Virus record (IMG/VR): IMGVR_UViG_3300044638_002927
Span: 1-24,537 of that record
Direction: 5' to 3' (one strand)
Length of the DNA: 24,537 bases
Source: a virus
Shown: positions 1 through 24,537 of the stretch, one piece after another
Position numbering within the stretch: position 1 is the stretch's first letter
Layout of the letters: each line of letters begins with the position of its first letter
Notes under the pieces: generated by a model
Database searches by the model: none
What the model was told of the DNA's origin: nothing
The model's input: the letters and a program-made list of their open reading frames with translations, nothing else
Translations under genes and position numbers: made by a program

Positions 1-1224
1 GAGCTTGACATGGCTTTGAGGACAAACACATCTTCTCAATATTCATCTGGTCAAATCTTACAAAATTTTATAAAGCAAGGTGAAAAATCATTAAGTGATT
101 CAGTTGATTTAATTTATAAAGATATTTTTGCTGACACAACATCTAAGGTCACAACCTTTGGCATTAAATCATTTGCTGATAAATTGTTAACAAATCCTTC
201 TGCTTTGACAAATAGTCAAAAATCTATTCTCAATGAAATGAAGGTTTTACCAAATGAACTTGATGTTCCTACGCTTCATCAAATAAGAAGTCGTTGGCTT
301 GCAGAAAATAGAGATAAATACAACTCTCGTGTTTCTAGCGAGAAAGATAGCCGTGCCTCACAAACAATAAGTGAATTGATTTCTCAGTTTGATAAGGCTA
401 TGGATTATTCTGCTAACACAACTTTAAAAGGTGATACTCTTAAAAAATATAGAAATGTCACCAAAACATACAGAGAGGGAATTCAAGGTCTTCAAACTGA
501 TGCAATACAAGAAGCACTAACAAAAAATGCAGAAGAAGTTGGTGGACATTTGTTTGCGGCTGGAAAAGAAACACCAACTCTTGACTTGTTTAAGTCTGTG
601 ACTGCGGCATCTAAGTTGTCAAAAAAACCAGCAAATGAAATTATTGATGCTTTGCGATATGGCTATCTTGAAGCAATGGTAAGCACACCTGAAAATATGT
701 TGCAATTTGCAAAAAACTTAGAACAAGACAAGGCTTTTGCAAACACATATAACAGATTGTTTGGCAATACACCACAAGATGCCGCCATCAAGCAAATGAA
801 TGAAGGTGCTAAGTTGGGTTTGGTTGAGGCAAAAGCAATGCCCGGACTGAATTACAGAACAGTTACTTCTGGATTGAATGTACTTGCTCCAACAGCCGCT
901 ATTGGTACTGGATATTTCTTTTTGCTAAGTCCAGAGCAACAACAAAAAGTTACCGAAAATTTAGGTTCAGCCGCTGTTGTTGGTGGTTCACTTGTTTTAA
1001 CTCAAAGAACATTGGCAAAAGCATTGCTTGACCCTAAAGGCGCAAAAGCAATCAAGTATTTGTCAACAGCAAGAGAAAAATTAACTTCCCCAACAGCATT
1101 TACCAAACTTGTTGTTGAGCCACTGACAAACATCATTACTGCTGAAGAAAAACAACAGTATCCTTTTGGTGCGCCATCTGATAAAGATGAGTTTGATGTA
1201 TCAAATGTTCCTTTAAAAAAGTAA
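1..1224 (+). CDS. C-terminal part of a large phage internal virion/ejection-type protein (partial)
   Basis: The frame is open from base 1 through the ATG at base 10 to TAA at 1222-1224, so this is probably the 3' end of a longer gene cut by the window edge. About 407 residues are visible. They are mostly helical, Lys/Ala/Asn-rich and without Cys, with two short hydrophobic stretches near residues 293-307 and 320-332 that could insert in a membrane. There is no catalytic motif. The position just before the lysis genes, the size and the composition fit the large internal or DNA-ejection proteins of podoviruses, some of which carry an N-terminal transglycosylase that would lie outside the window. 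That role is inferred from context; the coding call itself is secure. Confidence 0.75.
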   Translation, partial: ELDMALRTNTSSQYSSGQILQNFIKQGEKSLSDSVDLIYKDIFADTTSKVTTFGIKSFADKLLTNPSALTNSQKSILNEMKVLPNELDVPTLHQIRSRWLAENRDKYNSRVSSEKDSRASQTISELISQFDKAMDYSANTTLKGDTLKKYRNVTKTYREGIQGLQTDAIQEALTKNAEEVGGHLFAAGKETPTLDLFKSVTAASKLSKKPANEIIDALRYGYLEAMVSTPENMLQFAKNLEQDKAFANTYNRLFGNTPQDAAIKQMNEGAKLGLVEAKAMPGLNYRTVTSGLNVLAPTAAIGTGYFFLLSPEQQQKVTENLGSAAVVGGSLVLTQRTLAKALLDPKGAKAIKYLSTAREKLTSPTAFTKLVVEPLTNIITAEEKQQYPFGAPSDKDEFDVSNVPLKK

Positions 1225-1233
1225 GGATACAAA

Positions 1234-1932
1234 ATTGACCCAATCAGCATTTGCCTCCTTGCGGCAGGACTTGTCAAACAGATTCAAGCTGGCTGTGAAC
1301 TTTATAAGCAAGCAAAAGAATCTTTTGTTGAAATTAAAGCCACTGCTGATGAAGTTGTGGCTATCGGCAAGGAACTTGGTGGCTTCTGGAGCAAGCTACG
1401 CAAATTCTTTGCTGGTAGCCCAAAGCCTCAAGTTGCAAAGCCTGTGGCGAAATCTAAAAAGTCTGTTTACAAATCTGTTGACGAAACTCAAGTCAAAGTT
1501 GACATCGTTAAGAACCTGACTGAGTTTTTTAGACTTCAAGAACAACTTGCGGCGCACATAAGGGAAGAAGAAGAAAAGAGTCTGACAGTCTATGACCCTG
1601 AACAAAACCACATGGAAGCGGCTTTAAAGAGGGTGATGGCACAGCAAGAGATGGATGCGTTAGTTGTGCAGATTCGTGAGTGTATGGTGTATCAAAGCCC
1701 TCCTGAGATGGGCGCACTGTACTCAGAGGTCTTCAGCATGAAGGACAAGATTGAGGAGGAGCAAACTCAAGCAAGGTTGAGTCAAGAGGCTAAAAAGAGG
1801 CGAGAACTATGGCTACGCAAGGAAGAACAAAGAAACTTCCAGTTAAAGCTAGGGTATCTAGCAGTGACTTTTATATTCCTCCTGTACCTGTGGATGTGGT
1901 TACTGTTCGTAAGTCAGTGGAGGAAGACATAA
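1234..1932 (+). CDS. Coiled-coil, C-terminally membrane-anchored phage protein with an apparent ATT start
   Basis: The frame continues well upstream of the first conventional start (GTG 1357). It runs back to the previous stop with no ATG, GTG or TTG and reads as a plausible N-terminus (IDPISICLLAAGLVKQIQAG). A good Shine-Dalgarno, AAGGA at 1223-1227, sits six bases before ATT at 1234, so I start there and get 232 residues. The chain has an amphipathic N-terminal helix, a basic Lys/Ala/Val linker, a long charged coiled coil (about 100-200) and one TM segment near residues 208-227. It overlaps the next ATG by one base (TAATG). Function is unknown; it could be a membrane protein linked to lysis or virion assembly. 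Confidence 0.65.
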   Translation: MDPISICLLAAGLVKQIQAGCELYKQAKESFVEIKATADEVVAIGKELGGFWSKLRKFFAGSPKPQVAKPVAKSKKSVYKSVDETQVKVDIVKNLTEFFRLQEQLAAHIREEEEKSLTVYDPEQNHMEAALKRVMAQQEMDALVVQIRECMVYQSPPEMGALYSEVFSMKDKIEEEQTQARLSQEAKKRRELWLRKEEQRNFQLKLGYLAVTFIFLLYLWMWLLFVSQWRKT

Positions 1933-2096
1933 TGGGATGGATTGCCGCTTGTGTCTTGATTGCTTTGCTGTTGCCATTGATGGGGTTTCTTTATATTGAC
2001 ATCTTAGAGACTAAAAATGAAGCAAAGTCTCAGATTGAAAAGGTTGAGAAGTTAAGAAGACAAGTTGAACAGAAAGACAGGGAGAAAGAGAAATGA
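1932..2096 (+). CDS. Small single-TM protein with basic coiled-coil tail
   Basis: A 54-residue protein: an N-terminal TM helix (about residues 3-24, Ile/Leu/Val-rich) followed by a charged Lys/Glu/Gln helix likely to form a coiled coil in the cytoplasm. I use ATG 1932 because GGAGGA lies just upstream and the start overlaps the previous stop as TAATG. An in-frame ATG at 1809 would give 95 residues but would overlap the upstream gene by 124 bases. It overlaps the following lipoprotein gene by four bases (ATGA). Lysis-related membrane proteins surround it; a pinholin or holin-accessory role is possible but not shown. Confidence 0.6.
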   Translation: MGWIAACVLIALLLPLMGFLYIDILETKNEAKSQIEKVEKLRRQVEQKDREKEK

Positions 2097-2278
2097 ATAT
2101 CTATTGCATTTGGGGTTTGTCAATCCTATTGGTCTTACTAATGGGTTGCGATGACAGATTTCGTTACCCTTGCCAAGACCCTAAAAATTGGGAAAATACT
2201 GAATGTAAGCCCCCTATTTGTGTTGCAACAGGTACTTGTCCAGAGCAACTCGTTAAACCTGAACAGGAGAAAAAGTAA
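2093..2278 (+). CDS. Small lipoprotein
   Basis: A 61-residue protein with a classical lipoprotein signal: a hydrophobic stretch ending in lipobox L16-M17-G18-C19. The mature part has five Cys including the lipidated one, and many Pro and Lys. It would be exported, lipidated at C19 and probably held in a membrane facing the periplasm. The start overlaps the previous stop as ATGA, with GGGAGAAAGAG as ribosome site. It is not the Rz1 spanin, which is at 2806-3066. Lipoproteins in lysis blocks may act in lysis or superinfection exclusion; which applies here cannot be told from the sequence. Confidence 0.7.
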   Translation: MNIYCIWGLSILLVLLMGCDDRFRYPCQDPKNWENTECKPPICVATGTCPEQLVKPEQEKK

Positions 2279-2601
2279 TGCCAACAGTAGGATACAAACA
2301 AAACACACGCATGACTGCTGAAGAAATTGAAGTTAGAATTTGGGCACTTGTCATCTTCTGTTTGACAATGATTCTTTTTGGTTCAGTGGCGATGTTCCTG
2401 TACTCAGTTTCATTTGTCACTCAGCCGATGAATGGCATGGCGGCAATTGATAAGGTCTACACCCAACAGATCAACACTATTATGGTGTTCATCACTGGTG
2501 TTTTGGGTGGTGTGGCTGGTCGTTCTGCTGTGTCTGCCAGTGCCAAGGCTTTTGCTAAGGCAGATGCTGATGCTGACTCTGATGAGCCACCAAAGCCATG
2601 A
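2278..2601 (+). CDS. Two-TM membrane protein, holin candidate
   Basis: 107 residues with two hydrophobic helices (about 23-46 and 67-84) separated by a short polar loop, and a C-terminal acidic Ala/Asp repeat tail ending in DEPPKP. The start overlaps the preceding stop (TAATG) and the end overlaps the Rz start (ATGA). Two TM segments, a charged tail and a place directly before Rz/Rz1/endolysin match the usual holin slot: a protein that opens the inner membrane so that endolysin reaches the cell wall. No family motif was recognised, so the call rests on topology and context. Other small membrane proteins upstream (1932-2096) could be the holin instead. Confidence 0.55.
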   Translation: MPTVGYKQNTRMTAEEIEVRIWALVIFCLTMILFGSVAMFLYSVSFVTQPMNGMAAIDKVYTQQINTIMVFITGVLGGVAGRSAVSASAKAFAKADADADSDEPPKP

Positions 2602-3080
2602 GCCTGTTCAATCCTTATGTGATTCTTGGCATCGTCTTGGCGGTGCTGAGTGCTTTTGGCAGTGGGTACTGGAAAGGCTCAGAGGATGAGGTAACTCGTC
2701 AGCAACTTGAGATTGCCAAACTCAATGCAGAGGCTAGGCAGAAAGAACAAATCCTAGTTTCAGCAATTCAAACCCAAGCCACTAAACTTCAGAAAGCAAA
2801 TCAAGATGCAAAACTTGTTCAACAAAAGCGCAATAGTGATATTGACTCTGGTGCTTTGCGGTTGCGGATTCCTGTCAAAGCAACCTACTGCCCCGTACAA
2901 ACCACCACAGATACCGCCCCTGCCAGCGGAGATAGCGGTCAAGAGAGAGCCGAACTTGACGCAGAGACTGCTAGAACTCTTGTCTCCATCACAGACTCAG
3001 GAGATGAAGCAATCAGACAACTCACAGCCTGTCAGCAAGCCTACGAATCCATCTACGAAACCTTAAAGGAGAAAAAATGA
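2598..3080 (+). CDS. Rz: Rz-like inner-membrane spanin
   Basis: 160 residues: an N-terminal TM anchor (about 8-24), then a long Gln/Lys/Glu-rich periplasmic coiled coil, and a C-terminal part around TLVSITDSGDEAIRQLTACQ. Leu/Thr-Val/Ser-x-x-GD-x-AI-x-Q-L is typical of lambda Rz-type proteins. With its outer-membrane partner it bridges the periplasm and fuses the two membranes in the last step of lysis. The Rz1 gene lies entirely inside it in another frame (2806-3066), which strongly supports the assignment. It starts by ATGA overlap with the holin candidate and its end overlaps the endolysin start. Confidence 0.88.
   Translation: MSLFNPYVILGIVLAVLSAFGSGYWKGSEDEVTRQQLEIAKLNAEARQKEQILVSAIQTQATKLQKANQDAKLVQQKRNSDIDSGALRLRIPVKATYCPVQTTTDTAPASGDSGQERAELDAETARTLVSITDSGDEAIRQLTACQQAYESIYETLKEKK
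2806..3066 (+). CDS. Rz1: Rz1-like outer-membrane spanin lipoprotein, nested in Rz
   Basis: 86 residues, fully embedded in the +1 frame of Rz. It has a signal peptide with lipobox L17-C18-G19-C20 and a Pro-rich mature segment (PTAPYKPPQIPPLPAE). These are the hallmarks of Rz1-type o-spanins, which are lipidated, sorted to the outer membrane and bind the Rz C-terminus. Compared with lambda Rz1 (40-residue mature chain) this one is longer, with a Ser/Thr/Gln-rich tail. The nested arrangement is a known feature of phages of Gram-negative hosts, so this overlapping frame should be kept as real and not discarded as a shadow. Confidence 0.88.
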   Translation: MQNLFNKSAIVILTLVLCGCGFLSKQPTAPYKPPQIPPLPAEIAVKREPNLTQRLLELLSPSQTQEMKQSDNSQPVSKPTNPSTKP

Positions 3081-3541
3081 ACCTGTCAGCCAACTTCACC
3101 CTCAAAGAACTCACCAAGTCAGACACTGCTACTCGTTTGGGTCTAGACAATACACCTGATGAACAGGCACTTGAGAATTTAAAAACTCTTTGCGAGATGG
3201 TGCTTCAACCTGTGCGTGACCACTTTGGTAAGTCGGTAACTGTGAACTCTGGCTATCGTAGCCCTGAGTCCAATGCCGCTGTAGGAGGTTCTAAGACCAG
3301 TGACCATTGCAAGGGTCAGGCGGCAGACATTGAGATTGTTGGTGTTGCCAATGCTGATTTGGCTCAATGGATTATGGACAACTTGGACTACACACAATTG
3401 ATCTTAGAGTTCTACACCCAAGGTGTTCCTGATTCTGGTTGGGTTCATGTGTCTTATGACCCAAACAACCTTAAGAAACAAGAACTGACTGCCACCAAGA
3501 TAGCTGGTAAGACCACCTACCTCAATGGCTTAGTTGCTTAA
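3077..3541 (+). CDS. Endolysin: M15-family peptidase (D-Ala-D-Ala/L-Ala-D-Glu type)
   Basis: 154 residues covering one peptidase M15A domain. The zinc-binding layout is visible: SGYRS at 58-62, then SDHCKGQAADIE with H77 and D84, and H124 in WVHVSYD. These enzymes cut peptide cross-links or stems of peptidoglycan. There is no signal peptide or TM helix, so export would depend on the holin. The start overlaps Rz by four bases, completing the holin-Rz/Rz1-endolysin set, with the endolysin last. The stop at 3539-3541 overlaps the stop of a small opposite-strand gene. Confidence 0.9.
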   Translation: MNLSANFTLKELTKSDTATRLGLDNTPDEQALENLKTLCEMVLQPVRDHFGKSVTVNSGYRSPESNAAVGGSKTSDHCKGQAADIEIVGVANADLAQWIMDNLDYTQLILEFYTQGVPDSGWVHVSYDPNNLKKQELTATKIAGKTTYLNGLVA

Positions 3542-3636
3542 TCGTCAAAGAAGTGGAGGAAAACCCATATGCCGAGTATGAGTGCTCCTCCACCAATTGC
3601 CAAAACTGTGATTAGGCCAAGTACATTTTCAATCAT
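3538..3636 (-). CDS. 32-residue single-TM protein
   Basis: A very short frame that runs ATG 3636 to TAA 3538. It encodes a hydrophobic segment (about residues 5-28, ending in GIWVFLHFF) flanked by Glu at the N-side and Asp-Asp at the end. Its ATG lies within the stop region of the winged-helix gene (overlap 8 bases), and GGAGAG sits seven bases upstream, which suggests translational coupling. It converges on the endolysin gene with a four-base stop overlap. An inverted repeat, GTGGAGGA (3553-3560) / TCCTCCAC (3586-3593), lies inside it. Function is unknown; being so short, it could still be a chance frame. Confidence 0.45.
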   Translation of the reverse strand: MIENVLGLITVLAIGGGALILGIWVFLHFFDD

Positions 3637-3970
3637 GTGTAACTCTCCATTCACGCTCGTTGCGTCCTGATTTTGATTTAACTGTGCGTCCTGTCAACTC
3701 AATCAAGTTCATGTTGGACAACTCGTTTAAACGCCTTGCAACCTGATTAGACTCTAACCCACTATGTTGGGCAATTCCATCTTTACCAAGCGAGCCATGA
3801 ACCTTTAAAGCGTCCACAATCATGGAAAAATGTTTAGAAGCCAAGTCCTTTGCAGAATCAGCGGCTTCATAACTGGTTATTGGGTCAGATGTTCTTACCC
3901 GATTAAAGATAGGTAAGTCAAAAAATCTTTTCACTTCACCGCCAAAATGTATATTGTCTAATTTACTCAT
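3629..3970 (-). CDS. Winged helix-turn-helix DNA-binding protein
   Basis: 113 residues. The C-terminal two thirds form a winged-HTH: helix near DALKVHGSLGKDGIAQ, recognition-type helix ESNQVARRLNELSNM, then a basic beta-wing (ELTGRTVKSKSGRNER). This resembles MarR/Lrp-like or replication-associated phage wHTH proteins. I choose ATG 3970 over 3973 because AGGAG then has the six-base spacing seen at the other starts in this operon. It is the penultimate gene of the leftward early operon. It may regulate this phage's promoters or modify host transcription; the target is not visible. Confidence 0.7.
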   Translation of the reverse strand: MSKLDNIHFGGEVKRFFDLPIFNRVRTSDPITSYEAADSAKDLASKHFSMIVDALKVHGSLGKDGIAQHSGLESNQVARRLNELSNMNLIELTGRTVKSKSGRNEREWRVTHD

Positions 3971-4026
3971 CATTCACTCCTGTTAAGTTAGTGGGTACTC
4001 ACTTACGCTTTCCCCATTGAGTCACA

Positions 4027-4275
4027 TCAAAAAGGTATATCCGAATCCATATCCTCAATCTTAGCTTTAGGCTTGCTTTGAGGCTGGCTTGCTTGTTCTT
4101 CTTTAGGGCTGACTGCTAATCCCATGAACTTGCCGCTCTTGCCCTCTTTAATCCATGCTGAAAGCCAATAGGCTTGCCCATTGACCATAATGTTCCCTTT
4201 ATAGTCGGGATGGTTTCCTGTTTCTTTTTTGTCGTTCTTGAAAAGTACACCTGAGTTGTCCCTAAAATTATCCAT
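4027..4275 (-). CDS. Small SSB-like phage protein with acidic C-terminal tail
   Basis: 82 residues with a compact beta-rich core ([35 protein letters not shown]). A polar Gln/Pro/Lys linker ends in DMDSDIPF. An acidic DDIPF-type tip is the classical protein-interaction tail of single-strand DNA-binding proteins, and the gene sits next to exonuclease and annealing genes. I therefore favour a single-strand DNA-binding or recombination-accessory role, although the core is shorter than a full OB-fold SSB. Its ribosome site, AGGAG-N6-ATG, lies inside the 3' end of the HNH gene and the two overlap by eight bases. Confidence 0.7.
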
Positions 4276-4768
4276 TTAACACTCCTTTATATGCTGAAAA
4301 TTTACCGTGATGCAAATTTGCCGCTTCAATTGCAACTAAATCAGCCAATTCACGATCTGAAAAATAACCAATGTGTTTATCTTTAAAGTTAACTGTTAAT
4401 CTAACCCTCCATTTTTGTTCACGATTTGCCCATCCCACATTTTTGTGACCACTAACATTGGTTGTTCTAATCTTTTGATTTTTTAAATTTTCAGAATGTG
4501 TGGCTGGTCTTAGATTCTCTATCTTGTTATTTGATTTGTTTCCATCAATGTGGTCAACTTCTTTTGGAAAATATCCATGATGAAACATAAAGATAAGCCT
4601 ATGAGACATATATTCTCGATCATATAAACCTATCATCTTGTATCCATGATGAATTGTTCTTCCAGCAACTTTGTTAAGAATTATGTTTTTTGCAATTTTC
4701 TTTTTCCAAATGAGATTGCCATCTTCATAGTGAAATATTTCATTTAATAACTCTTTGCTAATTTCCAT
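4268..4768 (-). CDS. HNH homing endonuclease with AP2-type DNA-binding domain
   Basis: 166 residues: an N-terminal region, the HNH core at about 55-90 ([11 protein letters not shown], then [17 protein letters not shown] with the DH pair), and a C-terminal AP2-like domain (about 104-145, [17 protein letters not shown]). Such enzymes cut intronless alleles of their insertion site and spread as selfish elements. It is wedged between the YqaJ exonuclease and the SSB-like gene without breaking either, so it is a free-standing intergenic copy. It is visibly more A+T-rich and richer in Asn/Lys/Ile than its neighbours, in line with separate acquisition. A second HNH-AP2 gene is at 21084-21611. Confidence 0.9.
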
Positions 4769-4770
4769 AT

Positions 4771-5391
4771 TTACACCTTAATTTCATTGAGTTTTTTCAT
4801 TTTGTATTCCACTTCCATTAAGAACTGGACTACCTCTTTTTCGAGTTGTTCAATGTATTCATCATTGCGCTCGATTCTTTTGACAAACAATTGAAGGTGC
4901 GCTGGCATTCGTGGGTCGAAACTCACAAAGTCACACCAACTTCTGTTTGCACACGCCATTTGCCACTGCATCTGGTCGTAATACTTCTTTGCAGGTTCAT
5001 CTCCCAAAATGGTATCAATGTGGGTTGAGGTGTTGGGACACTTAATCTCTAAGCATCCATCGTCCCCAATCAGGCCATCAGGAGAGGCGGCAGACATAGC
5101 AATCCTTGGATGGTCAATAGCACCTACCTGATCGACTGTATTGCCTGTCTTAACCTCGTATGCGGCTCTGGCAAAGGGTTCGTTCTCAACACCCCATTCC
5201 ATTGCGGAATTTGAGTATGACTCACCTACTTGGTTAGTCATGCGTTCGACTACCAACTGTGCCATGTAGTTTGCTCTACTGGTGCTGTAGCCTGTCTTTG
5301 TCTTGGCAACAATGTCAGAGATACGAGAAGCAGTTGCCTTTCCACATCTTTGCTGAAACCATGCTTCGCTTCCTTGTTCAATATCACTCAT
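4771..5391 (-). CDS. YqaJ-type viral recombinase (5'-3' exonuclease)
   Basis: 206 residues with the lambda-exonuclease/YqaJ fold: N-terminal GSEAWFQQRCGKATASR (about 7-23), then the nuclease core SPDGLIGDDGCLEIKCP with D105, E115 and K117 as the PD-(D/E)xK residues, and a helical C-terminus. It should resect double-stranded ends to give 3' tails for the annealing protein encoded just upstream. It overlaps that gene by four bases (ATGA) and has AGGAG ahead of its start. Together with 5388-5948 and 4027-4275 it makes a phage single-strand-annealing recombination module. Confidence 0.92.
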   Translation of the reverse strand: MSDIEQGSEAWFQQRCGKATASRISDIVAKTKTGYSTSRANYMAQLVVERMTNQVGESYSNSAMEWGVENEPFARAAYEVKTGNTVDQVGAIDHPRIAMSAASPDGLIGDDGCLEIKCPNTSTHIDTILGDEPAKKYYDQMQWQMACANRSWCDFVSFDPRMPAHLQLFVKRIERNDEYIEQLEKEVVQFLMEVEYKMKKLNEIKV

Positions 5392-5948
5392 TTCAATGCT
5401 CCTTTACGCTTTTCTTTTGCATCAATCATTTTCTTCTGCCAAGTCTTATCAGTGCCGCAAGCGTTATAAGCATTGGTGTAAACAGTCTTTAGCTCATCCA
5501 TTGTGGATGCTGATTCAATAGCCGCTAAATGGTCAATCATCATGCTTACATCTATGTCTGAACCCTCACCTTCAGGCAAGTCTTCTCCAGCATAGATATA
5601 CAAACCCAAACCATGCAGAGACAAAGCCTTAGTCATGCAACGCATGATGGCGGTGTTGACTGCAAACGCATCAGGATTAGGAATTGCTTTGTTTTTGTAG
5701 TCCATCACTGGTAATTGGCAAGTCATTGCTTTGCCAAACATACTGACTGTTACGAACACCATTGCAGTGCCGTTTATGTCCATGAAACACTTGTCACCAA
5801 ACATCTCGATCTTGTAACTTGCATCGGGGTCTGCTTTGAGTGCTTCTGCCCATGCCCACGCCCATGAAAGATATGTCAAATTTCCTTTCTTCTCAGTATG
5901 CTCGTTGACATTCTTACCGAGAAGACTTAACACCTGTTCTTGATTCAT
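5388..5948 (-). CDS. Sak-type single-strand annealing protein (DUF1071 family)
   Basis: 186 residues. The N-terminus carries the conserved LTYLSWAWAWAEALK stretch (about 24-38), followed by a beta-rich middle and AVNTAIMRCMTKALSLHGLGLYIY, both typical of DUF1071/Sak recombinases. These bind single-stranded DNA and anneal complementary strands in phage recombination and in repair of replication ends. The C-terminal tail is acidic then basic and may contact the SSB-like protein. The gene overlaps both neighbours by four bases and directly precedes the YqaJ exonuclease, the usual partner. Confidence 0.9.
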   Translation of the reverse strand: MNQEQVLSLLGKNVNEHTEKKGNLTYLSWAWAWAEALKADPDASYKIEMFGDKCFMDINGTAMVFVTVSMFGKAMTCQLPVMDYKNKAIPNPDAFAVNTAIMRCMTKALSLHGLGLYIYAGEDLPEGEGSDIDVSMMIDHLAAIESASTMDELKTVYTNAYNACGTDKTWQKKMIDAKEKRKGALK

Positions 5949-6142
5949 TCCTTGACTCCTATTGCATCGTTAAAAATATCTATTGCTTCTTTGTTTACTG
6001 CCCACATTGCCAACAGCGTTAGATCACTGTGCATTAGGGCAATATCTTTATTGAATCCTACGAATCTTTTGTGTAGGCACTTCTCCTCCAGACTCTTTGT
6101 CGTTCTCTCTATCCGCATTAGGATTGTTGAATAATCCAGCAT
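5945..6142 (-). CDS. Small helical phage protein of unknown function
   Basis: 65 residues, mostly alpha-helical and without Cys-pair or TM features (RIERTTKSLEEK, HSDLTLLAMWAV). The start is supported by AGGAG six bases upstream, and the end overlaps the Sak gene by ATGA. The upstream gene's 3' end overlaps it by about 95 bases in another frame. Its position directly before the annealing protein suggests it belongs to the recombination or replication group, but no domain was recognised. Confidence 0.65.
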   Translation of the reverse strand: MLDYSTILMRIERTTKSLEEKCLHKRFVGFNKDIALMHSDLTLLAMWAVNKEAIDIFNDAIGVKE

Positions 6143-6242
6143 TTTTCACTCCTGTTGAATGCTTCTTCCATGTTGCTGACACATCGGTCAGGGCTGAGTT
6201 CACATACCCGAATGTTGGGTCGGTGATTAGTTTGGATGGCAT
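6048..6242 (-). CDS. Small phage protein of unknown function, start uncertain
   Basis: From ATG 6242 the frame gives 64 residues (MPSKLITDPTFGYVNSALTD...). The start is backed by AAAGG with about seven bases of spacing. The frame is open further upstream, and a TTG at 6317 would add about 25 basic residues (SERTKLRQKAARKLKEKPK) but overlap the previous gene. The last 95 bases overlap the next gene, so one of the two boundaries may be wrong. Alternatively this is a true out-of-frame overlap. No known domain. Confidence 0.5.
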   Translation of the reverse strand: MPSKLITDPTFGYVNSALTDVSATWKKHSTGVKNAGLFNNPNADRENDKESGGEVPTQKIRRIQ

Positions 6243-6279
6243 AACCACCCTTTGCGTCTTAGGCTTCTCTTTCAATTTT

Positions 6280-6468
6280 CTAGCCGCCTTTTGTCGCAAT
6301 TTCGTGCGCTCGCTCAAACTGAGTGTGGGAGTCCAAATCTGAAAATAAGATAAAAAACGAGTCATCGCAACATTTATCTGTTGGGTTACGAGGTTTAATG
6401 CAGAACGAACAGTAATACTCATTGGAATGCTCCTCAATGATTCTTTCAAGATTCAGCTTAGTTTTCAT
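6280..6468 (-). CDS. Small Cys-containing phage protein (possible zinc knuckle)
   Basis: 62 residues from ATG 6468, which has GAGG six bases upstream and overlaps the preceding gene by 11 bases. A C-x-x-C pair (YYCSFC) followed by a CC pair 12 residues later could bind zinc; the rest is acidic and aromatic (DDSFFILFSDLDSH). An upstream in-frame start would extend into the previous gene and gives unlikely low-complexity sequence, so I reject it. Function is unknown. Confidence 0.55.
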   Translation of the reverse strand: MKTKLNLERIIEEHSNEYYCSFCIKPRNPTDKCCDDSFFILFSDLDSHTQFERAHEIATKGG

Positions 6469-6796
6469 TGCTGGCCTCGCTGTGGTAAGGGTTGATTTTA
6501 GGCAACTTAGGCTTGTTCTGTTCAATAGCCTCACGCTGTAATTCCATGCGGTAAAAACGCCACAACTGGAGTTCTTCATCGCTGTCAACCCAAGGGGTAA
6601 GCGGTATTTCTAATGCTGTTTGTGCAAGTCGTTCTGCTTTGAGTTCGACTCTTGATCGAACCATGTCTGCAACATCAGCCCATGCGTTTGACTGTATTGC
6701 TTCTACGATAGCTTGGCTATCACATATCGCATCTGCAACATCTTCTGAGTTGATGTCTTGCAGTGCCATCCATTTTTCTCTCTCTAAATCAATCAT
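6458..6796 (-). CDS. Acidic helical phage protein of unknown function
   Basis: 112 residues, largely alpha-helical and acidic, with no TM segment and no Cys cluster except one Cys. Start ATG 6796 is preferred to 6799 because AGGAG then lies six bases away, as at 3970 and 6142. The leader AACAGGAGTGAATGATG is almost identical to that of the winged-helix gene at 3970, suggesting shared translation-start sequences in this operon. It overlaps the next gene by 11 bases. No family recognised. Confidence 0.65.
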   Translation of the reverse strand: MIDLEREKWMALQDINSEDVADAICDSQAIVEAIQSNAWADVADMVRSRVELKAERLAQTALEIPLTPWVDSDEELQLWRFYRMELQREAIEQNKPKLPKINPYHSEASNEN

Positions 6797-6892
6797 CATT
6801 CACTCCTGTTAAAAAACCTATCAATGCGTGTATTCTGTCAGACACTATCATAATTGATATAGGGGGTTTCCCTAATACAGTTATTTACCGAA
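6797..6892. other. Gap between small genes, short hairpin only
   Basis: About 100 bases without a gene. It holds the ribosome site of the 6458-6796 gene and an AGGG/CCCT inverted repeat around 6860-6872 (AGGGGGTTTCCCT). I see no convincing promoter or terminator. Confidence 0.3.
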
Positions 6893-7063
6893 TCATTTTT
6901 TGTTAGATGAGGATTTTGAGTAAATCAACACTTGATTCTTGTCGTTGATGTCACCCTTTTCCTGTCGTTTCTTTGCAGAATTATCGCCCTGTATATAGCG
7001 TTTCATCTTTTGGTCTGTCAACCAGACTGAAGGTTGGCCCTTGTAGTCAAATACTGTCTTCAC
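6893..7063 (-). CDS. 56-residue basic protein, paralogue of its upstream neighbour
   Basis: Starts at GTG 7063, which overlaps the upstream stop as GTGA, and ends at TGA 6893. The N-terminus, KTVFDYKGQPSVWLTDQKMKR, shares FDYKGQPS-(V/I)-W with the gene at 7060-7224. The rest is basic and polar (AKKRQEKGDINDK). It is probably nucleic-acid- or protein-binding given its charge, but no function is known. The near-identical motif in two adjacent frames, with mostly synonymous base changes, supports both as real genes. Confidence 0.65.
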   Translation of the reverse strand: MKTVFDYKGQPSVWLTDQKMKRYIQGDNSAKKRQEKGDINDKNQVLIYSKSSSNKK

Positions 7064-7224
7064 TTTTTGTTCTTTCTTGCTTGTAGTGGATGATGGCCTT
7101 GAATTTCTTTTTCTCTGATTTGTTCTCTGCGTTTCAAACCAAGAATTTTGCCATTATTTATCATCTTCAACTCAGCATCTCTTGTCCAGATTGAAGGTTG
7201 ACCTTTGTAGTCGAATGCGTTCAT
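7060..7224 (-). CDS. 54-residue basic protein, paralogue of its downstream neighbour
   Basis: ATG 7224 overlaps the previous stop as ATGA, with GGAGGAG upstream; the gene ends at TGA 7060. It starts MNAFDYKGQPSIWTRDAELK and continues into a Lys/Arg/Gln-rich helix. It shares the FDYKGQPS-x-W motif with the next gene, which it overlaps by four bases. The pair looks like a tandem duplication followed by divergence of the C-termini. Function unknown; size and charge suggest a small adaptor or nucleic-acid-binding peptide. Confidence 0.68.
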   Translation of the reverse strand: MNAFDYKGQPSIWTRDAELKMINNGKILGLKRREQIREKEIQGHHPLQARKNKK

Positions 7225-7757
7225 ATGTTCTCCTCCTCGGCATAGCCGTTCTTTTGCTTGAGTTTGGCTTCAATGGCATCAAACGCAGGTTTACCAATCA
7301 TCATTTCGCAATAGTCTTCAATGTCATTGCGTTCTTGTTCCGTCAGCCCTACCCATGTGCGCTGTGGTACTTTTTCAGGACAGTCTTCGCACTTTGTTTT
7401 GCATCCATTCATCTTCATGCACCAAGGCTCTTGCTCTGTGCGCTGTGGTGAATGGGTTGCTTCACCTCTGGCTCTGATGGCTATTGCAACATCGACAACA
7501 TCAGCGTCATATTTCCAATCTTCTACCTCTTTATCACACAGCTTTGCACAGGCTTCACGCTCAATCCAAACCGCTTCATTAAAGGCGGCTATGCCTTTTT
7601 CATAGCCACTCTGAAACGCTTTGGCGGCTACCAGTTTGGAAAATTTATAGATGTCTTTATCAAGACAAACAAACAACTCACTTTCTTCATCACTTGGCTT
7701 TCCATGTGAAACAAATTCAGCTTCTATTGCCATTTCCATGATTTCTTCGGAATTCAT
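7221..7757 (-). CDS. Conserved-looking phage protein with Cys cluster, unknown function
   Basis: 178 residues from ATG 7757 (AAAGG seven bases upstream); an ATG at 7781 would add eight residues without a good ribosome site. The middle has a helical segment (WIEREACAKLCDKEV ... VAIAIRARGEA). It is followed by a Cys-rich stretch, WCMKMNGCKTKCEDCPEKVP, that may bind zinc. The C-terminus is acidic. Helix-plus-AIRARGE proteins are common in phage early regions, but their function is not known to me. Confidence 0.7.
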   Translation of the reverse strand: MNSEEIMEMAIEAEFVSHGKPSDEESELFVCLDKDIYKFSKLVAAKAFQSGYEKGIAAFNEAVWIEREACAKLCDKEVEDWKYDADVVDVAIAIRARGEATHSPQRTEQEPWCMKMNGCKTKCEDCPEKVPQRTWVGLTEQERNDIEDYCEMMIGKPAFDAIEAKLKQKNGYAEEENI

Positions 7758-7924
7758 AACAAACCTTTCTTTCTTTTCCAATAATTTGCCGTTGACAACG
7801 ATAAACTTTTACGACCTTCTTCGGTTTTTGCCCAAGCATTAGCCGACATTTTTGCTATTGATTCAGCAGATTTTTTCTTTCCAGAATTTGCTAATGCTAT
7901 TTTTTGGCGGTGCTTACCCTCTTT
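7754..7924 (-). pseudogene. Possible remnant or short gene with NUMOD3-like repeats
   Basis: An open stretch of 56 codons with no ATG at its beginning; the first ATG is at 7849 and would leave 31 residues. It reads GKHRQKIALANSGKKKSAES then IAKMSANAWAKTEEGRKSLS. This resembles the basic G-K-x-H/K-x-x-x-S-x-x-x-x-K repeats found in tails of GIY-YIG and HNH homing endonucleases (NUMOD3). The catalytic part is missing upstream, where a different small gene (7897-8058) overlaps. It ends by ATGA overlap with the next gene. It is either a decayed endonuclease tail or a short expressed basic peptide. Confidence 0.4.
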
Positions 7925-8058
7925 TTATAGCTCTCTGTCAGCAATTGTTTGAGCCACTTTGAAGCCCCAAGTCTTATCCATTCCTCGTGTTGCCACTTCG
8001 TTACCACTGCGCCAATCCGCTTTTGTGATGTGGTTAACTCTGATTTTGGTCTAGGCAT
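7897..8058 (-). CDS. 53-residue basic protein, paralogue of the 8744-8911 gene
   Basis: ATG 8058 to TAG 7897. It starts MPRPKSELTTSQKRIGAVVT, then a helix with QHEEWIRLGASKWLKQLL and a basic tail. It aligns without gaps to the plus-strand gene at 8744-8911, with about 19 of the first 40 residues identical (M-x-R-x-KSE-x-T-x-S ... RLG-x-S-x-WL). The short strand followed by two helices looks like a ribbon-helix-helix-type DNA-binding fold, which is inference. The start overlaps the previous gene by 25 bases in another frame. Confidence 0.68.
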   Translation of the reverse strand: MPRPKSELTTSQKRIGAVVTKWQHEEWIRLGASKWLKQLLTESYKKRVSTAKK

Positions 8059-8201
8059 TTCATGTTCCTAATGTAAATTGCAAAACTGCTAATGGTGTCT
8101 TTACCAAAGCCCGTCATCTTCTCAATATCAAGTGCTACCTGTTCAAGAATGTCATTCCTGAGTTCGTCATAGACTTGTTGCTGTGTCTTCCAATCAGACA
8201 T
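8034..8201 (-). CDS. Small acidic helical phage protein
   Basis: 55 residues from ATG 8201. GAGGA lies upstream and the start sits inside the previous gene's stop region (8-base overlap), so the in-frame ATG at 8231 is rejected. The sequence begins MSDWKTQQQVYDELRNDILE and is helical and acidic with a short hydrophobic patch (SSFAIYIRNM). The end overlaps the next gene by 25 bases. Function unknown. Confidence 0.6.
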   Translation of the reverse strand: MSDWKTQQQVYDELRNDILEQVALDIEKMTGFGKDTISSFAIYIRNMKCLDQNQS

Positions 8202-8403
8202 AGATTCCTCGCTTTTCGCAAACGGTGGCATAGTTTTTTGCTTTCTTTTTGTGAAGCCTGATACAAGCCTTTAAAAGACTTTTCTTCTTGCTAACTACTT
8301 GGATACTCTGTGGCGTAACAGGTCGTGTTAAGACATGGTTTACACCAACCAGTAGGGCAACAATGAGTGCCACACGCCCAAAGACTTCAGAGAATGTCAT
8401 CAT
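8194..8403 (-). CDS. Small membrane protein with basic C-terminus
   Basis: 69 residues from ATG 8403, which has AGGAG seven bases upstream (a second ATG follows at 8400). One TM helix (about residues 8-21, ALIVALLVG) is followed by a Lys-rich, Cys-containing cytoplasmic or periplasmic tail (KKKSLLKACIRLHKKKAKNY). It overlaps both neighbours. A membrane-anchored basic peptide early in infection could alter the host envelope or exclude other phages; that is a guess. Confidence 0.58.
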   Translation of the reverse strand: MMTFSEVFGRVALIVALLVGVNHVLTRPVTPQSIQVVSKKKSLLKACIRLHKKKAKNYATVCEKRGIYV

Positions 8404-8635
8404 GGTCGTTCTCCTGAATGAATTTGAGTATTTTGGCAAAGTCTCTGTCAGTCAGGTCATCAGTGATGTCTACCCAACTGCCATTAGTTCTTTTCTGTAG
8501 CTCAAAACAGTATTTGTCGTAGAGTCCCTCTTTGGGACTGTAGTCAGGGTCATACGACCATTTAACCCTGAGTTCATAGTCTTCATCTCGATAGTCAATA
8601 TCTTGCAGTTCATCAGGAAAAATATCAAATTTCAT
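8387..8635 (-). CDS. Acidic early phage protein, first gene of the leftward operon
   Basis: 82 residues, very acidic and aromatic (MKFDIFPDELQDIDYRDEDYELRVKW), mostly Asp/Glu/Tyr with a C-terminal helix (DRDFAKILKFIQEND). GAGAGG lies just upstream of ATG 8635. It is the first gene after the promoter/operator at 8665-8715. Strongly acidic first-expressed phage proteins are often inhibitors or DNA mimics of host nucleases or polymerase. I regard this only as a possibility because no family was recognised. Confidence 0.65.
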   Translation of the reverse strand: MKFDIFPDELQDIDYRDEDYELRVKWSYDPDYSPKEGLYDKYCFELQKRTNGSWVDITDDLTDRDFAKILKFIQENDHDDIL

Positions 8636-8664
8636 ATACGCCTCTCAAGTTGTTGAATGGATAA

Positions 8665-8692
8665 TGTACGACACTATATATTCTGTTGTACA
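8665..8692. promoter_or_regulatory. 28-bp dyad, candidate repressor operator
   Basis: The two ends are TGTAC and GTACA, with inner half-sites ACA and TGT and a symmetrical AT-rich centre (ATATAT), an imperfect palindrome of 28 bases. It lies between the divergent operons and covers the candidate -10 box of the leftward promoter, as expected of an operator. The half-site order (ACA then TGT) is opposite to a LexA CTGT-N8-ACAG box, so LexA is unlikely. Confidence 0.5.
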
Positions 8693-8715
8693 CTAGGATA
8701 TACCCTTATTGTCAA
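8687..8715 (-). promoter_or_regulatory. Candidate leftward early promoter
   Basis: On the minus strand a perfect -35 TTGACA (8715-8710) is followed after 17 bases by TGTACA (8692-8687), a weak -10. It lies about 55 bases before the first leftward gene and overlaps the 28-bp dyad. The good -35 and spacing support a promoter; the poor -10 lowers confidence. Confidence 0.4.
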
Positions 8716-8743
8716 ACACTAACCTCACTGATACTTTAGGCAC

Positions 8744-8911
8744 ATGGCACGAAACAAATCAGAAATCACAGGCAGTCCACACAAAATCGCAACTAGAGTA
8801 ACTTTTGACCAATGGTCAGAGTTTCGTAGGTTAGGCGGTTCTGTCTGGTTACGAAATTACCTCAAGAATTTAATTGAGACTCAAAAGAGTCAACAACAGG
8901 GGAAACCATGA
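8744..8911 (+). CDS. 55-residue small basic protein, paralogue of the 7897-8058 gene
   Basis: ATG 8744 to TGA 8909-8911. It begins MARNKSEITGSPHKIATRVT, then QWSEFRRLGGSVWLRNYLK, then a polar Gln/Lys tail. It shares about half of its first 40 residues, without gaps, with the opposite-strand gene at 7897-8058. A strand then helix-helix pattern suggests a small DNA-binding (ribbon-helix-helix-like) protein. As the first gene of the rightward operon beside the dyad at 8665-8692 it is a candidate regulator of the divergent promoters. The stop overlaps the next ATG (ATGA). Confidence 0.65.
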   Translation: MARNKSEITGSPHKIATRVTFDQWSEFRRLGGSVWLRNYLKNLIETQKSQQQGKP

Positions 8912-9057
8912 AAAAAGTCATCATTGGCGCATATTTAGCACTTTCCAGCTTCACATTGTGGGCGGCTTGTTCAACGCATACCTACTATGCAAACGGTAAA
9001 TATGTGACTTGCACCACTTGCTGTTATGGAAATAATTGCAACACAAACTGCTATTGA
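8908..9057 (+). CDS. 49-residue exported Cys-rich peptide
   Basis: ATG 8908 overlaps the previous stop as ATGA, with CAGGGG upstream. The first 19 residues (MKKVIIGAYLALSSFTLWA) are a convincing signal peptide. The mature peptide has six Cys in a short stretch (C-x13-TCTTCCYGNNCNTNCY pattern), suggesting disulphides in the periplasm. The residue at -3 to the first Cys is Trp, so it is not a standard lipobox. Function unknown; an exported early peptide could act on the envelope. Confidence 0.62.
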   Translation: MKKVIIGAYLALSSFTLWAACSTHTYYANGKYVTCTTCCYGNNCNTNCY

Positions 9058-9082
9058 TGTATGATTGTTTGAAACACGGCTA

Positions 9083-9149
9083 AATGGGGAGTAGCTACCC
9101 CATTGAAAAGAGAACCCACCCCTCCTGCCGCAGTTTCTTTTCAGGGTGG
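9083..9149 (+). other. Two hairpins in the leader of the replication gene
   Basis: AATGGGG (9083-9089) pairs with CCCCATT (9098-9104), a perfect 7-bp stem with an 8-base loop. CCACCC (9116-9121) pairs with GGGTGG (9144-9149). No U-tract follows, so these are not typical terminators. They lie in the 110-base leader before ATG 9168 and could act on translation or RNA stability. The first hairpin also covers the ATG at 9084, which argues against that earlier start. Confidence 0.45.
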
Positions 9150-9167
9150 ATTTTAGGGCGTGGGAAA

Positions 9168-9974
9168 ATGCACTATTACCAACATCACATTGGTGACTTT
9201 ATCAAAGACACTTCTTTCTTGACAAATGAGGAAGTGGGGATTTATCTCAAACTTCTTTGGCTTTATTACGATACTGAACATCCATTGCCGAACTCAATTT
9301 TCGAGTTATCAATAAAAGTCAATGCTCGTGACCAACAAGATGCTCTAAACGGAATCTTGGGGATGTTTTTCACATTACGAAATGACGAATGGCATCACAA
9401 TAGATGCGATAAAGAAATTTCCTTTTATAAACAACAACTTGAAACAGCATCAAAAGCTGGCAAAGCATCAGCCGCAAAAAGAGCACTCAACAGAAACTCA
9501 ACGGTCGTTGAACGGTCGTTGGATTCATGTTCAACGGTCGTGCAACCAACCAATAACCAAGAACCAATAACCAATAACCATAGTATTGATGAACCGCCAA
9601 CAAAACAAAGAACAAAAGGCTCACGCCTTTCAACAGATTTTGATTTACCTGATTCTTGGACAGAATTCTGCCAAACAGAACGCCCTGACTTAAACCCTCA
9701 AAAAGTGTTTGACTCGTTCAAAGACTATTGGGTGGCAAAAGCAGGTGCGGCTGGTGTGAAGCTCGATTGGCAAGCCACATGGCGCAATTGGGTGAGAAAC
9801 CAGAACATTGCCAAACCCTTGTTCAACAAGGCCGATATTGTCCACCAGACTGTACCCTCAAGCTCACAGCGTGACCCTGCCCTTGTCAAACTGGATGAAG
9901 ACAGGTTAAAGACCGCACCACCAAACCCTGAAGTTCTTGCGAGAATGAGAGCACTTTTAGGAAGACAGGCATGA
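9168..9974 (+). CDS. DUF1376-type phage replication initiator
   Basis: 268 residues from ATG 9168. Residues 1-80 match the DUF1376/YdaU domain (MHYYQHHIGDFIKDTSFLTN, EVGIYLKLLWLYYDTEHPLP), a winged-helix DNA-binding unit. A low-complexity Asn/Thr/Pro linker follows (about 105-150), then a C-terminal domain with DLPDSWTEFCQTERPDLNP and KLDWQATWRNWVRNQ, seen in phage primosomal/O-like proteins. It probably binds the iterons inside its own gene (9499-9543) and recruits host helicase. An in-frame ATG at 9084 lies in a hairpin and adds an unlikely Cys/Ser/Pro-rich stretch, so I reject it. It overlaps the next gene by four bases. Confidence 0.82.
   Translation: MHYYQHHIGDFIKDTSFLTNEEVGIYLKLLWLYYDTEHPLPNSIFELSIKVNARDQQDALNGILGMFFTLRNDEWHHNRCDKEISFYKQQLETASKAGKASAAKRALNRNSTVVERSLDSCSTVVQPTNNQEPITNNHSIDEPPTKQRTKGSRLSTDFDLPDSWTEFCQTERPDLNPQKVFDSFKDYWVAKAGAAGVKLDWQATWRNWVRNQNIAKPLFNKADIVHQTVPSSSQRDPALVKLDEDRLKTAPPNPEVLARMRALLGRQA
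9499..9580. repeat. Iterons inside the replication gene, candidate origin
   Basis: Three copies of AACGGTCGT occur at 9500-9508, 9511-9519 and 9533-9541. The first is part of the palindromic CAACGGTCGTTG (9499-9510). They are followed by a run of AACCAATAACCA-type repeats to about 9580, an A-rich, easily melted stretch. Iterons plus an AT-rich element within the initiator's linker codons mirror the layout of lambda ori inside gene O. The first two copies are 11 bases apart, one helical turn. An origin is the best reading, but it is unproven. Confidence 0.55.
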
Positions 9975-10240
9975 CAAAAAATGAAGCAAACCGCATTTTG
10001 GATGAGGTAAGAGATGGAAACAGACTCCACCCCGTTGTCAGAATCACCGAGGCACTTTACGAGACAGGGGATTGCGTTAGAAACATACCAATCCACACTC
10101 GCCCATTTGGTGAAACTAGCATCAACGAATGGCTGGAAAGCTCAGGCATGGCACAGGGCGAAAGAATTGGAAAATCACCCATTGGGGATATTTCGGGGAA
10201 TCAGCCAAGAGTTGACCAAAATAATGAAGGAAATCAATGA
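9971..10240 (+). CDS. Small protein overlapping a second frame; short helical N-terminus
   Basis: 89 residues. ATG 9971 overlaps the initiator stop as ATGA and the end overlaps RuvC as ATGA, both signs of a real gene. The first 34 residues (MTKNEANRILDEVRDGNRLH, ending RITEALYETGD) look like a genuine small helical phage protein. The remaining 55 coincide with the 10014-10256 frame and read as low-order sequence. The ancestral gene may have ended soon after ETGD, with the rest an extension after stop loss. Function unknown. Confidence 0.5.
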   Translation: MTKNEANRILDEVRDGNRLHPVVRITEALYETGDCVRNIPIHTRPFGETSINEWLESSGMAQGERIGKSPIGDISGNQPRVDQNNEGNQ

Positions 10241-10256
10241 TTTACATAGGTGTTGA
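10014..10256 (+). CDS. 80-residue helical phage protein, out-of-frame overlap with 9971-10240
   Basis: ATG 10014 has GAGG six bases upstream. The protein is helical and well ordered in appearance: HFTRQGIALETYQSTLAHLV, then AQAWHRAKELENHPLGIFRG, then ISQELTKIMKEIND. It shares 227 bases with the 9971-10240 frame and 20 bases with RuvC. Its residue pattern (Trp/His/Arg/Leu amphipathic helices) is more protein-like than the overlapping tail of the other frame, so I take it as the main product here. Function unknown; neighbours point to replication. Confidence 0.62.
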   Translation: METDSTPLSESPRHFTRQGIALETYQSTLAHLVKLASTNGWKAQAWHRAKELENHPLGIFRGISQELTKIMKEINDLHRC

Positions 10257-10722
10257 CCCCGGAGCAGTCTCAGGCGCATTAGGTGCTGTTGACCATGAGG
10301 GAAACTACCTAGAATCATTTGACATTGAGCATAAAGACAAGCACATATTGGCCTTGGTCTTTAAAAGTCGAATCCTATCCATTGTTGACCCAAAAGAAGG
10401 GGCTGAAATCTGCATGGAACAAGTCCATTCAATGCCAAGCCAAGGGGTTAGCAGTACATTTACATTTGGTCGTGCAGTAGGGGTGATTAGTGCGGTTTGT
10501 GATTTGACCCGATACCCTGTGCATTTGGTCACACCCCAAAAGTGGAAAAAGCATTTTCACCTATCAGCAGATAAGAATGAATCGCTGGATATGGCTCGAT
10601 ACCTATGGCCTGAAGCCAAATTAACGCTCAAAAAACACACAAACAAAGCAGAGGCACTCTTAATCGCTGAATACTTGAGGCACACATTGCATGGCATTGA
10701 AAAACAGAAGTCAACCCCCTAA
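10237..10722 (+). CDS. RuvC-like Holliday-junction resolvase
   Basis: 161 residues with the RuvC-type RNase H fold: IGVDPGAVSGALG with D7, EICMEQVHSM with E61, the glycine-rich FTFGRAVGVISAV helix, PQKWKKHF, and a C-terminal HTNKAEALLIAEY with E139. D7, E61 and E139 are the likely metal ligands. It should cleave branched DNA made by replication and recombination before packaging. The start overlaps the 9971-10240 stop as ATGA, and its end overlaps the next gene by 32 bases. The short length and single domain are normal for phage versions. Confidence 0.87.
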   Translation: MIYIGVDPGAVSGALGAVDHEGNYLESFDIEHKDKHILALVFKSRILSIVDPKEGAEICMEQVHSMPSQGVSSTFTFGRAVGVISAVCDLTRYPVHLVTPQKWKKHFHLSADKNESLDMARYLWPEAKLTLKKHTNKAEALLIAEYLRHTLHGIEKQKSTP

Positions 10723-10924
10723 CACCAAGGGACAAGTCGTTTTCTACACTGACAAGGAAAAGGAAGCACTGAAACACATTGGCAATGGTTCAATTGCTGA
10801 AGGTGCACGAATTAGCATTCGATGGGCGGCACATTTTTGGAATGTAGGGTTGCGCCCTGATTTTGACCTAAACCATGTGGGCATCTGTTTATTTGTTGAC
10901 GACCCTCATGCAGACGATTTATAG
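10691..10924 (+). CDS. 77-residue phage protein of unknown function
   Basis: ATG 10691 lies inside the RuvC 3' end (32-base overlap) and TAG is at 10922-10924. The N-terminus is basic and polar (MALKNRSQPPNTKGQVVFYT). A helical region follows (KEKEALKHIGNGSIAEGARI) with WAAHFWNVGLRPD, and the tail is acidic. A strand followed by GSIAEGARISIRWA helices could be a small DNA-binding fold, but this is weak. It is the last gene of the rightward replication block. Confidence 0.65.
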   Translation: MALKNRSQPPNTKGQVVFYTDKEKEALKHIGNGSIAEGARISIRWAAHFWNVGLRPDFDLNHVGICLFVDDPHADDL

Positions 10925-10977
10925 GCGGTTTTAGGCGGGTTTTTTGCCTTGGGAATGGTAAGGTATAGGCAGACAAG

Positions 10978-10997
10978 AAAAAAGCCCCGAAGGGCTT
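10978..10997 (-). terminator. Rho-independent terminator of the leftward accessory operon
   Basis: On the minus strand AAGCCC-TTCG-GGGCTT is a perfect 6-bp stem with a stable UUCG-type loop, followed by a T-run (10984-10978). It lies 23 bases after the last leftward gene (stop at 11021). The opposite strand lacks a T-run, so the rightward replication operon may rely on another signal. Confidence 0.85.
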
Positions 10998-11020
10998 AGA
11001 ATTGAAAAGTGCTCACTAAC

Positions 11021-11227
11021 TTAGTCTAAGGTTACATAATCGGGCGCATCTTCTCTTTCAAGTACAACCACATCATTTCGTTTTGTTGCTCTAAACAACT
11101 CAGAAGCAACGCTATCAACTAACTTAATGAATTCATTTTGACTCATGTATTCGTCAAGGTTGTTCAGTGTGGCAAACAAAGCAAGGTCGCCATCTTCACG
11201 CATAAAACCGATTGATACTGTTTTCAT
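11021..11227 (-). CDS. 68-residue phage protein of unknown function
   Basis: From ATG 11227 (GAAAGG upstream); a longer frame upstream overlaps other small genes and is rejected. It reads MKTVSIGFMREDGDLALFAT, then an acidic helix (NEFIKLVDSVASELFR), and ends REDAPDYVTLD. No Cys or TM. It is the last gene of the accessory operon, just before the terminator at 10978-10997. The ribosome site is a variant of the TTGAAAGG leader used by the other genes here. Confidence 0.65.
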   Translation of the reverse strand: MKTVSIGFMREDGDLALFATLNNLDEYMSQNEFIKLVDSVASELFRATKRNDVVVLEREDAPDYVTLD

Positions 11228-11238
11228 TTTTAAGCCTT

Positions 11239-11289
11239 TCATTTTCTGAGAATAATTTTCAAAATTAGAGCAATTGTGGCGTAAATCAT
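11239..11289 (-). CDS. Possible 16-residue hydrophobic leader peptide
   Basis: ATG 11289 to TGA 11239 encodes MIYATIALILKIILRK, a hydrophobic, basic peptide. GAGGG lies six bases before the ATG and overlaps the previous gene's stop. It ends 12 bases before the next gene's start. The ribosome site is better than expected by chance, but such a short frame cannot be confirmed from sequence alone. It could be a membrane micro-peptide or a translational-coupling leader. Confidence 0.3.
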   Translation of the reverse strand: MIYATIALILKIILRK

Positions 11290-11298
11290 TTTTTACCC

Positions 11299-11490
11299 TC
11301 AAAACCAACAAGCGGTTTCGCTTGCGGTAATTTTGTCTTGGTAATGATTCCACCCGTCAATCCAATCTTTTGATTTAGATTTGTCGCAAGGTTCGCACAG
11401 TGCCGCCGCATCAAAACCAGCACGGAAGTCTCTGTTTGTAAGGTATTTATTCATGCCATCTCCAATATCAGAAGGGCGTTTGCTTTGCAT
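11299..11490 (-). CDS. 63-residue small protein, Cys pair
   Basis: ATG 11490 has GGAGG with seven bases spacing, inside the 3' part of the upstream gene. An alternative ATG 11454 overlaps that gene's stop as ATGA with GGAG five bases upstream and would give 51 residues. The sequence contains MNKYLTNRDFRAGFDAAALC, then EPCDKSKSKDWIDGWNHYQD, so a C-x-x-C pair is present. Two good start sites leave the N-terminus open. Function unknown. Confidence 0.58.
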   Translation of the reverse strand: MQSKRPSDIGDGMNKYLTNRDFRAGFDAAALCEPCDKSKSKDWIDGWNHYQDKITASETACWF

Positions 11491-11621
11491 TGGTCAACCT
11501 CCGCACTGTTTAAACGCTTTGCTAGTTCTTCCGATAACTGAATTGCTTTTTGGGCTTTGAAGTCATCGGGCGCAGTAATGGCAAGGATTAGGGCTTGAGT
11601 AAGTGCTTGGGTTTGCGTCAT
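11451..11621 (-). CDS. 56-residue helical small protein
   Basis: ATG 11621 overlaps the upstream stop as ATGA; the stop is TGA 11451. Sequence: MTQTQALTQALILAITAPDD, then a helix with KAQKAIQLSEELAKRLNSAE and a Leu-rich end. Amphipathic and Ala/Gln/Leu-rich, it could form a coiled-coil dimer. One GTTTAAAC site (11508-11515) lies within it, encoding R-L-N. Function unknown. Confidence 0.6.
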   Translation of the reverse strand: MTQTQALTQALILAITAPDDFKAQKAIQLSEELAKRLNSAEVDQCKANALLILEMA

Positions 11622-12022
11622 GCTGTCACCTTGTCAGCAATCGCCCATTGTGCGGACTCGTAACCCTCAAGGCGAGGGATTGCGTCTGTAATGATTGCCT
11701 CAATCAGTTTAAACGCAATGGAGTCTTCATAGTCGGAGTGTTCGCAGGACTGATAACGCAGACTTTGAGCCGCTTTAATCGCTTCAATGGCTGTCAGAAT
11801 TGGTGCGGCAGGGTCATAAGTGATTGACATGGTTTCATTGTCTCGATACCTTGAATTGACGCTTTTGACGTTTTCGTCAAGTAATAATCTGGCGGTTTCT
11901 TGCTCGTTATCTTTGACTCTGAATATCGCCATTGGGTTGCCGTGAAAAGCCCGAACATTATTCCGTGAGGCATATCGAACCAAAGCATTTATATGAGTGT
12001 CTGACACAATAAAAGCGGACAT
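11618..12022 (-). CDS. 134-residue phage protein of unknown function
   Basis: I start at ATG 12022, which has TTGAAAGG eight bases upstream; a GTG at 12031 in frame lacks a site. The protein begins MSAFIVSDTHINALVRYASR, has a mixed alpha/beta middle (NPMAIFRVKDNEQETARLLL; SITYDPAAPILTAIEAIKAA) and a helical end (LEGYESAQWAIADKVTA). No catalytic motif or TM. A GTTTAAAC site at 11707-11714 lies inside as A-F-K. Its size and even composition make it a well-supported gene with unknown role. Confidence 0.7.
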   Translation of the reverse strand: MSAFIVSDTHINALVRYASRNNVRAFHGNPMAIFRVKDNEQETARLLLDENVKSVNSRYRDNETMSITYDPAAPILTAIEAIKAAQSLRYQSCEHSDYEDSIAFKLIEAIITDAIPRLEGYESAQWAIADKVTA

Positions 12023-12088
12023 AATTAACACCTTTCAAGCGCAGGGAAAGCCCCCTACAAAGCCCTGAAACACAAAGCACAGGCCAAA

Positions 12089-12103
12089 GGGGACAACATC
12101 CCC
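12089..12103 (-). other. Intergenic hairpin between accessory genes
   Basis: GGGGA / TCCCC, 5-bp stem with a 5-base loop, lies between the stop of the 12130-12393 gene and the TTGAAAGG start site of the next. A GTTTAAAC site (12119-12126) sits between the stop and the hairpin. It is one of four gaps with the same order of elements. Confidence 0.45.
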
Positions 12104-12129
12104 GATGGTTTGGACTCTGTTTAAACGCT

Positions 12130-12393
12130 CTAATTGTTGAATTGGTGGTGAACGATGCAAATGACCTCACTGTCAGACTTTTGGATTGTTTCGACAATGT
12201 GGCAGAAGTATGCCCCAGCGTCATTAGTGTCACGATAAACCAGAGGGTGCAAGTATGCCCACGCATCATGTTCGCTCAAGTAGTCGTTTAAACATCTCAA
12301 CAGAACATATTGCTGAGAGCCATCGCAACCATTGTCAATAGTTCCAATGGTGCTAACAGTGATTTCAAGGTCGGTGGTTGTTTCGGTGGTCAT
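12130..12393 (-). CDS. 87-residue acidic phage protein
   Basis: ATG 12393 with TTGAAAGG upstream; it overlaps the upstream stop by one base (TAATG). The protein has a Thr-rich N-terminus (MTTETTTDLEITVSTIGTID), a middle with Cys, Leu and Trp (QQYVLLRCLNDYLSEHDAWA) and an aromatic/His C-terminus. It looks alpha/beta; no motif was recognised. GTTTAAAC sites lie inside (12286-12293, C-L-N) and just after the stop (12119-12126). Confidence 0.6.
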   Translation of the reverse strand: MTTETTTDLEITVSTIGTIDNGCDGSQQYVLLRCLNDYLSEHDAWAYLHPLVYRDTNDAGAYFCHIVETIQKSDSEVICIVHHQFNN

Positions 12394-12488
12394 TATGAAA
12401 ACCTTTCAATGATAAGAATAAGAGCCAGCACAATAGCGGCAAAGCCGCACACAGCTAGAACAATGGAGTCGATTTTGTCGAACATCAT
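12393..12488 (-). CDS. 31-residue single-TM protein
   Basis: ATG 12488 (AAGG seven bases upstream; a second ATG at 12485) to TAA 12393. Nearly the whole chain is a TM helix, SIVLAVCGFAAIVLALILII, with DKID at the start and ERFS at the end. It overlaps the upstream gene by ATGA and the downstream by TAATG. Small phage TM proteins of this kind can act in lysis timing, superinfection exclusion or host membrane-enzyme control; no specific role can be given. Confidence 0.5.
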   Translation of the reverse strand: MMFDKIDSIVLAVCGFAAIVLALILIIERFS

Positions 12489-12646
12489 GCTGTCACCTTT
12501 GGGAGATGACCTAAGCGGCGCAGAGCCACATAATGCAGTTTTACATGGGTCTGGCTCATGTGTTGAGTTGGACTGGATGCACTGAGTTTAATCTGCTCAG
12601 GATTGAGCAAGCGCAGAACGCAGGATAAATATTCTCTTTTTGACAT
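12485..12646 (-). CDS. 53-residue basic protein
   Basis: ATG 12646 with the operon's TTGAAAGG leader; the TGA stop overlaps the next ATG. It starts MSKREYLSCVLRLLNPEQIK, has a His/Gln/Thr-rich middle and ends with the basic helix HYVALRRLGHLPKVTA. Probably two helices around a polar loop. No family recognised; a small DNA- or RNA-binding peptide would fit the charge. Confidence 0.6.
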   Translation of the reverse strand: MSKREYLSCVLRLLNPEQIKLSASSPTQHMSQTHVKLHYVALRRLGHLPKVTA

Positions 12647-12666
12647 AATTCACGCCTTTCAAAAGT

Positions 12667-12682
12667 AAGCCCCGAAGGGCTT
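12667..12682 (-). terminator. Intergenic hairpin identical to the operon terminator stem
   Basis: The 16-base stem-loop AAGCCCCGAAGGGCTT is identical to that at 10982-10997 (AAGCCC-TTCG-GGGCTT on the minus strand). It is followed only by ACTTTTG, not a long T-run. It lies between the 12691-12906 gene and the next start, so it may be a partial terminator or an RNA-processing/stability hairpin. Confidence 0.5.
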
Positions 12683-12690
12683 GGAAGTGT

Positions 12691-12906
12691 TTAAACAGTT
12701 TGAGCGATGAGGTTGGTTCGATAAGCAGGGCAGTTGAGCCAAGCCTTTTCAAACAGGTCAAAGAATGCCTCATGCAGTATTGCGCTGTTGTTCGAATCTG
12801 CTCGAATCATTGCCTCGCCGATGTGAGTGGCAAAGCCACCATATGAGCCTTTGGACAATTCAAGAGCCGCATACAAAAGTTTATCTTGCTGAGAATAGTC
12901 TGACAT
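12691..12906 (-). CDS. 71-residue small phage protein
   Basis: From ATG 12906, with TTTGAAAGGC upstream; the in-frame TTG at 12921 lies in the ribosome site and is rejected. Sequence: MSDYSQQDKLLYAALELSKG, then SYGGFATHIGEAMIRADSNN and a helical end (EAFFDLFEKAW). The Gly-Gly-Phe-Ala-x-x-x-Gly-Glu-Ala and Ala-Asp-Ser-x-Asn pattern recalls a small protein type I have seen on plasmids and phages, function unknown. The stop codon is part of a GTTTAAAC site (12689-12696). Confidence 0.65.
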   Translation of the reverse strand: MSDYSQQDKLLYAALELSKGSYGGFATHIGEAMIRADSNNSAILHEAFFDLFEKAWLNCPAYRTNLIAQTV

Positions 12907-12948
12907 TGTGAAGCCTTTCAAAGTTGATAAGTGTTTGGCAGTGTGCCC

Positions 12949-12985
12949 GTTAACCCTGACCCGCAGGGCTAACAGTCAGACTGTT
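12949..12985 (-). other. Hairpin plus 15-bp palindrome between accessory genes
   Basis: GTTA-CCCTG (12949-12958) pairs with CAGGG-TAAC (12964-12973), nine pairs with one mismatch and a 5-base loop. A second perfect palindrome, AACAGTC-A-GACTGTT, spans 12971-12985 and runs into the GTTTAAAC stop site of the next gene. No T-run follows. Same arrangement as the other gaps in this operon. Confidence 0.5.
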
Positions 12986-13194
12986 TAAACGCTCTCAGGC
13001 ACTTTGCCCAACAGCTTGCCAAGCTCATCATGCACTTGCTGTTTCGTGCCTGTCATGCCCATGCTTTTGAGTATTTTGTAACAGGATGCGCCACGGCTCA
13101 TCTTCAGGCCTTTAAGCTCAAGGCCAAGGCCACGCCATAAAACAGTGAGCCTATATTGCTCAATTTGATTTGGGTTTGTGATAACTGAACTCAT
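12985..13194 (-). CDS. 69-residue basic phage protein
   Basis: From ATG 13194 (TTTGAAAGGC leader); a TTG at 13209 is inside the ribosome site. Sequence: MSSVITNPNQIEQYRLTVLW, then RGLGLELKGLKMSRGASCYK and ILKSMGMTGTKQQVHDELGK. Basic helices with a Gly-rich turn; the pattern R-x-L-x-L-E-x-K-G-x-K-x-x-x-x-x-x-Y is typical of a small phage protein seen in several genomes, role unknown. The final S-V-stop is read from AGC-GTT-TAA, the GTTTAAAC motif. Confidence 0.65.
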   Translation of the reverse strand: MSSVITNPNQIEQYRLTVLWRGLGLELKGLKMSRGASCYKILKSMGMTGTKQQVHDELGKLLGKVPESV

Positions 13195-13238
13195 GTCAAC
13201 GCCTTTCAAAGTTTATAGAATTGGTGACAATGCACCCT

Positions 13239-13262
13239 ATGCCAGTCTGTCACTCTGGCATA
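13239..13262 (-). other. Intergenic hairpin after the SprT-like gene
   Basis: TATGCCAG (13239-13246) and CTGGCATA (13255-13262) form a perfect 8-bp stem with an 8-base loop. It lies between the GTTTAAAC-containing stop of the SprT-like gene and the leader of the next gene. Without a T-run it is more likely a processing or stability hairpin than a strong terminator. Confidence 0.5.
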
Positions 13263-13273
13263 AGTTGAACTGT

Positions 13274-13852
13274 TTAAACGCTATCCATCTCGCCATGGTC
13301 GGGGCAGTGAGGTGCACCCATTTCAGTCAGCCACTTACCCGCCACTCGAACAGTGTAACCACAGTCACGGCAGACACATTTAAGCAAGCGGGTTGTCTGT
13401 TTCTTTTGAGCGTTCGAGGGTATCAGGTCAGCGTGAGGGTAAACACCGAGCCGAGCCAGCACGGGTTCTGCCCATCGTTTAAACGCCTCGCCCGCATGAG
13501 TGGCGGTCAACTTACCCTCAAGGCCAATGGCACGGGCAGTTTTACCGAATTTTGAGCCGTGCCCATCGTTCGGATGGCAAGCGTGAACCAACTCGTGAGC
13601 CAGAATGTCAAGCACTCGCATTGAGTCGCTGATTGTGGGCGAGATGAAAATTTCGGCGTGGCTGTCAGCGGATGCACGGGCTGACCAGCACTCACCGATT
13701 CGCCGATTCTTGGCGCTCAGGGCTGACTTTGAGGGGAAGCCGCACGATGAGCGAACCTCAAGGGGCAAGTCAACGCCGTGCTGTTTAAACAGTGAGCGAA
13801 GCTCTGTGGTTGCTTGTGAGAGCCACTGCTCTCGTGTCTGTGTCTGTGTCAT
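13274..13852 (-). CDS. SprT-like zinc metallopeptidase
   Basis: 192 residues from ATG 13852, which has AAAGGGC upstream; the frame is open to 13990 but the extra residues have no start site and overlap operator repeats. It has the SprT/SPRTN-type motif HELVH (86-90, catalytic E87) with H98 in HPNDGHGSKF as third ligand. A C-terminal zinc ribbon follows (C161-x2-C164 ... C183-x2-H186). SprT-like enzymes degrade proteins crosslinked to DNA or other DNA-bound proteins. It is the first gene of the accessory operon, so it may act early on host or replication-blocking proteins. Its stop lies in a GTTTAAAC site. Confidence 0.85.
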   Translation of the reverse strand: MTQTQTREQWLSQATTELRSLFKQHGVDLPLEVRSSCGFPSKSALSAKNRRIGECWSARASADSHAEIFISPTISDSMRVLDILAHELVHACHPNDGHGSKFGKTARAIGLEGKLTATHAGEAFKRWAEPVLARLGVYPHADLIPSNAQKKQTTRLLKCVCRDCGYTVRVAGKWLTEMGAPHCPDHGEMDSV

Positions 13853-13913
13853 ATGAACGCCCTTTGAATTGACTGCCCGAAATGTGGACAGTTTTAAACA
13901 TGCACGTTCTATG

Positions 13914-14000
13914 CCATATTGTAAGACGCTATAACCCATTGATTTATATAGATTTTCATATTGTGGAAAACCCAATATGGTGCATAGCATTTCATATTGT
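13914..14000. promoter_or_regulatory. Four CATATTG repeats, candidate operator array upstream of the accessory operon
   Basis: CCATATTGT at 13914-13922, TCATATTGT at 13956-13964, the inverted CCAATATGG at 13972-13980 and TCATATTGT at 13992-14000. They lie 60-150 bases before the SprT-like start, where the leftward promoter must be. The second and third face each other 7 bases apart, like a dimer site. Binding by a phage or host regulator is inferred. TATATA and TTCACA elements are present, but no clear -35/-10 pair could be fixed. Confidence 0.5.
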
Positions 14001-14080
14001 GAATTCGTGCACTGATTAGGTGAAGTTAGTAACCACTCTGCACCAACTTAGCCCATATAAATAACCTATCAATAAACTGT

Positions 14081-14093
14081 TATCAATAGTTTG
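14081..14093 (+). promoter_or_regulatory. IHF-consensus site
   Basis: TATCAATAGTTTG fits the IHF consensus WATCAANNNNTTR at every position. It is in the AT-rich part of the long noncoding region, between operator-like repeats and Fur-like repeats. IHF sites accompany promoters, origins and cos sites in phages; which applies is unknown. A single consensus match can arise by chance. Confidence 0.4.
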
Positions 14094-14112
14094 CATTTAA
14101 TTGTGTTTGTGC

Positions 14113-14189
14113 ATATGCGAATGATTCTCATTTAGGTACATCGAGCCTATATGCAAATGGTTCTCATTATCATTAGCTTATTGATAATG
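14113..14189. promoter_or_regulatory. Two Fur-box-like direct repeats and an overlapping inverted repeat
   Basis: ATATGC-x-AATG-x-TTCTCATT occurs at 14113-14132 and 14149-14168 (18 of 20 identical). The core AATGATTCTCATT differs from the Fur half-palindrome AATGATAATCATT at two bases, and the second copy continues as TCATTATC. CATTATCA (14165-14172) and TGATAATG (14182-14189) form a further perfect inverted repeat. This strongly resembles tandem ferric-uptake-regulator sites of proteobacteria. There is no gene directly beside it; the nearest are the SprT operon leftward and the predicted RNA rightward. Confidence 0.5.
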
Positions 14190-14401
14190 CACTATCGTTT
14201 CACCATGTGGAATGTGCTTTATGTAAGTGTGCGCTTACTTTGATAGGGGGGAGGGGGTATGCGTGGTGTTGTAAATATTTGTGAACCCTCCTCTGCACTG
14301 AAAAAGCTAAATCAGACTGTCCAACACAATAAGCAAAGTTGAATTGGAAAAAGGGGGTAATCAGTGAGGTGTGTCTTTAAGTTTCATTTGGGCGCAAGGC
14401 G
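14190..14401. other. Noncoding stretch between Fur-like sites and the predicted RNA
   Basis: No gene seen. It contains a GTAAGTG/CGCTTAC hairpin (14223-14238), directly followed by a purine run (GGGGGGAGGGGG, from about 14246). Further on is an A/G-rich tract before 14402. A promoter for the RNA should lie here but I could not identify one with confidence. Confidence 0.4.
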
Positions 14402-14606
14402 GCTACCCGATAGCTTGTATAGGTAAAATAATGTTTAACAGAAAGCTGATTAGAGTGTCTGCCACGAGGAGAGCCTACTTCTAGGCTTACTCTGGTTTAT
14501 CTGTGCGGCGTAGTCACTACGATGGCACACCAGCTTCCAAGCGGTCATAACAGGGGTTTACAGGATTACCCTCTGTCGAGTCGGGTAGCAAAACCGACAC
14601 TCCTTT
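14402..14606 (+). ncRNA. Candidate structured RNA with long-range pseudoknot and four hairpins
   Basis: Two long-range helices interlock: GCTACCCGA (14402-14410) with TCGGGTAGC (14581-14589), 9 bp perfect, and GAGTGTC (14453-14459) with GACACTC (14596-14602), 7 bp perfect. Within lie these hairpins: AGCCTA-CTTC-TAGGCT (14472-14487) extended by GAG/CTC and CCA/TGG; CGTAG-TCA-CTACG (14509-14521) extended by TGTGC/GCACA; a stem at 14529-14545; and ACAG-GGGT / ACCC-CTGT (14550-14576). A local stem, GAGTCGG/CCGACACTC followed by CCTTTT, could act as terminator and competes with the pseudoknot. No open frame fits. The plus strand is favoured by the T-run. Matches no RNA family I recognise, and it is not a tRNA or tmRNA. 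Confidence 0.6.
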
Positions 14607-14619
14607 TGTCAACACTATA

Positions 14620-14844
14620 CTAGAAAATCATCCCATCATCAAATGCTTTGAGAATCTTTCTTGCTTCTTGTTTTGCGCCTTTTTCGTAAACCTTAATCTT
14701 CTTGGGATTTGTGACTTTCCTCTTGTCTATCCTGTCTTGTGCTAACTTTGTTGCCAAACCTTTTCCCCAAGATTCCAGTGCTTGCGCCATTTCCTTGCGC
14801 TGACGCTGTTTTGCCAGTTCTTCAGGTGTTAGTTGAATTGCCAT
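14620..14844 (-). CDS. 74-residue Lys-rich protein, single-gene unit
   Basis: ATG 14844 to TAG 14620 (AAAGGG about eight bases upstream). The protein is highly charged and helical: MAIQLTPEELAKQRQRKEMA, then KGLATKLAQDRIDKRKVTNP, then KKIKVYEKGAKQEARKILKA, ending FDDGMIF. It is probably nucleic-acid-binding because of its charge. It has its own strong sigma-70-type promoter (14946-14974) and a structured leader, and stands alone between the predicted RNA and the late operon. It may be a late-gene regulator or a host-takeover peptide, but no family is recognised. Confidence 0.65.
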   Translation of the reverse strand: MAIQLTPEELAKQRQRKEMAQALESWGKGLATKLAQDRIDKRKVTNPKKIKVYEKGAKQEARKILKAFDDGMIF

Positions 14845-14859
14845 AAAAAAAGCCCTTTA

Positions 14860-14904
14860 GGGGTGATACAGTCGCACCCCCGAGAACTCCCGAGGCTGTA
14901 CCAC
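14860..14904 (-). promoter_or_regulatory. Structured 5' leader of the 14620-14844 gene
   Basis: GGGGTG (14860-14865) / CACCCC (14875-14880) gives a 6-bp hairpin. It competes with a longer pairing of GTG-TACAG (14863-14871) and CTGTA-CAC (14896-14904). On the minus strand the hairpin is followed by TAAAGGGCTTTTTTT ending at the ATG, so ribosome site and U-run coincide. This could be an attenuator or translational switch. CCCGAG occurs twice inside. Confidence 0.4.
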
Positions 14905-14945
14905 TTCTAAAAGGCTCATAGTCTGGTGCGAACAAACTTACCTCC

Positions 14946-14974
14946 ACTATACAAGATTCTGATTCTGATGTAAA
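14946..14974 (-). promoter_or_regulatory. Sigma-70-type promoter for the 14620-14844 gene
   Basis: On the minus strand, -35 TTTACA (14974-14969), 17-base spacer, -10 TATAGT (14951-14946); each box matches consensus at five of six. Transcription would begin near 14939 and leave a leader of about 95 bases. This is the best promoter seen in the window. Confidence 0.7.
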
Positions 14975-14999
14975 GTGTGTGCTAACTTCCAAGACGCAT

Positions 15000-15085
15000 G
15001 AAGACTGTTCACTTTGAAAGCTGGTGAGTCCAACGCAGTCTTCAGCCGTGTTGGTGGAAACGGTTTAGCTCCGTGGGATTTTGTT
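15000..15085 (+). other. Inverted repeats upstream of the packaging genes
   Basis: GAAGACTG (15000-15007) and CAGTCTTC (15036-15043) form a perfect 8-bp long-loop stem. CCAAC (15030-15034) pairs with GTTGG (15050-15054). CCGT-ACGG-CCGT around 15045-15075 allows alternate hairpins ending in a T-rich stretch. This 5' region of the late operon could be a leader structure or part of a packaging (pac/cos) site. Confidence 0.4.
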
Positions 15086-15114
15086 TGTTGTTGAATTGAA
15101 CCCAATCCTGCTTT

Positions 15115-15549
15115 ATGGAAGCCACCAACAAAACTTCTTCCCTAACTGGACAAAAGATGAATGTAGTAGATGCACTCCCTGATAGCCTAAAGAAAACCAA
15201 GGGCAGACCCAAAGGTTCTGGGAAGATGACCTTATCCAAGTATGCAGACAATCCCACTGCTCTCATACTACCCAAGACTGAACAACAGAAAATAAAAGAA
15301 CTCAAAGACCTCCTGATAAACAGTGCTGGTTCTAATGTCGTCTACAAAGCAGTCGAGATTGCAATGAATGATGAACACCCCGCACAAATGGCGGCACTCA
15401 AACTCTGTATGGACAGAATGCTTCCCGTTTCACTATTTGAAAAAGAAGGAAAACAGCGTTCCGCTGTCAACATCACCATCTCAGGCATAGGTGGTGTCAC
15501 TATTGGTGAAAACCCTATAGATGCAGAAGATATAGAGGCAAAAGAATGA
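15115..15549 (+). CDS. Probable terminase small subunit
   Basis: 144 residues from ATG 15115; an in-frame ATG at 15157 (130 residues, starting MNVVDALPDSLKKTKGRPKG) has GGA about eight bases upstream and is a good alternative. The N-terminus is basic with KGRPKGSGKMT, then a helical region (EQQKIKELKDLLINSAGSNV; HPAQMAALKLCMDRMLPVSL) and an acidic tail. This organisation (basic GRPKGS segment, helix bundle) and a place two genes before TerL suit a DNA-recognition subunit of the packaging enzyme. Assigned mainly by context; no HTH motif is certain. Confidence 0.6.
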   Translation: MEATNKTSSLTGQKMNVVDALPDSLKKTKGRPKGSGKMTLSKYADNPTALILPKTEQQKIKELKDLLINSAGSNVVYKAVEIAMNDEHPAQMAALKLCMDRMLPVSLFEKEGKQRSAVNITISGIGGVTIGENPIDAEDIEAKE

Positions 15550-16040
15550 GTGATTGGCTAAATGAGTATGAAAAATTTTCTGCGACTCCTTGGAGTCCTA
15601 CCACTTTAAAACCAGCGGAAGAACAGCAGTTTCGCAGTTGGTTGCAAGGAACTCAACTGTTTAACTCTATTAAGTCAGACATTGCGGCTGAACAAAAGAT
15701 GCCTGTCGATAAGTTAGACAACCAGAGAGTTACAGAGATGATTCTTGAATCTCCTGACTATGATTACAGGGGAGCATGGAAAGCTGGGATAAAAGAAACT
15801 ATTAGTCCTTATGACAATAGACCGCACTTCCCATCGTCTACCAAGACAGGACAAATGCTAAAAGACCCAACTCATCCAACAGCATGGAAAGAATTTTTTA
15901 TGCGTCAGTATGGGACTGACCCTGATGCAATGGGACTTGACACTGTAGAAAAAGCAAAAAACTGGAGTCTTTCAAAACAAAAGGTAGACACCCCGTTTTA
16001 CAAAGACCCATTCTCAATCCCAGACTACACAATCGAATAA
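15546..16040 (+). CDS. Phage protein of unknown function between small and large terminase
   Basis: 164 residues, ATGA overlap with the gene before; its TAA shares an A with the TerL ATG (TAATG). It is rich in Trp/Pro/Asp, with FSATPWSPTTLKPAEEQQFR, SPDYDYRGAWKAGIKETISP and a Pro/His/Phe-rich C-terminus. No Cys and no TM segment. It looks like a soluble structural or head-completion protein; the RGAWKAG...DNRPHFPS segment resembles virion-associated proteins seen beside terminases in other phages. No function can be named. Confidence 0.65.
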   Translation: MSDWLNEYEKFSATPWSPTTLKPAEEQQFRSWLQGTQLFNSIKSDIAAEQKMPVDKLDNQRVTEMILESPDYDYRGAWKAGIKETISPYDNRPHFPSSTKTGQMLKDPTHPTAWKEFFMRQYGTDPDAMGLDTVEKAKNWSLSKQKVDTPFYKDPFSIPDYTIE

Positions 16041-17299
16041 TGTCAGACCTAAACTTCAGTCTCCTCCCTTGGCAACAAGAAGTCTTTGCTGATAAAACAA
16101 GGTTTAAAGTTATTGCCGCTGGTAGAAGATGCGGTAAGTCTAGACTCTCAGCTATCACTCTGTTAATCGAGGGATTGCAATGTACTGCTGGCTCGGCTGT
16201 GCTGTATGTTGCGCCCACCAATGGTCAGGCACGACAGATTATTTGGGATGTGTTGATGGAGTTGGGCAGAGAGGTTATCCAATCTAGTCACATCAATAAT
16301 ATGGATATAACCCTGATAAACGGAGCAAAAATCTATGTTAGAGGTGCAGATCGCCCAGATACTCTGCGAGGAGTGTCACTCACCTACGCTGTGCTTGACG
16401 AGGTTGCCGACATCAAGCCAGAAGCATGGGAGCAAGTTATTCGAGCTTCGTTGTCAGACAAAAAAGGTCGGGCAATGTTCATCGGAACTCCCAAGGGTCG
16501 TAACTTTTTCTATGACATTTTTAGACTCGGAATGTCAGAAGAAGACTCAGACTGGAAATCTTGGCATTTCACCACCAAAGATAACCCTCTGATCGACCCT
16601 ACTGAAATCGAGAGCGCAAAGAAAACCCTATCTAGCTTTGCTTTCAAGCAAGAGTATATGGCTTCTTTCGACAATGCTGGCTCTGATGTTTTTAAAGAAG
16701 AGTGGCTAAAATATGGAGAAGAACCTGATTATGGCTCGTACTACATTGCTGTCGATTTGGCAGGGTTTGAAGAAGTGGCTAAACAAGCGGCTAATTCTAA
16801 GAAAAGACTAGACCAGACAGCCATTGCCGTAGTCAAGGTGACGGATGAAGGCAAGTGGTTTGTTAAAGAGATTGTCTATGGGCGTTGGGACATTCGGGAA
16901 ACTGCGGCTACTATCTTGCTGAAGATGCGTGAATACCGTCCTTTGAGCATTGGAATTGAGAGGGGAGCGTTAAAAAACGCAGTTTTACCGTATTTGAGTG
17001 ACTTAATGCGGAAAAATAATGTATATTCACATATAGTTGACTTGACGCATGGCAACAGGAAAAAGACTGACAGAATTATCTGGAGTCTCCAAGGAAGGTT
17101 TGAGCATGGGCGTATTGTGCTGAACTCTGAGGAAGATTGGGATGAATTCAAAGATCAACTCTTGATGTTCCCAGCCCAAGGTGTTCACGATGACCTACCC
17201 GATGCCCTATCTTATATTGACCAACTGGCTGTTACATCTTACTTTGAAGATGCAGATGAAGATGAGTGGCAACCAATAGACATAATTTCGGGAGTGTAA
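16040..17299 (+). CDS. terL: Terminase large subunit (packaging ATPase and nuclease)
   Basis: 419 residues. The N-terminal ATPase has Walker A AAGRRCGKS (26-34), Walker B AVLDE (117-121, E121 catalytic) and motif III FIGTPKG (147-153). The C-terminal RNase H-like nuclease has D239 in AVDLAG, E307 in GIERG and D384/D385 in HDDLPDAL. It docks on the portal, pumps DNA into the prohead and cuts concatemers. Both domains look complete, and the length is within the normal range for a phage TerL. It directly precedes the portal gene with no gap. Confidence 0.95.
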   Translation: MSDLNFSLLPWQQEVFADKTRFKVIAAGRRCGKSRLSAITLLIEGLQCTAGSAVLYVAPTNGQARQIIWDVLMELGREVIQSSHINNMDITLINGAKIYVRGADRPDTLRGVSLTYAVLDEVADIKPEAWEQVIRASLSDKKGRAMFIGTPKGRNFFYDIFRLGMSEEDSDWKSWHFTTKDNPLIDPTEIESAKKTLSSFAFKQEYMASFDNAGSDVFKEEWLKYGEEPDYGSYYIAVDLAGFEEVAKQAANSKKRLDQTAIAVVKVTDEGKWFVKEIVYGRWDIRETAATILLKMREYRPLSIGIERGALKNAVLPYLSDLMRKNNVYSHIVDLTHGNRKKTDRIIWSLQGRFEHGRIVLNSEEDWDEFKDQLLMFPAQGVHDDLPDALSYIDQLAVTSYFEDADEDEWQPIDIISGV

Positions 17300-19375
17300 A
17301 TGGCAACAGATAAAGAAGTCAAACTAGAACAGAATGAATTTTATGAGCCTACTGAGGCTGATAAAGAACTGACCGATTTCATCACCAGCCACTGCGACAA
17401 GTGGCGAGATTGGCGTGATGCTAACTACCTCCCCGCCTACCTAGAGTATGAGCGCATCTTCCGTGGTCAATGGGCGGCTGAAGACAAGACTCGTGAGTCA
17501 GAGCGTAGCCGTATCGTTACCCCTGCCACTCAGCAAGCGGTTGAGACTCGTCACGCTGAGATCATGGAAGCTATCTTTGGACAAGGCGACTTCTTTGACA
17601 TTGAGGACAATATCCAAGATGTGAACGGTGTGGCTATTGATGTTGAACTGATTAAGGTTCAACTGGCTGAAGACTTCAAAAAGGACAAAATCAGAAAAGC
17701 TATCGACCAGATCGAATTGATGGCTGAAATCTATGGCACAGGCATAGGCGAGATTATTGTTAAGACTGAAACCGAGTATGTTCCCTCAACTCGGCCTATC
17801 CCTAATCAGATGGGGCAAGCGGCAATTGGCGTGATGGAGAGAGACAGAATCTCTGTCAAGATCAATCCTATCAACCCCAAGAACTTCTTGTTCGACCCCA
17901 ACGGTACTACGGTCGATGACTGTATGGGGGTGGCGATAGAGAAATATGTGAGTATTCATAAAATTGTGCAGGGCATTGAGAAGGGTATCTACCGCAAGGT
18001 GGATATTGGTACTGCCAGTGAAGATACTGACCTTGAGGCTACCCAAGAGATTAGCCAGTACCAAGATGAGAAGGTATTGCTGTTGACCTATTACGGTCTT
18101 GTGCCTCGTGAGTACCTCAACAACTTAGAAGAAAACAAGGACATTGTTGACTTGTTTCCTGAGAACTCAGCGGCTGAAGACTACACCGACATGGTTGAAG
18201 CCATTGTGGTCATTGCCAATGATGGGATGCTGTTGAAGGCTGAAGAAAATCCTTACATGATGAAAGATCGTCCTGTACTGAGTTACCAAGACGATACAGT
18301 TCCAAACAGGTTGTTGGGTCGTGGCACAGTGGAAAAAGCATTCAATATGCAAAAAGCCATTGATGCACAGACTCGCAGTCACTTGGATTCACTGGCATTA
18401 AGCACTTCCCCCATGATTGCGATGGATGCAACTCGTTTGCCAAGGGGCATGAAGTTTGAGGTAAAGCCCGGAAAAGCTATTCTCACCAATGGCGCACCAA
18501 GCGAGATTCTTTATCCATTCAAGTTTGGTCAAACTGACCCAAACAACCTTGCAACTGCTAAAGACTTTGAGAGAATGTTGCTACAAGCTACAGGAACTCT
18601 AGACTCAAACGGTATGGTTAGCCAAGCTAGTCGTGATGGTGGCGGTATGTCGATGGCGGTTGCCTCTATCATCAAGAAATACAAGCGCACACTGGTGAAT
18701 TTCCAAGAAGATTTCCTGATTCCATTCATCAAGAAGGCGGCTTTCAGGTTCATGCAGTTTGACCCTGAGCGTTATCCCTCTGTGGACATGAACTTCATCC
18801 CAACTGCCACCTTGGGCATTATTGCTCGTGAGTATGAGCAACAGCAATTCATTGGTTTGTTGCAGACTTTGGGTGCTGAGACTCCTGTTTTGCCAATTAT
18901 CCTTAAAGGAATCATTGGGAACAGCAGTTTGTCTAACCGAATGGAGTTGATTGCTAAGTTAGATGAGATGATGCAACCTAATCCTGAGCAACAACAGATG
19001 CAACAGGCTCAACAGCAGTTAGCTATCCAAGCGGCACAGGCTCAGATTGCTGTAAACACCACTCAGGCTGAACAAAACAGGGCAGAGGCTACTAAATTGT
19101 CTGTTGAAGCTCAGTTAATGCCTCAAGAAGTACAAGCTAAGATGAGTGCAAGCCTGACTAAGAATCTTCCTAATCAAGATGATTTGGCTTCTAAGGAATT
19201 TGACAAGAGAGTTAAGATTGCTGAGTTGATGTTGAAAGAAGCTGACATCAAGAACAAGTCTAAGATTGTTGAACTGCAAATGGCAGAGAAAAACAATAAG
19301 ATTTCAGGCATGGAATCTGACTTCCTCGACCAATTGACTAGAGAACTGAATGCTGGACAGACAGGAATTCAATAA
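17300..19375 (+). CDS. Portal protein, P22-like
   Basis: 691 residues starting right after the TerL stop. The N-terminal part (about 20-110) has charged helices (KWRDWRDANYLPAYLEYERI), then the core with DPNGTTVDDCMGVAIEKYVS and DDTVPNRLLGRGTVEKAFN. The C-terminal part is a long Gln/Ala/Glu-rich helix (QQQMQQAQQQLAIQAAQAQI) like the barrel of P22-type portals. As a dodecamer at one head vertex it forms the DNA channel. Its length matches podoviral P22-like portals (about 700) and is long for siphoviral ones, which supports a short-tailed phage. It overlaps the next gene by one base (TAATG). Confidence 0.85.
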   Translation: MATDKEVKLEQNEFYEPTEADKELTDFITSHCDKWRDWRDANYLPAYLEYERIFRGQWAAEDKTRESERSRIVTPATQQAVETRHAEIMEAIFGQGDFFDIEDNIQDVNGVAIDVELIKVQLAEDFKKDKIRKAIDQIELMAEIYGTGIGEIIVKTETEYVPSTRPIPNQMGQAAIGVMERDRISVKINPINPKNFLFDPNGTTVDDCMGVAIEKYVSIHKIVQGIEKGIYRKVDIGTASEDTDLEATQEISQYQDEKVLLLTYYGLVPREYLNNLEENKDIVDLFPENSAAEDYTDMVEAIVVIANDGMLLKAEENPYMMKDRPVLSYQDDTVPNRLLGRGTVEKAFNMQKAIDAQTRSHLDSLALSTSPMIAMDATRLPRGMKFEVKPGKAILTNGAPSEILYPFKFGQTDPNNLATAKDFERMLLQATGTLDSNGMVSQASRDGGGMSMAVASIIKKYKRTLVNFQEDFLIPFIKKAAFRFMQFDPERYPSVDMNFIPTATLGIIAREYEQQQFIGLLQTLGAETPVLPIILKGIIGNSSLSNRMELIAKLDEMMQPNPEQQQMQQAQQQLAIQAAQAQIAVNTTQAEQNRAEATKLSVEAQLMPQEVQAKMSASLTKNLPNQDDLASKEFDKRVKIAELMLKEADIKNKSKIVELQMAEKNNKISGMESDFLDQLTRELNAGQTGIQ

Positions 19376-21087
19376 TGGATATTGAAAATCTAGCCAAAGA
19401 GTTAATTCTCAAGAATATGACTCCTGAACAGCAGATGGCTGTACTGGAATCAGTGCGTCAGTCTGTTGCCAATGCGAAAGAAGTGCAAAAGAAGAAGATT
19501 GGTGAGAATGTTGACTTAGTTGTCCAAGCACTCAAGAAGATTGAAGCAGATATTCGTGATCGATTTGATGCAGTTGGCAACACCATTGAAAAGCGTGTTT
19601 TGTCGATTAAAGACGGTCGTGATGGTGCTAATGGTACAGATGGTCGTGATGGTAAAGATGGCAAATCAGGCAGAGATGGGCTAAAGGGCGACAAAGGTGC
19701 TGATGGTCAAGCTGGTCGTGATGGTGAAAACGGTGTTGATGGCGTATCAGTAACCAATGCACACATCGACTTTGATGGTTCTTTAGTTATTAGCCTGTCT
19801 GATGGCAGAGAGTTGAATGTTGGTGAGGTTGTTTCTCAAGACATTGCTGAAAAGATCAAAGTCATCAGCACAATGTCCACCAATGCGGCAATTGCTGTAA
19901 AGGAAGAAGGGACTACGCTTACTAATGGTGTTAAGAGCATCAATTTTGTTGGTACAGGCATTACAGCAACTACATCAGGCGATGATGTAACAGTCACAGT
20001 AGCAAGTGGTTCTGGCACAGTCACAAGTGTGGCGGCTACGGCTGGTACTGGCATCAGCGTTACAGGTAGTCCAATCACTACCTCTGGAACTTTGACCATT
20101 ACTAACACTGCACCAGATCAAACTGTTGCTTTAACCTCTGGTACTGGAATCAGTACAAGCGGCACATATCCCAACTTCACAATCACTAATTCTGGTGTAA
20201 CTTCTGCTGTTTCTGGCACAGGCATTTCTGTTTCAGGTGCTACAGGTGCTGTAACTATTACCAATTCAGCACCAGACCAAACAGTTGCCTTGACTGCGGG
20301 CACAGGTATTAACACCAGTGGGACTTATCCTAACTTCACGATTACTAACTCTGCGCCAGATCAAACTGTTAGTTTGACTGCAAGCACAGGTATATCTACA
20401 AGTGGGACTTATCCAAGTTTTACTATCACAAATACTGCGCCTGACCAGACTGTTGCCTTGACTGCTGGAACAGGTATCAATACATCAGGTACATACCCTA
20501 ACTTCACAATTACCAACTCAGCACCAGATCAGACTGTTGCATTGACAGGTGCAGGGACTACCTCTGTTACTGGTACTTACCCTAATTTCACCATTACATC
20601 GAATGACCAGTTCTCGGGTACTGTGACTTCAGTGACTGCTGGTACAGGTTTGACTGGTGGAACGATTACAACAAGTGGTACTGTTGCATTGGATAACAGT
20701 GGAGTAGTTGCGGGTAGCTACACGGCTACAAATTTAACCGTTGATGCGTTTGGGCGTATTACCTCTGCAACGAATGGCACAGGTGGGGCAACGCTTAGTA
20801 ATGACACAAGCACATCAACCAATGTTTTCCCTTTGTTTGCAGATGCAACATCGGGAACAGCAACTACAGTTTTTACCAGCAATGCTAAGTTGCTTTACAA
20901 GCCTAGCACTGGTGAGTTTCAATCATCAATTGTGAATGCAGGGAATGGCATCTATGTCAACAGTCAAACTGTAGCAACAAGTTACACCATTGCATCAGGT
21001 ACTTCAGGAATGTCATCAGGGCCAATCACTATTGCATCAGGTCAATCAGTAACTGTTTCCAGCGGTTCAAGGTGGGTGGTTTTATGA
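19375..21087 (+). CDS. Long tail-fibre protein with collagen-like and beta repeats
   Basis: 570 residues. An N-terminal helical coiled coil (1-78) is followed by a collagen-like run of about 15 Gly-x-y triplets (81-125, e.g. GRDGKDGKSGRDG). Then come Thr/Ser/Gly-rich beta repeats containing five APDQTV units (about 246-409), then an end with SGTSGMSSGPITIASGQSVT and GSRWVVL. Trimeric phage fibres show exactly this mix, with the C-terminus as likely receptor-binding or trimerisation end. The gene overlaps the portal stop and ends in an ATGA overlap with an HNH gene, yet the fibre seems complete. Its place next to the portal is unusual (see findings). Confidence 0.85.
   Translation: MDIENLAKELILKNMTPEQQMAVLESVRQSVANAKEVQKKKIGENVDLVVQALKKIEADIRDRFDAVGNTIEKRVLSIKDGRDGANGTDGRDGKDGKSGRDGLKGDKGADGQAGRDGENGVDGVSVTNAHIDFDGSLVISLSDGRELNVGEVVSQDIAEKIKVISTMSTNAAIAVKEEGTTLTNGVKSINFVGTGITATTSGDDVTVTVASGSGTVTSVAATAGTGISVTGSPITTSGTLTITNTAPDQTVALTSGTGISTSGTYPNFTITNSGVTSAVSGTGISVSGATGAVTITNSAPDQTVALTAGTGINTSGTYPNFTITNSAPDQTVSLTASTGISTSGTYPSFTITNTAPDQTVALTAGTGINTSGTYPNFTITNSAPDQTVALTGAGTTSVTGTYPNFTITSNDQFSGTVTSVTAGTGLTGGTITTSGTVALDNSGVVAGSYTATNLTVDAFGRITSATNGTGGATLSNDTSTSTNVFPLFADATSGTATTVFTSNAKLLYKPSTGEFQSSIVNAGNGIYVNSQTVATSYTIASGTSGMSSGPITIASGQSVTVSSGSRWVVL
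19615..19749 (+). repeat. Collagen-like Gly-x-y repeat region
   Basis: Fifteen consecutive Gly-x-y triplets encoded mainly as GGT-x-GAT, e.g. GGTCGTGATGGT. Phage collagen-like segments form rod-like triple helices and vary in length between relatives by slippage or recombination. Confidence 0.8.
20110..20601 (+). repeat. Five 28-residue fibre repeats
   Basis: Each unit begins APDQTV and ends TYPNFTITN or a close variant (84-base period for the tandem ones). Units 1 and 2 are separated by a variant spacer (SGVTSAVSGTGISVSGATGA). The codons differ between units, so the duplications are not recent; protein sequence is being kept. Confidence 0.8.
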
Positions 21088-21611
21088 CAATAAAAATAAG
21101 GCCAGATTTTGAATTAAACCGAATCAGGAATTCGTGGACAATTTCTGATGCTGGAGTTCTTATGTGGATTTCTGGTTTTAAAACTGGAAAACCAGTCAGT
21201 GTGCAAACAACCAAAAAAGGACATCAGACTTGTTATTTACAAGTAGATGGAAAACTTAAAGGGTATTCTGTTGGGCAAGTGGTTTGGTATCTTTATTATG
21301 GGAAATGGGCTACGCAAGAAATAGATCATATTGATTGCAATCCAAAAAACCATAAAAAAGATAATTTGCGTTTGGCTACAAGAAGTGAACAGTGCAGAAA
21401 TAAAGTATCTGGAATAGCTGGAAGACCAAACAAAGGTGTTTACAAGCGTAATTATGGGAATAAATGGTCTGCTCAAATTTGGGTTAATGGTGTGTGTAAA
21501 AATCTTGGAACATACGAATCAAAGGATGAAGCAATTGAAGTTCGTCAATTAGCAAATGAGTTATTTCATAAAGAATTTGGAAATAACAAATCTTATAAGG
21601 CGGGAGTATAG
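21084..21611 (+). CDS. HNH homing endonuclease with AP2-type domain, in the fibre region
   Basis: 175 residues from ATG 21084, which overlaps the fibre stop as ATGA; an ATG at 21072 inside the fibre frame is less likely. HNH core: EIDHIDCNPKNHKKDNLRLA (79-98). A C-terminal AP2-like domain follows (NKGVYKRNYGNKWSAQIWVN, 116-135). The usual His of the first helix (SHRLIF in the other copy) is replaced here by SVGQVVWYLYYG, so it may be weaker or of a different sub-type. It is A+T-rich relative to the fibre genes and lies between two intact fibre genes. Confidence 0.87.
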   Translation: MTIKIRPDFELNRIRNSWTISDAGVLMWISGFKTGKPVSVQTTKKGHQTCYLQVDGKLKGYSVGQVVWYLYYGKWATQEIDHIDCNPKNHKKDNLRLATRSEQCRNKVSGIAGRPNKGVYKRNYGNKWSAQIWVNGVCKNLGTYESKDEAIEVRQLANELFHKEFGNNKSYKAGV

Positions 21612-21613
21612 AG

Positions 21614-22177
21614 ATGGCTTCAGTTGTTCTAAAAGGAGACACATCAGGACAGGTAACGATTGCCGCCCCTGCTGTTGCTGGTACTAATACGCTGACGCTT
21701 CCAGCATTAACTGGAACTGTTCTTACCAATAAGACCGTAGGAACTGTGTTGCAAGTTGTAAGTACAACCAAGACAGATACTTTTTCAACTGCTTCAACAA
21801 GTTTTGTGGATGTAACTGGATTAAGCGCAACTATTACGCCAACAAGCACATCAAGCCAAATTCTTGTGTTTGTTGCTAGTAATTATGGAACTAGCACTTC
21901 AAGCGTAGTAGGTATATTTAATTTGCTTAGAGGCGCAACAAACATAGCTCAACCAAGTACAGCACCAACATTTAACGGAACAACTATTTCATATACTTCA
22001 GTTGGCGATGTTATTAACAACTGGTCAATGCTTTTTCTTGATTCTCCAGCAACAACTTCTGCAACTACATATAAAATTCAAGGCAGAGCAAGTTCTGGAA
22101 CAATATATGTAAACAGAAGAAATACAGCAGATAGCGCCCAAACATCAACAATCACAATCATGGAGATTGCGGCATGA
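21614..22177 (+). CDS. Fibre- or tail-associated beta-rich protein
   Basis: 187 residues, Thr/Ser/Ala-rich. It starts MASVVLKGDTSGQVTIAAPA and goes on with VAGTNTLTLPALTGTVLTNK, a phrase typical of phage fibre proteins. The rest (TSTSSQILVFVASNYGTSTS; KIQGRASSGTIYVNRRNTAD) resembles a jelly-roll head as in receptor-binding domains. Starts two bases after the HNH stop and overlaps the next gene by four bases. Probably a receptor-binding or short-fibre subunit. Confidence 0.65.
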   Translation: MASVVLKGDTSGQVTIAAPAVAGTNTLTLPALTGTVLTNKTVGTVLQVVSTTKTDTFSTASTSFVDVTGLSATITPTSTSSQILVFVASNYGTSTSSVVGIFNLLRGATNIAQPSTAPTFNGTTISYTSVGDVINNWSMLFLDSPATTSATTYKIQGRASSGTIYVNRRNTADSAQTSTITIMEIAA

Positions 22178-22443
22178 ATCACAATGCAATATATGCTCTT
22201 TACCCGCAAGTTGTCACAGTTGATGATACTGATGGCGCAAAAAATGCCCAAGGAAATCAAGTCGAAATTGACATGGATTTGGTAAATGCTTGGGTTGACC
22301 CTAACGCATACAAAGCCAAGCGTTCGGCTGAGTATCCACCAATCACTGACTATCTTGATGGTGTAGTCAAAGGCGATCAAGCACAGATTGATAAGTACAT
22401 TGCTGATTGTTTGGCAGTTAAAACAAAATATCCAAAGGCTTAA
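22174..22443 (+). CDS. Small tail-fibre accessory protein, XkdW-like
   Basis: 89 residues, ATGA overlap with the gene before. N-terminus MNHNAIYALYPQVVTVDDTD and C-terminus AEYPPITDYLDGVVKGDQAQ, then YIADCLAVKTKYPKA. The E-Y-P-x-x-x-D-Y-L-D-G-x-V-K-G-D motif occurs in short XkdW-like tail proteins of phages, thought to help fibre assembly or attachment. Placed between receptor-type genes, which supports a fibre-accessory role. Confidence 0.65.
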   Translation: MNHNAIYALYPQVVTVDDTDGAKNAQGNQVEIDMDLVNAWVDPNAYKAKRSAEYPPITDYLDGVVKGDQAQIDKYIADCLAVKTKYPKA

Positions 22444-22445
22444 CC

Positions 22446-23063
22446 ATGTCAATACTTGCTTTAACTTCTGACACGCTGATTGGTACGCCAGCCACAGGCA
22501 ACATCGAATATTCCAGCCCGATCTTTACCGGCACACCTATTGGCACACAGCGAGGCATTGTTCCGACTCAACAGTATTACAGACTGAATTCTGCTAATGT
22601 GGGGGCTAACGCTACTGGCGCACAAAGTATATTCGGTGTTGGTGTAACGCTATCAGCAAGCACGGTGTACGAGTTTGAAATGCTTGTTGCACTTAGTAAA
22701 TCTGCTGGTGGAACAAGCCACACTGTTGGATTTGGTTTTGGTGGTACAGCAACAATTAACAATATTTTTTACAACGCAATAGCAGTTGGGACTGCCTCCT
22801 CCGCGGCTAACGGCACTGCGTATGGGTCATATGTAGCAACAGCATCTAATACAAACACTAATGCAACAACAACAGCTACCACCATTTTCTGGGGGTTTAC
22901 TATTAAAGGAACAGTATCAATCAACACTGGCGGCACATTCATTCCGCAGTACACGCTGTCAGCCGCACCTGGTGGGGCTTACTCCACAGCCATTGGTAGC
23001 TTTATCCGAATTGCACCAGTTAGTGCATCTGGTTCTAACACTTCAGTAGGGGCATGGGCATGA
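22446..23063 (+). CDS. Receptor-binding-type structural protein
   Basis: 205 residues, Thr/Ala/Gly/Ser-rich, hardly any charged residues. Repeated beta-type sequence (TGAQSIFGVGVTLSASTVYE, then FEMLVALSKSAGGTSHTVGF, then AAPGGAYSTAIGSFIRIAPV) suggests a jelly-roll head. Starts after the XkdW-like gene with a two-base gap and overlaps the next as ATGA. It probably forms part of the tail tip or a decoration; the host receptor is unknown. Confidence 0.6.
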   Translation: MSILALTSDTLIGTPATGNIEYSSPIFTGTPIGTQRGIVPTQQYYRLNSANVGANATGAQSIFGVGVTLSASTVYEFEMLVALSKSAGGTSHTVGFGFGGTATINNIFYNAIAVGTASSAANGTAYGSYVATASNTNTNATTTATTIFWGFTIKGTVSINTGGTFIPQYTLSAAPGGAYSTAIGSFIRIAPVSASGSNTSVGAWA

Positions 23064-23593
23064 GCGTAATTATTGATGGATCAGCAAGCGTCACGATCAA
23101 CTCAGGTGCGGTACTGGGGATTACCTCTGGCACTGCTGTTGCATCTACATCAGGTACAAGCATTGACTTCACAGGTATCCCATCGTGGGTGAAGCGTATT
23201 ACTGTGATGTTTGACGTAGTTTCAACTAATGGCTCTGCCATTATCCTTATTCAACTTGGTGATTCTGGCGGTATAGAGACAACAAATTATGTTGGGTCTT
23301 CGTTTTACATCCAAGGCGGTGGCGGCGGTCAGTATATGTCGGTTTATGGTGGATTTAACTTTTACGGTTCTGGTGGAGCCGCAAACACAAACACAGGTTC
23401 TTTAGTTCTTACACAAATTTCAACAAACAAATGGGTCGCAAACGGGTATTTTGCTGGTTCAGCTACTTTTGTTAATGTTTGGATTGCAGGGGTAAAAACA
23501 CTTTCAGATACTCTTGATCGAGTGCGTATTACAACATCTAACGGCACAGACGCATTCGATGCTGGCTCAATCAACATTCTTTATGAAGGCTAA
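23060..23593 (+). CDS. Receptor-binding-type structural protein
   Basis: 178 residues minus the N-terminal two of the longest frame. ATG 23060 overlaps the previous stop as ATGA (ATG 23054 is in frame but overlaps more). Sequence: MSVIIDGSASVTINSGAVLG, then SSFYIQGGGGGQYMSVYGGF, and ends ILYEG. The FTGIPSWVKRITVMFD motif and Gly-rich loops are frequent in phage tail and fibre heads. Similar style to 21614-22177 and 22446-23063, so the three may be alternate or combined adhesins. Confidence 0.62.
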   Translation: MSVIIDGSASVTINSGAVLGITSGTAVASTSGTSIDFTGIPSWVKRITVMFDVVSTNGSAIILIQLGDSGGIETTNYVGSSFYIQGGGGGQYMSVYGGFNFYGSGGAANTNTGSLVLTQISTNKWVANGYFAGSATFVNVWIAGVKTLSDTLDRVRITTSNGTDAFDAGSINILYEG

Positions 23594-23596
23594 ACC

Positions 23597-23794
23597 ATGA
23601 CACACAGAATAGTAGTTAATGTCGAAACAGGCGTGACCACACAAGTTGAGTACACACCTGAAGAACAAGCAATCCATGATGCGGCAGTAGCGGCACAACA
23701 GGCAGAAGCAGAAGCTAAGGCATTAGCAGATGCACAGGCATTGGCAGATGCACAAGCGGCACAGCAAACAACAACTCAAAGCACAACCCCATGA
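23597..23794 (+). CDS. Small Ala/Gln-rich fibre-associated protein
   Basis: 65 residues: N-terminal MTHRIVVNVETGVTTQVEYT, then PEEQAIHDAAVAAQQAEAEA and a repetitive Ala/Asp/Gln helix (ALADAQ twice), ending TTTQSTTP. The conserved V-x-x-E-T-G-x-x-x-x-x-x-Y-T-x-E-E-Q N-terminus is frequent in small phage tail proteins. Probably an assembly partner of the fibres. It overlaps the next gene by four bases. Confidence 0.6.
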   Translation: MTHRIVVNVETGVTTQVEYTPEEQAIHDAAVAAQQAEAEAKALADAQALADAQAAQQTTTQSTTP

Positions 23795-24030
23795 CCCCAG
23801 AACTACAAAAGTATTATGAAGACCGATTTTCCATGATGGGGCAGGAAGGTTGGAAGGATTTGTGCATAGATATTGACAATATGATAGAGTCACTCAATAA
23901 TCTAAGCGTTATTCCTGATGAAAAGACCTTGATGTTCAAAAAAGGTGAACTTTCCATCTTGACTTGGCTGAAAACCTTGAAAGAGGTCAGCGAACGAGCC
24001 TACGAGGAATTGAATGAAAAGAATGTTTGA
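23791..24030 (+). CDS. 79-residue helical phage protein
   Basis: ATGA overlap with the previous gene. Helical and acidic: MTPELQKYYEDRFSMMGQEG, then WKDLCIDIDNMIESLNNLSV, then a C-terminal helix ending ELNEKNV. Similar short helical proteins appear before scaffold genes in related phages and may be head-assembly factors; no motif fixes a function. The next gene starts inside it (17-base overlap). Confidence 0.62.
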   Translation: MTPELQKYYEDRFSMMGQEGWKDLCIDIDNMIESLNNLSVIPDEKTLMFKKGELSILTWLKTLKEVSERAYEELNEKNV

Positions 24031-24241
24031 TTTTGCCTGTGAAAATGGGCATAAAACTGAAAGACTTGTTGATTATGAGTTAACAAGTTTTCGATGTGAG
24101 TGCGGAGAAACAGCCAACCGTACTCTATCTGCTCCAAACTTCAAGTTAGAAGGGTGGTCTGGTTCTTTTCCATCAGAGCATGGAAGGTTCGAGAAAAAAC
24201 ACCTAGATCAACTGAAGTGGGAGCAAAAGCACAACTCATAA
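24014..24241 (+). CDS. Small zinc-ribbon protein (FmdB-like)
   Basis: 75 residues from ATG 24014 (GAGG six bases upstream); ATG 24023 is an alternative. One C-x3-H pair (DFACENGHKTERL) and one C-x-C pair (FRCECGE) form a short zinc ribbon resembling FmdB-type putative regulatory proteins, followed by a basic, His/Lys-rich tail. Its place before the scaffold gene suggests a head-assembly or regulatory job. Function uncertain. Confidence 0.65.
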   Translation: MKRMFDFACENGHKTERLVDYELTSFRCECGETANRTLSAPNFKLEGWSGSFPSEHGRFEKKHLDQLKWEQKHNS

Positions 24242-24296
24242 GCAGAAATGCCGAGTTGAATGTCCTAGAACCGATAACGGCAGGAAAAGGAAGAAT

Positions 24297-24537
24297 ATGT
24301 TGATTGACAATGAAGATGAGTCGCTAAGTGAGTTAGATGCAGTTGAGCAAAAGAAGCAACTACCTGAAGTAGCACCCTTATCCGAGATGCCTGAGAAATA
24401 CAGGCAGAAATCTTTGGAAGAAGTGGTCAAAATGCACCAAGAAGCTGAGAAGCTGATTGGAAAGCAAGCGCAGGAAGTTGGGGAAGTGCGAAAGCTGGCA
24501 GATGAACTTATAAAGCAAAACCTCTCCTCTAAACAAC
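24297..24537 (+). CDS. Probable scaffolding protein, N-terminal part (partial)
   Basis: ATG 24297 has AAGGAAG upstream; the frame is open to the window end (80 codons). It is acidic at the N-terminus (MLIDNEDESLSELDAVEQKK), then charged with Pro/Met (PEKYRQKSLEEVVKMHQEAE), and turns into a Glu/Lys/Gln coiled coil. Acidic starts plus long coiled coils are typical of phage scaffolding proteins, which normally lie between the portal and coat genes, as expected here. The coat gene would follow outside the window. Confidence 0.6.
   Translation, partial: MLIDNEDESLSELDAVEQKKQLPEVAPLSEMPEKYRQKSLEEVVKMHQEAEKLIGKQAQEVGEVRKLADELIKQNLSSKQ

What the first reader, a model, noticed from the sequence alone, without database searches (positions are those of the whole stretch)
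14402..14606. Undescribed-looking pseudoknotted RNA beside the packaging operon
Two perfect long-range helices (9 bp and 7 bp) interlock as A-B-A'-B', enclosing two strong hairpins and two weaker stems, and a terminator-like stem shares bases with both helices. This density of complementarity in about 200 bases with no gene is unlikely by chance. The competing local stem (GAGTCGG/CCGACACTC) suggests two alternative folds, as in a riboswitch or attenuator. A phage RNA just before terminase genes also raises the idea of a packaging RNA or an RNA-based regulator. I recognise no known family.
Basis: partly seen in the sequence, partly recalled or inferred. Interest (0 to 1): 0.8.

Follow-up and report, generated by a model that had tools for sequence, protein, structure and literature searches.

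The report
Exchangeable structured RNA gene in phages
A family of lake phages carries, just outside its DNA-packaging genes, a small non-coding RNA gene with a conserved knotted fold, and close relatives have entirely different conserved RNA-like elements at the same spot, so this looks like a trading post for phage RNAs of unknown function.

Summary
The structure is real. The 9-bp and 7-bp helices lie where stated and interlock. One sequence alone is weak evidence (1.3% of shuffles do as well), but 31 distinct homologues settle it: 95% of pairs kept, 14 pairs with two-sided compensation, better than every shifted control and a tree-aware null. No Rfam 15 family matches.

All 26 testable homologues have a sigma70-type promoter (spacer 17) firing into the element on the minus strand; the plus side scores like random DNA. 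The RNA (~14607 to ~14376, minus) points away from the terminase genes. The riboswitch and terminator readings lack separate support.

The element is one allele of a slot. Close TerL relatives carry three other conserved elements there: type B (~240 nt), C (~420 nt) and D (~300 nt plus an HNH gene). None has a credible Rfam match and none is matched by the type A model. Some lineages have no slot. RNA type changes at least 26 times on the TerL tree. Type A travels with an upstream gene for a 74-aa protein that diverges much faster than the RNA.

Best reading: a stand-alone, probably trans-acting accessory RNA gene in an exchange hotspot. Expression and function are inferred, not shown.

The parts
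14376..14607 (-). Type A structured RNA gene (about 232 nt; 5' end near 14607, 3' end near 14376)
   Evidence: 31 distinct full-length homologues, covariation; covariance model R1 finds it once per phage record; 5' end inferred from the promoter, 3' end from where conservation stops
14614..14642 (-). sigma70-type promoter of the RNA, TTGATG-N17-TATAGT, lying in the 3' end of the 74-aa gene
   Evidence: a promoter of at least 9/12 with spacer 17 in 26 of 26 homologues, with different hexamers in the three groups
14402..14410 (-). Helix P1, one strand (pairs with 14581-14589)
   Evidence: invariant in 31/31
14581..14589 (-). Helix P1, other strand
   Evidence: invariant in 31/31
14453..14459 (-). 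Pseudoknot helix PK, one strand (pairs with 14596-14602)
   Evidence: two pairs with compensatory change; L092 changes two neighbouring pairs on both sides, GAGTGTC/GACACTC to GGATGTC/GACATCC
14596..14602 (-). Pseudoknot helix PK, other strand
   Evidence: as above
14465..14541 (-). Helix P4 (14465-14470 with 14536-14541) closing a domain that holds P5 and P6
14472..14487 (-). Hairpin P5 (AGCCTA/TAGGCT)
   Evidence: invariant
14492..14533 (-). Stem P6 with a peripheral extension (14503-14528) that is absent in 16 of 31 homologues
   Evidence: GG/CC to AA/TT double compensation in group 3
14549..14577 (-). Hairpin P7
   Evidence: base pair 14549/14577 varies as A-T, G-C, C-G, G-T
14378..14392 (-). 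Invariant, apparently unpaired 3' segment GCCCAAATGAAACTT
   Evidence: near-invariant in alignments A2 and A4
14620..14844 (-). Gene for a 74-aa protein, same strand, directly upstream of the RNA; accompanies type A only
   Evidence: both in 43 loci, neither in 42, never one alone; loci overlap and are partly chosen by RNA or ORF; no Pfam or PHROGs family; two-helix model
14848..14937 (-). Long leader hairpin ending in T7 just before the ATG of the 74-aa gene; also precedes the HNH gene of type D
   Evidence: -40 kcal/mol, z = -4.6; conserved in L021, L027, L031, L061, L071
14946..14974 (-). Promoter TTTACA-N17-TATAGT within the right-hand flank; in type B and C phages it starts directly at the RNA
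14222..14330 (.). Left conserved flank of the slot (GGGGGGAGGGGG element); lies directly before TerS in relatives without a slot
14942..14992 (.). Right conserved flank of the slot

Best explanation
It is a non-coding RNA gene on the minus strand with its own promoter. It makes a roughly 230-nt RNA that folds into a pseudoknot-closed, multi-stem structure. It sits in a slot between the leftward genes and the rightward packaging/structural genes, where phages of this group exchange whole RNA cassettes by recombination in the conserved flanks. Shown by computation: the conserved fold, the promoter, the alternative alleles, the slotless relatives and the frequent exchange. Inferred: that the RNA is made from a host sigma70 promoter soon after infection, that it acts in trans as a folded RNA (on a host or phage protein or RNP), and that its role is accessory and diversifying, for example host takeover, counter-defence or exclusion of rival phages, rather than a fixed step such as DNA packaging.
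For: Compensatory changes in 31 homologues. Minus-strand promoter with spacer 17 in 26/26 type A homologues (score 9-10 of 12; plus side mean 7.1, random DNA mean 7.0) and in the type B and C phages. RNA core 74-82% identical between groups while the neighbouring 74-aa protein is only 28-34% identical, so the RNA is the constrained part. Types B, C and D occupy the same slot. RNA type changes at least 26 times on the TerL tree of 84 rows. Slotless relatives exist, so the RNA is not needed by the wider group. One copy per phage record.
Against: No transcript data. No clear intrinsic terminator at the 3' end on the minus strand, so read-through into the leftward genes is possible. G-U versus A-C changes do not separate the strands clearly (about 12 against 8 events by hand count); consensus folding favours minus only modestly (0.67 against 0.55 for type A, 0.39 against 0.32 for type B). 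TerL itself may recombine, which would inflate the number of exchanges. Trans action rests on context alone. Single-sequence folding of type B is no better than shuffles.
Confidence: 0.5

Rival explanations
1. Cis-acting leader of the leftward transcript: the nascent RNA modifies RNA polymerase (processive antitermination, as HK022 put does) or otherwise controls the leftward genes.
For: The RNA begins 6-7 nt after the -10 box in groups 1 and 3 and in most type B phages. No intrinsic terminator found before the leftward genes. Lambdoid put is also a nascent RNA acting on early-gene transcription (PMC9378689).
Against: About 520 nt, including a conserved element and paired operator-like sites, separate the RNA from the first leftward gene. 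The RNA is far larger than I recall for put (a few tens of nt, own knowledge). Only one copy per phage record.
Confidence: 0.2
2. Antisense RNA to the 5' leader of the rightward (late) transcript, delaying terminase and structural genes until late in infection.
For: It is encoded opposite the late operon between a conserved flank that abuts TerS in slotless relatives and TerS itself; lack of a clear strand bias in G-U/A-C changes would fit an RNA whose complement is also transcribed.
Against: No plus-strand promoter is conserved beside it. A simple antisense RNA needs no conserved pseudoknot or invariant unpaired segments. Slotless phages do without it.
Confidence: 0.1
3. Plus-strand RNA of the late operon: packaging RNA (pRNA-like), attenuator or riboswitch.
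For: Position next to the terminase genes in every phage that has it; plus-strand folding slightly better than shuffles.
Against: Promoter on the other strand in 26/26; types swap under nearly identical TerL; TerL relatives without any slot; terminator stem not conserved as a terminator; no match to any Rfam family.
Confidence: 0.08
4. Selfish mobile RNA-plus-endonuclease element: HNH gene or 74-aa gene plus structured RNA spread as homing cassettes.
For: Type D always has an HNH gene (5 of 5 loci; Pfam HNH E = 1.4e-11). The 74-aa gene has the same leader hairpin and lies in the same place. A near-repeat CACTATACTAGA/CACTATACAAGA flanks the 74-aa cassette.
Against: Types B and C have no protein gene and still spread. 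The RNA is more conserved than the protein. Group I or II intron models do not match (Rfam), and the site lies in no coding exon.
Confidence: 0.1

Closest known systems
GOLLD and ROOL RNAs (orphan structured RNAs of phages and prophages)
   Same: Phage-encoded, pseudoknotted, no known function, often near tRNAs (PMC12286853); here a tRNA-like element lies between slot and TerS in some relatives.
   Different: 200-240 nt rather than 600-800+; no Rfam match; one site beside the packaging genes with several interchangeable types.
HK022 put RNA
   Same: Structured RNA near the start of a phage transcript driven by a host-type promoter.
   Different: Larger, pseudoknotted, distant from the downstream genes; cis action not tested.
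phi29 packaging RNA (pRNA)
   Same: Phage RNA of similar size; encoded near packaging functions here.
   Different: No Rfam match; transcribed away from terminase; absent or replaced in phages with near-identical TerL.
Phage morons / anti-defence hotspots
   Same: Independent promoter, inserted between conserved modules, content differs between close relatives.
   Different: The cargo is a structured RNA, with or without a small protein gene.

Membership tests
Any described RNA family (Rfam 15) | Score above the curated cut-off of a covariance model | tested here: not met
   No hit at gathering over the whole window, none up to E = 5 over 14200-14800, both strands; B, C and D also without a credible match
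GOLLD / ROOL | Match to the family model | tested here: not met
   (my recollection is that both families are in Rfam; PMC12286853 took their profiles from Rfam)
GOLLD / ROOL | Homo-oligomeric RNA cage | not testable with these tools
   needs cryo-EM or native gels
phi29 pRNA | Match to the packaging-RNA model | tested here: not met
phi29 pRNA | Required for DNA packaging, binds the portal/ATPase | not testable with these tools
   near-identical TerL occurs with quite different elements or none, which argues against it
Riboswitch / attenuator of the terminase operon | Lies in the leader on the same strand as the controlled gene | tested here: not met
   conserved promoter is on the opposite strand; no conserved plus-strand promoter
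Riboswitch / attenuator of the terminase operon | Conserved alternative terminator stem with T-run | tested here: not met
   T-run not conserved; outer stem broken in 12 of 31
HK022 put-type antiterminator | Nascent RNA makes RNA polymerase terminator-resistant | not testable with these tools
   position after a promoter fits; function needs a reporter assay
Type III toxin-antitoxin | RNA antitoxin of tandem repeats before a toxin endonuclease gene | tested here: not met
   no tandem repeats seen in the RNA alignment; the neighbouring gene lies upstream of the RNA and matches no Pfam family; the padloc library was not searched
TnpB/IscB-type guide RNA | Associated RuvC/HNH effector of that family | tested here: not met
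   74-aa protein has no domain; type D protein is a lone 151-aa HNH protein; types B and C have no protein
Group I / group II intron | Conserved catalytic core inside an exon | tested here: not met
   no Rfam match; intergenic

The most novel reading that the evidence does not exclude
The slot is a dedicated exchange locus for trans-acting RNA effectors: at least four unrelated classes of structured phage RNAs, each a diffusible weapon or shield against host defence or rival phages, trade places much as anti-defence protein genes do elsewhere.
Probability: 0.25. Interest if true: 0.9.

Novelty: new variant of a known kind. Interest (0 to 1): 0.68.

Why it matters
Orphan structured RNAs of phages are few and their jobs unknown. 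Here is a compact one with a well-supported fold and a predicted promoter, and a natural experiment around it: phages with 97% identical terminase DNA that differ in which element they carry, plus relatives with none. That makes function testable by swapping or deleting one small cassette. It also suggests that accessory cargo hotspots of phages can hold RNA genes, which protein-centred surveys overlook.

Tried and rejected
Rfam, gathering and permissive thresholds, on all four types: nothing credible. DNA similarity in named phages and plasmids: only one 26-nt chance match in phages and none in plasmids. Scan of bacterial genomes for an invariant 18-mer of the RNA: none; for TerL relatives: one 4.7-kb contig binned with a lake beta-proteobacterium and without the slot, so the host is only hinted at. 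All-pairs covariation with a tree-based null: no significant pair for type A, one for type B. Covariance model of type A against type B, C and D loci: no hit up to E = 10, so common descent of the types is not shown, although A and B share a motif read on minus as GATAAACNAGAG...GGCTCTCC. Strand from G-U against A-C changes: inconclusive. Coding reading of the element: rejected because homologues differ by 1-nt indels and the frame shifts between groups. Single-sequence interlocking helices as proof: rejected. Structure of the 74-aa protein: a two-helix hairpin, not informative, so no fold search was run. A first promoter scan missed the group 3 promoters through an off-by-window bug; one search replaces it.

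Full report
OBSERVATION. The window is a 24.5-kb linear virus record of IMG/VR. The reported helices are exactly there: 14402-14410 with 14581-14589 and 14453-14459 with 14596-14602, interlocked, enclosing several hairpins. One sequence does not prove much: 265 of 20,000 dinucleotide shuffles contain an interlocked perfect 9+7 bp pair, and 27 of 974 overlapping windows of the record do.

HOMOLOGUES. A TerL-based search, a search with the neighbouring 74-aa protein and three conserved-motif scans of IMG/VR gave 31 distinct full-length homologues in three groups. All that could be placed lie at the same spot beside TerS and TerL. Between groups the RNA core is 74-82% identical (up to 85% for L154), whereas the adjacent 74-aa protein is only 28-34% identical.

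STRUCTURE. Counting pairs on the 31-sequence alignment: 95.1% of cells paired, 14 of 57 pairs with two-sided changes, covariation score 0.122 against 0.024-0.059 when partners are slid. A null that lets each column evolve independently on the tree gives 331 +/- 25 Watson-Crick cells against 497 observed over all helices, and 163 +/- 16 against 240 for helices already visible in the window. The pseudoknot helix is compensated in L092 by two neighbouring double changes (GAGTGTC/GACACTC to GGATGTC/GACATCC) and in group 3 by A-T to G-C. Helix P1 never varies, so covariation says nothing about it. An extra helix, P4, with four compensated pairs, was found from the alignment. P3 is weak (81% of cells). 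One peripheral stem is absent in 16 of 31.

STRAND. Promoter scans show TTGATG-N17-TATAGT at 14642-14614 and TTTACA-N17-TATAGT at 14974-14946, both on minus. Across 26 distinct type A loci the minus-strand flank always holds a promoter-like site of 9-10/12 with spacer 17, using three different sets of hexamers, while the plus-strand flank averages 7.1 and random 70-mers 7.0, of which 6.6% reach 9. Type B and C phages have TTTACA- or TTGAAC-type promoters at the equivalent place. Consensus folding is somewhat better on minus. A hand count of G-U against A-C changes is not decisive. I conclude that the RNA is most likely transcribed leftward, from about 14607 to about 14376, away from the terminase genes. 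This is inference; no transcript was seen.

THE SLOT. In many close relatives the flanks 14222-14330 and 14942-14992 are conserved but the content differs. Three further conserved non-coding elements occur there: type B (~240 nt), type C (~420 nt) and type D (~300 nt, with an HNH gene on the same strand). Type B shows one hairpin pair that covaries beyond a tree-based null (E = 0.01) and optional peripheral stems, though its single-sequence energy is no better than shuffles. C and D fold somewhat better than shuffles (z about -1.9). None has a credible Rfam match, and the type A covariance model does not match them. Among the TerL-chosen loci that hold the region, 38 have B, 7 C, 5 D, 3 A, and 10 match none. 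Of those ten, the ones examined (L063, L072, L073, L074, L078, L080) have the left flank or its G-rich element near TerS or a different gene order, and none has the minus-strand promoter. On a TerL DNA tree of 84 rows the type changes at least 26 times; the window's nearest neighbours, L002 and L003, are type B with TerL protein about 99.8% identical and DNA up to 97% identical. The RNA is therefore an exchangeable allele, not a fixed part of the packaging module. TerL recombination could inflate the count.

NEIGHBOURS. With the RNA on minus, the 74-aa gene lies upstream on the same strand and its 3' end contains the RNA promoter. It is preceded by a -40 kcal/mol hairpin ending in a T-run directly before the ATG, a leader shared with the HNH gene of type D, which may limit expression of both. 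Gene and RNA were found together in 43 loci, neither in 42, and never one alone; these loci include overlapping copies of the same contigs and loci chosen by one or the other, so the figure shows linkage, not an independent statistic.

MECHANISM. Most likely a stand-alone RNA gene whose folded product acts in trans in an accessory, diversifying role (0.5 for the whole statement). The steps shown are fold, promoter, alleles and exchange; time of expression, partner and effect are inferred.

COMPARISON. The nearest kind is the orphan structured RNAs of phages, GOLLD and ROOL, which are also of unknown function and often near tRNAs (PMC12286853). This RNA is not a member by sequence or structure model and is much smaller. 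HK022 put (PMC9378689) is the closest working analogy for a cis leader; pRNA of phi29 for a packaging RNA, with no support here beyond position.

VERDICT.

Noticed in passing
window 14117-14170: Two operator-like inverted repeats (TGCGAATGATTCTCATTT and TGCAAATGGTTCTCATTA; palindromic form TGAGAAT-n-ATTCTCA, resembling a Fur box) lie left of the slot; 29 type A-D loci have similar sites there, often in pairs about 54 nt apart, and such sites are rare elsewhere (66 in 1.8 Mb).
   Followed up: partly
L014:2352-2459 and L027:4480-4587; degenerate counterpart near window 15036-15130: tRNA-like element between the slot and TerS with intact acceptor, D and T arms but a 54-nt insertion in the anticodon region (Rfam tRNA, 44 bits); ARAGORN does not call it.
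   Followed up: partly
window 14222-14330: G-rich element (GGGGGGAGGGGG with a facing C-rich arm) kept before TerS throughout the group, including slotless relatives; possible packaging or late-promoter signal.
   Followed up: no
window 14848-14937 (minus): Very stable hairpin with terminal T-run placed right before the start codon of the 74-aa gene and, in type D phages, of the HNH gene.
   Followed up: partly
L216 (CAIUZV010000033.1): A relative with 86% identical TerL is binned with an uncultured beta-proteobacterium from a lake, the only host hint; it has no slot.
   Followed up: yes
window 12714-12810 (+): ARAGORN reports an odd tRNA with a four-base anticodon (tcaa) opposite a predicted minus-strand gene; not seen in relatives.
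   Followed up: no
window 13274-13852 (minus): SprT-like protein as first leftward gene, just under the Pfam cut-off.
   Followed up: no
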